From: Methylobacterium sp. AMS5
GTDB taxonomy: Bacteria; Pseudomonadota; Alphaproteobacteria; Rhizobiales; Beijerinckiaceae
DNA length: 64,000 bases
Assembly: GCF_001542815.1 (NCBI RefSeq)
Contig: NZ_CP006992.1
Location: 850,001 to 914,000 of the forward strand
Direction of reading: 5' to 3'
The notes under the pieces were generated by a model that ran no database searches, was not told the origin of the DNA, and saw nothing but the letters and a program-made list of their open reading frames with translations. Both the position numbers and the translations under genes were made by a program. Positions 1 through 64,000 of this stretch are shown in pieces (position 1 is the first letter of the stretch; the number at the start of each line of letters is the position of its first letter).

Positions 1-788
1 GCGCGCGCCACGACGTGCCGCGCCCGACGATCGAGGATATCATCCGGATCTTCAGCTACGACATCGACTTCCAGCGCCGTATCTCTTCGGGCGACGGAAT
101 CGATCTGTTCTACACCTACGACGAGGAAGCCGGCCTCGCCGCCGCCGAACGGCCGGAACTGCTCTACGCCGCGCTCAATCTCGGAGGCGAGTCGCGCAAG
201 GTCTATCGCTTCCAGTCACCGGATGACGGCTCGATCGACTATCTCGACGAGCAGGGCCGCTCGCTGAAGAAGTTCCTGATCCGCAAACCCATCGCCGACG
301 GCATCATGCGCTCGGGGTTCGGCTACCGGCGCCACCCGATCCTCGGCTATGCCAAGCTGCATACCGGCGTCGATTGGGCCAACCCGATCGGCACGCCGAT
401 CGTGGCCGCCGGCAACGGCACGGTCATCAAGGCGGAATGGGACTCGGGCTACGGCCGCCGGGTCGAGGTCCAGCACATCAACGGCTACGTCACGACCTAT
501 AACCACATGTCGCGCTTTGCCCGCGGGGTCAGCGCGGGCAGCCGCGTCCGGCAGGGCCAGGTGATCGGCTATGTCGGCTCGACCGGCCTCTCCACCGGCG
601 CGCACCTGCACTACGAGGTGATCATCAACGGGCACTTCGTCGATCCGATGAAGATCCGCGTACCGCGCGGGCGCGAGCTCGACGGACGCCTGCTCGCCGA
701 GTTCAAGCGCCAGCGCGACCAGACCGAGGCGACGATGCAGAAATCGAAGACCGCCACGGCGATGGCGCAGCGCGACGCGATGCGGTGA
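1..788 (+). CDS. M23-family peptidoglycan metallopeptidase, 3' part
   Basis: C-terminal part of a LytM/peptidase M23 protein, a zinc endopeptidase (or inactive relative) that cleaves peptide crosslinks of peptidoglycan in the periplasm. The zinc-ligand motifs HTGVD (His codon at 360-362) and HLH (602-610) are both present, so the domain looks catalytically competent. A region of about 95 residues precedes the domain and roughly 40 charged residues follow it. The reading frame is open to base 1; the GTG at 15 is only the first possible start inside the window, so the gene is almost certainly cut by the window edge and the N-terminus is missing. A terminal Arg/Lys/Gln-rich tail ends at the TGA at 786-788. 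The family is certain; which cell-wall process it serves cannot be told from this fragment. Confidence 0.9.
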   Translation, partial: ARHDVPRPTIEDIIRIFSYDIDFQRRISSGDGIDLFYTYDEEAGLAAAERPELLYAALNLGGESRKVYRFQSPDDGSIDYLDEQGRSLKKFLIRKPIADGIMRSGFGYRRHPILGYAKLHTGVDWANPIGTPIVAAGNGTVIKAEWDSGYGRRVEVQHINGYVTTYNHMSRFARGVSAGSRVRQGQVIGYVGSTGLSTGAHLHYEVIINGHFVDPMKIRVPRGRELDGRLLAEFKRQRDQTEATMQKSKTATAMAQRDAMR

Positions 789-818
789 GGTTGCCTTCCT
801 TACCGCTCTGCGGAGAAG

Positions 819-1328
819 TCAATGATCCCCATTTTCAACGACCGTCATCAAGTCGAACGTCCTGAGTGCGGTTTGCTCCATGAAGCACTCGCTCGATAGC
901 GGCCCGGCAAGGGTTCCGCCCCGATAGACGTGATAGGGCCATTGACATGTTTGGCTGCGAAATTTCAGCCAAGACTGCTGTGCACCCTTCAAGTAAGCCT
1001 TACCGTCATCATCGAAGCCCACCATGGCTTGCTGATAGGTACGATTCAAAAGCTTGTCCCAAATTGCGTGCTCTCGGCCGATGCACGCGCTCATACCCAT
1101 CGTGGTGGCGCCATCCTGCGTTTCCCGACAAGGTCCAGCCACGCTTCCGATGCAGGCGCGCCGCTGGGCTGACGTCTCCTTGCCCTTGAGGCACGCCTCG
1201 ATCGCCGCCGAATCCTTTGCAGGTGAGGCAGGGCGATCCGCTTCCTGCGCGAGCGTCGGTGCGGCGAGCGCCCAGGCCGACAAAATCAGGATCGTGCGAA
1301 ACGATCGCATCGTGCCTAGCCCCCTCAT
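819..1328 (-). CDS. LprI-like (DUF1311) secreted protein
   Basis: Small exported protein with a C-terminal DUF1311/LprI domain, the fold of the mycobacterial lysozyme inhibitor LprI. Starting at 1328 gives about 169 residues; an in-frame ATG at 1310 would start directly on the signal peptide (MRSFRTILIL, then a hydrophobic stretch ending ALAAPTLAQ, a Sec-type cleavage site). The mature part has many Cys (CLKGK, RRACIG, GPCRE, SACIGRE, TCQWPY, SSECF), consistent with disulfides in the periplasm, and the family-typical segment around WLKFRSQTC. It lies convergent to the M23 peptidase gene, with only 30 bases between the stops, and downstream of gluQ on the same strand. The role as lysozyme inhibitor is family knowledge only; binding is unproven for most members. 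Confidence 0.75.
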   Translation of the reverse strand: MRGLGTMRSFRTILILSAWALAAPTLAQEADRPASPAKDSAAIEACLKGKETSAQRRACIGSVAGPCRETQDGATTMGMSACIGREHAIWDKLLNRTYQQAMVGFDDDGKAYLKGAQQSWLKFRSQTCQWPYHVYRGGTLAGPLSSECFMEQTALRTFDLMTVVENGDH

Positions 1329-1394
1329 GGCCGCTCGCCGCTCTCCACGAATTCCCGAAGGGTCGCTGCGGCACAAGCCCTGTGAGACGCAGGA

Positions 1395-2288
1395 TTAACA
1401 CAACCGTGAGAACCCAAGCCGCGTTCGCACATCTTCGGCGGTAACGCCCCGGGCGCGTAGATCGGCGAGCGACTCGGAGCCCTTCGACTTGGCGAGCTTC
1501 TCGCCGTCCTCCGCCCGGATCAACCCGTGGTGGTGATAGGCCGGCGTGGGACGGCGCAGGAGGTGCTGGAGCAGGGCGTGCAGGTCGGTCGCCGCCTCCA
1601 GATCCTGCCCGCGCACGACATGCGTGATCCCCTGCACCGCGTCGTCGCAGACCACGGAGAGATGGTAGCTCGTCGGCACGTCGCGCCGGACGATCACCGC
1701 ATCGCCCCAGCGGGCCGGATCGGCCCCGATCGTCTCCTCGGCGCCGTCATCGGGCGAGAAGCGGCGGATGAGGAGGGGATCGGCCAGCGTTCGGAGCGAG
1801 GCCGGCATGTCGAGGCGCCAGCTATGCGGCTCGCCTCGCCCGATGCGGACGCGTCGCGCGTCGGCGGACAGAGCGCGGCAGGTACCGGGATAGAGCGGGG
1901 CGCCGTCGGGATCGCGCGGAACCGGCGTGCCGCCGCGCGCCTGACGGGCCGCGACCTCTGCCGCGATCTGCCCCCGCGAGCAGAAGCAGGGATAGATCAG
2001 GTCCCTCGCCGCCAACGCGTCGCGCGCCGCGGCGTAATCCGCAAAATGCTCGGATTGGCGGTGGATCCGCCCATCGAAGCGGAGACCGAGCCAATCGAGG
2101 TCGGCCAGGATGCCCGCCACGAATTCGGGCCGGGCGCGGCCGAGATCGATGTCCTCGATCCGTAGGAGCAGGTGTCCGCCGAGGGTCCGGGCGATGCGGG
2201 CGTTCAGCAGGGCGGAATAGGCGTGACCGAGATGCAGGCGGCCATTCGGGCTCGGGGCGAAGCGGAGCCTCGGTTCTGGGACTGGCAT
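1395..2288 (-). CDS. gluQ: glutamyl-Q tRNA(Asp) synthetase
   Basis: Glutamyl-Q-tRNA(Asp) synthetase (GluQ/YadB) activates glutamate and attaches it to queuosine-34 of tRNA(Asp). The 297-residue protein is the catalytic domain of GluRS without the anticodon-binding domain, as expected. It begins with the class I synthetase segment RFAPSPNGRLHLGHA (HIGH-like HLGH) and carries a KMSKS-like KLAKSKGS near the C-terminus. A zinc-like CFCSRG segment lies near residue 105 with a second Cys in YPGTC further on. The ATG at 2288 was chosen because the family starts just before RFAPSPNG; the open frame upstream is a GC-rich extension. It follows the small membrane protein gene by 32 bases, so the two are probably co-transcribed. 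Confidence 0.93.
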   Translation of the reverse strand: MPVPEPRLRFAPSPNGRLHLGHAYSALLNARIARTLGGHLLLRIEDIDLGRARPEFVAGILADLDWLGLRFDGRIHRQSEHFADYAAARDALAARDLIYPCFCSRGQIAAEVAARQARGGTPVPRDPDGAPLYPGTCRALSADARRVRIGRGEPHSWRLDMPASLRTLADPLLIRRFSPDDGAEETIGADPARWGDAVIVRRDVPTSYHLSVVCDDAVQGITHVVRGQDLEAATDLHALLQHLLRRPTPAYHHHGLIRAEDGEKLAKSKGSESLADLRARGVTAEDVRTRLGFSRLC

Positions 2289-2320
2289 CGTGTGTCCAGA
2301 CACGCCAGGGCGCGCCTCCT

Positions 2321-2620
2321 TCAGGGCTCTCCGGCGCCGCGCAGGCAGGTCACGGGTCCGGGGGTGCAGGCGATGCCCGGCAGCGAACAGGCGGTCTCCT
2401 CGCCGATCCGGCGGCAGACCTTGCAGCCGTCGCCCCACTCGGCGCAGCTCGGATTTTGGGCCGGGCCCGATGCCGGAACGGTGGTCGGCGCGGGTTGATG
2501 GGCCGCACGGGGCGCCAGGGCTCCGATCAGCACGGTTGCCGCCACGAGAGCGATCACGCTCCATGTCACCGTGCGGTCGAGACGGGCGGTCTGCGGATCG
2601 GTCGAGGGTTCTGCGGCCAT
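2321..2620 (-). CDS. hypothetical single-pass membrane protein with Cys-rich tail
   Basis: Unrecognised protein of 99 residues. From the ATG at 2620 it has a short polar N-terminus, one hydrophobic segment (about residues 20-38, VIALVAATVLIGALAP), a Pro/Ala linker and a compact C-terminal part with six Cys (CAEWGDGCKVC, TACSLPGIAC, VTC). The pattern suggests an N-terminal membrane anchor and a periplasmic disulfide- or metal-bearing knob. An earlier in-frame start at 2656 would add 12 residues. It ends 32 bases before gluQ on the same strand. No function can be assigned; the biased Cys spacing and the operon position argue that it is a real gene. Confidence 0.55.
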   Translation of the reverse strand: MAAEPSTDPQTARLDRTVTWSVIALVAATVLIGALAPRAAHQPAPTTVPASGPAQNPSCAEWGDGCKVCRRIGEETACSLPGIACTPGPVTCLRGAGEP

Positions 2621-2843
2621 GGCCCGGTGTTGGCGCGGATGCGGCGGGACTGTCAACGCCGCGGCGTCAGACCGGCGCGGGGTCCGGTTTCAGGGACCTG
2701 TCCAGGCTTGAAACGCAGGGGGCACCGACGCCCCGTGCAACCAGAGTGGGAACTTCCGGCACGCTCATTGCGATGCCGCTGGCAGGAACACGAAGAAGCG
2801 GTCCTGGGGAGGAGAGATCGACGCCAGCACGGAGCCTCCACGC

Positions 2844-3062
2844 ATGCTCTACGGCCTCTACTTCCTGACCTGCATGGTCGCGAACCCGACCCATTGCGTC
2901 ATGCGGGTTCACCGCTTCAACGAAGACATCGTTACGCCGCAGCAATGCCTGTCGGTCGCCCAGCCGCAGATGGCGGCGTGGCAGAACGCCCATGGCGACC
3001 GCTGGCGCGTCGCCCGCTTCCGCTGCGGCTCACCCCCGCGGGATGACGGGACACGGATCTGA
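2844..3062 (+). CDS. small conserved-looking hypothetical protein
   Basis: A 72-residue ORF starting at an ATG about 10 bases after a GGAG sequence. The N-terminus (MLYGLYFLTCM) is hydrophobic and could be a short signal or anchor. Three further Cys (THC, QQC, FRC) follow in a pattern that looks selected rather than random. It is convergent with htpG, the stops being 22 bases apart. I do not recognise the family. The ORF is supported by start context, amino-acid composition and lack of a better overlapping frame; it could still be a chance ORF. Confidence 0.5.
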   Translation: MLYGLYFLTCMVANPTHCVMRVHRFNEDIVTPQQCLSVAQPQMAAWQNAHGDRWRVARFRCGSPPRDDGTRI

Positions 3063-3084
3063 TCACCCGCATCCCGCCCTTTCC

Positions 3085-4965
3085 TCAGGCCGATTCGGCC
3101 GGCTTCGCAGCGGTGCCCGCCAGCGCCGCCGCGACGGCACGGGCGAAGGCCACCGGATCGCGCGGCGTGTCGCCGTCCTGAACGCGGGCGAGGTCGAGCA
3201 GCGTGCCGGCCTCGGCCTTCAGATCCTCGCCGGCCTCGGCCCGCTCATTGAGCGACCGGATCAGGGCGTGGCGCGGGTTGATCTCCAGGATCGGCGCGGA
3301 ACCACCAAAGCCGCGGCCGGCCCGGCGCAGCAGGCGCTGCATCTGGAGGTCCGGCCCCATGCCGGAGGCGGCGAGCACCACGGCGCTGTCGACGAGGCGG
3401 TCGGTGGTGCGAACATCGGAGACGTCCGGCTCCAGCGCGAGTTTGAGGGCCGCCACGAGCCTATCGAGCGCGGGCGTCGCCTCGGCCGTCTCACCCTCGG
3501 GCTTGAGCTTGGCGAGGTCGGCCGACCCTTGCGTGACCGAGCGCAGGGGCTTGTCCTCGAACTTGCCCAACTGCTCCGGCCAGAACGCATCGACGTGGTC
3601 GGAAAGCAGCAGAACCTCCACGCCGCGGGCGCGGAAACCTTCGAGCTGGGCGGAGTTCTTGAGCGCCTCCACATCGTCGGCGACGAGGTAGTAGATCGCC
3701 TCCTGCTCGGGCTTCATCCGCGAGACGTATTCGGGCAGCGAGGTCCAGCCTTCCTGCGTAGAGGAACGGAAACGCAGCAGCGGCGCGATCTCGGCGCGGC
3801 GCTCGAAATCCTCGTAGATGCCTTCCTTCAGCACCGACCCGAAATTCTCGAAGAATTTTTGGTATTCCTCGGCCTTCTCGGTGTTCTTCGAGCGGCTCGA
3901 CAGCTCGTTGATGACGCGGGTGGTCACGGCGCGACGGATCTTGGCGAGCGTCGGCGTCGATTGCAGCATCTCGCGGGAGACGTTGAGCGGCAGGTCGTCG
4001 GTATCGACCACGCCGTGGACGAAGCGCAGCCAGTTCGGCAGCAGCTCGGCCTCGTCGGTGATGAACATGCGCCGCACATGCAGCCGCACCTTGGAGCGCC
4101 GGTCGTCCTCCATCGGCATGAACGGCTTCATGCTCGGCACGAACAGGAGGCCGGTGAATTCGAGCGCGCCCTCCGCCCGCCAGTGCAGGGTCGCCCAGGG
4201 CTCGTCGAAGCCGTGGCTGACGGTGCGGTAGAACTCCTTGTACTGCTCTTCCGTGATCTCGGATTTGGGCTTGCGCCAGAGCGCGGTGCCGCGATTGGCG
4301 GCTTCCTCCTTGCCCTCCGCGTCGCGGATCGCGATCGGCACGGCGATGTTGTCGGCCCATTTGCGCACGACGTGGTCGAGCCGGTAGCTCTCCAGATACT
4401 CGTCGGCGTCCTCTTTCATGTGCAGCACGATGTCGGTGCCGGGCTGCTCCCGGCTCGCCGGCTCCAGGGTGTAGCTGCCCTTGCCGTCGGAGGCCCAGGT
4501 CCAGGCCTCCTCGCTGCCCGCCCGGCGCGAAGTCACGGTGACGCGGTCGGCCACCATGAAGGCGGAGTAGAAGCCGACGCCGAACTGGCCGATCAGGCTC
4601 GGGCGCTGATCCTCGCCGCCCTCCGCCGCCCGCTCGCCGAGCGCCTGCGAGAAGGCGCGGGTGCCCGAGCGGGCGATGGTGCCGAGGTTCTGCGCCAGAT
4701 CCTCCTTGCTCATACCGATCCCGGCATCGGAGATCGTGAGCGTGCGCGTCGCCTTGTCGGGGGCGATCAGCACCCGGGCGTCGGAGGGGAGCGCCAGGGC
4801 CTCGTTGGTCAGCGCCTCGAAGCGGCGCCGGTCGGTCGCGTCGGCAGCATTGGCCACCAGCTCGCGCAAAAAAATCTCGCGGTCGGAATAGAGCGCGTGG
4901 ACGACGAGGTCCAAAAGGCGCCCGACCTCGGCACCGAATTCGTGCCGCTCTACCGTCTCGCTCAA
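3085..4965 (-). CDS. htpG: molecular chaperone HtpG (bacterial Hsp90)
   Basis: Bacterial Hsp90, a cytosolic homodimeric ATP-dependent chaperone that remodels late folding intermediates. The N-terminal GHKL ATPase domain shows the family helix [14 protein letters not shown] and the nucleotide-lid motifs DAGIGMS and [10 protein letters not shown], followed by the middle domain and the C-terminal dimerisation domain. Starting at the TTG at 4965 gives 626 residues, close to the roughly 624 of E. coli HtpG. That start is preceded by GGGGAGAG, and translation from it begins with the family-like [14 protein letters not shown]; the upstream ATG in frame would add 37 unrelated residues. No CIRCE or RpoH-type promoter was convincingly seen upstream. 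Monocistronic in appearance. Confidence 0.95.
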
Positions 4966-5119
4966 AGGCCACTCTCCCCGTCTGGCGTGCCGCCCCGGAA
5001 CACCTGCGCCGATGCGGCGGGTGTTTCGAGGAACACGCGAAAAAGCGGGGGCGATATGCCCATGGCGCGACGGCAATTCAATCGCCGCGGGCGTGTGCCG
5101 GCGGCGAAATTGTCGCGTT

Positions 5120-5434
5120 TCAGGCCGCCAAAGCCGTCGGCGATGCCGCGCTCACGGCTGGCGCGGCCTCGATGCGCTGGTGCACGGTGTCGAACGCGGT
5201 GCGGATGGCCACCAGCGCATCCTCGACGGCGACCAGGGCAGCGAGCTGCATATTGCCCGGAACTTCGCCGACGCGGCGCGTCGCGACGACAATGGAATGC
5301 TCGAGCCTCAACAGTTCTTCCTCGGCACTCGCACCGGAAAGATCAGCCAACCGCTGCAGCGCGGCTTCCAAAGCATGGCGCAAGACAAGTGTTCTCACGC
5401 GATCCTGAAGGATCGCCCGTTCGTTCTGCTTCAT
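5120..5434 (-). CDS. hypothetical alpha-helical protein
   Basis: Unrecognised protein of about 104 residues from the ATG at 5434 ([10 protein letters not shown]); an alternative ATG lies at 5470. It is rich in Ala, Leu, Arg and Glu with a heptad-like pattern ([32 protein letters not shown]), so it is probably all helical and cytosolic, and it ends in an Ala-rich tail. It lies on the same strand as htpG, 154 bases upstream of the htpG start. The amino-acid pattern looks like a real protein, and the opposite-strand frame has poor composition. No function assigned. Confidence 0.45.
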
Positions 5435-5749
5435 GTGCGGAGATACCTGCCGATTCGCGAGGACGATCATGTCATCCCGCCCGCACCGGCGCAGTTCCTT
5501 TTCTGCAACATTTGCGAGAAGGCAGAGGTGCCACCCGGAACCATTTCGGCATTTCAGGAATCCGCACGGCTCCGGCACATCCTGAGGGCGCATCCAGGGC
5601 GGTCTGCGATCCTGCGGGAGCCGGTCGCGCGATCGAGGAATGCCGGGGGTGCGCGGTGGCAGGGAGCACGGCAGTTGCTCTCCGTCCCCGCCCGTGGTCC
5701 TGATCCTGCCTCCCGGCCCGTCCGATCTCAGGTTTCGTCAGAGTCCGTC
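5435..5749. other. intergenic region between divergent genes
   Basis: A 315-base stretch between the minus-strand hypothetical gene and the plus-strand gamma-glutamyltransferase gene. It must hold both promoters, but I see no unambiguous -35/-10 pair, hairpin or repeat. An open plus-strand frame crosses it and runs into the downstream gene, but its composition resembles a GC-rich chance frame. Confidence 0.4.
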
Positions 5750-7345
5750 ATGCCCGACACGCCCGTCTTCGCCCATGCGGCGGTCGCCGCCCCCCACGCG
5801 CTGGCGGCTTCGGCCGGGCAGACTGTGCTGGCGCAGGGTGGCAACGCCATCGAGGCGATGGTCGCGATGGCCGCCGCCATCGCGGTGGTCTACCCGCACA
5901 TGAACGGCATCGGCGGCGACGGCTTCTGGCTGATCCGCGAGCGGAACGGCCGCGTGCGTGGCATCGAGGCCTGCGGACCGGCCGGCCAGCTCGCGACCCG
6001 CGCCCGCTACCGGGAGAAGGAGCTCAACGCGATCCCCTCCCGCGGTCCCGACGCGGCGGTGACGGTCGCCGGGACCATCGGCGGCTGGCGCCTCGCCCTC
6101 GACATGGCCCGCGCCTTCGGCGGCCGGCTCCCCCTCGATACGATCCTCGCCGACGCCATCCGGCACGCCCGCGCGGGCTGCCCGGTCTCGGCCTCGGAGG
6201 CACGCTACGTGCCGAAGGAGCTCGACACGCTGCACGACGCGCCGAACTTCTCGAAAACCTATCTCGATGACGGCAAGCCCTACGCGGCGGGCGCGATCCG
6301 GACCCAGCCCAAGCTCGCCGACACCCTGGCCCAGCTCGCCCATGCCGGGCTCGACGACTTCTACCGCGGCGATATCGGACGCGAGATCGCCAGCGACCTG
6401 GAGCGTCTCGGCGCCCCCGTCACCCGCGCCGACCTCAAGGCCTACGCGGCCAAGGAGCGGGCACCGCTGACCCTGCGGCGGCGCGACGCCACGCTCTACA
6501 ACTTTCCACCGCCGACCCAGGGCCTCGCGGCGCTGATCATCCTCGGGATTTTCGACCGGCTGAACATCGCTGAGCCGGAGAGCACCGCGCATTATCATGG
6601 GCTGATCGAAGCGACGAAGCGCGCCTTCGCCATCCGCGACCGCTTCGTCACCGACTTCGACCGCCTGAAGGGCGACCCGGCCGCCTTCCTCGATCCGAAG
6701 CGCCTCGACCGCGAGGCGGCCCTGATCGACATGCGGCGTGCGGCGAGCATCCCGGTCCGCTCGGGCGAGGGCGACACCGTGTGGATGGGCGCGATCGACA
6801 ATGAGGGCATGGCCGTGTCCTTCATCCAGTCGGTCTACTGGGAGTACGGCTCCGGCACGGTGCTGCCGGGAACCGGCATCTGCTGGCAGAACCGCGGCAT
6901 GTCGTTCTCGCTCGATGCGAACGCGGTGAACCCGCTGGAGCCGGGCCGGCGCCCGTTCCACACCCTGATCCCGGCGCTGGCCGCCTTCGACGACGGCCGG
7001 GTGATGTCCTACGGCTCCATGGGCGGTGACGGGCAGCCACAGTTCCAGGCGCAGATCTTTACCCGCTACGCCGATTACGGGATGTCGGTGGCCGATGCCG
7101 TGGACGCGCCACGCCTGCTCTACGGCCGCACCTGGGGCGCCGAGTCGCTGAGCGTGAAGGTCGAGGACCGCTTCGATCCGGCCTGCATCGCGGCGCTCCG
7201 GCGCCTGGGCCACGACATCGAGGAACTGGGCGGCGCCTATATCGACTCGCTGGGTCATGCCGGCATGCTGGTGCGCCATGTCAAAGACGGGCGGATCGAA
7301 GCGACACACGATCCGCGCTCCGACGGTGGCGCGGCGGGGCTTTGA
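5750..7345 (+). CDS. gamma-glutamyltransferase-family protein
   Basis: Ntn-hydrolase of the gamma-glutamyltranspeptidase superfamily (531 residues), which normally self-cleaves before a Thr that becomes the nucleophile and then transfers or hydrolyses gamma-glutamyl (or cephalosporin acyl) groups. The segment GDTVWMGAIDNEG carries the candidate nucleophile Thr at about residue 343. Family blocks include NAIEAMVAMAAAIAVVYPHMNGIGGDGF near the N-terminus, GSMGGDGQPQ, and the C-terminal DAPRLLYG. There is no signal peptide at the chosen ATG, unlike the periplasmic E. coli Ggt, which points to a cytosolic enzyme of the YwrD/acylase-like branch. The upstream open frame was not used because homology-like sequence begins at MPDTPVFAHAAVAAPH. 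The substrate is undetermined. Confidence 0.85.
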   Translation: MPDTPVFAHAAVAAPHALAASAGQTVLAQGGNAIEAMVAMAAAIAVVYPHMNGIGGDGFWLIRERNGRVRGIEACGPAGQLATRARYREKELNAIPSRGPDAAVTVAGTIGGWRLALDMARAFGGRLPLDTILADAIRHARAGCPVSASEARYVPKELDTLHDAPNFSKTYLDDGKPYAAGAIRTQPKLADTLAQLAHAGLDDFYRGDIGREIASDLERLGAPVTRADLKAYAAKERAPLTLRRRDATLYNFPPPTQGLAALIILGIFDRLNIAEPESTAHYHGLIEATKRAFAIRDRFVTDFDRLKGDPAAFLDPKRLDREAALIDMRRAASIPVRSGEGDTVWMGAIDNEGMAVSFIQSVYWEYGSGTVLPGTGICWQNRGMSFSLDANAVNPLEPGRRPFHTLIPALAAFDDGRVMSYGSMGGDGQPQFQAQIFTRYADYGMSVADAVDAPRLLYGRTWGAESLSVKVEDRFDPACIAALRRLGHDIEELGGAYIDSLGHAGMLVRHVKDGRIEATHDPRSDGGAAGL

Positions 7346-7448
7346 GCCGAAACCCGGCTTGCCCCGCGCCGAGTGGGCGGTACCCTTCGCGCAAAAGCGC
7401 GTCCGATCGCCGGACGCGACCGGAGGAGTGATACGCGAGGAGATATCC

Positions 7449-7547
7449 TTGGCCCACTTCATCAACGACCGCGCCAGCCTCGTCACCGCTGCCATCGACG
7501 GGCTCGTCGCGGGCAGCGGCGGGGCGCGGGCCTCGGGATCGAAGTGA
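7449..7547 (+). pseudogene. N-terminal remnant of dihydroxyacetone kinase DhaK
   Basis: A 32-codon frame starting at TTG (7449-7451), preceded by a GAGGAG sequence, reads HFINDRASLVTAAIDGL and then stops at the TGA at 7545-7547. FINDP..VV..ALEGL is the typical N-terminus of the DhaK subunit or of single-chain glycerone kinases. The remainder of the kinase, including the GGGSGHEP phosphate-binding loop, is absent; the next gene begins 12 bases later. I read it as a deletion remnant that kept its ribosome-binding site. A short functional peptide is possible but has no support. Confidence 0.5.
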
Positions 7548-7558
7548 GTGGATCGACG

Positions 7559-8404
7559 ATGAGCACCCTGAACCAGGACCAGAGCGACTACTGGAACGGC
7601 GAGGTCGGGCAGCGCTGGGCCCTCTACCACGAAGCACTGGACACCGCCTTCGCGCCCTTCACCGCGGCCTTGTTCGCCCGCGCCGCACTCGCGCCCGGCG
7701 CCCGCGTGCTCGATATCGGCTGCGGGGCAGGCGACACGGCGCTCCGCGCCGCGCGGCAGATCGGGGGCGGCGGCCACGTCACCGCCGCCGACCTGTCCGA
7801 GCCGCTGCTGGCCGTCGGCCGCGAGCGGGCGGCACGGGAGGCGCCGGGCGCCGCCCCGATCGATTGGCTTCGGGCCGACGCCCAGGATCACGCCTTCGGC
7901 ACCCGCTTCGATCACGCCCTCTCCCGCTTCGGCGTGATGTTCTTCGAGGATTCCACCGCGGCCTTCGCCAACATCCGCCGCGCCCTCGTGGCGGACGGGC
8001 GACTGAGCTTCCTCTGCTGGCGGAGTATGGCGGAGAACGCCTGGGTCACGCTGGCGCGGGACGCGGTGCTGCCGATCCTGTCCGAGGCCGAAGCACCGCA
8101 GCCGGGCGCGCCGGGCCCCTTTCGTTTTGCCGCACCGGAGACGCTGCTGCCTATTCTTGAGGCAGCCGGTTTTCACGCCGTCGAATGCGAGCCCGTGGAT
8201 CGGACGATGCGGGTCGGCGACACTTCCGAGGCAGCGGCCGACTTCGTGACGACCCGCGGTCCCATCGCCCGCCTGCTGCGCGAGCGAGAGCCGACCGTGA
8301 AGGACGCTGCCTTGAAAATCATCACGGAGCTGTTCCGAGACCGCTTCGGGTCCGGCCCGGTGGAACTCGGCGCCGCCTGCTGGCTCGTCACCGCCCGAAC
8401 CTGA
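7559..8404 (+). CDS. class I SAM-dependent methyltransferase
   Basis: A 281-residue Rossmann-fold methyltransferase of the UbiE/Methyltransf_25 type. Motif I is VLDIGCGAGDTALRAA (about residues 52-67), followed by the acidic end of beta 2 in VTAADLSEPLL, an Asp-containing DAQDHAF for the adenine pocket, and FDHALSRFGVMFF at motif IV. The substrate cannot be derived; small-molecule methylation is usual in this branch. It begins 12 bases after the dhaK remnant, at an ATG preceded by GAGTGGATCG, and ends 51 bases before the MFS gene. Confidence 0.85.
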   Translation: MSTLNQDQSDYWNGEVGQRWALYHEALDTAFAPFTAALFARAALAPGARVLDIGCGAGDTALRAARQIGGGGHVTAADLSEPLLAVGRERAAREAPGAAPIDWLRADAQDHAFGTRFDHALSRFGVMFFEDSTAAFANIRRALVADGRLSFLCWRSMAENAWVTLARDAVLPILSEAEAPQPGAPGPFRFAAPETLLPILEAAGFHAVECEPVDRTMRVGDTSEAAADFVTTRGPIARLLREREPTVKDAALKIITELFRDRFGSGPVELGAACWLVTART

Positions 8405-8455
8405 GGTTCGCCCCTGGCACGCCCCTTGCTCAAGCCCAGCGCCGCAGGGGAGTGA

Positions 8456-9751
8456 ATGATGAATACAATTTCTGATCGTACGCGGTGGATCCAGCTCGGC
8501 CTGGGTCTCCTCGTCATGATGACGATCTCCAGTCCGCAATATGTCTGGACGCTGTTCGTGAAGCCGTTCCAGGCGACCACCGGCGCGAGCCTCGCCGCCG
8601 TGCAGGTCGCCTTCACGATGCTGATCGTGCTCCAGACCTTCTTCTCGCCGGTGCAGGGCTGGCTGATCGAGCGATTCAGCGCCAAGGCCATGATCGCCCT
8701 CGGCGCCGCCCTGTCGGGGCTTGGCTGGGTCGCGGCCTCCTACACCGACACGCTGTGGGGCCTCTACGCGACCTACGGCCTGCTCTGCGGCCTCGGCACC
8801 GGCATCGTCTATGTCGGCGTGGTCGGGCTGATGGTGCGCTGGTTCCCCGAGCGGCGCGGCTTCGCGGCCGGCGTCGTGGCAGCGGGCTACGGCATGGGCG
8901 CGATCGCCACCACCTTCCCCATCACCGACATGATCGCGGCCTCGGGCTACCGCCACACGCTCTTCGTGTTCGGCGCGGTCATGGCCGTGATCGGCGTCGC
9001 CGCAGCGCTCGGCCTGCGCACGCCGAAGGCTGGCGAGACCCCCGCCATCCCCGCCGACAAGGTGGCGAGCGCCGCCCGCGACGTGGCCCCGGCTCAGATG
9101 CTGAAGACCCCGCTATTCTGGCTGATGTTCGCCATGATGGCGATGATGTCGACCGGCGGCCTGATGGTGGTCGCGCAGTTCTCCGCCTTCGCCAAGGAAT
9201 TCGGCGTCGCCGACGCCATGGTGTTCGGCTTTGCCGCACTCCCTTTCGCGCTCACCTTCGACCGCATCACCAACGGCCTGACGCGCCCCTTCTTCGGCTG
9301 GGTCTCGGACCATGTCGGCCGCGAGAACACCATGGCGGTGGCCTTTGCGCTCGAAGCCGTCGCCATCGGCCTGCTGCTGATGTTCCGTGAGAACGCCTAC
9401 GCCTTCGCCCTCCTCTCGGGCGTCGTGTTCTTCGCCTGGGGCGAGATCTTCTCGCTCTTTCCCTCGACGCTCACCGACACCTTCGGCACCAAGCACGCGA
9501 CGACGAATTACGGCTTCCTCTACATGGCCCAGGGCGTGGGCTCGCTGCTCGGCGGCCCCGTCGCCGCGCTGATCCACGACGCGCTCGGAAGCTGGGTGCC
9601 GGTCTTCGGCATCGCCATCGGCCTCGACCTCGTGGTGGCGGCGCTCGCGTGGTTCGTGCTCAAGCCCGCCCGTCGCGCCTATCTCGGCGTGCCCGGACCG
9701 GCCGTGCCGGAGATGGCCGCGCCGCTGGCCGCCCGCCCGGCGGTGGGCTGA
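8456..9751 (+). CDS. MFS transporter, oxalate/formate antiporter-like
   Basis: Twelve-helix major facilitator permease of 431 residues, closest in appearance to the OxlT oxalate:formate antiporter family. Typical features are the opening RWIQLGLGLLVMMTISSPQYVWTLF, the loop 2-3 region WLIERFSAKAMI, and the loop with RWFPERRGFAAGVVAAGYGMGA. The C-terminal half begins around LFWLMFAMMAMMSTGGL. Start ATG at 8456 (a second ATG follows immediately) has a good AGGGGAG site. It is followed by a strong intrinsic terminator at 9803-9840, so it closes a transcription unit. Substrate could be oxalate, formate or another monocarboxylate; no oxalate-degrading genes are in the window. Confidence 0.85.
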   Translation: MMNTISDRTRWIQLGLGLLVMMTISSPQYVWTLFVKPFQATTGASLAAVQVAFTMLIVLQTFFSPVQGWLIERFSAKAMIALGAALSGLGWVAASYTDTLWGLYATYGLLCGLGTGIVYVGVVGLMVRWFPERRGFAAGVVAAGYGMGAIATTFPITDMIAASGYRHTLFVFGAVMAVIGVAAALGLRTPKAGETPAIPADKVASAARDVAPAQMLKTPLFWLMFAMMAMMSTGGLMVVAQFSAFAKEFGVADAMVFGFAALPFALTFDRITNGLTRPFFGWVSDHVGRENTMAVAFALEAVAIGLLLMFRENAYAFALLSGVVFFAWGEIFSLFPSTLTDTFGTKHATTNYGFLYMAQGVGSLLGGPVAALIHDALGSWVPVFGIAIGLDLVVAALAWFVLKPARRAYLGVPGPAVPEMAAPLAARPAVG

Positions 9752-9802
9752 GGCGCAAGTCCGATCCCAGCCCCTGGCCGTTCCGGCCGGGGGCGCGTAA
9801 CG

Positions 9803-9840
9803 AAGTCCGCGAGACGGCTCCCGTCATCGCGGACTTTTTT
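9803..9840 (+). terminator. rho-independent terminator after MFS gene
   Basis: Perfect 10-bp stem AAGTCCGCGA (9803-9812) with TCGCGGACTT (9827-9836), extended inside by GACGG/CCGTC (9813-9817 with 9821-9825) to a long hairpin, followed by T residues to 9840. A second GC-only hairpin (CCCTGGCCG/CGGCCGGGG) lies just before it near 9772-9793. It separates the MFS gene from cobL. Confidence 0.85.
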
Positions 9841-9871
9841 GCATGCAATCGACGCTGCGGCAGCCGCCGCC

Positions 9872-11107
9872 ATGACGGCGCCGTCACTTGTGCCTGATCA
9901 CGCCCCCTGGCTCGCCGTCGTCGGCATCGGCGAGGACGGGCGGGCGGGCCTTTCGCCCGCCGCCGCCGCCGCTCTCGATACGGCGGAAGTCGTCTATGGC
10001 GGGCGACGCCACCTCGCCCTGGCGGCGCCGCTGGCCGCCGAGACCCGGCCCTGGCCGAGCCCGATCGACACGGCCTATCCCGGCATCCTGGCGCGACGCG
10101 GCCGGCCGACCTGCATCCTCGCCACCGGCGATCCGTTCCATTACGGGATCGGCGCCGAACTGGCCCGGCTGGTGCCGGCGCACGAGATCCGCGCCTTCCC
10201 GCAGCCCTCCGCCTTCAGCCTCGCCGCGGCCCGGCTCGGCTGGTCGCTGCCCGAGACCGCCTGCCTCACCCTGCACGGACGCGACCTGTTCGGCATCGTG
10301 CCGCATCTCCAGCCCGGCGCCCGCATTCTCGCCCTGTCCTGGGACGGCGCGACGCCCGCGGCCGTCGCGCATCTCCTGGCCGAGCGCGGCTGCGGCGGTT
10401 CGCGACTGACCGTGCTCGAAGCCATGGGCGGCCCGAATGAGCGGGTTCGCGAGGCGCGCGCGGAAAACTTCGATCTGAGCGAGGTCGCCGCCCTGAACAC
10501 TCTCGCGGTCGCGGTGGAAGCGGCGCCCGGCGCCCGGATCGTGCCGCTGAGCCCCGGCCTCGACGATGCATGGTTCGAGAATGACGGCCAGCTCACCAAA
10601 GCCGAGATCCGCGCGGTGACGCTCGCGGCCCTGCGCCCACGGGCCGGCGAGACCCTGTGGGATCTCGGGGCCGGCGCCGGCTCGGTCTCGATCGAGTGGT
10701 GCCTGCGCCATCCCGCCAACCGCGCCGTCGCGGTGGAGCGCCGCCCGGACCGGGCGGAGCGGATCGCCCGCAACGCGCGGGCGCTCGGCGTCGCGCCCCG
10801 CCTGCAGGTCGTCGTCGGTGCCTCGCTCGCGGCTTTGTCCGCCCTCCCCTCCCCTCGGGCGGTCTTCGTCGGCGGCGGCGGCGCCGAGCCCGGCCTGCTC
10901 GCCGCCTGCCGGGAGGCGCTCCCGCACGATGGCCGCTGTGTTGCCAACGCCGTCACCCTGGAGGGCGAGGCCGCCCTGCTCGCGGCCTTCAGTGAGGCCG
11001 GCGGCGCCCTGCGCCGGCTCTCGGTCGCCCACGCGGTGCCGGTCGGCGGCCTCACCGGCTGGCGCCCGGCCATGCCGATCACGCAGTGGGTCTGGACGAA
11101 GCCGTGA
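9872..11107 (+). CDS. cobL: precorrin-6Y C5,15-methyltransferase (decarboxylating)
   Basis: Bifunctional enzyme of the aerobic cobalamin pathway that methylates C5 and C15 of precorrin-6Y and decarboxylates the C12 acetate to give precorrin-8. The N-terminal half is a CbiE-type tetrapyrrole methylase domain (LAVVGIGEDGRAGLSPAA; LATGDPFHYGIG); the C-terminal half is a CbiT-type SAM Rossmann domain (WDLGAGAGSVSIEW, then AVAVERRPDRAERIARNA). From the ATG at 9872 it has 411 residues, about the usual length; no good ribosome-binding site is visible and a GTG a few codons downstream is an alternative. The stop overlaps the cobE start in GTGA, implying translational coupling. Confidence 0.93.
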   Translation: MTAPSLVPDHAPWLAVVGIGEDGRAGLSPAAAAALDTAEVVYGGRRHLALAAPLAAETRPWPSPIDTAYPGILARRGRPTCILATGDPFHYGIGAELARLVPAHEIRAFPQPSAFSLAAARLGWSLPETACLTLHGRDLFGIVPHLQPGARILALSWDGATPAAVAHLLAERGCGGSRLTVLEAMGGPNERVREARAENFDLSEVAALNTLAVAVEAAPGARIVPLSPGLDDAWFENDGQLTKAEIRAVTLAALRPRAGETLWDLGAGAGSVSIEWCLRHPANRAVAVERRPDRAERIARNARALGVAPRLQVVVGASLAALSALPSPRAVFVGGGGAEPGLLAACREALPHDGRCVANAVTLEGEAALLAAFSEAGGALRRLSVAHAVPVGGLTGWRPAMPITQWVWTKP

Positions 11108-11511
11108 CCCCGCCCAGCGTCGTCGCCGGCATCGGCTTTCGCCGGGCGACGACGGCCGCGGAGATCGTTGCGCTTCTGCGCCGCGCCCTCGGTGAGGCCG
11201 GGCTCGCATCCGGACAGCTTGCCGCTATCGCGACGGCCGCGGACCGGGCCGGCGAGCCGGCGGTCCGCGAGGCCGCGGCCGCCTTCGGCCTCGCGCCGAC
11301 CGCCCTCGATGCGGCGGCCCTGACCGCGGTGGATGCGCGGGTCGTGACCCGCTCGGGCCGGATCGAGGCGAGCCGCGGCGTCGGCTCGGTGGCGGAGGCG
11401 GCGGCTTTGGCCTGCGCCGGCCCGGCGGCGCGCCTTGTCCTGCTCCGCATCGCCAGCGCGGGCGCCACCTGCGCCCTCGCCGTTGCGGACCGGGCGTCAA
11501 ACCTTCCTTAA
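11104..11511 (+). CDS. cobE: cobalamin biosynthesis protein CobE (CbiG C-terminal domain)
   Basis: A 135-residue CobE/CbiG_C protein. Members begin with a GIGFRR segment (here VVAGIGFRRATTAAEI) and bind or hand on corrinoid intermediates in the aerobic pathway; the exact role is not settled. The GTG at 11104 overlaps the cobL TGA in GTGA, which fixes the start better than the GTG 18 bases upstream. It ends 87 bases before the diguanylate cyclase gene, which is where the cob gene run is interrupted. Confidence 0.88.
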   Translation: MTPPSVVAGIGFRRATTAAEIVALLRRALGEAGLASGQLAAIATAADRAGEPAVREAAAAFGLAPTALDAAALTAVDARVVTRSGRIEASRGVGSVAEAAALACAGPAARLVLLRIASAGATCALAVADRASNLP

Positions 11512-11598
11512 CCGAGACATCGAAGAGGCCGCCCGGCGAAGGGAACCTTTCACGCGCTTGCGGCCAGGATGGCCGCGTGCAGCAGGGAGGGGCGGGCG

Positions 11599-12690
11599 GT
11601 GACGGACCTATCGGTTTCCACTCTGCAATTCACCGATTTCCTGGTGTTCGGCGCCTGCGCCGCGATCTTTCTCTGCGCGTGGCTGCTGCACCGGCAGAAG
11701 ACCTACTTCCTCTGTTTCGGGGCGAGCTACGCCGTCTGCGCGATCATGGCCGTGTGGTTCGTCGATTTCGGCTATTACGGCAGCATCTGGTCGCCGTTCG
11801 GCTGGTCGCTCGCCGGGGCGACCTTCTGGATCGGGCTCCGGCTCTTCGACGGGCGCGCGGCGGTGACGGGGCCGATGATCGGCCTGTTCCTGCTCCCGAC
11901 GGCGACGCATCTCGGGCTCACGCTCGCGGGCGGCAGCTCCACCCTGGTCAATGCCGGCAGCACGATCGCCTACGCCATCCACGAGGCCGCGGCGGCCGTT
12001 TATGTCTTCCGAAGCTCACCGCGGCGATCCCCGCTTCGCCACCTGATCGCCGGGGCCCTGCTCGCGATCGCGCTGGCGATCTGCCTGCCCCTGCTGCCGG
12101 TATCCGAGGCGTCGGTTCGCCTGTCCGTGATCGCCATCTTCATCGTCGATCACATCACCTCCATCCTCCTGACCACGGCGATTCTCGCCCTTGAGGCAGA
12201 GCGGGCCTATGCCGCCGTCGCGCGGATGGCACGGACGGATGCGTTGACGGGCGCTCTGAACCGGCAGGGCCTCGCAGCCGAGACCGGCGGCGTGACGGAG
12301 GCCGGCCTCATCGTCGCGGACCTCGATCATTTCAAAGCGATCAACGACCGGTTCGGGCATGCTGCGGGCGACGCGGTGCTGCGCGACTTCGCCGCGCGGG
12401 CAGCCGCCCTCCTGCCCGAGGGCGGCCATCTCGCGCGGTTGGGCGGCGAGGAGTTCGGAATCGTGCTGCCGGGGCGCGATCACAACGCGACGACCTATCT
12501 CGCCGAGCGCCTGCGCCGCGCGGTCGGCGGCGCGCCCGTCCCCTGGAAAGGATCGGCCGTTCCGATCACGGTGAGCATCGGCGTCGCGATGCTCGGGGCC
12601 GGCGAGGCCCTGAACGAGAGCCTGGAGCGTGCCGACAAGGCCCTTTACGACGCCAAGACCGACGGGCGGGACCGCGTCCGGGTCGCGTGA
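11599..12690 (+). CDS. membrane-bound GGDEF diguanylate cyclase
   Basis: Makes cyclic di-GMP from two GTP. About 210 N-terminal residues form six or more hydrophobic segments (a MASE-like sensor without recognised ligand site), followed by a GGDEF domain: ARTDALTGALNRQG at its start, DLDHFKAINDRFGHAAGD, and the active-site GGEEF at about residues 282-286. No RxxD inhibitory site is evident just upstream of GGEEF (residues HLARLGGEEF). The GTG at 11599 is preceded by AGGGAGG at good spacing; an in-frame ATG at 11569 would add 10 residues. It is inserted between the two cob gene pairs and is probably transcribed on its own or by read-through from cobE. Confidence 0.9.
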   Translation: MTDLSVSTLQFTDFLVFGACAAIFLCAWLLHRQKTYFLCFGASYAVCAIMAVWFVDFGYYGSIWSPFGWSLAGATFWIGLRLFDGRAAVTGPMIGLFLLPTATHLGLTLAGGSSTLVNAGSTIAYAIHEAAAAVYVFRSSPRRSPLRHLIAGALLAIALAICLPLLPVSEASVRLSVIAIFIVDHITSILLTTAILALEAERAYAAVARMARTDALTGALNRQGLAAETGGVTEAGLIVADLDHFKAINDRFGHAAGDAVLRDFAARAAALLPEGGHLARLGGEEFGIVLPGRDHNATTYLAERLRRAVGGAPVPWKGSAVPITVSIGVAMLGAGEALNESLERADKALYDAKTDGRDRVRVA

Positions 12691-12752
12691 GCGCGCCGCT
12701 CCGGAAGAAGGGGTGGGCGGGCACCGCTGCCACCTTCCGCGAAGCCCATCCC

Positions 12753-13661
12753 TCAGCCTGCCCGGTCGCCGCCCGACAGGCTGCCGATCCGCTCTGCGGC
12801 GAAGCGCTCGCGCAGCCATGAAGCGGCGGGGCCGCAGGGCCGCTGCTTGTGCCAGACCAGTTCCAGGGCGATGGGGCAGTCGCCCTTGTCGAACTGCAGG
12901 TCCGGCGTGGCGAGATACGGTGCGGTGAGGGACGAGGCGATGACGTGATCGGTGACGAAAGCCCAGCCGATCCCGTGTTTCACCATCTCCAGGATCACCC
13001 AGTGGCTCTCCACCCACCACACCTCGGCCGCCACCCGCAGACGGCGCTTCTCCGGCCCGTCGCTGCGCGCGGCGACAAGGATCTGGCGGTGGCGTTTCAG
13101 TTCCTCCCACTCCACCCGCGCCTTCGCGAGAGGGTGGTCGCGTCCGCAGACGAGCTTGAGCGGCACCCAGCCGATGGTCTGGAAGCCGAGTTCCGTCGGT
13201 AGGATCTCCTGGCGCCACATCACGCCGAGGTCGGCGGCGCCGGACTGCACCATGCGGCTGACATCCTCCATCAGCGGGAAGAGCAGCTCCAGTTCCACGA
13301 AGGGGAAGGCCTGAGCGAAGTCGGCGAAGAGGGCGCCGAGCGCGTGCTCGGGGTAGAGTTCATCGATGGCGACGACCAGCCGGTTCTCCACCCGCTGCTC
13401 CAGGCTGCTCGCCACGCCGATCAGGTGCTCGCGCCGGTCGAGCACCACGCGCGCCTCCGACAGCAGCCGCTCCCCCGCCGGGGTGAGCACCGGGTTCCGG
13501 CCGGTTCGGCTGAACAGCGCCAGCCCCAGATCGGCCTCGAGATTGGCCACCTGCGTGCTGACGGCCGATTGTGCCTTCCGCAGCACGCGGGCGGCACCCG
13601 AGAACGACCCGGCCTCGGCGGCCGCCACGAAGGCCTGGAGTTGGTCGAGCGAGACGGCCAT
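12753..13661 (-). CDS. LysR-family transcriptional regulator
   Basis: A 302-residue LysR-type regulator with the N-terminal winged helix-turn-helix (DQLQAFVAAAEAGSFSGAARVLRKAQSAVSTQVANLE) and a C-terminal LysR substrate-binding domain. It is divergent from the PACE efflux gene with 109 bases between the starts, the arrangement known for AceR/AceI and relatives, so it probably controls that gene and itself. The effector is unknown. Confidence 0.9.
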   Translation of the reverse strand: MAVSLDQLQAFVAAAEAGSFSGAARVLRKAQSAVSTQVANLEADLGLALFSRTGRNPVLTPAGERLLSEARVVLDRREHLIGVASSLEQRVENRLVVAIDELYPEHALGALFADFAQAFPFVELELLFPLMEDVSRMVQSGAADLGVMWRQEILPTELGFQTIGWVPLKLVCGRDHPLAKARVEWEELKRHRQILVAARSDGPEKRRLRVAAEVWWVESHWVILEMVKHGIGWAFVTDHVIASSLTAPYLATPDLQFDKGDCPIALELVWHKQRPCGPAASWLRERFAAERIGSLSGGDRAG

Positions 13662-13770
13662 TCATCTGATTTCCAGATACGTCCTAACTTGGCGATCGGG
13701 GTATCGCAGATAGAAGGCGGCGGACCAACCCAGACCTTCCGGGCCAATCCGGACCTTTCCAGGCCAATCC
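13662..13770. promoter_or_regulatory. divergent LysR/PACE regulatory region with 19-bp tandem repeat
   Basis: Short intergenic region between the divergent genes. It holds a spaced inverted repeat GATAC (13676-13680) / GTATC (13701-13705) and a nearby TATC-GCA-GATA (13702-13712), which are plausible LysR binding half sites. Directly upstream of the efflux-gene ATG there is an almost exact tandem duplication of about 19 bp: GACCTTCCGGGCCAATCC at 13733-13750 and GACCTTTCCAGGCCAATCC at 13752-13770. No Shine-Dalgarno sequence is visible. Operator assignment is inference. Confidence 0.4.
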
Positions 13771-14214
13771 ATGCGCACCACACGCGACCGTCTCCGTCAC
13801 GCCCTCCTGTTCGAGATGTTCGGCCTCGCGCTCATCATCCCGTTCGGCACGGTGCTGTTCGGGCTGCACGCCTCGGAGATGGGGGTGATCGGCGTGGGCA
13901 GCGCCATCGCCGCAACCGTCTGGAACTACGTCTACAATCTCGGCTTCGATCGCGTGATGCAGCGGTGGACCGGGCACACGCGCAAGAGCCTCGTCCTGCG
14001 GGTGGCTCACGCCGTGCTGTTCGAGGCCGGGCTGCTCATGATCCTGATGCCGCCGATCGCATGGTATCTCGGCATCGGCCTCGTCGAGGCCTTCGTCATG
14101 GATCTCGCGATCGCGGCCTTCTACGTGGCCTACGCCTTTCTCTTCAATCTGGCCTACGACCGGGTTTTCCCGCTGCCGGGCTGGGGCGAGGTCGCGGCGG
14201 AACCGTCCCGCTGA
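13771..14214 (+). CDS. PACE-family multidrug efflux transporter
   Basis: A 147-residue protein with two copies of the bacterial transmembrane pair (BTP, DUF2061) domain, each two helices, giving four membrane segments. The repeat signatures NYVYNLGFDRVM (first copy) and FNLAYDRVFP (second copy) are both present, and the N-terminus LRHALLFEMFGLALIIPF is typical of AceI. PACE proteins export chlorhexidine, acriflavine and polyamines using the proton gradient. It is divergent from a LysR regulator, as in characterised members. The ATG at 13771 directly follows a 19-bp tandem repeat. Confidence 0.9.
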   Translation: MRTTRDRLRHALLFEMFGLALIIPFGTVLFGLHASEMGVIGVGSAIAATVWNYVYNLGFDRVMQRWTGHTRKSLVLRVAHAVLFEAGLLMILMPPIAWYLGIGLVEAFVMDLAIAAFYVAYAFLFNLAYDRVFPLPGWGEVAAEPSR

Positions 14215-14294
14215 GCCGTCCTCCCTCAGCGCCCGGCCGTAACCTCGGCCATCGTCTCTCCCCAACGGGCGTCCCGATGCTGTAAGCGGGCGTC

Positions 14295-15095
14295 ATGACC
14301 GTCCATTTCATCGGCGCCGGGCCGGGCGCCGCCGACCTCATCACCGTGCGCGGCCGCGACCGGATCGCCGCCTGCCCCGTCTGCCTCTATGCGGGCTCGC
14401 TGGTGGCGCCCGAGATTCTGTCGTGGTGCCCGAACGGCGCACGCATCATCGACACCGCGCCGCTCGATCTCGATGCGATCATGAACGAGATCGGACGCGC
14501 GCACGCCGCCGGCCAGGATGTGGCGCGGCTGCATTCCGGCGACCTCTCGGTCTGGAGCGCGCTGGCCGAGCAGACCCGCCGGCTCGACGCGCTGGACATT
14601 CCCTACACGGTGACGCCGGGAGTTCCCTCCTTCGCCGCCGCCGCCGCCCTGCTGCGGCGCGAGCTGACCGTGCCGGGGCTGACGCAATCGGTGGTGCTCA
14701 CCCGCACCTCGGGCCGGGCGAGCCCGATGCCGGAGCGCGAACAGCTCTCCGCCTTCGCGGCCACCGGCGCGACCCTGGCGCTGCATCTCTCGATCCATGT
14801 GGTCGAGCCGACCTGCGCCGGTCTCGTCCCGTTCTATGGGCCGGATTGCCCCGCCGCAGTGGTGTTCCGCGCGACTTGGCCCGACGAGCGGGTGCTGACC
14901 GGGACGCTGGCCACCCTTCCTGCCTGCGTCCAAGCGGAGAAGATCGAGCGCACCGCCCTGATCCTGGTGGGACCGGCGCTCGACCCGTCGGATTTCCGTG
15001 AGAGCGCGCTCTACGCCCCCGATTACGACCGCCGCTTCCGCCCCCGCGGCGCGATCGGTGCCAGTGGCGCACCATCGGACGAGGCTGCCTCGTGA
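14295..15095 (+). CDS. cobM: precorrin-4 C11-methyltransferase
   Basis: Tetrapyrrole methylase of the aerobic cobalamin pathway that adds the C11 methyl group to precorrin-4, giving precorrin-5. The 266-residue sequence opens with [20 protein letters not shown] and contains [26 protein letters not shown] and VVLTRTSGR, all hallmark CobM/CbiF segments. It overlaps cobB by four bases (GTGA), so the two are translationally coupled. About 80 bases separate it from the PACE gene, so it likely has its own promoter or reads through. I saw no B12 riboswitch upstream. Confidence 0.95.
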
Positions 15096-16417
15096 CCCCC
15101 GCCCCCGGCCTCCTCGTCGCGGCGCCGCGCTCCGGTTCCGGCAAGACCACGGTGACGCTCGCGCTGATGCGGGCACTGCGCCGCCGCGGCGTGGCGATCC
15201 GCGGCGCAAAATGCGGGCCGGACTACATCGACCCCGCCTTCCACGAGGCGGCGACGGGCCTGCCCAGCCTCAACCTCGACAGCTTCGCCATGCCGGACGC
15301 GCTGCTCGATGCCTGCGCGGGCCTGAGCGCGCGTGAGGCCGATCTCGTCGTCGCCGAGGGCTCGATGGGCCTGCATGACGGCATCGTCGCGGGCGAGGGC
15401 CGCACGGGCGCCAACGCCGATATCGCCGCGCGCTACGGCTGGCCGGTGATTCTGGTGCTCGACGTGTCGGGTGCCGCGCAATCGGCGGCGGCCGTGGCGC
15501 TCGGCTGCGCGGCCTACGATTCGCGCATCCGGATCGCGGGCGTGATCCTCAACAAGGTCGCGAGCCCGCGTCACCGCCGTCTGGTGGAGGCAGGGCTGTC
15601 GCGGGTGGGCCTACCGGTGCTCGGCGCCTTCCCGCGCGAGGCGGGCCTCGTCCTGCCCGAGCGCCATCTCGGCCTCGTCCAGGCCGGCGAGACCGCCGAC
15701 CTCCACGCCCGCCTCGACCGGCTCGCCGATCTCGCGGAAACCGCCCTCGACCTCGACGCGATCCTTGCCGTGGCCGGCGGGCACGCCCCCGTCGCAACCG
15801 ATGGCCTGCCGAGGCCGCCGGCACAGCGGATCGCGGTGGCGCGGGACGCCGCCTTCTCGTTCCTCTATCCGCACATGCTGGCCGGCTGGCGTGCGGCCGG
15901 CGCCGAGATCGTGCCGTTCTCGCCGCTGGAAGACGAGGCGCCGGGGGCCGATTGCGACGCCTGCTGGCTGCCCGGCGGCTACCCCGAACTGCATGCGGGC
16001 CGGCTCGCGGCGGCACAAAGCTTCCTCGGCGGCCTGCGGGACTTCGCGCAGACACGGCCGGTCCACGGCGAGTGCGGCGGCTACATGGTTCTGGGCGAGA
16101 GCCTGGAGGATGCGGACGGGTTCACCCATCCGATGTGCGGGCTGCTGCCGGTCGCGACCTCGTATCGGCGGCGCAAGCTCCATCTCGGCTACCGCGTCGC
16201 GCATCTCCTCGACGACGGGCTGCTCGGCGTCGCCGGCACGCGCCTCGTCGGGCACGAGTTCCATTACGCGAGCGAACTCACGCCGGCCCCGGGGGACGAC
16301 CTCGCGCTCGCGCGGGTGACGGATGCGGAAGGGGTACCGCTCGGCCTCGCCGGCCACCGCCGGGGCCGCGTCACGGGCAGCTTCTTCCATCTGATCGCCG
16401 GAACGGCGGACGCATGA
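15092..16417 (+). CDS. cobB: hydrogenobyrinic/cobyrinic acid a,c-diamide synthase
   Basis: ATP- and glutamine-dependent amidotransferase that amidates the a and c acetate side chains of the corrin ring. The N-terminal dethiobiotin-synthetase-like domain has the P-loop [11 protein letters not shown] (about residues 10-20) and [14 protein letters not shown]; the C-terminal triad glutaminase domain has the Cys nucleophile in [11 protein letters not shown] and the final family block RVTGSFFHL. The length of 441 residues is normal. It starts at a GTG overlapping the cobM stop. Cytosolic. Confidence 0.95.
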
Positions 16418-16559
16418 TGCGGGCGAGCCCCGTATCATGCCCTCCGAACGTCGGCAGAGAGTGCTCGGGGTAATGCGCTCTTCGACGTCGATGCCGGTTC
16501 GACGAGGGAGAGCACGAGGCCAAGCACCGGCCGCTGCCCATGCCGCCGCCCCGCTGCCG

Positions 16560-16988
16560 TCAGGCCGGCCGCGCCTCTACGGCGTCGACGACGACTTCCG
16601 GGTCCTTCTTGCGGCCGAGGCGGGCGGCGCTGCGCACGATCGCCAGAACCTCGCGGCGCATCTGATCGTCCTCGATCGTCGCGAAGGCCCGCAGCAGATC
16701 GACGGCCCCGTGCGCCCGCAGGAAGCCGAACACCTCTGTCTGCTCCTGGGCGGCGGCGCCATCGCCTTCCTCGAAGAAGGCGGAGACCGGGACCTCGAGC
16801 AGTCGTGCGATCTCGCGCAGGCGCCCGGCGCCAACACGATTCTGGCCCTTCTCGTATTTCTGGACCTGCTGGAAGGTCACACCCACCGCGGTCCCGAGCG
16901 CGGTCTGGCTCAAGCCGCGTGCCTTGCGCAGCGCGGTGATCCGGAGCCCGACGAGGCGGTCGACATCGGTTGTCTGTTTCGGCATCAT
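16560..16988 (-). CDS. XRE-family HTH transcriptional regulator
   Basis: A 142-residue regulator with an N-terminal Cro/CI helix-turn-helix (RITALRKARGLSQTALGTAVGVTFQQVQKYEKGQNRVGAGRLREIARLL, residues about 17-65) followed by a helical tail common in the alphaproteobacterial family (FLRAHGAVDLLRAFATIEDDQMRREVLAIVR). It is not obviously part of a toxin-antitoxin pair, since no partner gene adjoins it. It is divergent from the monooxygenase-like gene across a 450-base gap. Confidence 0.88.
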   Translation of the reverse strand: MMPKQTTDVDRLVGLRITALRKARGLSQTALGTAVGVTFQQVQKYEKGQNRVGAGRLREIARLLEVPVSAFFEEGDGAAAQEQTEVFGFLRAHGAVDLLRAFATIEDDQMRREVLAIVRSAARLGRKKDPEVVVDAVEARPA

Positions 16989-17440
16989 CTTACGACACGG
17001 TCCCTGTTCGATGTCGCGGACCGACCCAAGGACCTTAGGTCGGCAGCGCTTGAGCCTTGGCCAGCGTCTTCGGGTATCTCGAAACGCTTCTACTACCGGG
17101 TCAGGTCAGACAGATGCGTTTTGGAGGCAACCGTATCGCAGGGGTTTAGCCTAGCCGCAGCATCACCATGAAGTGCATACGCAATGCAAGAGCCTACCTG
17201 TTGCCGGATGAAAGTTTTCGGTTTTCCGATAGGTTTCTGTTCACTAGACGTTCCTGCAGCGAGATCGACGACTCCATCCGGAGTTTGCTGGGATTTCTCA
17301 CGAATTCGCTGAGGCAGCCCCCCTGCAAGCCACAAGCGGTGCGCAGGGCACTACCTCAGCTTACGATCGAAACTACGTAGAGTCATCATATTCGAGCGGT
17401 CGCGTCGGGGCCGGCTCGCTCAGATCGGGAGCGTCACGGC
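16989..17440. other. long lower-GC intergenic region
   Basis: About 450 bases between the divergent XRE gene and the monooxygenase-like gene, visibly richer in A and T than its surroundings (17170-17400). Two opposing short frames (17168-17380 plus, 17093-17335 minus) lack convincing starts or protein-like composition, and I do not call either. No terminator, tRNA or repeat of the two dispersed families was seen. It may hold a decayed gene or a transferred fragment. Confidence 0.4.
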
Positions 17441-17776
17441 ATGTTCATCGCAATGAACCGGTTCAAGGTCGTCAAGGAATCGGCGGAAGACTTCGAGCAG
17501 GTCTGGCTCGGACGCGACAGCCACCTCGGCGAGATGGAGGGCTTCGTGGAGTTCCATATGCTCAAGGGGCCGGAGGCGGAGGACCACATCCTCTACGCCT
17601 CGCACACGGTCTGGCGCTCGCGCGCCGATTTCGAGGCGTGGACCCGCTCGGAACAGTTCCGCAAGGCGCATGGCCGGGTGCCCGGCACCAAGCCGCTCTA
17701 TCTCGGCCACCCGCAATTCGAAGGCTTCGAGTCGATCCAGACCCTCGCCCGGCCGCAGAACGAGCAGGCCGCCTGA
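17441..17776 (+). CDS. antibiotic biosynthesis monooxygenase / heme-degrading monooxygenase-like protein
   Basis: A 111-residue ABM-domain protein (dimeric alpha-beta barrel) of the HmoA/IsdG-like group. The N-terminus MFIAMNRFKVVKESAEDFEQVW and the block HTVWRSRADFEAWTRSEQFRKAHG are typical of heme-degrading monooxygenase homologues; the His after SEQFRKA is at the position usually tied to heme binding. The enzyme would open heme to release iron, but many relatives act on other substrates. The ATG at 17441 has a GGGAG about 10 bases upstream; a second ATG 15 bases later is possible. A hairpin and two repeats follow. Confidence 0.8.
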   Translation: MFIAMNRFKVVKESAEDFEQVWLGRDSHLGEMEGFVEFHMLKGPEAEDHILYASHTVWRSRADFEAWTRSEQFRKAHGRVPGTKPLYLGHPQFEGFESIQTLARPQNEQAA

Positions 17777-17835
17777 GCGCCTCGTCCCGGACATCGGATC
17801 CGGGGCGAGGCTCCACTTCCTTGCCCTCGTCCGGT

Positions 17836-17880
17836 GCTCGAGCATCGTGCTGGAAATCAAATCCAGGACGATGCTCGAGC
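17836..17880 (+). terminator. long inverted repeat, probable terminator
   Basis: GCTCGAGCATCGT (17836-17848) pairs exactly with ACGATGCTCGAGC (17868-17880), and CTGG/CCAG extends the stem inwards. A CTCTTGTTGT stretch follows, belonging to the family A repeat. It lies downstream of the monooxygenase-like gene and between convergent genes, so a terminator role is plausible; the T run is broken. Confidence 0.5.
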
Positions 17881-18003
17881 CTCTTGTTGTCGCATCATCT
17901 TGTTCCGAAAGCCGGAGGCCACCTTTCGGGATGATGCCTTAGCCTCTTGTTGTCGCATCATCTTGTTCCGAAAGCCGGAGGCCACCTTTCGGGATGATGC
18001 TCT
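17878..18003 (+). repeat. family A dispersed palindromic repeat, tandem pair
   Basis: Two head-to-tail copies with a 63-bp period (17878-17940 and 17941-18003), identical over 60 bases. Each contains GCATCATC ... GATGATGC as outer arms and TCCGAAAG ... CTTTCGGGA as inner arms around GCCGGAGGCCAC, i.e. an imperfect palindrome. The same element recurs at 40491-40552 (minus), 42369-42418 (minus), 48501-48563 (plus) and 57948-58011 (plus). All copies are between genes, usually just after a stop codon. Confidence 0.85.
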
Positions 18004-18076
18004 GGGAAAATCGACCGAGGGCGTCGCGGGGCGATGCCCCGGGGCGGATGCGCAGGCGCCCGGCCCCGCGGAGGCT

Positions 18077-19321
18077 TCACCGCAGCCGCGGCAGGAACAC
18101 CGCCATCAGCCCGAGGGCGGGGAGGAAGGCACAGAGATCGTAGACCCGCTCGATGCCGACATGGTCGGCCACCTCCCCGAGCAGCGCGGCGCCGAGGCCG
18201 CCCATGCCGAAGGCGAAACCGAAGAACAAGCCGCCGACGAGCCCGATCCGGCCCGGCAACAATTCCTGTGCATAGACCAGGATCGCCGGCATGGCGGACG
18301 CCAGAATCAGTCCGATCGGCACAGAGAGAATCACCGTCCAGAACAGATTCACGTGCGGCAGGGCGAGCGAGAACGGCAGCACGCCGAGAATCGAGATCCA
18401 GATCACGAGCTTGCGCCCGAAGCGGTCACCGATCGGGCCGCCGAGAATCGTCCCCGCCGCCACTGCTCCGAGGAAGACGAACAGGTAGACCTGTGCGAGC
18501 GCCACCGGCACGCCGAAACGGTGGATCAAGTAGAACGTGTAGTAAGAAGAGAAGCTCGCCATGTAGAAGTATTTGGAGAAGATCAGCCCCAGCAGGATCG
18601 CGATCGTCGCCACGATCCGCGTGCGGCTAAGGCGGCCGGATGCGGCGCCCGTGCCCTTCCGGGTGGTTCGCGGCATCGTGGCGAGCCGCTGCGCGTACCA
18701 GCGGCCGACCGTGCCGAGCATCAGGATGCCGGCGAGCGCGGCGAGGCAGAACCACGCGACGCTGCCCTGGCCATGCGGCACCACGACGAAGGCGGCGAGC
18801 AACGGCCCGAGTGCCGTGCCGGCATTGCCGCCGACCTGGAACACCGACTGCGCCAGACCGTAGCGGCCGCCCGAGGCGAGCCGCGCGACCCGGCTCGCCT
18901 CGGGATGGAAGATGGCGGAGCCGAGACCGATCAGCGCCGCGGCGGTGAGCAGGGCACCGTAGGCCGACGCCACCGACAACAGGGCGAGCCCGGCCAGCGA
19001 CAGCACCATGCCGACGGCCAGCGAGTAGGGCAGCGGGCGCCGGTCGGTGTAGAGGCCGACCGCCGGCTGGAGCAGCGAGGCCGTCCCCTGGAACACGAAG
19101 GTGATGAGGCCGATCTGCCCGAAGTCGAGTTGGAAGCCCGCCTTGAGCAGGGGATAGAGCGCCGGCAGAAGCGATTGGACGAGATCGTTGAGGAGGTGCG
19201 AGAGGCTGAGGCCCAGGAGCACCGCCAGGGCCGGGGAGGCCTGTCCGCGCGCTTGGGCCGGTGTCGTTACGGCAAGCTCGGGCGAGCCGGGCACTGGATT
19301 CTCAATCGCTTCGGCTCTCAT
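18077..19321 (-). CDS. MFS transporter, fosmidomycin-resistance (Fsr) family
   Basis: Twelve-helix MFS exporter of about 414 residues. The opening SLSHLLNDLVQSLLPALYPLLK and GLYTDRRPLPYSLAVGM are characteristic of the Fsr fosmidomycin-resistance family, followed by GLGSAIFHPEASRVAR and LGGPIGDRFGRKLVIW. These proteins export fosmidomycin, trimethoprim and related compounds, though natural substrates are unknown. The ATG at 19321 is preceded by GGAG at about 8 bases; another in-frame ATG lies 30 bases upstream. Convergent with the monooxygenase-like gene across the family A tandem repeat. Confidence 0.88.
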   Translation of the reverse strand: MRAEAIENPVPGSPELAVTTPAQARGQASPALAVLLGLSLSHLLNDLVQSLLPALYPLLKAGFQLDFGQIGLITFVFQGTASLLQPAVGLYTDRRPLPYSLAVGMVLSLAGLALLSVASAYGALLTAAALIGLGSAIFHPEASRVARLASGGRYGLAQSVFQVGGNAGTALGPLLAAFVVVPHGQGSVAWFCLAALAGILMLGTVGRWYAQRLATMPRTTRKGTGAASGRLSRTRIVATIAILLGLIFSKYFYMASFSSYYTFYLIHRFGVPVALAQVYLFVFLGAVAAGTILGGPIGDRFGRKLVIWISILGVLPFSLALPHVNLFWTVILSVPIGLILASAMPAILVYAQELLPGRIGLVGGLFFGFAFGMGGLGAALLGEVADHVGIERVYDLCAFLPALGLMAVFLPRLR

Positions 19322-19751
19322 GCCGCACTCCGTCCGGAGAGCGGTCCGCACCGATGACCGGACGGCCCTCCCGCATTGATTTGTTCAAAAAATAAGTGCT
19401 GATCTTTCAAGGCCTCGCACCGCGATGCCACTGATTCCCTCGTAGAATGCGCGTCTTCCGTCTCACATCGGCCGCCGATCGTAACCAGGGGGATCGATCG
19501 GGGGCCCGTCCGCGTTCGGCCCGCACAGCGCGACGGGTCCGGCTGTCTGGAGAATCGATCCGAGGATCGGGCATCCGGAGGGCCGGGCTTTCGTCCGTCG
19601 GCTCGTATGTCAGTCCCGTTCAGCCCGAGCAACGGCAACGGCCCGCATCCGGTGCGCGGCTTGCGCGGGCAGCCGCAGAACCGGGCGCGGCGACCGAAAA
19701 CGTCCCGCGTCGGGACACTTCACCGCCCTAGGGCAGCACAACGCGGGACAC
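19322..19751. other. intergenic region between divergent genes
   Basis: About 430 bases between the Fsr gene and the glycosylphosphotransferase gene. Just before the latter there is a perfect hairpin GTCCCG-CGT-CGGGAC (around 19700) and a repeated CGGGACAC (once inside the hairpin, once directly before the ATG at 19752). No clear ribosome-binding site precedes that ATG. No gene was seen in the gap. Confidence 0.4.
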
Positions 19752-21257
19752 ATGTTTCACGAGCCCCCCCCTCAGCAGTACCAGCGGCTGCCCAGTGACG
19801 GGGTGAGCCGCTCCGTCTGGGCCTCGCTTCTGCCGCGGCGGCGGCGCATGGCCCTGCGCGTGGGCATCTCGGCCTCGCTGCTGGCGGCCGATCTCGTGGC
19901 GATCTTCGCGGTCGGCTTCGCGGTGGATGCGGCCTACCACGCCTATATCGGCGACGGGGAGCTGATCCCGCTGACGAAAAGCATGAACCTTCAGACGGCC
20001 GGCTTCCTGTCCCTGATCGTCGTGCTGACCAACCTGGCCCGCGGCGAGTACAGCATCGAGCGCTGTCTGTCGCAGACGCCACACCTGCAGCGCCGGGCGA
20101 CGCTCTGGCTCATGGCCTGGGCGGTCGCCCTGCTGGTCGGCTTCGCGACGAAGACGACCCAGGACTTCTCCCGCGTCGCCTCGGTCGCCTTCTTCCTCGC
20201 CGGCCTGCCGGTCACGATCCTCGTCCGCGCGGCGACGGTGGCGATGGTACGCCGCAGCAGCACCTCCGGCTCGCCCTCCGTTAGCCGCGTCCACCTCGTC
20301 GGCTACGAGGAGGACGTGACGAACTTCTACGCCAACAACGATGTCGAGGCGCTGGGATTGCGCATCGTCGGGACGAGCTACCTGCGCCGCCCGGAGCCCA
20401 CCTCCGGCACGGGGAACGCGGAGATCTTGCTTGCCGAGGATCTCGACCTCGCGGTCTCGGTGGTGCGGTTCCTGCGGCCCGACGACGTGTTCGTGCTGGT
20501 GCCGTGGTCGGAGCCCGCCGACATCGAGCGCTGCATCGATGCCTTCCTGCGTGTGCCGGCCGCCCTGCACCTGCGGCCCGGCACGATGATGGACCGCTTC
20601 CCCGATCTGCAGGTCGCTCGGGTCGGCCGGCTGGCGGGCATCAATATCGGCCGCCGTCCGCTCTCGGTGGGCGAGATTCTGCTCAAGCGCGCCTTCGACG
20701 TGACGCTGGCCGGGATCGGGCTGCTGATGCTCGCCCCCCTGTTCGTCGCGCTTGCCGTGCTGATCAAGCTCGACAGCCCCGGCCCGGTCTTCTTCCGGCA
20801 ACGGCGCTACGGCTTCAACCAAGAGGCCTTCGGCGTCTTCAAGTTCCGCAGCATGAAGGCGGCCCCCGACGCCCCCTTCCGGCAGGCCTCGCGCAACGAC
20901 GAGCGCATCACCCGGATCGGCGCCCTGCTGCGCCGGACCAACCTCGACGAGCTGCCGCAGCTCCTGAACGTGATCCGGGGCGACATGTCGCTCGTCGGCC
21001 CCCGCCCGCATGCGCTGGCGCATGACCGCAGCTTCGAGCGCCGCATCGCCCTCTACGCCCGCCGCCACAACGTGAAGCCGGGTATCACCGGATGGGCGCA
21101 GGTGAACGGCTTTCGCGGTGAGACCCTGACCGACGCGGCGATGGAGAGCCGCGTCCAGGCCGATCTGCATTACATCGACAACTGGTCGCTCTGGCTCGAC
21201 ATCACGATCCTGTTCCGGACGATCGCCTCGCCGCGCGCCTACCGCAACGCGTGCTGA
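19752..21257 (+). CDS. undecaprenyl-phosphate glycosylphosphotransferase (exopolysaccharide initiation)
   Basis: Initiating phosphoglycosyl transferase of the WcaJ/ExoY type, which places the first sugar phosphate on undecaprenyl phosphate at the inner membrane. The 501 residues comprise about four N-terminal membrane helices, a CoA-binding-like cytosolic domain (VSRVHLVGYEEDVTNFY onward), and the C-terminal bacterial sugar transferase domain. That domain shows the KRAFDVTLAGIGLLMLAPLF re-entrant helix, FRQRRYGFNQEAF, FKFRSM, RRTNLDELPQLLNVIRGDMSLVGPRP and KPGITGWAQVNG. No other polysaccharide genes adjoin it, so the pathway it feeds is unknown; bcsS and exoD occur 21-23 kb away. Confidence 0.9.
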   Translation: MFHEPPPQQYQRLPSDGVSRSVWASLLPRRRRMALRVGISASLLAADLVAIFAVGFAVDAAYHAYIGDGELIPLTKSMNLQTAGFLSLIVVLTNLARGEYSIERCLSQTPHLQRRATLWLMAWAVALLVGFATKTTQDFSRVASVAFFLAGLPVTILVRAATVAMVRRSSTSGSPSVSRVHLVGYEEDVTNFYANNDVEALGLRIVGTSYLRRPEPTSGTGNAEILLAEDLDLAVSVVRFLRPDDVFVLVPWSEPADIERCIDAFLRVPAALHLRPGTMMDRFPDLQVARVGRLAGINIGRRPLSVGEILLKRAFDVTLAGIGLLMLAPLFVALAVLIKLDSPGPVFFRQRRYGFNQEAFGVFKFRSMKAAPDAPFRQASRNDERITRIGALLRRTNLDELPQLLNVIRGDMSLVGPRPHALAHDRSFERRIALYARRHNVKPGITGWAQVNGFRGETLTDAAMESRVQADLHYIDNWSLWLDITILFRTIASPRAYRNAC

Positions 21258-21260
21258 CCG

Positions 21261-21842
21261 CTACGCGCGACCCGCCTCGTCCGGCAACGCGTCCCCGCGC
21301 CCGCGGCAGGCGCCGCACTCCCCCTCGACTTCCAGAATCCGGCTCGTCGGTGTGAAGCCGGCCCCGGCCAGCGTCCGGTCGAGGGCGCTCTCGACGGCCG
21401 GGGCGGTCATCTCGTCGATACCGCCGCAGGTGCGGCAGATCAGAAAGACGAGGCCCGCCCCCGCGCCGTGCTCGTGCCCGCACGAGACGAAGGCATTGCG
21501 GCTGGAGATGCGGTGGACGAACCCCTGCTCGGTGAGAAAATCGAGGGCGCGGTAGACCGACACCGCCGCGACCCGGCGCCCGGGGACGCTCATCCGCTCG
21601 GCGATGTCGTAGGCGCCGAGCGGCTTATGCTCCGCCGCCACCGCCGCGAGCACGTCCCGCCGCAGCCGCGTGAACTGCAAGGCGCGCGCCTGGCAGAGCC
21701 GCTCCGCCCGCTCGATCACGTCCTCGGCCGAGACGGCATGCCCGCCGCAGCCGGACGCGCCATGACCGTGATGGTCGTGCGCGTGCCCGTCGCCGTGGCT
21801 GCCGTCGCCTCGGCTGTGCTCCTGCCGCGCGTGACCGCGCAT
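21261..21842 (-). CDS. zur: Fur-family zinc uptake regulator Zur
   Basis: Zinc-sensing repressor. The 193 residues contain the Fur winged helix (LTEQGFVHRISSRNAFVSCGHEH region preceded by AVSVYRALDFL, the recognition helix), and two CxxC pairs for the structural zinc (CRTCGG; CGAC near the C-terminus). The first 35 residues are unusually His-rich (DGHAHDHHGHGASGCGGH), which may buffer or sense zinc. Its position, divergent from znuC and znuB, supports Zur rather than Fur or Mur. The start at 21842 gives the His-rich extension; an internal start could remove it. The gene ends 3 bases from the glycosylphosphotransferase stop (convergent). Confidence 0.88.
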   Translation of the reverse strand: MRGHARQEHSRGDGSHGDGHAHDHHGHGASGCGGHAVSAEDVIERAERLCQARALQFTRLRRDVLAAVAAEHKPLGAYDIAERMSVPGRRVAAVSVYRALDFLTEQGFVHRISSRNAFVSCGHEHGAGAGLVFLICRTCGGIDEMTAPAVESALDRTLAGAGFTPTSRILEVEGECGACRGRGDALPDEAGRA

Positions 21843-21883
21843 CCCGACCTCTCCGGTCTCGGCGCCCGCTGTCGCCGCTTAGA

Positions 21884-21960
21884 GTACCTCACGAAACGCC
21901 CGATCACCGATCGTCTCCGTTCTGGGCACGGCGGCGCAGCGGGAGTTTCGTGAGAGACAC
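21884..21960 (-). repeat. family B dispersed repeat, copy 1
   Basis: About 77 bp, minus orientation, bounded by imperfect terminal inverted repeats: read on the minus strand it begins GTGTCTCTCACGAAAC and ends GTTTCGTGAGGTACT. The interior shares long runs such as GATCGGTGATCGGGCG with copy 2. It sits in the zur leader, between the zur start and the proposed Zur operator. Other copies are at 28183-28261, 35883-35965 and 40226-40305. Confidence 0.8.
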
Positions 21961-22013
21961 TTATCGTTGCCGCTTGTATCGACACTCCGCACGGGCCGAT
22001 TGAACTCGGCCCA

Positions 22014-22028
22014 TGTTACAGTGTATCA
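22014..22028. promoter_or_regulatory. probable Zur operator (7-1-7 inverted repeat)
   Basis: TGTTACA-G-TGTATCA is an inverted repeat with one mismatched pair in the 7-1-7 layout typical of Fur-superfamily operators. It lies between zur and the divergent zinc uptake genes, 117 bases before the small protein start. Match to a Zur consensus was judged by eye only. Confidence 0.6.
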
Positions 22029-22144
22029 GCCCGACCAAGATAGGCGTCCGGCGGCAATCGGGCAACGAGGCGGGCAACGGCGCGGGCCGCGATCATTCCC
22101 GGCCTCCGCGACACCGCCCGCGCCGGTCCATCCTCGGAGATCCC

Positions 22145-22276
22145 ATGACCCGTGCCGGCGGGACCGTCCGCCTCCCGCGCCGTTCGCTGTTCCGCAGCGG
22201 AGTCGGCCCTCGTCTCGCGGCCGCCCTCATCCTGTCGAGCCTGCTCTGGGCCGTGATCCTGTGGGCCAGATCGTGA
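22145..22276 (+). CDS. small single-pass membrane protein in the zinc operon
   Basis: A 43-residue ORF that starts at an ATG with GGAGA six bases upstream and ends in a GTGA overlap with znuC (22273-22276). It has a basic N-terminus (TRAGGTVRLPRRSLFRSGVG) and one hydrophobic segment (LAAALILSSLLWAVILW), so it is probably an inner-membrane protein with a cytosolic basic tail. Strong start signals, coupled translation and position as first gene behind the Zur box support a genuine gene. It is not a known zinc transporter subunit that I recognise; a role in stabilising or modulating the ZnuBC permease is inference. Confidence 0.65.
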   Translation: MTRAGGTVRLPRRSLFRSGVGPRLAAALILSSLLWAVILWARS

Positions 22277-23205
22277 GCAGAGAAGCCGCGCGCGCGGGCG
22301 CCATCCGATTCCAGGGCCTGACGCTCGGCTACGACCGGCATCCGGCGGTTCACCATCTCGACGGCACCATCGCGCCCGGAGACCTGCTCGCCGTGGTCGG
22401 GCCGAACGGCGCGGGCAAGTCGACCCTGCTGAAGGGCATCGTCGGCGAGATCCGCCCTCTCGACGGGAGCGTCGAGGCGGGACCGCGCTCCGGCACCATC
22501 GCCTACCTGCCGCAGGCCGCCGAGATCGACCGCAGCTTCCCCTTGAGCGTCCTCGACCTCGTGGCGATGGGGCTGTGGCGCCCGCTCGGCGCGTTGCGCA
22601 GCCTCACCCGCCAGCGAAGCCGCCTGATCGAGGCGCTCGCGGCGGTCGGGCTCAACGGCTTCGAGGATCGGCCGATCGGCACCCTTTCCGGCGGCCAGTT
22701 CCAGCGCGCGCTGTTCGCCCGGCTGATCCTGCAGGATGCGCGGATCATCCTGCTCGACGAGCCCTTCACCGGCATCGACGAGCGCACCACCGCCGACCTG
22801 CTCACCCTGATCCGCGGCTGGCACCGCGAGGGCCGCACCGTGGTCGCAGCCCTGCACGACCTCGCCCAGGTGCGCGCGCATTTCGCCTCGACCCTCGTTC
22901 TCGCCCGCCGGCCCATCGCCTGGGGGCCGACGCGCGAGGTGCTGACGCCGCCGGTGCTGGCCCGGGCGCTGCGCCTGTCGGAGGCCTGGGACGAGGCCGC
23001 CGCCATCTGCCGCCATGACGAGCACAAGCATGACGCGCACAAGCATGACGCGCACGAGGCGCATCATGGGACGGATCACGGCGGCTCCGCGGAGACGCAG
23101 GCGCCGGGGCACGGCCATGCCCGGCACGACCACAGCCACGATCATCATGAGCACGACCATCATGATCACGACCATGGCCGCGCGCATCACGGGGCCGTCT
23201 CGTGA
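22273..23205 (+). CDS. znuC: zinc ABC transporter ATP-binding protein with His-rich tail
   Basis: ATPase of the high-affinity zinc importer (310 residues). Walker A is GPNGAGKST, the signature LSGGQFQRAL, Walker B IILLDEP, and the switch His is in ALHDLAQ. The C-terminal 60 or so residues (about 23013-23205) are extremely rich in His and Asp (HDEHKHDAHKHDAHEAHH and a longer HDH-rich run), which is far beyond the usual ZnuC end and probably binds or senses zinc in the cytosol. The GTG at 22273 overlaps the small protein stop; the stop overlaps the znuB ATG. No znuA-like periplasmic binding protein gene lies in the window. Confidence 0.92.
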   Translation: MSREAARAGAIRFQGLTLGYDRHPAVHHLDGTIAPGDLLAVVGPNGAGKSTLLKGIVGEIRPLDGSVEAGPRSGTIAYLPQAAEIDRSFPLSVLDLVAMGLWRPLGALRSLTRQRSRLIEALAAVGLNGFEDRPIGTLSGGQFQRALFARLILQDARIILLDEPFTGIDERTTADLLTLIRGWHREGRTVVAALHDLAQVRAHFASTLVLARRPIAWGPTREVLTPPVLARALRLSEAWDEAAAICRHDEHKHDAHKHDAHEAHHGTDHGGSAETQAPGHGHARHDHSHDHHEHDHHDHDHGRAHHGAVS

Positions 23206-24089
23206 CGTTTGCCGATTGCCTTGATTTCCTGATCGGCCCCTTCGTGGAGTTCGGCTTCATGCGCCGGGCGCTCGCCGGGTGCCTCGCGCTGTCCCTGTCG
23301 GCACCGCCGCTCGGCGTCTTCCTGATGCTGCGCCGGATGAGCCTGATGAGCGAGGCGATGAGCCACGCCATCCTGCCCGGCGCCGCCGCGGGCTTTCTCG
23401 TCGCCGGGCTGTCGCTGCCGGCGATGACGCTGGGCGGGCTCGTGGCCGGGCTCGCGGTGGCGCTGGCCGCCGGGCTCGTCACCCGCTCGACCGTGTTGAA
23501 GGAGGATGCGAGTTTGGCCGCCTTCTACCTGATCTCGCTGGCAGGCGGAGTGTTCCTCGTGTCGCTGCGCGGCTCGCAGGTCGATCTGCTGCACATCCTG
23601 TTCGGCACCGTGCTGGCGCTGGATGACGACGCGCTCACGCTGCTCGGCGGCATCAGTAGCCTGACGCTGATCGCGCTCGCCCTGCTCTACCGCCCGCTGG
23701 TGATCGAGTGCGTCGATCCGCTGTTCCTGCGCACGGTCAGCCGCGCCGGCGGCCCGGTGCACTCCGCCTTCCTCGCGCTCGTGGTGGTTAACCTCGTCGG
23801 TGGCTTCCAGGCGCTCGGCACGCTGCTGGCCGTCGGCCTAATGCTGCTGCCGGCGATCACCGCCCGATTCTGGGCCGCCGACCTGTCGGGCCTGATCCCG
23901 GTGGCGATGCTGGTCTCGATGCTCTCCAGCGTGACCGGCCTGCTGGTCTCCTACCACGCCGGCATCCGGCTCCCGACGGGGCCGGCGATCGTGTTGGCGG
24001 CGGGCGCGCTCTACCTCGTCTCGATGCTGGTCGGCCCCCGCGGCGGCCTGATCCATCGACTCGTGCGGCGGCGTCACCTGGAGGCGTGA
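23202..24089 (+). CDS. znuB: zinc ABC transporter permease
   Basis: A 295-residue ABC-3 family permease with eight or so hydrophobic segments. The family marks MLRRMSLMSEAMSHAILPGAAAGFL near the N-terminus and VVNLVGGFQALGTLLAVGLMLLPAITARFWA in the second half identify it as the membrane subunit for zinc or manganese; Zur context favours zinc. It overlaps znuC by four bases. The next gene is on the same strand but separated by 260 bases with its own promoter, so the zinc operon ends here. Confidence 0.93.
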   Translation: MTFADCLDFLIGPFVEFGFMRRALAGCLALSLSAPPLGVFLMLRRMSLMSEAMSHAILPGAAAGFLVAGLSLPAMTLGGLVAGLAVALAAGLVTRSTVLKEDASLAAFYLISLAGGVFLVSLRGSQVDLLHILFGTVLALDDDALTLLGGISSLTLIALALLYRPLVIECVDPLFLRTVSRAGGPVHSAFLALVVVNLVGGFQALGTLLAVGLMLLPAITARFWAADLSGLIPVAMLVSMLSSVTGLLVSYHAGIRLPTGPAIVLAAGALYLVSMLVGPRGGLIHRLVRRRHLEA

Positions 24090-24295
24090 GGCGAAGCCGA
24101 AGCGCTCCGGGGTGCCGGACCGTGCGGCGAGGTCGCGGTTCCGGATTGACCTCACCGTGACCGGTGAGGATGCGCCCCGCCGCGCGAAGGCAGCGACCGA
24201 ACGCGTGACCGGGCTTATAGGGGCGGTCCTCCTCTGCCAGCGTGGCGCCGGCAACACATCGTTCACCATTCCATCACGTGGTTCGGTCCCAAGGC

Positions 24296-24325
24296 TTTAC
24301 ACAGAACAAAACAGGAACAAAAATC
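24296..24325 (+). promoter_or_regulatory. promoter with alphaproteobacterial LexA box (GAAC-N7-GAAC)
   Basis: GAAC at 24304-24307 and 24315-24318 are separated by exactly seven bases, matching the alphaproteobacterial LexA direct-repeat operator GAAC-N7-GAAC (the same as GTTC-N7-GTTC on the other strand). It falls between a TTTACA -35-like hexamer (24296-24301) and an AAAAAT -10-like hexamer (24319-24324) with 17-base spacing, the ideal place for repression. The downstream gene starts at 24351. LexA binding has not been tested. Confidence 0.6.
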
Positions 24326-24350
24326 ACTCCATCAACAGGGAGTGGAAGCG

Positions 24351-24455
24351 ATGACCAAGCGTGTGCTCTTCACCAGCCTCGTCGAGTTCACCGCCTTTGG
24401 CCTGCTCTTCGGAGCGGTCGCGCTCTGGGCGGTAGCCTTGGCGCCGATCCATTAA
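24351..24455 (+). CDS. 34-residue inner-membrane protein, probably SOS-regulated
   Basis: Very short ORF of 34 codons, MTKRVLFTSLVEFTAFGLLF followed by a further hydrophobic stretch and ending APIH. A basic N-terminus precedes one membrane segment of about 23 residues. It has a strong ribosome-binding site (AGGGAG, about 10 bases upstream) and a LexA box inside its promoter. Caulobacter SidA is a 29-residue, LexA-controlled inner-membrane peptide that halts division by acting on FtsW/FtsN; size, topology and control here are similar, but I cannot assert sequence homology. Other options are a small stress peptide or a type I toxin-like protein. It lies 205 bases upstream of dnaE. Confidence 0.6.
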   Translation: MTKRVLFTSLVEFTAFGLLFGAVALWAVALAPIH

Positions 24456-24660
24456 GGGTTCGCGTTCGAGCGCGGTTTATTCCGTCCTCGGCTGCGTTGC
24501 TCACAGGAAAGGGTGCCGGGCAGGTGTTTTCCGCCCGCCTTGCCGATCCGCACGGCCTCGGGCGCGAAGAGCGGTGGATATCGGGCGTGGTGCGGCGCCT
24601 TGGTGACAGACTCGGAAGGCATGGAGCGGCGATCTTAGCAGGCTCCGGGCAGGGTCCTCC

Positions 24661-27600
24661 ATGGCGCGCACACTCAAAGAGGTCGGCTTCGTCCACCTCC
24701 ATGTCCACTCGTCCTACTCGCTGCTCGAAGGCGGCGTGAAGGCGGGTGATCTCGTCAAGGCGGCCGCGGCCGACCGGCAGCCCGCGCTCGCGCTCACCGA
24801 CACCAATAACCTGTTCGGGGCGCTGGAATTCTCCGAATACGCCGCCAAGGCGGGAATCCAGCCGATCGCAGGCCTGCAGCTCACGATCTGCTTCGAGGCG
24901 CCGGACCCGATGGCGCGTCTGCCCCAGGCCGGCTGCGCCAACATCGTGCTGCTCGCCCAGGACGAGGCCGGCTACGGCAACCTTCTGCGACTCGGAAGCC
25001 GGGCCCATTTCGACGGTCCGCTCGGTGCCGCGCCCAACCTCGCCGTCTCGGCCTTGGAGGGGAACGTCGAGGGCTTGATCGGCCTGACCGGCGGGCTCAC
25101 GGGACCGCTCGACACCAGTCTGCGCGCCGGCCGCGCCGATCAGGCCGCGCGCCGCCTGGAGATCCTGAAAGGGGCGTTCGGCGAGGAGCGGCTCTACGTC
25201 GAGATCCAGCGCCACGGCCTCGACGACGAGCGCGCGGTCGAGCGCGAATTGCTGCGGCTCGCCGATACGAACGGTCTGGGCATCGTCGCGACCAACGAGC
25301 CGTTCTTCGCCAAGCCCGGCGATTACGACGCGCACGACGCCCTGCTCGCCATCGCCGATGGCCGCCTCGTCTCCGACGAGCGCCGCCGCCGGCTGACGCC
25401 ACGCCACGCCTTCACCACGCGCGCCGCGATGATGGAGCTGTTTCGCGATCTGCCGGACGCGCTCTCGGCCTCGGTCGAGATCGCCATGCGCTGCGCCGTT
25501 CGGGCGCGTACCCGCAAACCCATCCTGCCGAATTTCGCCAGCGTCGCCGCGGGCGAGGCCCCGCCCATGGCCGAGGCACTGGCCGAGGCCGCCGAGACGC
25601 CGGTTCAGGCGGTGGCCGCCGACGAGCCGACCGAGCTGTGCCGGCAAGCGGAAGCCGGACTGGACCTCCGCCTGAAGCAGCACGGCACCGCCCCCGGCTT
25701 CACGGAGGAGGATTACCGCGCGCGGCTGAAGTTCGAGCTCGACGTCATCGTCAAGATGAAGTTCCCGGGCTACTTCCTGATCGTCTCGGACTTCATCAAG
25801 TGGGCCAAGGACCACGATATCCCCGTGGGACCGGGCCGCGGCTCGGGCGCGGGCTCCTTGGTGGCGTGGTCGCTGCTCATCACCGACCTCGACCCGCTTC
25901 GCTTCGGCCTGCTGTTCGAGCGCTTCCTCAACCCCGAACGCGTCAACATGCCGGACTTCGACATCGACTTCTGCGTCGAGGGCCGCGAGCGGGTGATCCG
26001 CTACGTGCAGCAGCGCTACGGCGAGCGGCAGGTCGGGCAGATCATCACCTTCGGGACATTGCTCGCCCGCGGCGTGCTGCGCGATGTCGGCCGCGTGCTG
26101 GAGATGCCCTACGGGCAGGTCGACAAGCTGACCAAGCTCGTGCCGCAGAACCCGGCCAAACCGGTGACGCTGGCCCAGGCGATCGAGGGCGAGCCCAAGC
26201 TCCAGCAGGCGATCGAGGAGGAGCCGATCGTCGCCCGCCTCGTCGAGATCTCGAAGAAGCTGGAGGGCCTGCATCGCCACGCCTCGACCCACGCCGCCGG
26301 CGTGGTGATCGGCGACCGGCCGCTCGAAGAGCTGGTGCCGCTCTACCGAGACCCGAAGACGGGCATGCGGGTGACCCAGTTCAACATGAAGTGGGTCGAG
26401 GAAGCCGGCCTCGTGAAGTTCGATTTCCTCGGCCTCAAGACCCTGACGATGCTGCGGTGCTGCACCGATCTGCTCAAGCAGCGCGGCATCGAGGTCGATC
26501 TCGCTCAGATCCCGCTCGACGACAAGAAGACCTACGAGCCGATGGGCCGCGGCGAGACCGTCGCGGTGTTCCAGGTGGAATCCGCCGGCATGCGCAAGGC
26601 GCTCTGCGAAATGCAGGCCGACCGCCTGGAGGATATCATCGCGCTGGTGGCGCTCTACCGGCCGGGCCCGATGGCCAACATCCCGGTCTATTGCGAGCGC
26701 AAGCTCGGGCGCGACGCCGGCAACGAGGCGAGCTGGTACTTGCACCCGATGCTGGAGCCGATCCTGAAGGAGACCTTCGGGATCATCGTCTACCAAGAGC
26801 AGGTGATGGAGATCGCCAAGCTCCTGGCCGGTTACTCGCTTGGGCAAGCCGACGTCCTGCGGAAAGCCATGGGCAAGAAGATCCGTGCGGAGATGGACGC
26901 CCAGCGCGACCGCTTCGTGAAGGGCTGCGCCGAGAACGGCCTGACCACGGCCAAGGCCGACGAGATCTTCGACCTGCTCGCCAAGTTCGCCGATTACGGC
27001 TTCAACAAGTCCCACGCGGCGGCCTACGCGCTGGTGACCTACCAGACCGCCTATCTGAAGGCGAACCATCCGGTCGAGTTCCTGGCCGCGGCCATGACGC
27101 TCGATATCGACAACACCGACAAGCTCGCCGAATTCCGCCAGGATGCGCAGCGCCTGAAGATCACGGTCGAGCCGCCGTCGGTGAACACCTCGGGCGTGGT
27201 GTTCGAGGTGCGGGAGGGGCGCATCCTCTACGCGCTCGCCGCGATCAAGGGCGTCGGCCGCTCGGCGGTGGAGTCGATCGTCGCCGCGCGCGGCGACACG
27301 CCGTTCAAGGACCTCGCCTGCTTCGCCCGCCGCCTGAACCCGCGCCACGTCAACAAGCGCACGCTGGAAAACCTGATCGCGGCCGGCGCGCTGGACTGCA
27401 TCGAGCCGGACCGGGCGCGGGCCTGGGCCGCGGTCGAGCCGATGATGAAGATGGCCCAGGGCGCGGCCGAGGCCGAGACCTCGGGCATCACCGACATGTT
27501 CGGCGGCGTCGCCTCGGTGGATGTGGCGTTGCGCATCCCAGCCCACGAATTCTGGACCCACACCGACAAGCTGAAGCGCGAATGCGACGCCATCGGCTTC

Positions 27601-28182
27601 TTCCTCTCGGGTCATCCGCTCGACGAGTACGGGCCGATCCTCGAAAAGCTGCGGGTCCAGTCCTGGGCCGATTTCTGCCGGGGGGTGCGGGCGGGCACGG
27701 CCAGCGTGGGCCGCATCGCCGCCTCGGTGCTCGACCGCTCGGAGCGGCGCACCAAGAGCGGCAACAAGCTCGGCATCGTCATCCTCTCGGATCAGACCGG
27801 GCATTTCGAGGCGATCATCTTCTCCGAGGGGCTCAACCAGTACCGCGACATCCTCGAACCCGGCCGGCCGCTGGTGCTGACGATCCAGGCCAACCTGGAG
27901 GGCGAGGACGTGCGCGCCCGCATCACCACCGCCGAGCCGCTCGATCAGGCCGCCGCCCGCCACCAGAAGGGCATGCGCATCTTCCTGCGAGACGACCGCG
28001 CCCTGAGTTCGGTGCAGCAGCGCCTGACCCTTCGTGGCGAGGGCGAGGTCTCGCTGATCCTGATCCTCGATGGCGGCGAGCGCGAGGTCGAGGTGCGGCT
28101 GAAGGACCGCTACCAGGCAACCCCGCAGGTCGCGGGTGCGCTGCGCGCCGTGCCGGGGGTGGTGCAGGTCGAGGTGAACTGA
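24661..28182 (+). CDS. dnaE: DNA polymerase III subunit alpha
   Basis: Replicative polymerase subunit of 1173 residues. The N-terminal PHP domain starts at FVHLHVHSSYSLLEG; the polymerase core carries the Asp-rich catalytic loop MPDFDIDFC (about residues 430-438), GPGRGSGAGSLVAW and KFDFLGLKTLTML; a helix-hairpin-helix and an OB fold (NKLGIVILSDQTGHFEAIIF) follow. Length, complete PHP domain and the C-terminal extension mark it as the housekeeping DnaE1 rather than the SOS mutagenesis polymerase DnaE2. The ATG at 24661 is preceded by AGGGTCCTCC. The stop codon directly abuts a family B repeat. Confidence 0.96.
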   Translation: MARTLKEVGFVHLHVHSSYSLLEGGVKAGDLVKAAAADRQPALALTDTNNLFGALEFSEYAAKAGIQPIAGLQLTICFEAPDPMARLPQAGCANIVLLAQDEAGYGNLLRLGSRAHFDGPLGAAPNLAVSALEGNVEGLIGLTGGLTGPLDTSLRAGRADQAARRLEILKGAFGEERLYVEIQRHGLDDERAVERELLRLADTNGLGIVATNEPFFAKPGDYDAHDALLAIADGRLVSDERRRRLTPRHAFTTRAAMMELFRDLPDALSASVEIAMRCAVRARTRKPILPNFASVAAGEAPPMAEALAEAAETPVQAVAADEPTELCRQAEAGLDLRLKQHGTAPGFTEEDYRARLKFELDVIVKMKFPGYFLIVSDFIKWAKDHDIPVGPGRGSGAGSLVAWSLLITDLDPLRFGLLFERFLNPERVNMPDFDIDFCVEGRERVIRYVQQRYGERQVGQIITFGTLLARGVLRDVGRVLEMPYGQVDKLTKLVPQNPAKPVTLAQAIEGEPKLQQAIEEEPIVARLVEISKKLEGLHRHASTHAAGVVIGDRPLEELVPLYRDPKTGMRVTQFNMKWVEEAGLVKFDFLGLKTLTMLRCCTDLLKQRGIEVDLAQIPLDDKKTYEPMGRGETVAVFQVESAGMRKALCEMQADRLEDIIALVALYRPGPMANIPVYCERKLGRDAGNEASWYLHPMLEPILKETFGIIVYQEQVMEIAKLLAGYSLGQADVLRKAMGKKIRAEMDAQRDRFVKGCAENGLTTAKADEIFDLLAKFADYGFNKSHAAAYALVTYQTAYLKANHPVEFLAAAMTLDIDNTDKLAEFRQDAQRLKITVEPPSVNTSGVVFEVREGRILYALAAIKGVGRSAVESIVAARGDTPFKDLACFARRLNPRHVNKRTLENLIAAGALDCIEPDRARAWAAVEPMMKMAQGAAEAETSGITDMFGGVASVDVALRIPAHEFWTHTDKLKRECDAIGFFLSGHPLDEYGPILEKLRVQSWADFCRGVRAGTASVGRIAASVLDRSERRTKSGNKLGIVILSDQTGHFEAIIFSEGLNQYRDILEPGRPLVLTIQANLEGEDVRARITTAEPLDQAAARHQKGMRIFLRDDRALSSVQQRLTLRGEGEVSLILILDGGEREVEVRLKDRYQATPQVAGALRAVPGVVQVEVN

Positions 28183-28261
28183 ATGTCTCGCACGAAATGC
28201 CCGCTGCGCCGCCGTACCCGGAGGGGAGACGGTCGGTGATCGGGCGTTTCGTGGGGCATTC
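28183..28261 (+). repeat. family B dispersed repeat, copy 2
   Basis: Starts on the base after the dnaE stop codon and runs 79 bp, from ATGTCTCGCACGAAA to GCGTTTCGTGGGGCATT. It shares CCCGCTGCGCCGCCGT and TCGGTGATCGGGCGTTTCGT with copy 1. The remaining 240 bases up to the transglycosylase gene hold nothing I recognise. Confidence 0.8.
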
Positions 28262-28504
28262 GGAGCGGGATCGGCTGCAATCCGCCGCTAACCAATCCGA
28301 TCATGTCCGCAGGATAGTGGCGCTGCAGCACCGTTCGTGCCTCACCGCCGCCACAGCTCGGTGATTCTGCCAAGGTCTGGTTCGTCCGAACTCAAGGTAA
28401 CGGGCGTGGGCTCCGATGATTGGGGCTCGCCCGGCGCCGCGCAACGGCCGAAGCCCTGTGATTGCCGCGGCGCCGCGTGAGGCCGCCGCCTGATGGAGTG
28501 TGGG

Positions 28505-29290
28505 ATGACCGGACACGGATTGAGAATGGTGGCGGTTGCCGCCCTGATGGGTCTGGCCGGCACGGCGCAGGCGGCGCAGTGCGGCAACAATGCCGCCGGC
28601 TTCGAGGCCTGGAAGGACGAGTTCGCCGCCGAGGCCAAGGGCCGGGCGAGCCCGGCCTCGCTCGCGGCGCTCGCCAACACGTCCTATTCCACCGCGACCA
28701 TCTCGGCCGATCGCGGCCAGAAGAGCTTCAAGCTCTCGCTCGACCAGTTCCTGGCCAAGCGCGGCGGCAACGTCATCGTCTCCCGCGGACGCGCCCTCAA
28801 GGCGCAGAACGCGGCGCTCTTCGCCTCGATCGAGCAGCGCTACGGCGTCCCGCCGGGCCCGCTCCTGGCGATCTGGGGCATGGAGACCGGCTTCGGTGCC
28901 GTGAAGGGCAACGTCAACACCCTCTCGGCCGTGGCGACGCTCGCCTATGATTGCCGCCGCTCGGCCTACTTCACCGATCAGCTCTACGCCGCGCTCAAGC
29001 TCGTCGACAGCGGCGTGCTGACCCCCGCCACCCGCGGAGCGGCCCATGGCGAGGTCGGCCACACCCAGTTTCTCCCTAAGAACGTCCTGACCTACGGCGT
29101 CGGCGGCAGTCTCGACAGCGCGCCGGTCGCGCTGAACTCCACCGCCAACTTCCTGAAAGGTCACGGTTGGCAACGGGGCGCGGGCTACCAGCCCGGCGAG
29201 CCGAACTTCGCCGCGATCCAGGGCTGGAACGCGGCGGGCGTCTACCAGCGCGCCATCGCTCTCCTCGGCGCGCGGATCGACGGGCAGTAG
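28505..29290 (+). CDS. lytic murein transglycosylase (SLT_2/MltB-like)
   Basis: Exported muramidase-like enzyme that cleaves the MurNAc-GlcNAc bond with formation of 1,6-anhydroMurNAc. A Sec signal peptide (about residues 1-22, ending GTAQAAQ) is followed by an SLT_2 domain. The catalytic Glu lies in GPLLAIWGMETGFGAVKGN, typical of MltB-type enzymes, and the block GEVGHTQFLPKNVLTYG supplies the second substrate-binding motif. At 261 residues it is the short form without a peptidoglycan-binding C-terminal domain. The ATG at 28505 has GGAG upstream; another ATG lies 12 bases earlier. Confidence 0.88.
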   Translation: MTGHGLRMVAVAALMGLAGTAQAAQCGNNAAGFEAWKDEFAAEAKGRASPASLAALANTSYSTATISADRGQKSFKLSLDQFLAKRGGNVIVSRGRALKAQNAALFASIEQRYGVPPGPLLAIWGMETGFGAVKGNVNTLSAVATLAYDCRRSAYFTDQLYAALKLVDSGVLTPATRGAAHGEVGHTQFLPKNVLTYGVGGSLDSAPVALNSTANFLKGHGWQRGAGYQPGEPNFAAIQGWNAAGVYQRAIALLGARIDGQ

Positions 29291-29406
29291 TCCGCTTCGC
29301 AGTTCCGTCAGGGCGAGCGGGGCGAAGCCCTCCAGCGGCGTGCCCGATCCGGCGCGCTCGCGCCCTGGCTCGCCGACGCTCCGCCTCGCGATGACGGAGG
29401 CGAGAA

Positions 29407-30120
29407 CTACGCGCAGGCCGCGCGCCGCTCCCGCAGGCGCTCGGCCACGAGCGCCTGGAGCGACCACAGGTGCCGGTCGTGGATGCCGAGCCGGGCGCAG
29501 GCCTCCACGGTGCGGAGCAGATATTCGGCGCTCGGGCCGAGATGCCCGCAGGCCGCCGCGATCTTGTCGGCGATCTCGGCATCCGAGAGGCGGCCGGTGT
29601 AGCGGTCGCTCTGCCGGTTCACCATGAAGGTTAGCGCCGTGACCGGCCCGGCCTCCGTCTCCACCGAGACCCAGCGGCCCTCGTAGCCCTTGCCCTTCAT
29701 CTCCCGCCGCCAGACCGGCATCAGGATGGCGTGCGGGTCGGCATCGTCCAGGCGGAAGGCGACGCCACGGCAGAGTCCGCCCCGGTCGAGCCCGAGCACC
29801 AAGCCGGGACTCTCCGGCGTGCCGCGAAACCGCCGCTGCAGCAGGCAGAAGCGGCGATGCCAGCCCCGCAGGGTGCCGAGCCGGTGCTCGTGATAAGCGA
29901 ATTCCGGGTTCCACAGCAGCGAGCCGTAGGCGAACACCCAGAGCCCGCCGTCGGGCGAGGCCCGCCGCGCCAGCATCGCCGCGAGTTCGGGCGCGAGAGC
30001 GTCGTCGGAGAGCAGCGTCAGCGCGTTCGGGTCGTCGGAGATGGGCTCGGGATGGGCACGGGCGATGAGGTCGAGGGAAAGCGACAGGGGACGAGGGGCC
30101 ATCGGTCCGGAACGGACCAT
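29407..30120 (-). CDS. chaC: glutathione-specific gamma-glutamylcyclotransferase, ChaC family
   Basis: Cytosolic enzyme that degrades glutathione to 5-oxoproline and Cys-Gly. The 237 residues contain the ChaC substrate loop FAYGSLLWNP (about residues 63-72), the RGWHRRFC segment, and the Glu of MPVWRREM at the catalytic-base position. The N-terminal 55 residues are extra to the domain. Starts at 30120 and 30102 (second Met) are both possible; neither has a clear ribosome-binding site, and an inverted repeat GGTCCG/CGGACC covers the region. Between this gene and the transglycosylase there is a convergent gap of 116 bases. Confidence 0.88.
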   Translation of the reverse strand: MVRSGPMAPRPLSLSLDLIARAHPEPISDDPNALTLLSDDALAPELAAMLARRASPDGGLWVFAYGSLLWNPEFAYHEHRLGTLRGWHRRFCLLQRRFRGTPESPGLVLGLDRGGLCRGVAFRLDDADPHAILMPVWRREMKGKGYEGRWVSVETEAGPVTALTFMVNRQSDRYTGRLSDAEIADKIAAACGHLGPSAEYLLRTVEACARLGIHDRHLWSLQALVAERLRERRAACA

Positions 30121-30172
30121 TTTTGGGGGTGTGGGCGCAACCCGTTTCGCTGCGGCCCCATAGTCTTTTCGA

Positions 30173-30496
30173 TCACGGCCGGGACATCACATGCACGGCG
30201 GTGATTCCGGCAATGGTCGATTCGTTCGACCACGTATCGATCTCTTCGAGGATCGACCCACTCAGCGTCCATCCATGGGCGACGGCCTGGGCACGATCCA
30301 GGGTTTGGAGCACGTGCTCGGCCCAGGATTGGGTGGGATGTTCCGTCTCCGCGACGACGATGTAACTGCCTTCCCTGTCGGGCGCGGCCTTGAGGATCAC
30401 AACGGACAGGTCGGCCCGTTTGAAATGGCGGGCAGCTACCCTGAGGGCCGCTGCCTCCGTCCTACAATCGCTGAACAGGCGCCATGTCAGAATCAT
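30173..30496 (-). CDS. hypothetical protein
   Basis: A 107-residue ORF with AAGG just upstream of its ATG and lower GC than flanking genes. The sequence alternates hydrophobic and polar residues in a way expected for an alpha/beta fold (LSVVILKAAPDREGSYIVVAETEHP; WAEHVLQTLDRAQAVAHGW). It has no signal peptide, membrane segment or recognised motif. It opens the minus-strand lower-GC island that also holds the HEAT-repeat gene. Confidence 0.5.
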   Translation of the reverse strand: MILTWRLFSDCRTEAAALRVAARHFKRADLSVVILKAAPDREGSYIVVAETEHPTQSWAEHVLQTLDRAQAVAHGWTLSGSILEEIDTWSNESTIAGITAVHVMSRP

Positions 30497-30549
30497 AATA
30501 CCTTGTGTTCACTGGTGTCGCCTCATCGGCAGGGGCCCGACGTAACGTC

Positions 30550-30750
30550 TCAACCTGTCGGCGAATCCGGTTCCGGAAACGGCTCGCTGCGGTGCCCCTC
30601 GCACACTTCCTCCTCGTCGCTCAGGACGGTGAGCACCCCCGTCGCCTCACGCACCACGAGTTTCGGCCGCTCGGGCTTGCCGAAGGTGCGGCCGCTCATC
30701 CGGGTCGAGATGCATCAGAACTGGCGGCCCCCATTCTCAAACGGACCCCT
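30550..30750 (-). pseudogene. decayed 3' copy of the neighbouring lipoprotein gene
   Basis: Minus-strand translation reads GPFENGGRQF, stop (TGA at 30715-30717), then CISTRMSGRTFGKPERPKLV and continues to a stop at 30550-30552. It matches the C-terminal half of the lipoprotein encoded at 31779-32171 (RMSGRTFGKPERPKL, EGHRSEPF) with scattered differences. The N-terminal half, signal peptide and lipobox are missing. It lies just downstream of the HEAT-repeat gene, so the HEAT gene is flanked by two related sequences in direct orientation. Confidence 0.8.
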
Positions 30751-30777
30751 TTTCGAGGGCGCGAGCGCAAGCCCGCT

Positions 30778-31683
30778 TCAAGCATCCGGCAGGTCGGACA
30801 TCGGGCGGGGTCTATCGACAATGCAGCCGCAGGCCTGCATCGCGTCCTGCCAAGTCTCGGTCAGGTCGAACACTGTCCCGTCCTCTTCCATGGTCAGGCC
30901 CCGATCGGCTGCCGACATGAGAGCTTCGCACAACTGAGGACTGGCGATCCGCTCCGCGGCGTAGAGCAGGTCGTGTGTTACGCGCCTTTTCAGCTCGCTG
31001 ACGACCGTCGGAATAACGCTTGGATCCTCTCGCCTGATCAGGCCCTCGATAGCCTCATTCTGCGCATAAGGATCGGTGTCATTGAGACGGGCACGCAGGG
31101 CGCGGCGAATCGCAGGCGTGTCCGTGTTGATCAGCGATCCTAATCCGAAGGTGGCCCAATCCCGAACGATTTCATCGCTGTCTGTGGAGAGTTCGATCAA
31201 TCCGTTGATGGCGCGCTCGTCGTCGTGGCAGGACAGAGCATGTACGACGCTATACCGCACACGATCGTCCGGATGCTGCCGTAAGGCAAGGACCGCAGGG
31301 ATTGCCCTCCCATCGCGCAGATGGCCAAGGGCGAAGCAAACATCTCTGAAAACCAAGTCATCACGGCGTCCAGCCATCTCTTCTGCGAGAAGCGCTGTGA
31401 GTATCTGGTAGCGCTCCTCGCCGAAGATCGGGCCGGGGCTATGGAGGGTCTCGCCCAATCGACCAAGCACTGACGCGCCGGCACGGCGGTGCAAGGCATC
31501 GGAACTCTCGCAGGCGGCTCGTGCCGCTTCGAGAACGTCCCGAGATGCGAGCTTACAAAGTCGCGATTGGGCGGCGAAGCCGAGATTTTCCTCTGCCGAA
31601 TTATCCTCGGCCTCGACCGAGGCTATGACCAGATCCATCAACGCTGGCACATCGGTCGGCAAGTCTGCGGTCTTCAAATTCAT
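30778..31683 (-). CDS. HEAT-repeat protein
   Basis: A 301-residue soluble helical-repeat protein. Successive HEAT/PBS-lyase-type helices are visible: DVCFALGHLRDGRAIPAVLALRQ, VRYSVVHALSCHDDERAINGLIEL, VRDWATFGLGSLI, AIRRALRARLNDTDPYAQNEAIEGLI. Such repeats act as protein-interaction scaffolds; some serve as immunity or phycobilin-lyase-like proteins, but nothing here decides. GC content is clearly lower than neighbours and codon use looks foreign. It sits between the intact lipoprotein gene and its decayed copy. Function unknown. Confidence 0.75.
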   Translation of the reverse strand: MNLKTADLPTDVPALMDLVIASVEAEDNSAEENLGFAAQSRLCKLASRDVLEAARAACESSDALHRRAGASVLGRLGETLHSPGPIFGEERYQILTALLAEEMAGRRDDLVFRDVCFALGHLRDGRAIPAVLALRQHPDDRVRYSVVHALSCHDDERAINGLIELSTDSDEIVRDWATFGLGSLINTDTPAIRRALRARLNDTDPYAQNEAIEGLIRREDPSVIPTVVSELKRRVTHDLLYAAERIASPQLCEALMSAADRGLTMEEDGTVFDLTETWQDAMQACGCIVDRPRPMSDLPDA

Positions 31684-31778
31684 CGTGGTCGCCGTTCGGA
31701 TAGGACTCGTGACGCCGGCGGAAGATGTCCGCCCGGTGGACGAAGAGCCGAAGCAAATTGGGCTGTGTCCTTCCCAGA

Positions 31779-32171
31779 TTAGGCCCCCGGCGAATCCAGC
31801 TCCGCAAACGGCTCGCTGCGATGCCCCTCGCAGGTCTCCTCCTCGTCGCCCAGGACGGTGAGGGCGCCGCCCTCCTCCCGCAGCACGAGCTTGGGCCGTT
31901 CCGGCTTGCCGAAGGTGCGTCCGCTCATCCGGGTTGAGACGCAGTAGAGCCGGCGCCCGCCATCCTCGAACGGGCCGGCGATTCGGCTATGCGCGAACCG
32001 CACCGGGATCAGCGAGACGGAGCCGAAGGCGACCTGACGCAGGGCCAAAGCCGCGATCCGCTCGCGGACCGTGCCGGTCGAGGCGGAGGGCGAAGGCGGG
32101 GCGGCGGTCGCGGTGCAGCCGCCGACCGCGAGAACCATCGCCAGCATCACCCCGCCGCGCCGCCCGACCAT
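31779..32171 (-). CDS. small lipoprotein of unknown function
   Basis: A 130-residue lipoprotein precursor. The N-terminus MVGRRGGVMLAMVLAVGGC has a basic start, a hydrophobic core and the lipobox VGGC, so cleavage before Cys19 and lipidation are expected; a Pro/Ser/Ala linker follows. The mature domain contains RRLYCVSTRMSGRTFGKPER and ends DEEETCEGHRSEPFAELDS, with two Cys that could form a disulfide. I do not recognise the family. The gene is divergent from recO (129 bases apart), and a decayed copy of its 3' half lies 1 kb downstream. Confidence 0.75.
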   Translation of the reverse strand: MVGRRGGVMLAMVLAVGGCTATAAPPSPSASTGTVRERIAALALRQVAFGSVSLIPVRFAHSRIAGPFEDGGRRLYCVSTRMSGRTFGKPERPKLVLREEGGALTVLGDEEETCEGHRSEPFAELDSPGA

Positions 32172-32300
32172 CACCGAATCACCCGTTGCGGGAAAAGCGT
32201 AGCAGTTTCGATCAGGGCAGGAAATGAATTCACCATGGCAACTCGATTTCGGCGTGCAAAGCAGTCCCGTTCCGGCATCGGAATGATTATCTCTTTCCCC

Positions 32301-33041
32301 ATGCAATGGATCGACGATGGCCTGGTGATCGGCCTGCGCAAGCACGGCGAGACCGGAATCGTGCTCGAACTGATGACGCCGGAGCACGGGCGCCATCTCG
32401 GGCTCGTCCATGGCGGGCGCTCGCGGCGGATGCAGCCGATGCTCCAGCCCGGCAACACGCTGCGCGCGACGTGGCGGGCGCGGCTCGACGGGGCGCTCGG
32501 CGCCTACGCGGTCGAGCCGCTGACCCTGAACGCCTCGCGCCTGATGGATTCGGGTCTCGCGCTCTACGGTGTCGCGCATCTCTCGGCGCTGCTGCGGCTC
32601 CTGCCGGAGCGCGATCCGCATCCGGCGCTCTACGAGGCGGCGCAGATCCTGCTCACCCATCTCGACGATCCCGAAATCGCGCCCGCGCTGATGGTGCGGT
32701 TCGAACTCGCCCTGCTCGCCGGGCTCGGCTTCGGCCTCGACCTGTCGCATTGCGCGGCCACGGGCGCCAACGACGCCCTGGTCTACGTCTCGCCCAAAAG
32801 TGGGCGCGCGGTCAGCGCCTCGGCGGGCGAGCCTTTTCGCGATCGCCTGCTGCCGCTTCCCCCCTTCCTGCGCGACCGCGACCAACCGGGCAGCGGCTGG
32901 CGCACGCCCGACGCCCACGACGTTCGGGAGGGGTTTACCTTGACGGGGTACTTCCTCGATCAGCATGTCTGGCGCCCGCGGGCGCAAGACACGCCGGAGG
33001 AACGCGCACGATTCGTCGCACTCGGCACTGGCCCGAGTTGA
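32301..33041 (+). CDS. recO: DNA repair protein RecO
   Basis: RecFOR-pathway mediator that helps load RecA onto SSB-coated single-stranded DNA. The 246 residues start MQWIDDGLVIGLRKHGETG, the canonical RecO OB-fold entry, with LVHGGRSRRM and QPGNTL in the first domain, the helical middle domain, and DRDQPGSGWRTP and TGYFLDQHVW near the end. The start at 32301 matches family length; an ATG 18 bases upstream is an alternative. It lies immediately upstream of parC, with a LexA-like box between. Confidence 0.9.
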   Translation: MQWIDDGLVIGLRKHGETGIVLELMTPEHGRHLGLVHGGRSRRMQPMLQPGNTLRATWRARLDGALGAYAVEPLTLNASRLMDSGLALYGVAHLSALLRLLPERDPHPALYEAAQILLTHLDDPEIAPALMVRFELALLAGLGFGLDLSHCAATGANDALVYVSPKSGRAVSASAGEPFRDRLLPLPPFLRDRDQPGSGWRTPDAHDVREGFTLTGYFLDQHVWRPRAQDTPEERARFVALGTGPS

Positions 33042-33066
33042 CCGTGTTCGTGTTATGTTCTGGTAC
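33038..33066 (+). promoter_or_regulatory. promoter region with LexA-like box (GTTC-N7-GTTC) before parC
   Basis: GTTC at 33046-33049 and 33057-33060 with exactly seven bases between, preceded by a TTGACC -35-like hexamer at 33038-33043. A 17-base spacing would put TGGTAC at the -10, which is a weak match. It lies 5 bases after the recO stop and 105 bases before the parC start. The arrangement fits a LexA-repressed promoter, but the evidence is motif only. Confidence 0.45.
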
Positions 33067-33164
33067 ATTTCGAGAAGCGCCGTGACCCGTCAGACAACGG
33101 GGAACGGTGGCGGACGCCGACGCAAGGTCGGCGCCCGGACTGAACTGACGATGTGGAGTGAGTG

Positions 33165-35411
33165 ATGGGCCAGCCCGTCCTGCCGCCGCCGAGCGACGGC
33201 ATCGAGAGCGTCGAGCTGAAGACGGCGCTGGAGGAGCGCTACTATGCCTATGCGCTCTCCACGATCATGCAGCGCGCGCTGCCCGACGCCCGCGACGGCC
33301 TGAAGCCGGTGCATCGGCGCATCCTCTACGGCATGAACCTGCTGCGCCTGAACCCGACCTCGGCGTTCAAGAAATGCGCGAAGATCGTCGGCGACGTGAT
33401 GGGTGACTTCCACCCCCACGGCGACCAGGCGATCTACGACGCGCTGGTACGCCTCTCCCAGGATTTCGCCCAGCGCTACCCGCTCGTCGACGGCCAGGGG
33501 AATTTCGGCAACATCGACGGCGACGGTCCGGCGGCCTACCGCTACACCGAGGCGCGCCTCACGGAAGTCGCCCGCCTGCTGCTCGACGGGATCGAAGAGG
33601 ACACGGTCGATTTCCGCGCCTCCTACAACGGCGAGAAGGAGGAGCCGATCGTCCTGCCGGCGGCCTTCCCGAATCTTCTGGCCAACGGCAGCCAGGGCAT
33701 CGCGGTCGGCATGGCGACCTCGATCCCGCCGCACAACGCGGCCGAACTCTGCGACGCGGCGCTGTACCTGATCCAGAACCGCGAGGCGACGTCCGAGCAG
33801 CTCTGCACCTTCGTGCAGGGGCCGGACTTCCCCACCGGCGGCATCCTGATCGACACGCCCGAGACCATCCGCGAGGCCTACCGCACCGGCCGCGGGGGTT
33901 TTCGCGTGCGCGCCCGCTGGGCCAAGGAGGATCTCGGCCGCGGCACGTGGAACATCGTCGTCACCGAGATTCCCTACGGCGTGCCGAAGGCGCGCCTCAT
34001 CGAGAAGCTCGCCGACCTGCTGCAGGAGAAGAAGCTGCCGCTGCTCGCCGACGTGCGCGACGAATCGGCGGAGGACGTGCGTGTCGTGCTGGAGCCGCGC
34101 TCGCGCTCGGTCGATCCGGTGATGCTGATGGAATCGCTGTTTCGGCTCTCGGAGCTGGAATCGCGGATCCCGCTGAACCTCAACGTGCTCGTCGGCGGCG
34201 TCGTGCCCCGCGTCATCGGTCTCGCCGAGTGTCTGCGCGAGTGGGTCGATCACCGCCGCGTCGTGCTTCAGCGCCGCTCGAGCTACCGCCTCGGCCAGAT
34301 CGAGCGGCGCCTCGAAATCCTCGGCGGCCTGCTCATCGTCTATCTCGACCTCGACGAGGTGATCCGCATCATCCGTGAGGAGGACGAGCCGAAGGCCGCC
34401 CTGATGGCCCGGTTCGAACTCACCGAGGTCCAGGCCAACGCGATCCTCGACACCCGCCTGCGCTCCCTGCGCAAGCTCGAAGAGATGGAGCTGAAGCGCG
34501 AGTTCGAGGCACTGACCGCGGAGAAGGAGGGGATCGAGGGATTGCTGGCCTCCGAGAAGCTCCAATGGTCGGAGATCACCCGGCAGATCCGCGCGGTGAA
34601 GAAGACCTTCGGGCCCGAGACCAAACTCGGCCGCCGCCGCACCACGCTCGAGAACCCGCCCGACACCGCCGGCATCGACTTCACCGCCGCCATGGTCGAG
34701 CGCGAGCCGATCACGGTGATCCTGTCCGAGAAGGGCTGGATCCGGGCGCTCAAGGGGCATGTGACCGAACTGGCGGGGGTCGCTTTCAAGGGCGACGACA
34801 CGCTGAAGGTCGCCTTCCTCAGCGAGACGACGGCCAAGATCCTGCTGCTCGCTTCGAACGGCAAGGTCTTCACCATCGAAGCCTCGAAGCTGCCCGGCGG
34901 GCGCGGCTTCGGCGATCCGGTGCGGCTGATGGTCGATCTCGACGACGGCACCGAGATCGTCGCGGCCCTGCCCTACAAGCCGGAGAGCAAGCTGCTCGTC
35001 GCCGGCTCGGACGGGCGCGGCTTCATCGCGCCGTCCGACGCGCTGGTCGCCAACACCCGGAAGGGCAAGGCGATCCTCGGCCTCGACGAGGGGACGCGCG
35101 CGGTACTGCTGGTGCCGGCCGAGGGCGACCACGTCGCCGTCTGCTCATCCGACAAGCTGATGCTGGTCTTCCCGGCCTCTGAAGTCACGGAACTCGGCCG
35201 CGGCAAGGGCGTGCGCCTGCAACGCTGCCGCCAGAGCCAGCTTGCGGATGCCTGCGTCTTCACACTGGCGGAGGGCCTGCCCTGGCGCGACGGCTCGGGT
35301 CAGGCGCGGCTCGCCAATGCGGGCATGCTGGAGAAGTGGATGGGCCACCGGTCCGATGCCGGCACGCTGATGACCCGCAGCTTCCCGAAATTCGAGCGGT
35401 TCGGGAAGTAG
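33165..35411 (+). CDS. parC: DNA topoisomerase IV subunit A
   Basis: Type IIA topoisomerase subunit that decatenates daughter chromosomes. Visible are [31 protein letters not shown] near the N-terminus, the quinolone-region [17 protein letters not shown], and the DNA-linking Tyr in [11 protein letters not shown]. The long coiled-coil arm, with a leucine-containing [23 protein letters not shown], precedes a reduced beta-propeller C-terminal domain. The 748-residue length and the lack of a full GyrA box favour ParC over GyrA. The ATG at 33165 has GGAGTGAGTG upstream; a GTG directly before it is possible. Confidence 0.93.
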
Positions 35412-35427
35412 TGTTTGGGACTTTCGG

Positions 35428-35449
35428 GCGGTGCCCTGTAGGGCGCCGC
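35428..35449. terminator. hairpin between convergent parC and infA
   Basis: GCGGTGCCC (35428-35436) pairs with GGGCGCCGC (35441-35449, one G-T pair) around a TGTA loop. It lies between the two convergent stops. There is no T run on the plus strand, so it may act as a weak bidirectional or rho-assisted terminator. Confidence 0.35.
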
Positions 35450-35475
35450 TCGGCAGCGTGATGGGTCCGAGGCCG

Positions 35476-35751
35476 TTAGCGGCGACGGAACTGCTGGCCG
35501 CCGCGCTGGGGCGGACGGGGACCGGAGCGCTCGTCCTTGTGACGGAACACGAGGCGTCCCTTCTCAAGGTCGTAGGGGGACATCTCGACGGTGACGCGGT
35601 CGCCGGCCAGGGTCTTGATGCGGTTCTTCTTCATCTTGCCGGCCGTGTAGGCGACGATCTCGTGACCCTGATCGAGCTGCACGCGGTAGCGCGCGTCCGG
35701 CAGGATCTCGACGACCAAGCCGTCGAACTGCATCAATTCCTCTTTTGCCAT
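35476..35751 (-). CDS. infA: translation initiation factor IF-1
   Basis: Small OB-fold factor that binds the ribosomal A site of the 30S subunit during initiation. The first 72 residues are a normal IF-1 ([59 protein letters not shown]). A basic tail of about 19 residues follows ([18 protein letters not shown]), making 91 in all. The ATG at 35751 has GGAGA upstream. Convergent with parC. Confidence 0.93.
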
Positions 35752-35882
35752 ACATCTATCTCCGGCCGGGCTGCCTGCACGGGGCGCTCCGGCAAAATCA
35801 AAAATCGGTCTATCGTGCGAAACGCGCGGCGCTGCGGGTCCGATCCGCTCGGGACGAGAGGCGTCAGCGATGCCGGGCGTCG

Positions 35883-35965
35883 GGTGCCTTTCGCGAAACT
35901 CCCGGATCGGGGAGTCCTCCCTCCGGCCGGACAAGCGGCACGACGGGTGTTTCGCGAAGGGCACC
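35883..35965 (+). repeat. family B dispersed repeat, copy 4 (divergent)
   Basis: An 83-bp element with near-perfect terminal inverted repeats: GGTGCCTTTCGCGAAAC (35883-35899) and GTTTCGCGAAGGGCACC (35949-35965), one mismatch. Its ends and the CTCCCGGATCGGGGAG interior resemble the other B copies, with a more diverged middle. It lies in the 316-base gap upstream of infA, where I see nothing else. Confidence 0.7.
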
Positions 35966-36067
35966 AATCCTGCGACTTAAGCGTCGGACGCGGTTTGTGC
36001 AAGAATATCCGCCACGCAAGGTCCGCTTAACCTCAATGCCGGGTGGAATCATGCGGTCTCCGCCGGC

Positions 36068-37180
36068 TCATGGCGTGACGTCGTTGCCGGCGAAGTCGAG
36101 GCGCCCGTCGGGAAGCCGGCGCCATGCGGTGACCGAGAACGGCGGCTTCACGAGATCGCCGCCTGCGTCGAACGCCACCTCGCCGAGCACCGTCCGCAAG
36201 GGGGTGCCGCCATGCAGGAAGGCCGCGACCTTGGCCGGCTCGACCGAGCGCGCGCCCTCGATCCCCTGCCGCACGACCTCGACCGCCGCGTAGGCCGGGC
36301 CTGCGAACATCTCGACCTCCGCACTCCGCGGCGTCCTGGCGCCCCTCGGCTCGGGCAGGCGGGCGGGCGCGGGCGCCACCGTCATCAGCGTGCCCTCGGC
36401 GCCGGGAACCTGCGAAAAGTCCCTGTCGAGCAGCCCGTCGCTGCCGATCACCTGCGTCGACAGACCGGCCTCGCGCATCGCGCGGATCAGGGCTCCGGCC
36501 GGGGCCGACAGGCCGCCGAAATAGATCGCCTCGATCCAGAGCGCCCGCAGCTTGGCGACAAGCGCCGCGACCTCGCGGTCGTCGCGGGAAACGCCCTCGA
36601 ACAGGCGTTCCCCCCCGCCGCGGGCTTTGAGGGCGCGCGCGGCCTCGTCGGCGAGCCCGCAACCGAAGCTGGTCTTGTCGTGGACGATGGCGACCGGCCT
36701 GCCGCGGAACCGCTCGGCGAGCAGCGTGCCGCCGAGCGCGCCCTGCTGCGCGTCGCTGCCCGCGAGGCGGAACAGCAGGCCGGCGCCGCGGCGGGTCAGG
36801 GGCGCCCAGGTCGCGCCTGGCGTGACCGAGACGATGCCGGCCTCCTCGTAGACCGAACTCGCCGCGGCGGCGGCGCCCGAGGTCAGCGGGCCGATGACGA
36901 AGCGCACGCCGCTGCCGGCGAACTTGCGCGCGACCGACACCGCCTGTTTCGGGTCGGCGCCGTCGTCCTGCACCACGAGTTGGAGCTTGCGCCCCATCAC
37001 CCCGCCGGCGCGGTTGATCTCGGCAACCGCCTGCTCGGCGCCGAGCCGCGCACCCTGGCCGAACCCGGCATCCGGCCCGCTCAACGGCGCGGCAAGCCCG
37101 ATCTTCAGCGGCTCGGCGGCGCCGACGGGAGCCGCGAACGTCAGGGCGAGAAAGGTTGCCAACGCGCTCCGCTTCGACAC
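36068..37180 (-). CDS. ABC transporter substrate-binding protein, branched-chain amino acid type
   Basis: Periplasmic binding protein of the Leu/Ile/Val-binding fold (Peripla_BP_6), about 370 residues. The signal peptide (SALATFLALTFAAPVGA) is followed by EPLKIGLAAPLSGPDAGFGQGARLGAEQAVAEINRAGGV, the standard opening of the family. The GTG at 37180 is chosen because GGGAG lies 7 bases upstream; an ATG at 37201 would add seven residues. No permease or ATPase gene of this system is nearby, so it is an orphan whose transporter is elsewhere. The ligand is unknown. Confidence 0.88.
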   Translation of the reverse strand: MSKRSALATFLALTFAAPVGAAEPLKIGLAAPLSGPDAGFGQGARLGAEQAVAEINRAGGVMGRKLQLVVQDDGADPKQAVSVARKFAGSGVRFVIGPLTSGAAAAASSVYEEAGIVSVTPGATWAPLTRRGAGLLFRLAGSDAQQGALGGTLLAERFRGRPVAIVHDKTSFGCGLADEAARALKARGGGERLFEGVSRDDREVAALVAKLRALWIEAIYFGGLSAPAGALIRAMREAGLSTQVIGSDGLLDRDFSQVPGAEGTLMTVAPAPARLPEPRGARTPRSAEVEMFAGPAYAAVEVVRQGIEGARSVEPAKVAAFLHGGTPLRTVLGEVAFDAGGDLVKPPFSVTAWRRLPDGRLDFAGNDVTP

Positions 37181-37340
37181 ACCAAACTCCCGTCCGGCCA
37201 CTGGAAAATCCCCGGACCTTGATGAAGTCCGCCCGATGGCGTTGCAAGCGCCACGGTTGGCCGCATTGCGGAACGGGCGGGCAGACCTACCTCTCCCATG
37301 ACGGGACGGTCGGGGGCGGCGGAACCGGTATTGTCAGGAC

Positions 37341-37673
37341 GTGAACCCCATGCTCTCCACCGAGGACGACATCCTGCGCGCCGCCGAGGGCTGGCGACGC
37401 GAGGGCCGCGCGGTCGCGCTCGCCACCGTGATCGAGACCTGGGGCTCGGCGCCGCGCCCGGTCGGCAGCAATCTCGTCATCGACGGCGACAGCCGCTTCC
37501 TCGGCTCGGTCTCCGGTGGCTGCGTCGAGGGCGAGGTCATCACCGAGGCGCTCGACGTGATCGAGGACGGGCGCCCGCGCACCCTGGAATTCGGCGTCGC
37601 CGACGAGACCGCGTGGCGGGCCGGCCTCTCCTGCGGCGGCCGCATCCGCGTCTTCGTCGAACGCATCGACTGA
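37341..37673 (+). CDS. XdhC/CoxI N-terminal domain protein
   Basis: A 110-residue protein consisting only of the XdhC_CoxI N-terminal domain (GRAVALATVIETWGSAPRPVGSNLVIDGD, GSVSGGCVEGEVITEAL). In full-length XdhC this domain precedes a Rossmann domain, and the protein inserts and sulfurates the molybdenum cofactor of xanthine dehydrogenase-type enzymes. Here the Rossmann part is encoded by the next gene, 241 bases downstream. The GTG at 37341 and an ATG at 37350 are both possible starts. A long palindrome lies between the two genes. Confidence 0.85.
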   Translation: MNPMLSTEDDILRAAEGWRREGRAVALATVIETWGSAPRPVGSNLVIDGDSRFLGSVSGGCVEGEVITEALDVIEDGRPRTLEFGVADETAWRAGLSCGGRIRVFVERID

Positions 37674-37705
37674 GCCACAGGCGCCCGTGCCAATCCCACC
37701 CGCCG

Positions 37706-37813
37706 CCTCATCCTGAGGTGCCGCAGCGAAGCGGAGGCCTCGAAGGATCCTCCAGAGTCCTCGCGATCCCTGGAGGATCCTTCGAGGCCGCTTCGCGGCA
37801 CCTCAGGATGAGG
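37706..37813. repeat. 108-bp palindromic repeat between the xdhC genes
   Basis: Large inverted repeat with arms of nearly 50 bases: CCTCATCCTGAGGTGCCGC at the left end (from 37706) mirrors GCGGCACCTCAGGATGAGG at the right end (to 37813), and GGATCCTCCAG mirrors CTGGAGGATCC near the centre, with about 14 unpaired bases. The CCTCATCCTGAGGTGC end is typical of an abundant rhizobial intergenic repeat. Inside an operon it would form a strong hairpin in the mRNA. Confidence 0.85.
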
Positions 37814-37913
37814 ACGTGAGTTGGAGCGAAGGTCGCGTGGCTCCGCCGGTTCTACGAGCCAAAACCCGACTTGGCCTGCCTCCGACTTGCTCTATCGCTT
37901 TCCCGAGACCCCC

Positions 37914-38630
37914 ATGCGCCTCGACACTCTGTCGGCCCTCAACGCGGAGCGCGCAGCGCGCCGCCCGGCCCTGGTCGTCACCGATCCCGAGGACGGCGGC
38001 CAGCGCCTCGTGCGCGCTGCCGAGATCGACGACGACCCGCTCGGCCCCCTGCTGCGCGAGCGCCTGCGCAGCGGTCGCAGCGGCCTCGGCGAGGGACCCG
38101 ACGGGCGCCCGGTCTTCGTCGCCGTCCACGCCCCGCCGGTGCGCTTCGTCGCCGTCGGCGCCGTGCACATCTCCCAGGCCCTGGTGCCGCTCGCGAGCCA
38201 GCTCGGCCTCGACCTCACGGTGATCGATCCGCGCACGGCCTTCGCCAGCCCAGAGCGGTTTCCCGGCGTGCGCCTGATCGCCGAATGGCCGGACGAGGCG
38301 CTTCGCGACATCGGGCCGCTCGACGCCTACACGGCTTTGGCCGCGCTGACCCACGATCCGAAGATCGACGACCCCGCCCTCGTCGCGGCCCTGCGGGCGG
38401 ACTGCGCCTATATCGGCGCGCTGGGCTCGCGGAAGACCCATGCCCGGCGCGTCGAGCGGCTGAAGGAGGCGGGGTTCGACGAGGCAACGATCGGCCGGAT
38501 CCATGCGCCGATCGGGCTCGACATCGGCGCCGTCTCGCCCGCCGAGATCGCGCTGTCGATCCTCGCCCAGGTCGTCGCGACCCTGCGCCAGGACCGCATC
38601 AAGACCCCCGACGCGGCGGCGGGACGCTGA
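37914..38630 (+). CDS. XdhC family protein (Rossmann part)
   Basis: A 238-residue XdhC-like protein with the C-terminal Rossmann domain (VRFVAVGAVHISQALVPLASQLGLDLTVIDPR; DCAYIGALGSRKTHARRVERLKEAG). It is expected to act with the upstream N-terminal-domain protein in maturing molybdenum hydroxylases by carrying sulfurated molybdenum cofactor. It is followed after four bases by the molybdopterin-binding gene, so one operon is clear. No molybdenum hydroxylase structural gene is in the window. Confidence 0.88.
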   Translation: MRLDTLSALNAERAARRPALVVTDPEDGGQRLVRAAEIDDDPLGPLLRERLRSGRSGLGEGPDGRPVFVAVHAPPVRFVAVGAVHISQALVPLASQLGLDLTVIDPRTAFASPERFPGVRLIAEWPDEALRDIGPLDAYTALAALTHDPKIDDPALVAALRADCAYIGALGSRKTHARRVERLKEAGFDEATIGRIHAPIGLDIGAVSPAEIALSILAQVVATLRQDRIKTPDAAAGR

Positions 38631-38634
38631 GCCC

Positions 38635-39631
<997 letters not shown>

Positions 39632-39645
<14 letters not shown>

Positions 39646-40225
39646 GCCGCGCGTCGGCGCGGTGATCCTCGCCGCCGGCCTCGGCTCCCGCTTCGGGCAG
39701 GCCGCGAAGATGCTCGCGCCCTATGCCGGCGAGCCGATGGTGCGCCGCGCCGCCGAAGCGGCTCTGGCCTCCCGCGCCGGGCCTATCGTCGCGGTGCTCG
39801 GCGCGCATGCCGCGGCAGTGCGGGCCACCCTCGCCGGGCTCGACCTGATGCTGGTCGAGAATCCCGATCCCGCCGGCGGCCTCTCGGCCTCGCTACGTCT
39901 CGGCCTCGCCGCCTTGCCGCCGGAAACCGAGGCGGCGGTGGTGGTGCTTGGCGACATGCCGCGGATCGGGCCGGCTCATATCGATGCGCTGATCGCGGCC
40001 TATACCGGCGCGACGCCGCGCCCCTCCGCCGTGGTCCCGATGAGCGGCGGGCGCCGCGGCAATCCGGTGCTGCTCGACCTCGCCCGCCTCGGTGCCGACC
40101 TCGCGGCACTGACCGGCGACCACGGCGCGGGGCCGATCCTGAAGCGGCGCGGCGACGTGCTGGAACTGCCGGCCGATCCGGCGGTCATCTTCGATGTCGA
40201 CACCCCGGAGGCACTGCGGGGCTGA
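39632..40225 (+). CDS. MocA-like molybdenum cofactor cytidylyltransferase
   Basis: A 197-residue MobA-like NTP transferase (NTP_transf_3). The nucleotide-binding opening VGAVILAAGLGSRFGQAAKML, the metal-binding VVVLGDMPRIG and the late GRRGNPVLLDL and VDTPEAL motifs fit MocA, which makes molybdopterin cytosine dinucleotide for xanthine dehydrogenase-family enzymes. GTG at 39632 or 39638 starts it inside the previous gene. Its stop codon directly abuts a family B repeat. Cytidylyl versus guanylyl specificity is inferred from the XdhC context. Confidence 0.88.
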
Positions 40226-40305
40226 GTGTCTCTCACAAAACTCCCGCCGCGCTGTCATCGCCAGAACGAGAACGGTCGGGGACCGGGGGATTTGTGAGGC
40301 ACTCC
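40226..40305 (+). repeat. family B dispersed repeat, copy 3
   Basis: Begins on the base after the MocA-like stop codon, exactly as copy 2 does after dnaE. It runs from GTGTCTCTCACAAAACTCCC to TTTGTGAGGCACTCC, about 80 bp, with AGAACGAGAACGGTCGGGGA in the middle. The terminal arms are imperfect inverted repeats. Confidence 0.8.
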
Positions 40306-40323
40306 AAATCCTCAGCCCTTCCT

Positions 40324-40476
40324 TCAACTCTTGCGCGCCTCGCGCTTCGCCTCCGTCCGGCAGCGGTCGGAGCAGTAACGCACCTCGTCCCAGACCCGCT
40401 CCCACTTCTTGCGCCACGCGAAGGGGCGGCCGCACTGAGCGCACATCTTTTGAGGGAGATCGCCCTTACGACGCAT
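40324..40476 (-). CDS. DUF2256 zinc-ribbon protein
   Basis: A 50-residue protein of the DUF2256 family: [22 protein letters not shown] then [10 protein letters not shown], a four-Cys (CxxC ... CxxxC) zinc-binding unit flanked by basic residues. The ATG at 40476 begins MRRKGDLPQ, the usual family start; the longer open frame upstream crosses a family A repeat and is not used. Function is unknown. Confidence 0.85.
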
Positions 40477-40490
40477 CGGCGGCACTGGCT

Positions 40491-40552
40491 GGAGCAACGT
40501 CCCGAAAGGTGGCCACCGGCTTTTTCGAAAAAGACGATGCAAAAACAAAAGG
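40491..40552 (-). repeat. family A dispersed palindromic repeat, copy 3
   Basis: Minus-orientation copy; on the plus strand it reads GTCCCGAAAGGTGGCCACCG, then GCTTTTTCG, and GACGATGC before an A-rich stretch. It lies between the formyltransferase-like gene and the DUF2256 gene. Its T-rich end doubles as the T run of the neighbouring terminator. Confidence 0.75.
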
Positions 40553-40591
40553 CGAGAGCCTCGTCCTGGATCCATCGAGGACGAGGCTCTA
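40541..40591 (-). terminator. rho-independent terminator of the formyltransferase-like gene
   Basis: On the minus strand a perfect 13-bp stem, AGAGCCTCGTCCT with AGGACGAGGCTCT (plus-strand arms 40555-40567 and 40578-40590, 10-base loop), is followed by CGCCTTTTGTTTTT. The stem begins inside the stop codon (TAG at 40589-40591), so the terminator overlaps the end of the gene. Confidence 0.75.
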
Positions 40592-41455
40592 GCGCCCGAT
40601 CTGCCCGGCCTCGTTGAGCGGCACCTGGCTCCAGCGGGTGAACTGCACGTAGCCGTCGCGGGCGGCCACCACGACCTGGCGGCGGTAACGGTGCACCACG
40701 GTGCCGGGGGCGTGGCGGTGGGCCTCCTGCCAGCCGTCGGCGGCGGCGACGAAGATGCGGGCGTTGCCGAGCCGGGCGATGGTCTCGATCGTGCCGAAGG
40801 CGCGCACGCGGCGCAGCACCTCGGCGACGTCCTTGTGGAAGTCGAGGGTGCGGTCGGCGTCGTTCACCCGCGGCCAGTAGGAGCCGTCACCCTGCGGCTC
40901 CGCCTTGCGCCAGCGCTCGGCCAGATCCTTCCCGATCGGCCCGAGGGCGAGGCGGCGGGCCGCCATCTGGCACTTGGTGAGCAGCGTCTCGTGAGTCTCG
41001 CCGCTGTCAACGAGGAAGATGTCCTGGGCGAGGATGTCGCCGGTGTCGAAGCCCTGCTCGGCGAGCACGTGGGCGGTGACGCCCCAGCTCTCGTAGCCAT
41101 CGAGAACCGCCTTGAAGAGCGGGTAGGGCCCCCGCCCCGTCGGCAGCGGAGAGGGGTGGAGGTTCAAGGCGTAGCGCACCCGCCCGTGCCAGCCCCGCAC
41201 CAGCCAGGGATAGCCGGAGACGACGAGCACCACGTCGCGGCCGTGCTCGTGGGAGAGTTGCTCGATGTTGTCGGGCAGCAATCGCGAGAGCTGGATCGGG
41301 ATGCGGTGGCGCCGGGCCTGGGCCACCACGACCTCGTTGTGATCGTAGATGCCGTCACAGGGCCGGGTGAACAGCTTCACCGGCGTCCAGCCGGCTTCGA
41401 TCAGCCCGTCGAACACACCGCCGAGGAAGTCGATGCCGGCAAAGGCGAATTTCAT
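40589..41455 (-). CDS. formyltransferase-family protein (Fmt-like)
   Basis: A 288-residue protein with the 10-formyl-tetrahydrofolate formyltransferase N-terminal fold. The catalytic Asn-His pair is in [19 protein letters not shown] and the catalytic Asp in [13 protein letters not shown]; the N-terminus [22 protein letters not shown] matches the family. Methionyl-tRNA formyltransferase is normally longer with a tRNA-binding domain. The smaller, diverged C-terminal part and isolated position (no def gene) suggest formylation of another acceptor. Acceptor unknown. Its terminator begins at the stop codon. Confidence 0.78.
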
Positions 41456-41621
41456 GGGCAGAGACGTCCCGTTTCCTGGTCGCCCTGCGACGTTCGGCGC
41501 AGGTCTGCGGCGGCTTTGATCGGCTCCACGCCGACCGGCTCCGCCTTAGCTAGTGGATTTCAGGCATGGGTGAAATCTTCGCGCAAAATCGTCGGGCGGA
41601 CGCCGCGCGACAGGGAGCTTC

Positions 41622-42356
41622 ATGGAACGAGTCGTGATCTACGGCGGAACCGGCGGCATCGGCCTGGCCACGGCGCGGGCCCTGCGCGAACGGGGCGCGG
41701 CCCTCCACCTCGTCGGCCGCGATCCGGAGCGTCTGGAGCGGGCGGCCTCCGAACTCGGCGAGACCGGCTTCACCGCGGGCGACGTCACCGATCCGGCCCT
41801 GTTTCCGCGCGTCGCCTCGGAGGCGGGCTCGCGCCTCGGAGGCCTCGTCTACGCGGTCGGCACGATCCAGCTCGCGCCTTTGGCCAAGCTCGACCCGGCG
41901 CGCATCGAGATGGATTTCCGCATCAACGCGCTCGGCGCCTTTCTGGCGGTGCAGGCGGCGGCTCCCGCGCTCAAGGCCGGAGCGGGAGAGGCAAGCGCGG
42001 GCGTGGTGCTGTTCTCCACCGTCGCCGTCGCGCAGGGGTTCTCGCACCATGCCTCGGTCGCCATGGCCAAGGGGGCGGTGGAGGGGCTCGCCCTCTCGCT
42101 GGCGGCGGAACTCGCCCCCGCGATCCGGGTGAACGTGGTCGCCCCCTCGCTGACCCGTACGCCGCTCGCCGAGACCATCACCCGCAACGCGACGCTGGCC
42201 TCCGGCATCGCGTCGATGCACGCGCTCCAGCGCCTCGGCGAGCCCGAGGATGTCGCCGCACTCGCCGCCTTCCTCGTCGGACCGGAGGCGGGCTACGTCA
42301 CGGGGCAGGTGATCGGCGTCGATGGCGGGCGTTCCTCGCTGCGTACCAAGGGGTAA
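41622..42356 (+). CDS. SDR-family protein lacking the catalytic tyrosine
   Basis: A 244-residue Rossmann oxidoreductase-like protein. The cofactor motif is YGGTGGIGLATARAL (TGGIG rather than TGxxxGIG), with GDVTDP, the Asn in DFRINALGAFLAVQ, and the C-terminal VTGQVIGVDGGRSS. At the YxxxK active site the sequence reads HHASVAMAKGA: the Lys is kept (about residue 150) but the Tyr is Val (about residue 146), and the usual Ser pair reads ST. It may be an atypical enzyme or a non-catalytic binding protein. The ATG at 41622 has AGGGAG upstream. Convergent with bcsS across a family A repeat. Confidence 0.82.
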   Translation: MERVVIYGGTGGIGLATARALRERGAALHLVGRDPERLERAASELGETGFTAGDVTDPALFPRVASEAGSRLGGLVYAVGTIQLAPLAKLDPARIEMDFRINALGAFLAVQAAAPALKAGAGEASAGVVLFSTVAVAQGFSHHASVAMAKGAVEGLALSLAAELAPAIRVNVVAPSLTRTPLAETITRNATLASGIASMHALQRLGEPEDVAALAAFLVGPEAGYVTGQVIGVDGGRSSLRTKG

Positions 42357-42368
42357 GCCACCCTCGGG

Positions 42369-42418
42369 CGTCGTCCCGAACGGTGGCGGCGGCTTTCGGA
42401 AAAGTCGATGCCCTAAAG
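42369..42418 (-). repeat. family A dispersed palindromic repeat, copy 4 (short)
   Basis: Minus-orientation copy: plus strand reads CGTCGTCCCGAACGG, GGCTTTCGGAAAAGTCGATG. It lies between the convergent SDR and bcsS genes; the bcsS stop codon (42413-42415) falls within its outer end. The terminal CTCTTG part is lost. Confidence 0.65.
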
Positions 42419-43174
42419 CGCGCTCCAGATCGCGAGGGAGACGTAGGGGTTCCACTGGTCGAGCGGCGTCTCGATCTGGCCTCCGGCGGAGAGGCGGAAG
42501 CGGTAGCCGCCCATCGCGTAGTCGGTGACATGCAGCCCGACGCACCATTTCCGGTAACCGGTCCGGTCGCCGTAGACGGCCGCCTCCGGGCCGAGATACG
42601 CGCCGAACAGCGCGGTACCCCAGGACAAGCGGGCATAGGCGTCGCCGCGGGCAGAGCCGAGGATCACCGTCGCGGTCGTCAGGGTCGTTGCGGTCGGTCG
42701 CGCCCAGACCTCGCCGTGCAGGCGAAAACCCGCCCGCAGGGGGAGCGCCTGCACGAAGCCGGGGCCGGACAGCGCCTCCCAGGAGGCTTCCGGGCCGGCG
42801 AAAACCGTCACGGCTCCCCATTCCCGGATGAACTGGTAGCCGCCGAGGGCCGCCCCGAGGGCGGTGATGCGCATCAGGACCGGCGTGCCGCCTCCGCCTT
42901 CCAGCCGCACGCCACCCCCGGCCGTCACCAAGGCGACGGGGCCATCACGGTCGAAGCGATCGAAGACGAGCTTCGCTCCGGCTGCGGAAAACGTGGAAGC
43001 GCCGGCTTCCATGCTGCCGAACAGGACGGTCCGAAGGGTCGCGTCGTCAGCGCGGGCCGGGTCACAGGCGAGGATAACAGCCGGGGCGAGAACAGCGAGG
43101 GCGCGACGGCATAGCGCCCGCCGGGAGGGAGCCGGGTGGCGCAAACCATCATCGGAGGATGCGCGTTTCGACAT
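42413..43174 (-). CDS. bcsS: cellulose biosynthesis protein BcsS
   Basis: BcsS-family exported protein of about 253 residues. After a basic N-terminus there is a signal peptide (ALAVLAPAVILACDPARA). The remainder alternates short beta strands (RTVLFGSMEAGASTF, ALVTAGGGVRLEGGG, GAVTVFAGPEASWEALSGP, RAGFRLHGEVWARP, RFRLSAGGQIE) ending in an aromatic-rich strand, typical of an outer-membrane beta barrel. BcsS occurs with cellulose loci in Methylobacterium and relatives; its mechanism is not established. No other bcs gene is in the window. The ATG at 43174 gives MSKRASSDD; an earlier Met would add 11 residues. Confidence 0.7.
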   Translation of the reverse strand: MSKRASSDDGLRHPAPSRRALCRRALAVLAPAVILACDPARADDATLRTVLFGSMEAGASTFSAAGAKLVFDRFDRDGPVALVTAGGGVRLEGGGGTPVLMRITALGAALGGYQFIREWGAVTVFAGPEASWEALSGPGFVQALPLRAGFRLHGEVWARPTATTLTTATVILGSARGDAYARLSWGTALFGAYLGPEAAVYGDRTGYRKWCVGLHVTDYAMGGYRFRLSAGGQIETPLDQWNPYVSLAIWSAL

Positions 43175-43362
43175 TGGAGGTCGCGCAGACGTCGGCGGAA
43201 CGACCAATGATTGTCACAGCAATCCGCCGTGGTTAAGAGAAATTTACAACTTAAGATAAGTCATCGGCGCGGACTTACCTGAGATAACGATGATGGCGGT
43301 CGCGACAACCTGAGCATGGAAAGGCTCCGTGTGGCACGGCACGCGCGCACCGGTCGGAGCGC

Positions 43363-44058
43363 TTGGCGGATGGTCCGGGTTGGGCTAGAGCCGCGCTTAC
43401 CGAAAAATCCAACGGCCGAGCCGGTTTGTCCTCCGCTGCGCGCACTTCCGACGTTCTCACCATGCTTGCGAGCCAGGAGAGCGAGCGTCTGACCGTCGGC
43501 GACATCATCGCCGTGCTGCGGGATCGCGCCTTCGCGCTGCTCGTGGTTCTGCTCGGCCTGCCCAACTGCCTGCCGATGCCGCCGCCGATCCCGCTGGTCT
43601 GCGGTCTGGTCCTGCTCGTCATCGCCATTCAGATCGTGGCCGGCATGTCCGCCCCATGGCTGCCGCGTCGGCTGCTCGATCAGTCGATCGCCCGCGAAAC
43701 GGTGGCGAAGGCGGTGAAGCGGGCGGTACCCCTGCTGCGCCGGCTGGAGCGCTGGTCGCGCCCGCGCCTGAGCGTGTTCGACGGTGCCGTCGGCATGCGC
43801 GGCATGGGCGTGCTGATCCTGGCGCTGGCGCTGGCGCTGATCGTGGCCCCGCCCTTCTTCGGCCAGATCCCGCTCGGGCTCGCGGTCTCGCTGATCGGCC
43901 TCGGACTGGTGGAGCGCGACGGGTTCGTGGTGCTGATCGGCCTGTTGATCGGTGGCGTCGGCGTCGGGATCTCGATCGGCTTCGTCTACACCCTGTTCGC
44001 CAGCATCATGGGCGCCTTCGCCTGGCTCTCGCAGGCGATCCCCGGCCTCGGGCTGTAG
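43363..44058 (+). CDS. exoD: exopolysaccharide synthesis protein ExoD
   Basis: ExoD-family integral membrane protein (231 residues from the TTG at 43363). Characteristic blocks are SERLTVGDIIAVLRDRAFALLVVLLGLPNCLPMPPPIPLVCGLVL, a conserved PPPIP loop, and RLSVFDGAVGMRGMGVLILALALALIVAPPFFGQIPLG, with four to five membrane segments. ExoD affects exopolysaccharide and nodulation in Sinorhizobium, but its biochemical role is unknown. TTG has GGAG upstream; an ATG at 43462 would give a shorter N-terminus. Divergent from bcsS. Confidence 0.82.
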   Translation: MADGPGWARAALTEKSNGRAGLSSAARTSDVLTMLASQESERLTVGDIIAVLRDRAFALLVVLLGLPNCLPMPPPIPLVCGLVLLVIAIQIVAGMSAPWLPRRLLDQSIARETVAKAVKRAVPLLRRLERWSRPRLSVFDGAVGMRGMGVLILALALALIVAPPFFGQIPLGLAVSLIGLGLVERDGFVVLIGLLIGGVGVGISIGFVYTLFASIMGAFAWLSQAIPGLGL

Positions 44059-44250
44059 CGCCTCCACAGGCGGCCGACCGACCCCTTTTCCTGAACGGGA
44101 CTGCTTTGCCGACAGAGGCTGCGCGCCTTCGATCGGGGCGCCGGCCGCTCGTCGCGACCTGCGAGCGTCAGCGAGACGATGAGTGCGGAGGCACGGGGCG
44201 AATCGCCGGAAACGGGATCGCATCCGCTGCGCTGACGCTTTCGAAGTCCC

Positions 44251-44961
<711 letters not shown>

Positions 44962-44976
44962 ATCGGGGGCGTTCCG

Positions 44977-46296
44977 TCAGCCGTAGCGCAGGGCCTGCAC
45001 CGGATCGAGCCGGGCGGCGCGCCAGGAGGGATAGAGGGTCGCCGCCAGCGACAGCAGCACCGAGGTGATCACGATGATGACGACCTCGCTCGTGTTCATC
45101 TCGGCTGGGATCTCGGCGAGGAAGCGCACGGTCGGGTCCCAGGCGGTGGGAAACAGGGTGCGCTGGATCGGCTTGATGTTGAGGGTGAACAGCACCCCGC
45201 CGATCAGCCCGATCGCCGTGCCGACGAGGCCGATCAGCGCCCCGTTGATGAGGAAGACCCGCATGATCGTGCCCGGCGTCGCCCCCATGGTGCGCAGGAT
45301 CGCGATGTCCGAGGACTTGTCGCGCACGAGCAGGATGAGCCCTGAGATGATGTTGAGGGTCGCCACGATGACGATGAGGTTGAGGATCAGGAACATCACG
45401 TTCCGCTCCACCTCCAGCGCGCCGAAGAAGGTGCGGTTGGTCTGGCGCCAATCGGTGAGCAGCACCGGGCGCTCGGCCGCCATCTCCAGAGGCTCGCGCA
45501 TCTCGCCCACCGCGTCGGCATTGTCGAGGTAGATCTCGATCACGCTGACATCGCCGTCGCGGTTGAAGAAGGCCTGCGCCTCGGCCAGCGGCATGAAGGC
45601 CATGGTGGTGTCGAAATCAGTGACGCCAATCTCGAAGATCGCCTTGACGGCGTAGGTCTTGGTGCGCGGGGCGGTGCCGAACGGCGTGCTCGCGCCCTTC
45701 GGCGTCGAGAGCGTCACCTGATCGCCCGCCTGCAGGCCGAGGGCGTCGGCGAGTCGCTTGCCGAGCGCTACCCCCTGGCCGTCGTCGAAGTTTTCGAGCG
45801 TCCCGCCCTTGATCGCGCCGGAGACGGCGGGGATCTTCGGCAGGTCGGCCTCGCGCACGCCGCGCACCAGCACGCCGGAGCCGCCATAGGGCGAGGAGGC
45901 GAAGGCCTGCCCCTGCACCATCGGCACCACGGCGCGCACGCCCGCGACCTTTTCGAGCCGGTCGGAGAGATCGACGTAGTCGGTGAACAGCCGGTCGATC
46001 GGCGCGGCGAAGACGTGGCCGTTGAGCCCGATGATCTTGGAGCGCAGTTCCGAGCGGAAGCCGTTCATCACCGAGAGCACGATGATGAGGGTGGCCACAC
46101 CCACCGCGATGCCGAGCACGGAGAACAGGGCCACCACCGAGACGCCGCCGCCCCGGCGGCGCGCCCGCAGGTAGCGGCCGGCAATGATCCACTCGAACCC
46201 CGCGAAGGGCGGCGTGGAGGCGCTCGCGCGGGCGTTCTTCAGCCGTGCGAGGACGCCCTTCAAGGAGACACCGCCCTTACCCAACGCAAGCGCCAT
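44977..46296 (-). CDS. lolC: lipoprotein-releasing ABC transporter permease LolC/E
   Basis: Membrane subunit of 439 residues with four transmembrane helices and a large periplasmic loop between helices 1 and 2. The N-terminal GFEWIIAGRYLRARRRGGGVSVVALFSVLGIAVGVATLIIVLSVMNGFRSELRSKIIGLNGHVF is diagnostic of LolC/LolE; the FtsX-like part ends SWRAARLDPVQALRYG. As in other alphaproteobacteria a single permease gene precedes lolD, so a homodimer is likely. It begins 12 bases after proS. Confidence 0.94.
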   Translation of the reverse strand: MALALGKGGVSLKGVLARLKNARASASTPPFAGFEWIIAGRYLRARRRGGGVSVVALFSVLGIAVGVATLIIVLSVMNGFRSELRSKIIGLNGHVFAAPIDRLFTDYVDLSDRLEKVAGVRAVVPMVQGQAFASSPYGGSGVLVRGVREADLPKIPAVSGAIKGGTLENFDDGQGVALGKRLADALGLQAGDQVTLSTPKGASTPFGTAPRTKTYAVKAIFEIGVTDFDTTMAFMPLAEAQAFFNRDGDVSVIEIYLDNADAVGEMREPLEMAAERPVLLTDWRQTNRTFFGALEVERNVMFLILNLIVIVATLNIISGLILLVRDKSSDIAILRTMGATPGTIMRVFLINGALIGLVGTAIGLIGGVLFTLNIKPIQRTLFPTAWDPTVRFLAEIPAEMNTSEVVIIVITSVLLSLAATLYPSWRAARLDPVQALRYG

Positions 46297-46308
46297 CGCG
46301 GCCGGCCC

Positions 46309-47634
46309 TCAGAGGCGCCGGATGCGAGCGGGGAGATCGACGGGATCGAGGGTCTCGCGCTCCCCGCTGGCACGGCGCTTCAGCTCGATCTTGCCCTCGG
46401 CCAGACCCTTCGGGCCCACGATCACCTGCCAGGGCAGGCCGATCAGGTCCGCGGTGGCGAACTTGGCGCCCGGCCGCTCGTCGCGGTCGTCGTAGAGGAC
46501 CGACAGGCCCGCCGTCTCGAGGGCCGCCTGGATCTCGGCGCAGGCCGTGTCGCAGGCGCCATCCCCGACCTTGAGGTTGATCAGCGCCACGTCGAAGGGG
46601 GCGACCGCGTCCGGCCAGATGATGCCGGCCTCGTCATGGCTCGCCTCGATGGTCGCCGCCACGAGCCGGCTCGGGCCGATGCCGTAGGAGCCCATATGGA
46701 CCGGCCGCTCGGTTCCGTCGGGACCGGTGACGACCGCCTTCATCGGGGTCGAGTACTTGGTGCCGAAATAGAAGATATGGCCGACCTCGATGCCGCGGGC
46801 GGAGAGACGCGAGGCCTCCGGCACCTCGGCGAAGACCGCCTCGTCGTGCATCTCGTCGGTGGCGGCGTAGTGCGACGTCCAGGCATCGACCACACCCTGC
46901 AGCCCGGCCACGTCGTCGAAATCGACGGACGGGGGCGGCACCGGCATGTCGAGATAGGCTTGGTCGCAGAAGACCTCGCTCTCACCGGTCTTGGCCAGGA
47001 TGATGAACTCGTGGCTGAGGTCGCCGCCGATGGGGCCGGTATCGGCGCGCATCGGGATCGCCCGGAGGCCGAGGGCCTCGAAGGTGCGGAGATAGGCAAC
47101 GAACATTTTGTTGTAGGAGTGGCGCGCCCCCGCCTGATCGAGATCGAAGGAATAGGCGTCCTTCATCAGGAATTCGCGCGAGCGCATGGTGCCGAAACGC
47201 GGGCGCACCTCGTCGCGGAACTTCCAAGAGATCTGGTAGAGGTTCTTCGGCAGATCCTTGTAGGAGCGGGTGCTGGCCCGGAAGATCTCGGTGACGACCT
47301 CTTCCGCGGTCGGCCCGTAGAGCAATTCGCGCTCGTGGCGGTCCTTCAGGCGCAGCATCTCCTTGCCGTAGGCCTCGTAGCGGCCGGATTCGCGCCAGAG
47401 GTCGGCGGCCTGGATCGTCGGCATCAGGATCTCGATGGCGCCCGCACGGTCCTGCTCGGCGCGGATGACGTCGCAGATCTTGTTGAGGACGCGCAGTCCC
47501 AGCGGCAGCCACGCATAGATGCCGGCCGCCTCCTGGCGGATCATGCCGGCGCGCAGCATCAGGCGGTGCGAAACGATCTCCGCTTCCTTCGGCGTCTCGC
47601 GCAGGATCGGCAGGAAGTAGCGGGAGAGACGCAT
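46309..47634 (-). CDS. proS: prolyl-tRNA synthetase (short alphaproteobacterial type)
   Basis: Class II aminoacyl-tRNA synthetase of 441 residues. It starts [20 protein letters not shown] and contains the class II motifs [25 protein letters not shown] (motif 2 region) and [17 protein letters not shown] (motif 3), plus a C-terminal anticodon-binding domain (LLPW-like [16 protein letters not shown]). The large INS editing domain of the E. coli type is absent, as usual in alphaproteobacteria. The start at 47634 is fixed by homology. It heads the proS-lolC-lolD unit. Confidence 0.95.
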
Positions 47635-47862
47635 CGTTCGACCTTGGAAGCGGGCGGGCGCAGCCGGAGAGGAGCTAGGCCAGCGTGCGGAGGCACACAA
47701 CACATTGCCCCCGCAAAACACAAGCGCCCTGCGAACACAGGGTCGGCCGGCAATGCGGCGGAACGAAGCCGGCGAAGCAACGGCGGGCAGCGTTCTCGAT
47801 GACCCGTGGAGGCCGCTTGACGCTTCGTTTGCAAAAAAGCGCTGCGAACCGTCTCTCGCCTG

Positions 47863-47891
47863 ATGACAAAGGGAATTGTTCTTCCTATAAG
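47863..47891 (+). promoter_or_regulatory. sigma70-type promoter of a probable small RNA
   Basis: ATGACA (47863-47868; 5 of 6 to TTGACA) and TATAAG (47886-47891; 5 of 6 to TATAAT) are separated by exactly 17 bases. No protein gene follows on the plus strand, but a strong terminator does, about 150 bases downstream. Confidence 0.55.
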
Positions 47892-47897
47892 CAGCGC

Positions 47898-48046
47898 CGT
47901 GATGGTCGCAGCCCACGAGGCAGCGCACGGTCCGGGTCTTGGGAGGAACAATCAGCCAACGCGCCGCAAGCAATGCGCGATATAAATCAGGCTGAAAAAT
48001 ACTTCGGTTATCCAAAGCAAGGCCTCGTGCCTTGCTTTTTGTTTTT
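47898..48046 (+). ncRNA. candidate small RNA, about 150 nt
   Basis: The 474-base gap between proS and the DUF1467 gene, both on the minus strand, carries on the plus strand a near-consensus promoter followed by an intrinsic terminator. A transcript starting about seven bases after the -10 would be close to 150 nt. Pairing segments such as CCGTG with CACGG and CGCGCC with nearby GCGCG suggest a folded RNA. A frame starting [17 protein letters not shown] runs into the terminator and has no ribosome-binding site, so I favour a non-coding RNA. I could not match it to 6S, SRP or a named rhizobial sRNA. Confidence 0.5.
48014..48046 (+). terminator. rho-independent terminator of the small RNA
   Basis: Perfect stem AAAGCAAGGC (48014-48023) with GCCTTGCTTT (48029-48038) and a five-base CTCGT loop, followed by TT and GTTTTT. 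It is oriented with the plus-strand promoter at 47863-47891 and has no upstream plus-strand protein gene. Confidence 0.85.
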
Positions 48047-48108
48047 GGGCCGAGCCTCGTCTTCGGCGCAGCGACCGTCTACTCTGGAGGCGGAGCGCCC
48101 CGGCGCCC

Positions 48109-48456
48109 TTACAGACGGGCGAGCGGGAAGATCAGCAGCGCCGCGAAGAACGCGACGGCGGCCAGAAGCGTCGTCAGCAACGCCTTCTCACGCAGGCGCG
48201 GGCTCGCGGGCGCTCCCGGATCCTGGCCCGGCACCAGCCGCTGCGGATCGGCCTCGGCGGCATTGCCGAGCGGCAGGATCGCGAACAGGAAAGTCCACCA
48301 CAGCACGAAGTAGAGCGCCAGCGCGCCGAACACCGTCAGCTCGAACCCCTTCACGGCCACCGTCGCGAACAACGCGGTCAGCGCTGTCACGGTCAGAAGG
48401 GTCAGGGGGGTCGAAGCAGTCAGGGTGCGAAGGGACAAGCGGGTCATCATTTTCAA
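48109..48456 (-). CDS. DUF1467 membrane protein
   Basis: A 115-residue protein with two or three membrane segments. The block GALALYFVLWWTFLFAILPLGN is the DUF1467 signature, followed by a polar loop and a C-terminal helix (ALLTTLLAAVAFFAALLIF). In alphaproteobacteria it usually lies between mce and proS, as here. Function is unknown. The ATG at 48456 or 48450 may be used. Confidence 0.85.
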   Translation of the reverse strand: MKMMTRLSLRTLTASTPLTLLTVTALTALFATVAVKGFELTVFGALALYFVLWWTFLFAILPLGNAAEADPQRLVPGQDPGAPASPRLREKALLTTLLAAVAFFAALLIFPLARL

Positions 48457-48500
48457 ACGTCATGAAACGGCCGGTCCGGCGCCCGACCGATCGATGCTCT

Positions 48501-48563
48501 AGGCTCTTGTTTTCGCATCATCTTTTATCCGAAAGCCGGCAACCACCTTTCGGGACGATGCTC
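48501..48563 (+). repeat. family A dispersed palindromic repeat, copy 5
   Basis: Plus-orientation copy: GGCTCTTGTTTTCGCATCAT, CCGAAAGCCGG, CCACCTTTCGGGACGATGC. It lies between the DUF1467 and mce genes, 12 bases beyond the mce stop codon. Confidence 0.8.
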
Positions 48564-48575
48564 CAAGACCGTCCC

Positions 48576-48980
48576 TCAGACCTGCTCCAGCTCCACCAGC
48601 GTTCCCAGGAAGTCCTTGGGGTGGAGGAAGATCACCGGCTTGCCATGGGCGCCGATCCTCGGCTCGCCGGTGCCGAGCACGCGGGCTCCGGCCGCCTTCA
48701 TCTGGTCGCGGGCAGCGATGATGTCCTCGACCTCGTAGCAGACATGGTGGATGCCGCCGGCCGGGTTCTTGTCGACGAAGCCCTGGATGGTCGAGTTCTC
48801 ACCGAGCGGCGACATCAGCTCGACCTTGCTGTTGGGCAGTTCCACGAACACCACCGTCACGCCGTGCTCCGGCTGCGGCAGCGGCTCGGTCACCTTGGCG
48901 CCGAGCGTGTCGCGGTAGACCGCCGTCGCCGCATCGAGATCCTTCACCGCGATGGCGACGTGATTGAGCCGTCCGATCAT
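48576..48980 (-). CDS. mce: methylmalonyl-CoA/ethylmalonyl-CoA epimerase
   Basis: Vicinal-oxygen-chelate metalloenzyme (134 residues) that interconverts the R and S forms of methylmalonyl-CoA, and in ethylmalonyl-CoA-pathway organisms also ethylmalonyl-CoA. The metal ligands are visible: His in RLNHVAIAVKDL, Glu in SKVELMSPL region, His in GGIHHVCYEVEDI, and Glu in GTLVELEQV. The ATG at 48980 has GGGAGG upstream, ruling out the longer open frame. It sits in the conserved mce-DUF1467-proS run. Confidence 0.93.
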   Translation of the reverse strand: MIGRLNHVAIAVKDLDAATAVYRDTLGAKVTEPLPQPEHGVTVVFVELPNSKVELMSPLGENSTIQGFVDKNPAGGIHHVCYEVEDIIAARDQMKAAGARVLGTGEPRIGAHGKPVIFLHPKDFLGTLVELEQV

Positions 48981-49129
48981 TGCTGCCTCCCTCACCGTTG
49001 TCTCGAACGTCACGCCCGGCCATCCGTGCCGGGCTTGATGGATGCGATCCCGCGCGCCTCTCGCTCCGGAAAGGTCGCGCTTTCCGGCGGCTCGCGCCCG
49101 CTCGCCGTGGCGAAGCGGGCGCGACGCGA

Positions 49130-50803
49130 TCACACCTCCACCACCTGCACGTGGCAGGCGGGCTTCTTGCCCCAGGCCTCGTTGACGGCGGAGCGCACGG
49201 CGCGATCGACCGCGTTCTCGACGGCCTCCGAATCCTTCATCTTGCCGCGCGGCAGACCGTTGAGGGTGCGGTTGACCGTATCGACCACGGTGTCGAGCAG
49301 CGGCTCGCCGCTCCGGCCGCGATTGGGCAGGCCCATGATGTCGACCGCCGGATCGCCGATCACCTCGCCGCGCTCGTCGATGGCGATGGCCACCGAGACG
49401 ATACCGGTCTGCGAGAGCTTGCGCCGCTCCGGGATCGCCCGGTCCTTGGAGTCGATGAGGACGTTGCCGTCCTTGTAGAGCCGCCCGGCGCGGACGTGCT
49501 CGACCACCTCCGGCTTGCCCGGAGCGAGGCGGACCACCGCGCCGTTGCGGGCCTTCACCACCGACTCGACGCCCTGCGAACGGGCAAAGCGGGCATGCTC
49601 GTCGAGATGCAGCGCCTCGCCGTGCACCGGAACGACCGCCTTCGGCCGCGTCCAGGAATACATCGTCACCATCTCCTCGCGGCGGGGATGGCCGGAGACG
49701 TGGACGAGTTCGGTGCGGTCGGTGATGACCTCGATGCCGTCCTCGATCAGGTCGTTGATGATGGAGCCGACATCGCGCTCGTTGCCGGGGATGGCGCGCG
49801 ACGAGAAGATCACCCGGTCGCCAGCCGTGAGCGAGATCGCCGGATGGTCGTGGCGCGAGACCCGCGACATCGCCGCCCGCGGCTCACCCTGCGAGCCGGT
49901 GAGCAGGCAGACCACCTTGTCGCGCGGGATGTGGGAGTAGGACTCGGCCGAGAGGAAGTCCGGCAACCCGTCGAGGTAGCCGCATTCGCGGGCGACATCG
50001 ATCACCCGGTCCATGGCGCGGCCGACGGCGATCACCTGACGCCCGCAGGCCTGTGCCGCTTCCGCCACGGCACGGATACGCGCGACGTTGGAGGCGAAGG
50101 TCGTCACCGCCACGCGGTGGGGCGCGTTCTCGATCAGCTTGCGCAGGGTCGCGGAAACCTCGGACTCGCTCGGCGAGCGGCCCTCGCGCAGCACGTTGGT
50201 GGAGTCGCAGATGAGGGCGAGGATGCCCTCGTCGCCCAAAGCCGTGAACGCCTCCGGTGACGTCGAGTCGCCGGCCACCGGGGTGTCGTCGAGCTTCCAG
50301 TCGCCGGTATGAAGCACGAGGCCGTGCTCGGTGCGGATCGCCACCGCATTCGATTCCGGGATCGAGTGAGCCACCGGCACGAACTCGATCTCGAACGGCC
50401 CGACGGTCACCCGACGGCCCGGCTTGATCTCGCGCAGATCCACCTTCGGCGCGCCGGGCTCGGAGAGCCGGCGGGTCTCGAGCAGGTTCTTGGCGAACCG
50501 CGTGGCGTAGACCGGCGCCTTGATGCGCGGCCACAACTCGGAGATCGCGCCGATATGGTCCTCGTGCGCGTGGGTGATGAAGATCGCGAGAAGGTCCTTC
50601 TTGCGCTCCTCGATGAAGGTGAGATCGGGGAACATCAGGTCGATGCCGGGCAATCCCTCTTCGCCGGCAAAGCCCATTCCGCAATCGACCATGATCCATT
50701 TGCGCTGCTTCTCGGGTCCGATCCCGTAGAGGCCCGCATTCATGCCGATCTCGCCCACGCCGCCGAGCGGCACGAAGACGAGTTCGTCCTGCCGTGTCGT
50801 CAT
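49130..50803 (-). CDS. rnj: ribonuclease J
   Basis: Metallo-beta-lactamase/beta-CASP RNase with endonuclease and 5'-to-3' exonuclease activity, used for mRNA decay and rRNA maturation in alphaproteobacteria. The 557 residues show MVDCGMGFAGEEGLPGIDLMFPD, the zinc motif ITHAHEDHIGAI (about residues 75-86), the beta-CASP block, LLTGSQGEPRAAMSRVS, and HVSGHPRREEM near the C-terminal third. It follows birA by 19 bases on the minus strand. Confidence 0.93.
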   Translation of the reverse strand: MTTRQDELVFVPLGGVGEIGMNAGLYGIGPEKQRKWIMVDCGMGFAGEEGLPGIDLMFPDLTFIEERKKDLLAIFITHAHEDHIGAISELWPRIKAPVYATRFAKNLLETRRLSEPGAPKVDLREIKPGRRVTVGPFEIEFVPVAHSIPESNAVAIRTEHGLVLHTGDWKLDDTPVAGDSTSPEAFTALGDEGILALICDSTNVLREGRSPSESEVSATLRKLIENAPHRVAVTTFASNVARIRAVAEAAQACGRQVIAVGRAMDRVIDVARECGYLDGLPDFLSAESYSHIPRDKVVCLLTGSQGEPRAAMSRVSRHDHPAISLTAGDRVIFSSRAIPGNERDVGSIINDLIEDGIEVITDRTELVHVSGHPRREEMVTMYSWTRPKAVVPVHGEALHLDEHARFARSQGVESVVKARNGAVVRLAPGKPEVVEHVRAGRLYKDGNVLIDSKDRAIPERRKLSQTGIVSVAIAIDERGEVIGDPAVDIMGLPNRGRSGEPLLDTVVDTVNRTLNGLPRGKMKDSEAVENAVDRAVRSAVNEAWGKKPACHVQVVEV

Positions 50804-50822
50804 CTTGTTCGTCTATCCAGTC

Positions 50823-51701
50823 TCAGGCCGCCGTCGCGGCACTTCCGAAATGCACCTCGCCCGCCGTCACGGTTCGTCGGGTTCCGTCCGGGGCGAGGAT
50901 CACGAGCCGCCCCCCCTCGTCGATCGTTTCAAAGATGCCCGTCAGCGTAGCCTCGGCCATGCGAACCGACACGGGGGCGCCTACCCCCGCCGCGCGCTCC
51001 AGCCACCGCCGCCGGATATTCGAGAATCCGCGCCCCTTGTTCCAGATCCGGACGGCTTCGACAAACCGTTCCGACAGGAATTCGAGCAGCATCGGCGCAT
51101 CCGCCGCGGAAAAAGCCGCAAGTGCCGCCGCCGGATAGGGCAAACCGTCCGGCGTCGCCGCGACGTTGACGCCAAAACCGACCACGACCGCCCGTCGCCC
51201 GCCGGGCAGCGTCTCGGCCTCGAGCAGGATGCCGGCCAGCTTTTTGCCGTCCGCAAGGACGTCGTTGGGCCATTTCAGATGGATGGCGGACGAGGCGGGA
51301 GCAAGACCGTGCGGCGCTCGTGCATCGCTGCCCCCCATCGGCGGGGAGAGGTCTTCGGCCGCCCCGTCGTCGCGAACCTCGCCCTGCAAGGAGGGCGAGG
51401 GATTCGAACGACAGGCATCACGGATCGCCTCGACCAGCGCCACGCCGGCAACAAAGCCCAGAGTCGCGACCATCTCCGGCGCCACGCCGGCCACCGGCAT
51501 CAGCAGGCTTGCGGCGAGGTTGCCGTCCGGAGAGGTCCAGGCGTTGCCGCGCCGGCCGCGGCCCGCCTCCTGGCGATGGGTCGCAACCCAGAGCGGGCCC
51601 GTCTCGCCGCCATGGGCGAGGCGCATCGCCTCGCTATTGGTCGAGTCGAGCCGTTCGTGGCTGTGGAGCCGATGTCCCTCGGACCGGGCCGCCTGACTCA
51701 G
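50823..51701 (-). CDS. birA: biotin-[acetyl-CoA-carboxylase] ligase, non-canonical start
   Basis: Attaches biotin to carboxylases through biotinyl-AMP. Motifs are GRGRRGNAW (biotin-binding loop) and HLKWPNDVLADGKKLAGIL. The only ATG/GTG/TTG start in the frame, at 51626, lies after the conserved HERLDSTNSEA segment that begins the catalytic domain, so translation must start upstream; CTG at 51701 is the most plausible of several non-canonical options. From there it has 292 residues and no N-terminal DNA-binding domain (BirA type I). About 40 extra residues, encoded by a palindromic insertion, separate AIRDAC from AIHLKWPND. The gene starts 31 bases after nuoN. Confidence 0.8.
   Translation of the reverse strand: MSQAARSEGHRLHSHERLDSTNSEAMRLAHGGETGPLWVATHRQEAGRGRRGNAWTSPDGNLAASLLMPVAGVAPEMVATLGFVAGVALVEAIRDACRSNPSPSLQGEVRDDGAAEDLSPPMGGSDARAPHGLAPASSAIHLKWPNDVLADGKKLAGILLEAETLPGGRRAVVVGFGVNVAATPDGLPYPAAALAAFSAADAPMLLEFLSERFVEAVRIWNKGRGFSNIRRRWLERAAGVGAPVSVRMAEATLTGIFETIDEGGRLVILAPDGTRRTVTAGEVHFGSAATAA
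51288..51410 (-). repeat. in-frame palindromic insertion within birA
   Basis: Codons for about 40 residues (RSNPSPSLQGEVRDDGAAED and onward to HGLAPASS) that other biotin ligases lack. The DNA carries the palindrome CCTCGCCCT-GCAAGG-AGGGCGAGG (51377-51400), which resembles GC-rich repeats common between Methylobacterium genes, and a second C/G-rich run at 51330-51350. The frame stays open across the whole insertion. Confidence 0.6.
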
Positions 51702-51732
51702 CCGGAACTGTATCCGCCTCAGAACCGCGACC

Positions 51733-53172
51733 TCAGAACAGCGACTTGGCAGCGTCGCCGGCCGCCGCGACCAGCGGGGCCGGAACGAGGAAGAACAGCA
51801 CCACGACCGCGCTCGACACGCCGAGCACGATGGCCGAGCCCGGCGGGATCCGCTCGTAGGGGGCCTTGGCCTCGTCGAAGTACATCACCTTGACGAGGCG
51901 CAGGTAGTAGAAGGCGCCGACGACCGAGGTCACCACGCCGACGACGGCGAGCGTCACGAGGCCGGCCTTGATGGCGGCGGCGAAAACGTAGAACTTCGCG
52001 AAGAACCCGGCGAGCGGCGGGATGCCGGCGAGCGAGAACATCATCGCGGCAAGGCAGAAGGCCAGCCACGGATGGGTGCGCGAGAGGCCCGAGAGATCGT
52101 CGATCGTCTCGAACATCTGGTCCTTGCGGCGCATGGAGAGCAGCACCGCGAAGGCGCCGAGCGTCATCGCGAGATAGATGATCATGTAGATCACCACGCC
52201 GCGGATGCCCTCCTCAGAGCCCGCGGCGAGGCCGATCAGGGCGTAGCCGACATTGCCGATGGAGGAATAGGCCATCAGGCGTTTGATGTTGCGCTGGCCG
52301 ATCGCGGCAAACGAGCCGAGCGCCATCGAGGCGATCGAGACGAAGATGATGATCTGCTGCCAGACCGCCGTCATGTCGGGGAAGGCGCCGATGAAGACGC
52401 GCACCGTCATCGCCATGGCGGCGATCTTCGGCGCGGAGCCGAAGAAGGCGGTGACCGGCGTCGGCGAGCCCTCGTAGACGTCCGGCGTCCACATATGGAA
52501 TGGCACGGCGGCGAGCTTGAAGGCGACGCCGGCGGCTACGAACACGATGCCGAGCACGATGCCGAAGCTCGACGGGCCGTCGAGCGCGGTGACGATGCCG
52601 GGGAAGGAGACCGTGCCGGTGAAGCCGTAGACCAGCGAGGCGCCGTAGAGCAGCATGCCCGACGAGAGCGCGCCCAGCACGAAGTATTTCAGGCCTGCTT
52701 CCGTGGACTTCACGTCGTCGCGGTGGAAGGCGGCGATGACGTAGGCGGCGAGCGATTGCAGTTCGAGCCCGAGATAGAGCGAGATCAGGTCGTTGGCCGA
52801 GGCCATCACCAGCATGCCGATGGTGCAGAGCACGATCAGGATCGGGTACTCGAACCGGTCGATGCGCTCGCGCTGGAAGTAGTCCCGCGAGAGCAGGATG
52901 GTCGCCGCCGAGCCGATCAGGATCAACGCCTTCATGATCCGCGCGAACGGATCGGCGATGAAGGCACCGTTCAGCGTCGTCACGCTGCCCGACTGGGAAA
53001 CGACGAGGAAGAAGGTGAAGATCAGCAGGATCAGCGCACCGACATTGACGCCCTCGGACGAGCGCTCGCCGCGCCACGCGCCGTAGAGCACGAGCAGCAG
53101 AGCGCCGACGCTCAGGACGATCTCCGGCAGGACCGGCGTGATCGCCGGCAGGACGGACTGGATCGGGGTCAT
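51733..53172 (-). CDS. nuoN: NADH-quinone oxidoreductase subunit N
   Basis: Antiporter-like proton-pumping membrane subunit of complex I, 479 residues and about 14 helices. The family helices are clear: [21 protein letters not shown] with the conserved Glu, [16 protein letters not shown] with the key Lys, [29 protein letters not shown], and a late helix near [17 protein letters not shown]. The start ATG at 53172 overlaps the nuoM stop in ATGA. Last nuo gene of the block; birA follows. Confidence 0.96.
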
Positions 53173-54752
53173 CGCGCGGCGGCCTCGACGGTTTTCTGGG
53201 ACTCGAGGGCAGCCGTCTTCTCCGCAGCGGCGGATTGTGCGGCCTTGGCGGCGGCCTCGGCGGTCTGCGTGTTGGCGAGCGCCCCGCGCATGTTCTGCAC
53301 CAGCGCCTCCGTGGACGGCGCGAAGGTGTCGAGCACGGGCGCCGGGTGTACGCCGTACCAGATCGTCAGCGCGACGAGCGGCGCGATGATGATCTTCTCG
53401 CGGGTGTCGAGGTCGAGGATGCCCTGGAGGTTGGGCTTGTCGAGCTTCCCGTAGATCACCCGGGCGTAGAGCCACAGCGCGTAGCCCGCCGAGAGGATGA
53501 TGCCGAAGACCGAGAAGAAGGCGACTGTCGGGTTGGCCTTGAAGGCCCCCATCATCGCCAGGAACTCGCCGACGAAGCCCGACGTGCCCGGCAGGCCGAC
53601 ATTGGCCATGGTGAAGACCATCATCGCGGCCGCGTAGAGCGGCATCCGCTTCACGAGGCCGCCATAGGCCGCGATCTCGCGGGTATGCATCCGGTCGTAG
53701 ACGACGCCGACGCAGAGGAAGAGCGCACCCGAGACGATGCCGTGCGAGATCATCAGGAACAGCGCGCCCTGGATGCCCTGCTCGTTCAGCGTGAACAGGC
53801 CGAGCGTCACGAAGCCCATATGCGCCACCGACGAGTAGGCGATCAGCTTCTTGATGTCGGTCTGCATCATCGCGGTGAGCGAGGTGAAGATGATCGCGAT
53901 CACCGACAGCGCGAAGACGAGGGGCGCGAACTCGGCGCTCGCATCCGGCAGCATCGGCAGCGAAATCCGGATGAAGCCGTAGCCACCCATCTTCAGCAGG
54001 ATGCCCGCCAGGATCACCGAGCCCGCGGTCGGCGCCTCGACATGGGCGTCGGGGAGCCAGGTGTGGACCGGCCACATCGGCATCTTCACCGCAAAGGAGG
54101 CGAAGAAGGCGAGCCAGAGCCAGGTTTGCATGTGCACGGGGAAGCGGTGCGCCAGCAGCGTCGGGATGTCGGTGGTGCCGGCCTCCCAGTACATCGCCAT
54201 GATGGCGAGCAGCATCAGCACCGAGCCGAGCAGGGTGTAGAGGAAGAACTTGAAGCTGGCGTAGATGCGCCGCTTGCCGCCCCAGTTGCCGATGATGAGG
54301 AACATCGGGATCAGGCCTGCCTCGAAGAACAGGTAGAACAGCACGAGATCGAGGGCGCAGAACACGCCGATCATCGTCGTCTCGAGGACGAGGAAGGCGA
54401 CGAAGTACTCCTTCACCCGGTTCTCGACGGACAGCCACGATGCCCCGATGCAGAACGGCATCAGGAAGGTCGTGAGCAGAATCAGCGGCATCGAGAAGCC
54501 GTCGACGCCGAGCTTGAACCGGATCGTCTCGGCGAGCCACGCATGGCTCTCGACGAGCTGGAAGCTCGGGGAGGCGATGTCGTAACGGGCCCAGGCGGCG
54601 AGCGAGAGCAGGAAGGTGACGATCGTCGTGATCAGCGCGGCCCAGCGGGCGTTGCGCTTCACGGCCGCCGTCTCCTCACCCAGCGTCAGGATGAAGGCGG
54701 CGCCCGCGAGCGGGACGATCAGAAGCCCGGAGAGAATGCCGAGGCCGAGCAT
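53169..54752 (-). CDS. nuoM: NADH-quinone oxidoreductase subunit M
   Basis: Antiporter-like proton-pumping subunit of complex I, 527 residues. Visible are [24 protein letters not shown] with the conserved Glu, [44 protein letters not shown], and [27 protein letters not shown]. The C-terminal 40 residues form an Ala/Glu-rich tail ([20 protein letters not shown]) beyond the normal end, which may be a cytosolic coiled coil. The ATG at 54752 overlaps the nuoL stop by one base. Confidence 0.96.
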
Positions 54753-56851
54753 CAGTGGGTCCCCCCAGGCACGCCGGAGACGAGGTACCACGTGATCAGG
54801 CCGGCGACCCCGACGAGCATCACGAAGGCGTAGTGGTAGACGTAGCCGGTCTGGAGGCGGACCACGCCGCGGGTGATGTCCACCACCCGGGCCGAGATGC
54901 CGTCGGGGCCGAGGCCGTCGATGACCCGCCCGTCGCCCTCCTTCCAGAGGAACAGGCCGAAGTTCTTGGCCGGACGGACGAAGATCCGGTCGTAGATCTC
55001 GTCGAAGTACCACTTGTTGAGCAGGAAGCGGTACAGGATCGGCTGCGACTCCGCGAGGCGATGCGGCAGATCGGGCCGGCGCAGGTACATCCAGAAGGCC
55101 AGCAGGAAGCCGAGCACCAGCATCACGAAGGGCGAGGCGGCGACCCAGCCCGGCGCGTCGTGGATCTTGTGCATGATGTCGTTGCCGGACCCGTGCGGGA
55201 GCGCGTTGCCCCAGAACTTGTCCATGTCGTGCCCGATGAAGCGCTCCTTGAAGATCAGGCCGGCGAACAGGGCGCCGAAGGCCAGGATCGCCAGCGGGAT
55301 CGTCATCACGAGCGGACTCTCGTGCGGCGCGAGGGGGGCGTGGTCGTGATGCTCGACCGCGCTGTGCGAAGCGGGCTCGACGTCGTGGCCGCGATCGTCG
55401 TGGGCGACGCCCTCGTGGTGCCCCGGCGCGCCGTCGGCTTCATGGGCGGAGGCCGCGTGGGTGTGCCCGGCGTGATCGTCATGGCCGTGGGCGCCGTGCG
55501 CCACCCAGCGCTGCGGTCCCTCGAAGGTGAGGAAGAACAGGCGCCAGGAGTAGAACGAGGTCATCAGCGCGGCGATCACGGTGGCGAGGAACGCCAGCAC
55601 GTGGCCCGGGCGGTCCGACATGTAGGCCGCCTCGATGATCGCGTCCTTCGAATAGTAGCCTGAGGTGAAGGGGAAGCCGATCAGCGCGATCGTGCCGATC
55701 GTCATCATCGCCGTGGTGAAGGGGATGTAGCGGCGCAGGCCGCCCATGTTCCGCATGTCCTGCTCGTGATGCATCGCGTGGATGACCGAGCCGGCGCCGA
55801 GGAACAGCAGCGCCTTGAAGAAGGCGTGGGTGAAGAGGTGGAACACGCCGGTGGCGTAGGCGCCGACGCCGAGGCCGACGAACATGTAGCCGAGCTGCGA
55901 GCAGGTCGAGTAGGCGATGACCCGCTTGATGTCGTTCTGCACGAGGCCGACGGTGGCCGCGAAGAAGGCGGTGATGCCGCCGATGACGGTGACGACGGTG
56001 AGCGCGGTCGGAGCCAGTTCGAAGAGCGGCGACAGGCGCGCGACCATGAAGACGCCGGCCGTCACCATGGTGGCGGCGTGGATCAGCGCCGAGACCGGGG
56101 TCGGGCCCTCCATCGCGTCGGGGAGCCAGGTGTGCAGCAGGAACTGCGCCGACTTGCCCATGGCGCCCATGAACAGGAGCAGGCAGGCGAGCGTCAGGGC
56201 GTGCCACTCATGGCCGAGGAAGTGGAAGGTCGCGTCCTTCAGCTCCGGCGCCTTGGCGAAGATCGCGTCGAACCCGACCGAGCCGGTCAGGACGAAGACG
56301 AGGAAGATGCCGAGCGAGAAGCCGAAATCGCCGACGCGGTTGACGATGAAGGCCTTCATCGCGGCGGCATTGGCCGAGGGCTTCTCGTACCAGAAGCCGA
56401 TCAGCAGGTAGGAGGCGAGGCCGACGCCCTCCCAGCCGAAGAACATCTGCACGAGGTTGTCGGCCGTCACCAGCATCAGCATGGCGAAGGTGAACAGCGA
56501 CAGGTAGGCGAAGAAGCGCGGCCGGTGCGGATCCTCGTGCATGTAGCCGATGGAGTAGAGGTGCACGAGGGTCGAGACCGAGGTCACGACCACCAGCATC
56601 ACCGCGGTGAGCGTATCGACCTTGAAGGCCCAATCGACCACGAGGTCGCCGGCGGTGAACCACTGGGCGACGGGCACGGTCTCGGCGCGGCCGTCGCCGG
56701 TGACGAGGAAGAAGGCGCCCCATGACAGCAGGGCCGCGAAGGCGAGGCAGCCCGTCGTCACGAGCTCGCTCATCCGCGCGCCGATCAGCCGGCCGAACAG
56801 GCCGGCGATCAGGGCGCCAATCAGCGGAAAGAAGACGATCGCGTGATACAT
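54752..56851 (-). CDS. nuoL: NADH-quinone oxidoreductase subunit L with His-rich loop
   Basis: Largest antiporter-like subunit of complex I (699 residues), carrying the long lateral helix at the C-terminus. Motifs are [17 protein letters not shown] with the conserved Glu, [37 protein letters not shown], and [18 protein letters not shown]. Between helices, around residues 450-510, there is an insertion of about 60 residues very rich in His, Asp and Ala ([20 protein letters not shown], and [13 protein letters not shown]). Starts at 56851, 62 bases after nuoK. Confidence 0.96.
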
Positions 56852-56913
56852 GGGTCGGTCGTGCCTCGCAGCAGGCGGACGAAGGGGACGGGGCTCTCTT
56901 CAGGGAGGCGGCG

Positions 56914-57219
56914 TCAGCCCTTCATCATGCTCACGTCCTCGACGGCGATGGAGCCGCGGTTGCGGAAGAACACCACCAGGATCGCCAGACCGATCGCGGC
57001 CTCGGCCGCGGCGACCGTCAGCACGAACAGGGCGAAGACCTGTCCGGTGATGTCGTTGAGGTGGGTCGAGAAGGCGACGAGGTTGATGTTCACGGCGAGC
57101 AGGATCAGCTCGACCGACATCAGGATGACGATGACGTTCTTGCGGTTGATGAAGATGCCGAGCACGCCGAGCGTGAACAGGATCGCGGCAACCGTCAGGT
57201 AGTGGCTCAATCCGATCAT
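56914..57219 (-). CDS. nuoK: NADH-quinone oxidoreductase subunit K
   Basis: Three-helix membrane subunit of complex I (101 residues). It contains the two membrane Glu residues of the proton path, in [16 protein letters not shown] and [21 protein letters not shown]. Start ATG at 57219 is five bases after the nuoJ stop, and the protein has the usual length. Confidence 0.96.
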
Positions 57220-57224
57220 CGGCC

Positions 57225-57845
57225 TCAGACCTCCACGCCCTGCCGCGAGGGCACCTTGATGGTATCGACCGCCATGCCCTGCGTGCGGGCGTTCTGTACG
57301 GCGATGTTCTGGCGCTTCACGCCGGTGCGCTCGCGCAGGGTCAGCACGATGGCGCCGATCATCGCCACCAGCAGGATCAGGCCGGCGATCTGGAAGGCGT
57401 AGACGTAGTCCGTGTAGAGCACCCGCCCGAGCGCCTCGGTGTTGGTCGCCGTCTCGCCATGGGCAGCGCGGCCGAGGGGCGCCTGCACGAGGCCCGGATC
57501 GATGGTCCAGGTGCCGACGACGAGAAGCAGCTCGATCAGGAAGATCGCGCCGATCAACCCGCCGATTGGCAAGTAGCGCTGGAAGCCCTGGCGGAGGGCC
57601 GCAAAGTCCACGTCGAGCATCATCACGACGAAGAGGAACAGCACCGCGACGGCGCCGACATAGACGACGACCAGGATCATCGCCAGGAACTCGGCGCCCA
57701 TCAGCACGAACAGCCCGGCGGCGTTCACGAAGGCGAGGATCAGGAACAACACCGAGGTGACGGGGTTCCTGGCTGCGATCACCATGAAGCCCGAGGCCAC
57801 GGCGAAGCCCGCGAAGAGATAGAAGAAGGCGGCGGCTGCGGTCAT
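57225..57845 (-). CDS. nuoJ: NADH-quinone oxidoreductase subunit J
   Basis: Five-helix membrane subunit of complex I (206 residues). The third helix with its pi-bulge is in [25 protein letters not shown], the most conserved part of the family, and the N-terminus [37 protein letters not shown] is typical. It follows nuoI after a 209-base spacer that holds a family A repeat, an unusual gap in this operon. Confidence 0.96.
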
Positions 57846-57947
57846 GCGATTTTCAGCATCGGCCGCCCGAGCGAGCGGCTCCCTTCTGCCTCGGTGGACC
57901 CTCGGCCGCAGGCGGCGGCCCGTCTAGCGCATCGAGAGCGAGGCGCT

Positions 57948-58011
57948 AGGTTCTTGTTTCCGCATCGTCTTTTTCCGAAGGCCGGAAGCCGCCGTTCGGG
58001 ACGATGCTCTA
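57948..58011 (+). repeat. family A dispersed palindromic repeat, copy 6, inside the nuo operon
   Basis: Plus-orientation copy between nuoI and nuoJ: GGTTCTTGTTTCCGCATCGT, CCGAAGGCCGGAAGCC, TTCGGGACGATGCTCT. It begins 43 bases downstream of the nuoI stop codon and lies in the only long spacer of this part of the operon. Confidence 0.8.
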
Positions 58012-58054
58012 TAGAACTGGGCTGTGCGGCGCACAACCGATGTCGGCGGCCGAA

Positions 58055-58543
58055 CTAGCGGTACGGCGCGTCGACCGCGATGTTGCGGGCGATTTCGCGC
58101 TCCCAGCGATCGCCGTTCTCAAGGAGCTTCTGCTTGTCGTAGAGCAGCTCCTCGCGGGTCTCGACCGAGAACTCGAAGTTCGGCCCCTCGACGATGGCAT
58201 CCACCGGGCAGGCCTCCTGGCACATGCCGCAATAGATGCACTTCACCATGTCGATGTCGTAGCGCGTGGTGCGCCGCGTGCCGTCGTTGCGGCGCGGCCC
58301 CGCCTCGATGGTGATGGCCTGGGCCGGGCAGATCGCCTCGCAGAGCTTGCAGGCGATGCAGCGCTCTTCGCCGTTGGGATAACGGCGCAGGGCGTGCTCA
58401 CCGCGGAAGCGCGGCCCGCGATGGCCCATCTCGAAGGGGTAGTTGATCGTGGCCTTCGGCTTGAAGAAGTATTTCATGGCGAGGAAGAACCCCGACACGA
58501 ACTCCTTCAGGAGAAGGCTTCTGGCGACCTGATCGAGCTTCAC
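58055..58543 (-). CDS. nuoI: NADH-quinone oxidoreductase subunit I
   Basis: Ferredoxin-like subunit of complex I (162 residues) that carries clusters N6a and N6b. The two [4Fe-4S] motifs [16 protein letters not shown] and [16 protein letters not shown] are complete. An N-terminal amphipathic segment ([18 protein letters not shown]) contacts the membrane arm. It starts 84 bases after nuoH. Confidence 0.96.
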
Positions 58544-58627
58544 GGCGCGATCTCCAATTCTGGAAGCATTTCCAAGCGAGGCGGTGACCGGCTCGCGTGA
58601 AGGAAATGCGACCTCACAAGGGGCGGT

Positions 58628-59650
58628 TCAGGCTCCCGGCGCGAGGCCAGTGAGCTTGAGGACGAAGGCGACGACGATGACCGAGATCAGGGAGAGCGGA
58701 AGGAAGACCTTCCAGCCGAGCCGCATGAGCTGGTCGTAGCGGTAGCGGGGCACCATGGCCTTCACCATGGCGATCATGAAGAAGAGAAAGCTGGCTTTGA
58801 GCGTGAACCAGATCACGCCGGGCACCCAGGTGAAGGGCACGAACGGGATCGGGGAGAGCCAGCCGCCAAGGAACAGGACCGTGCCGAGCGCGCACATGGT
58901 CATGATGGCCACGTACTCGCCGAGCATGAACAGCAGGTACGGCGTCGAGGAGTACTCGACCATGTAGCCCGCCACGAGCTCCGATTCGGCCTCCGGCAGG
59001 TCGAAGGGCGGGCGGTTGGTCTCGGCCAGGGCCGAGACGAAGAACACGCCGAACATCGGGAACAGCCAGAGCCAGTACCAGCCGAACAGGCCGAGCGCCG
59101 TGTCCTGCGCCATGACGATGCGCGAGAGGTTGAGCGAGCCGGCGCAAAGCAGCACGCAGATGATGACGAAGCCGAGCGAGACCTCGTAGGAGATCATCTG
59201 CGCCGCCGAGCGAAGCGCGCCGAGGAAGGCGTATTTCGAGTTCGAGGCCCAGCCGCCCATGATGACGCCGTAGACGCCGAGCGAGGAGATCGCGAAGATG
59301 TAGGTAATGCCGACATTGATGTCGGCGATCGCCCAGCCATCGGCGAGCGGGATCACCGCCCAGGACGCCAGCGCCAGCATCGCGAAGACCAGCGGTGCCA
59401 GCAGGAAGATCGCCTTGTTGGCGCCCGCCGGGATCACCGGCTCCTTCAGGACGAACTTCAGGAGATCGGCGAAAGACTGGAACAGGCCCCAAGGCCCGAC
59501 CACGTTCGGGCCGCGGCGCAACTGCACCGCCGCCCAGATCTTGCGGTCGGCCAGCAGCGCGTAGGCGATGAAGACGAGGAGCGCGGCGAGGAGCACGAAA
59601 CTCTTCAACGCGATCAGGAGGACGGTGCCGAGCACTTCCCAGAAGGTCAT
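58628..59650 (-). CDS. nuoH: NADH-quinone oxidoreductase subunit H
   Basis: Membrane subunit forming part of the ubiquinone cavity (340 residues, eight helices). The segment [22 protein letters not shown], the helix loop [29 protein letters not shown] with essential charged residues, and [26 protein letters not shown] are diagnostic. It starts 12 bases after nuoG and is in the usual position. Confidence 0.96.
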
Positions 59651-59662
59651 CGGTGGCGTCCC

Positions 59663-61729
59663 CTATTCCGCCGCTTCGAGGGCGCGGCCCCGGGCGAGGC
59701 CGGAACACTCGGCGAGCACCCGCGAGGCGCGGGCGATCGGGTTGGTGAGGTAGAAGTCGGCGAGCGGCGAGGAGAAGGTTGCCTTCTCCGTCGCGGCCGG
59801 CAGAGCGGCAAGCCGATCGAGCGTGGCCGCAGCGTCGGACGACTCGACCTGTCCGACCGCCGCGAGATGCGGATGGGCGGCATACATCGCCTTGCGCAGA
59901 GCGCCCAGCGAATCGTAGGGCAGGCGCTTGCCGAGCACGTCGGACAAGGCGCGTAGGATCGCCCAATCCTCGCGGGCGTCGCCCGGCGGGAAGCCGGCGC
60001 GGTTGGCCATCTGCACCCGACCCTCGAGGTTGACGTAGGTCGCGCTCTTCTCGGCGTAGGCGGCGCCCGGCAGGATCACGTCGGCGCGGCTCGCGCCGGC
60101 ATCGCCGTGGGTGCCCTGATAGATCACGAAGGCGCCCGGCCCGATCACCCGCTCATCGGCACCGAGGTTGAACACCACGTCCAGCGCCCCCGGCTCCAGC
60201 ATCTGCGAGAAGCTCAAGCCCCCCTCCCCCGGCACGAAGCCGAGATCGAGGGCGCCGACGCGGGCAGCGGCGGTGTTGAGCACGCCGAAGCCGTTCCAGC
60301 CGTCGGTCACCGCGCCGACATCCTTCGCCAAGGCGGCGGCGGCGGCGAGCGAACCGAGCCCGCCCTCGCCGACGATGACGAGCGGACGCTCGGCCTTTTT
60401 CAGCACATCGAGGAAGCTGTGCTCGCCCTTGGCGATCGAGGCCAGCGTGTCGGTGCCGGCGCCGAGATAGGTGTAGGGGTAGGTCAGGTCCGGCTGCTCG
60501 TCGAGGATCAGGCCGATCGAGACCGGGGCCATGCGCCAGCGCTTGCGGATGCGCACGTTGAGCAGCGAAGCCTCGGTGCGCGGGTTGGCGCCGACGATCA
60601 GGATCGCGTCCGCCTGCTCGATGCCGGGGATGGTCGCGCCCAGCGTGTAGGCGGCCCGGCCCCAGGCCGGATCGATCGCCTCGCCGGTCTGGCGCGCGTC
60701 GAGATTGGTGACGCCGAGCGAACCCATCAGCGCCTTGAGGGCGAAGATTTCCTCCGCACCCGCAAGATCGCCGACAAGGGCGCCGATGCGCTTGGGATCG
60801 GCGCCCTTCACCTTGGCGGCAATCGCCGAGAACGCCTCACCCCAGGAAGCGGGACGCAGGCGGCCGTTCTCGCGCAGGAACGGGCGGTCGAGGCGCTGGA
60901 GACGCAAGCCGTCGACGACGTGGCGAGTCTTGTCGGAGATCCACTCCTCGTTGATCTCCTCGCTGATACGCGGCTCGATCTGCATGACCTCGCGGCCGCG
61001 GGCATCGATGCGGATCGCGGAGCCGACCGCATCCATCACGTCGACGGACTCGGTCTTGTGCAACTCCCAGGGGCGCACGTTGTAGCTCTGCGGCAGGTGG
61101 ACGAGCGCGCCGACCGGGCAGAGGTCGGCGACGTTGCCCTGAAGCTCCGAGCCCATCGCCTGTTCGAGGTAGCTCGTGATCTCCATGTCCTCGCCGCGGC
61201 CGATCGCGCCGAGATCCGGTACGCCGGCCACCTCGGCGAGGAAGCGGACGCAGCGGGTGCAATGGATGCACCGGTTCATCGCCGTGCGCACCAGCGGGCC
61301 GATGTACTTCTCTTCGACCGCGCGCTTGTTCTCGTGATAGCGCGTCGAGTCGACGCCGTAGGCCATCGCCTGATCCTGCAGGTCGCAATGGCCGCCCTGG
61401 TCGCAGATCGGGCAATCGAGCGGGTGGTTGATGAGGAGGAACTCCATCACCCCCTCACGCGCCTTCTTCGTCGTGCCGGAACGCGTCAGCACCTCCGGCG
61501 GCTCGCCGTTGGGGCCGGGCCGGCAATCCTTCACCGCGTAGGCGCAGGAGGCCACGGGCTTGGGCGCGCCCTTCAGCTCGACCAGACACATGCGGCAATT
61601 GCCGGCGATCGACAGCCGCTCGTGAAAGCAGAAGCGCGGGATCTCCGCGCCCGCGATCTCGCAGGCCTGCAGCAGGGTGTAGTCGGCCGGAACATCGACC
61701 TCGGTGCCGTCGATGAGGATTTTGGTCAT
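59663..61729 (-). CDS. nuoG: NADH-quinone oxidoreductase subunit G
   Basis: Large peripheral-arm subunit (688 residues) with several iron-sulfur clusters. The N-terminal ferredoxin part shows RFCFHERLSIAGNCRMCLVELKG and VASC for [2Fe-2S], then HPLDCPICDQGGHCDLQ with the His ligand, and CIHCTRCVRF for [4Fe-4S]. The C-terminal two-thirds is a molybdopterin-oxidoreductase-like fold without cofactor (GERW-type GASRADVILPGAAYAEKSATYVNLEGRVQMANRAGFPPGDAREDW). Preceded, after 121 bases, by a foreign-looking lipoprotein gene instead of nuoF. Confidence 0.96.
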   Translation of the reverse strand: MTKILIDGTEVDVPADYTLLQACEIAGAEIPRFCFHERLSIAGNCRMCLVELKGAPKPVASCAYAVKDCRPGPNGEPPEVLTRSGTTKKAREGVMEFLLINHPLDCPICDQGGHCDLQDQAMAYGVDSTRYHENKRAVEEKYIGPLVRTAMNRCIHCTRCVRFLAEVAGVPDLGAIGRGEDMEITSYLEQAMGSELQGNVADLCPVGALVHLPQSYNVRPWELHKTESVDVMDAVGSAIRIDARGREVMQIEPRISEEINEEWISDKTRHVVDGLRLQRLDRPFLRENGRLRPASWGEAFSAIAAKVKGADPKRIGALVGDLAGAEEIFALKALMGSLGVTNLDARQTGEAIDPAWGRAAYTLGATIPGIEQADAILIVGANPRTEASLLNVRIRKRWRMAPVSIGLILDEQPDLTYPYTYLGAGTDTLASIAKGEHSFLDVLKKAERPLVIVGEGGLGSLAAAAALAKDVGAVTDGWNGFGVLNTAAARVGALDLGFVPGEGGLSFSQMLEPGALDVVFNLGADERVIGPGAFVIYQGTHGDAGASRADVILPGAAYAEKSATYVNLEGRVQMANRAGFPPGDAREDWAILRALSDVLGKRLPYDSLGALRKAMYAAHPHLAAVGQVESSDAAATLDRLAALPAATEKATFSSPLADFYLTNPIARASRVLAECSGLARGRALEAAE

Positions 61730-61850
61730 CGTGTCATCTCAGTCTGTCGGACTTTCACGACCTGCGAGCCTGCCCTTCTCTGATTGAGGAAGGGTTTTGC
61801 CTCAACTATCCGTTCGACGCTGTATCGAATCGTGCGCATATTCGTTTGGC

Positions 61851-62348
61851 TCACGGCGTACAGAGTTGAGGAGGCTGCACTTCGTAGGTGCCGTCACCTT
61901 TGAAGCGCAGGTTTCTTTGATCTCTGAAACCGCTCGGACCTACGCCCGATCTGAGCGTGTACTGAACTCTTGACGGATTGCAGACGCTCTTAATCTCTCG
62001 AACCACGCTTTCGGTCAGAAACGTCCGGTCGTCCTCAGACCGCCGTCTTGCCGTCTCGGAAGGGATCGCTGCCGTTTTCAGTCCGTTGTCAGCGGTCTCC
62101 ACGCTTGCGCTGGCCACGCATCCGTCCTGGCCAGCCACTCCCTCCACAGTCAGATGAGAGACCGTGAAAACCGTGCCCGCGGGGCTGCGTAGCACGATCG
62201 GCGCTTGAAGTACCTGAGCATCCGGCCACGTCTCCTGTGTCGCTGAGCAGAGGCCCGCGATCGGTATCAAGAGAAGCTGGCAGCCGCCGAGCGCAAGCGT
62301 TGCCGGGCATAGTGCCGCCAACAACCCGCGGCTTTGGCGGCTCTGCAC
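61851..62348 (-). CDS. lipoprotein of unknown function inserted between nuoF and nuoG
   Basis: A 165-residue lipoprotein precursor. The GTG at 62348 is preceded by GGAGG at six bases spacing and gives VQSRQSRGLLAALCPATLALGGC, a signal peptide with lipobox LGGC, so lipidation at about residue 23 is predicted. The mature part has three more Cys (DGC, VCNP, QLC) and no recognised domain. GC is lower than in nuoF and nuoG. An in-frame ATG at 62417 overlaps nuoF and is unlikely. Nothing in it suggests an electron-transfer role. Confidence 0.72.
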   Translation of the reverse strand: MQSRQSRGLLAALCPATLALGGCQLLLIPIAGLCSATQETWPDAQVLQAPIVLRSPAGTVFTVSHLTVEGVAGQDGCVASASVETADNGLKTAAIPSETARRRSEDDRTFLTESVVREIKSVCNPSRVQYTLRSGVGPSGFRDQRNLRFKGDGTYEVQPPQLCTP

Positions 62349-62391
62349 AGCGTCCTCCGCTACCCTAGAGAGAGCAAGCGCCGACAAAGGT

Positions 62392-63693
62392 TCACTCCGC
62401 CGCCATCGGCACCGCATCCATGTGCGGGTTGGCGCTGTACTGGTCGATCCGCTTCTCGATCTCGGGCCGGAAGTGCCGGATCAGGCCCTGGATCGGCCAT
62501 GCCGCGGCGTCGCCCAGCGCGCAGATCGTGTGGCCCTCGACCTGCTTGGTGACTTCCAGGAGCATGTCGATCTCGCGCTTCTGCGCCCGGCCGGCAGCCA
62601 TGCGGGTCAGCACGCGCCACATCCAGCCGGTGCCCTCGCGGCAGGGCGTGCACTGGCCGCAGCTCTCGTGCTTGTAGAAGTACGAGATGCGGGCGATCGC
62701 GCCGACGATGTCGGTCGACTTGTCGAGCACGATCACCGCCGCGGTGCCCAGGCCCGAGCCGAGGTTGCGCAGGGTGTCGAAGTCCATCTTGGCGTCGATG
62801 ATCTGCTCGGCCGGCACCAGCGGCACCGAGGAGCCGCCGGGGATCGAGCAGAGCAGGTTGTCCCAGCCGCCGCGCATGCCGCCGCAATGCTTGTCGATCA
62901 GTTCGCGGAAGGTGATGCCGAGCTCTTCCTCGACGTTGCAGGGCTTGTTGACGTGGCCCGACACGCAGAAGAGCTTCGTGCCGGTGTTGTTCTTGCCGCC
63001 CAGCCCCGCGAACCACGCGCCGCCCCGGCGCAGGATCGTGCCGGCCACCGCGATCGATTCGACGTTGTTGACGGTCGTGGGGCAGCCGTAGAGGCCCATA
63101 TTGGCCGGGAAGGGCGGCTTCAGCCGCGGCATCCCCTTCTTGCCTTCCAGGCTCTCGATGAGCGCCGTTTCCTCGCCGCAGATGTAAGCGCCCGCGCCGT
63201 GGTGGACATAGATGTCGAACGGGTAATCGTGGACGTTCGACGGACCGACGAGACGCGCCTCGTAGGCCTCGTCCACCGCGCGCTGGAGCGCGAACTTCTC
63301 CGCCACGTACTCGCCGCGGATGTAGATGTAGCAGGCATGCGCGCCCATGGCGAAGGATGCCAGCATGCAGCCCTCGATCAGGAGATGCGGATCGTGCCGC
63401 ATGATCTCCCGGTCCTTGCAGGTGCCCGGCTCCGATTCGTCGGCGTTGACGACGAGATAGTGCGGGCGCCCATCGGATTTCTTGGGCATGAACGACCACT
63501 TGAGGCCGGTCGGGAAGCCCGCGCCACCACGGCCGCGCAGGCCGGAGCCCTTCATCTCGTCGATGATCCAGTCACGGCCCATGTCGAGGAGGAACTTTGT
63601 TCCGTCCCAGGCGCCGCGCTTCTTCGCGGCGTCCAGCCCCGGCGAGTGCAGGCCGTAGAGATTGGTGAAGATGCGATCCTGATCGGCGAGCAT
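62392..63693 (-). CDS. nuoF: NADH-quinone oxidoreductase subunit F
   Basis: NADH-binding flavoprotein subunit (433 residues) with FMN and cluster N3. Visible are the NADH/FMN glycine-rich [32 protein letters not shown], and the C-terminal cluster motif [16 protein letters not shown] plus the fourth Cys in [13 protein letters not shown]. Only 10 bases separate it from nuoE upstream. Unusually, nuoG does not follow directly. Confidence 0.97.
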
Positions 63694-63703
63694 GATCCGC
63701 TCC

Positions 63704-64000
63704 TCAGCCCCTGCTGCCGGCGAGATCGGACGCCTGTCCGACCCAGTTCTCCCGGTCGATCCGTCCCGGGAAGGCGAGGTAGGCGCTCACCCAGGCGACC
63801 TCGGTCGGCGACCACGCGGCGACCTGATCGTAGTGCCAGACGCCGAGATCGTTGAGACGGCGCTGGTTGATCGGGCCGATGCCCTTGATCTTGGTCAGGT
63901 CGTCCGGCCGGTCGTCGCGGGGGGTGTCGAGCCCCTTGGGACGGGTGCCGGCGGCGTCGGCCCGGGCTTCCGGGTTCTCACCCTCGGGCACGTCGTCGCC
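63704..64000 (-). CDS. nuoE: NADH-quinone oxidoreductase subunit E, C-terminal extension (partial)
   Basis: 3' end of nuoE, cut by the window edge; the frame is open to base 64000. What is visible is not the thioredoxin-like [2Fe-2S] domain but the C-terminal extension common in Rhizobiales NuoE. A charged, Pro-rich linker is followed by a helix-hairpin-helix-like unit ([21 protein letters not shown]) and the block [21 protein letters not shown]. The identity comes from position before nuoF and from this extension; the catalytic part lies outside the window. Confidence 0.85.

Follow-up and report, generated by a model that had tools for sequence, protein, structure and literature searches.

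The window, a stretch of 64,000 nucleotides of Methylobacterium sp. AMS5, contains a 34-codon ORF that lies between a LexA-type operator and dnaE1, and the encoded peptide is most likely a positional orthologue and distant homologue of the Caulobacter division inhibitor SidA, not an unrelated analogue. We favor orthology because the two peptides occupy the same slot before dnaE1, are preceded by the same type of operator and are linked in sequence through intermediate families. An earlier sequence-only reading of this DNA had called the peptide analogous to SidA, a description that the shared slot, the operator type and the intermediate-family link now replace.

Promoter, LexA-type operator and peptide ORF in the window

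The peptide ORF, which was recognized by its conservation, its omega and its profile matches, occupies positions 24351-24455 of the forward strand (stop codon at 24453-24455), and its translation is MTKRVLFTSLVEFTAFGLLFGAVALWAVALAPIH. On the same strand, a ribosome-binding site, AGGGAG, can be read at 24337-24342, with the ATG 8 nt further on. A scan for sigma-70-like pairs detected a -35-like hexamer, TTTACA (24296-24301, forward strand), and a -10-like hexamer, AAAAAT (24319-24324, forward strand), separated by a spacer of 17, and this was the sole such pair between positions 23800 and 25000 (mean of 0.1 in shuffled sequences). The LexA-type operator GAACAAAACAGGAAC, assigned by motif match and by its conservation in the genus, is located within the promoter spacer at 24304-24318 of the forward strand and is flanked by TTTACA and AAAAAT, which confirmed the original observation of a GAAC-N7-GAAC repeat between a -35/-10-like pair. 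The 34-codon ORF, its ribosome-binding site and its single helix, all proposed in that reading, were also borne out, and the AlphaFold model of the 34-residue peptide was a single helix spanning residues 2-30, with a mean pLDDT of 95.3. From its hydrophobicity, the peptide is predicted to insert into the membrane. An alternative GTG start at 24342, which would give 37 codons, was set aside because the ATG at 24351 is the start aligned among the relatives. The conserved downstream neighbor is dnaE1 (24661-28182, forward strand), which encodes the replicative DNA polymerase III alpha subunit and starts 205 nt after the stop codon of the ORF.

The GAAC-N7-GAAC motif was found three times in the window, against 1.31 matches expected, and 18 of 100 shuffles reached three, in agreement with the earlier remark that the motif alone would be unsurprising in 64 kb. 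In the whole genome (5.6 Mb, four contigs, both strands), it occurred 157 times, compared with 84 times for the reversed control pattern. The third strict match of the window, at 17239-17253, has a spacer unlike that of the recA site of this genome and may be a chance occurrence.

LexA-type sites were present elsewhere in the same genome, ahead of recA (GAACAAAACAAGTAC, with one imperfect half-site), ahead of lexA (GAACAGGAGAGGAAC) and near ssb (GTTCTATCTCTGTTC); recA and lexA were located by family, and ssb was named from its translation. The core of GAACAAAACAGGAAC resembles the recA site, and GAACAAAACAGGAAC also resembles the lexA site. The Caulobacter LexA-operator consensus, as given in the accessible part of the source, is GTTC-N7-GTTC (PMC12700426), and this operator pattern of the SidA family, sought on either strand, was found in 37 of 37 loci of the genus. 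These comparisons lend good support to a conserved LexA-type operator before the peptide ORF.

A LexA-type box, GTTCGTGTTATGTTC, is located at 33046-33060 of the window, ahead of parC (starting at 33165), which was named from its translation as topoisomerase IV subunit A. A strict box was found no more than 350 nt upstream of parC in all 30 genus loci read, with parC itself present in 31 of 31 genomes, and parC looks SOS-controlled in this genus; the best 10 of 89 literature matches contained no report of such control. In addition, a second, divergent recA-like gene lies on a smaller contig (G000:C2:102269-103072, L043), and the only plasmid match of its plasmid-like region was a Methylobacterium oryzae record, with 77.5% identity over 49%.

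Conservation of the peptide ORF and its box

The peptide ORF was present in all 37 same-genus genomes searched (the window's own included), and in all 37 loci a strict GAAC-N7-GAAC begins 44-58 nt before the start codon. The sequence-only reading had staked its proposal on the conservation of ORF and box in close relatives, and the proposal withstood this comparison. Among genomes from the order's other genera (24 covered), the same search detected no true relative; the single match (E 0.63) reads as a YidD-like protein and was rejected. When the 130 nt ahead of the ORF were aligned, the mean column identity was 0.94 in the box versus 0.54 outside positions -60 to -25. The half-site columns are invariant across the genus, and the bases between the two halves differ in a few species. 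The -35-like hexamer is TTTACA or TTGACA in part of the genus, and in species whose -10 region is of the GAACATAAT or GAACATACT type it is degenerate. The pairwise omega of the ORF was ~0.34 (509 of 666 pairs, those within the pS range used), and by this measure the ORF shows purifying selection. The motif count alone is within chance, and it is the conservation in the genus that places the combination of box and ORF beyond it.

We found dnaE1 downstream of the peptide ORF in 32 of the 37 genus loci. In four others (L020-L023), the box and the ORF are kept with no dnaE1 start within 1.5 kb downstream, and in the fifth locus in which dnaE1 was not seen the contig ends after 146 nt. The box stays with the ORF where dnaE1 is not close, and in the one of those four genomes whose kilobase upstream of dnaE1 was read (L131), that kilobase contained neither a strict box nor a family member; the operator therefore belongs to the small peptide gene. 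A simple scan for a terminator between the ORF and dnaE1 gave hits in 4 of 37 loci, against a shuffled rate of 4.2%, and thus no conserved terminator was found.

With a profile of 21 genus peptides, 298 genomes of the family were searched. All 25 same-genus genomes matched at 4.7e-14 or better, and the best match in another genus, at 1.8e-6, was in genus g56; at E 1 or better, 132 other genomes of the family matched, most of them surely by chance. Examination of 25 other-genus loci from the best-scoring matches showed a strict box upstream in 24 and dnaE1 downstream in 23. Beyond the genus, comparable ORFs, each with a single or a double box, precede dnaE1 in further genera of the family and across many of the order's families. 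In 19 of the 20 loci read from the sister genus g56 (L076-L080, L082-L092, L095, L097 and L098), the operator is present as two boxes that lie 21 nt, or two helical turns, apart.

A search for dnaE1 itself, independent of the peptide, located the gene in 188 of the 193 genomes covered from the class and in all 120 covered from the order, and ~1 kb upstream of it was read at 155 places, 69 in the order and 86 outside. Two of these stretches are shorter, one (L105) is misplaced and ends inside dnaE1, and the others stop where DnaE starts; L256 was left out as the same genome as L210. The 155 stretches contained 78 strict boxes, compared with 6 matches to the reversed control pattern. A family member scoring at least 12 bits was detected in 49 of them (39/69 in the order and 10/86 outside). 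No family member was found at 12 bits in the other 106 loci, which include the misplaced L105 and of which 76 are outside the order, and this count weighs against the SidA reading.

In 45 of the 49 member loci, a strict box lies 10-110 nt upstream of the member, and when a strict box was accepted at any position and in both orientations within the stretch, 46/49 member loci contained one versus 13/106 of the others; this association is partly circular, as 40 of the 49 members match a training peptide and the training peptides were picked near boxes. The remaining nine members match no training peptide, and two of these (L137 and L181) are close to trained ones. With position ignored, a 31-row profile (A2), which itself contains peptides from the families searched, matched 66 of the 149 genomes from the order and 16 of the 289 from the class at E 0.01.

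Antisense strands served as the background for the 12-bit scan, replacing a decoy set of short hydrophobic ORFs that was dropped as unusable because its high scorers, which lay upstream of dnaE1, were family members that had not been marked. L173 alone gave the highest antisense score, 20.1 bits, and the next score was 6.9. At L173 (family f11), a LexA-box region is on the opposite strand upstream of dnaE1, and a longer frame there matches the profile with its C-terminal part at 20.1 bits. This frame is perhaps a displaced or fused relative of the SidA-like peptides, or perhaps a chance match.

Relation of the window peptide to SidA

We take sidA to be CC1927 in Caulobacter. In the parts of the sources available, SidA is described as an inner-membrane peptide of 29 residues that acts on FtsW (PMC4211646) and is listed as CCNA_02004 (PMC11034885), and dnaE1 is listed as CC1926 (PMC1839093, Table 7). 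A Caulobacter-like DnaE query found C. vibrioides DSM 9893 (L258), in which the LexA box GAACATCTTGTGAAC, a 29-codon ORF and dnaE1 follow one another in this order, and the 29-codon ORF is SidA according to NCBIfam NF033228 (72.4 bits, 2e-20, cut-off 35). The 66 loci with at least 67% identity to the DnaE query are Caulobacterales by title or likeness, and 63 of them had enough upstream sequence. Scored with a profile that had been trained without any Caulobacterales peptide, all 63 loci contained a peptide candidate of at least 7 bits, and 61 of them one of at least 9 bits. A strict box was present in 40 of the 63 loci, and a box with at most one mismatch in 62.

Direct comparison did not connect the two peptides. 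NF033228 (curated cut-off 35 bits) gave no match to the window peptide at E 10, and none of four peptides compared with Pfam matched a family at E 10. The window peptide scored 0.8 bits against an order profile from which most of its own family had been removed, a score that 110 of 294 scored shuffles reached, and C. vibrioides SidA scored 0.7 bits against the sister-genera profile, which 393 of 1000 shuffles reached. Against a profile combining the order and the sister genera, SidA had a marginal score of 8.3 bits (reached by 9 of 1000 shuffles). Direct homology between the window peptide and SidA was thus sought by profile comparison and with NF033228, and was not found. Six of the 31 rows of profile A2 did match NF033228 at E 10.

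The link emerged through other families. A profile trained without Methylobacterium and without Caulobacterales scored both peptides higher than any of their 1000 shuffles: the window peptide reached 26.4 bits, against 10.3 for its best shuffle, and C. vibrioides SidA reached 17.7 bits, against 11.2. In held-out scans, from which L103, L104 and L131 were excluded and in which L173 did not count toward the antisense maximum, a SidA-only profile placed 20 of 151 non-Caulobacterales dnaE1-upstream loci above that maximum, 15 of them with a strict box and a few of them short, apparently spurious fragments (L110, L153 and L159). A profile of the window family only placed 13 of 152 dnaE1-upstream loci above the maximum, all 13 with a box. 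Peptides of family f151 were picked up by both profiles.

With 34 residues and a predicted helix over residues 2-30, and with its gene directly upstream of dnaE1 at a distance of 205 nt, the window peptide has the size, predicted helix and position of the SidA family. The description of the peptide as SidA-like in size, topology and control with no evident sequence identity stood as regards the size, the predicted helix, the operator and the lack of a direct match; it gave way in that a profile ties the two peptides together through intermediates. Homology to SidA is supported, without a direct match, by this transitive profile link together with the common operator type and the common position.

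A candidate division checkpoint and its known counterparts

We consider it likely that the whole chain holds, with the window peptide being SOS-induced and inhibiting the FtsW/FtsI/FtsN complex in the manner of SidA. LexA binding, SOS induction, topology, the FtsW/FtsI/FtsN target and division arrest are what we infer from the genomic comparisons. In an undamaged cell, LexA would sit on the promoter spacer and block transcription. Upon DNA damage, RecA would become active and LexA would cleave itself, allowing the peptide to be made. The peptide would then enter the inner membrane as one helix, its N-terminus probably in the cytoplasm, as suggested by the K3R4 cluster, and, acting through the FtsW/FtsI/FtsN complex of septal synthesis, would delay septation for as long as the lesions await repair.

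The size class, the single predicted helix and the undetectable direct similarity to SidA would also suit an SOS-induced membrane peptide with another target, either a depolarizing peptide of the TisB/DinQ type or an envelope regulator, that occupies the same place by coincidence; E. coli has such SOS peptides (DinQ and TisB), according to the portions of the literature available. We regard this as unlikely, given that the slot before dnaE1 and the operator type are the same as those of SidA, that the family profile connects the two peptides, and that the order of residues is conserved beyond mere hydrophobicity (0/1000 shuffles).

Another reading assigns the box to dnaE1, whose transcription it would lift under damage, with the ORF as a by-product or a regulatory upstream ORF. 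The adjacency of dnaE1 in 32/37 genus loci and the terminator scan (4/37 loci, shuffled rate 4.2%) are consistent with such a leader. However, four loci retain the box with the ORF away from any nearby dnaE1, the protein shows purifying selection, and in other families the peptide is kept at a very variable distance from dnaE1, which together make this role quite improbable. We give practically no weight to a chance GAAC-N7-GAAC before a random short ORF: the motif count of the window is within expectation, but the joint occurrence of ORF and box in 37/37 genus genomes and the excess of strict boxes over the reversed control upstream of dnaE1 (78 versus 6 in 155 stretches) both speak against it, and chance placement of the box was rejected on the genus conservation.

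SidA-type inhibition by an SOS-induced peptide is thus the reading we prefer. A broader proposal, plausible but tentative, is that the SidA checkpoint is not peculiar to Caulobacter but an old alphaproteobacterial module, consisting of a LexA box and a 30-residue membrane peptide beside dnaE1, that has diverged too fast for homology searches. In the Methylobacterium branch of such a module, the conserved acidic residue would have shifted along the helix by roughly a turn (E12), together with the fixation of a Trp, and this may reflect an altered contact with the divisome. Because no conserved terminator separates the ORF from dnaE1, SOS transcription may run into dnaE1 and couple the division brake with polymerase supply.

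The kind of peptide is already known from SidA, and the window's branch is not recognized by NCBIfam or Pfam (four peptides). In its available text, a 2022 review of the SOS response mentions SidA once, for C. crescentus (PMC9578287). The literature matches listed, in whose coverage subscription papers are mostly not included, did not include any SidA homologue reported from this order, or any description of what stops division under DNA damage in alphaproteobacteria outside Caulobacter. Current annotation may greatly understate how common the SidA-type damage checkpoint is. Many families now have a concrete, testable candidate division inhibitor, which can be located by looking for a LexA box and a short ORF ahead of dnaE1, and the natural differences among these peptides could be used to map how some 30 residues might hold the septal synthase.

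YneA of Bacillus and SosA of Staphylococcus are likewise SOS-induced division inhibitors; they are larger Gram-positive proteins and are not known to be related to the SidA-like peptide. YneA is reported, in the accessible part of the source, to act on FtsW (PMC13396833). DidA of Caulobacter is also a small division inhibitor that is induced by damage and has a single membrane helix, and, as described in the available text, it differs in its length of 71 residues, in being induced by DriD instead of the SOS system, and in its interaction with FtsN (PMC4211646). SidA differs from the window peptide in length (29 versus 34 residues), in the RES...FVWMM pattern that belongs to the Caulobacter peptides, and in lacking the conserved W26 that, together with a conserved E12, characterizes the window group; the two are not directly similar at a detectable level, and NF033228 misses the window peptide. 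They have in common the slot between a LexA-type box and dnaE1, a length of ~30 residues with one membrane helix (predicted for the window peptide), and a match to the same other-families profile.
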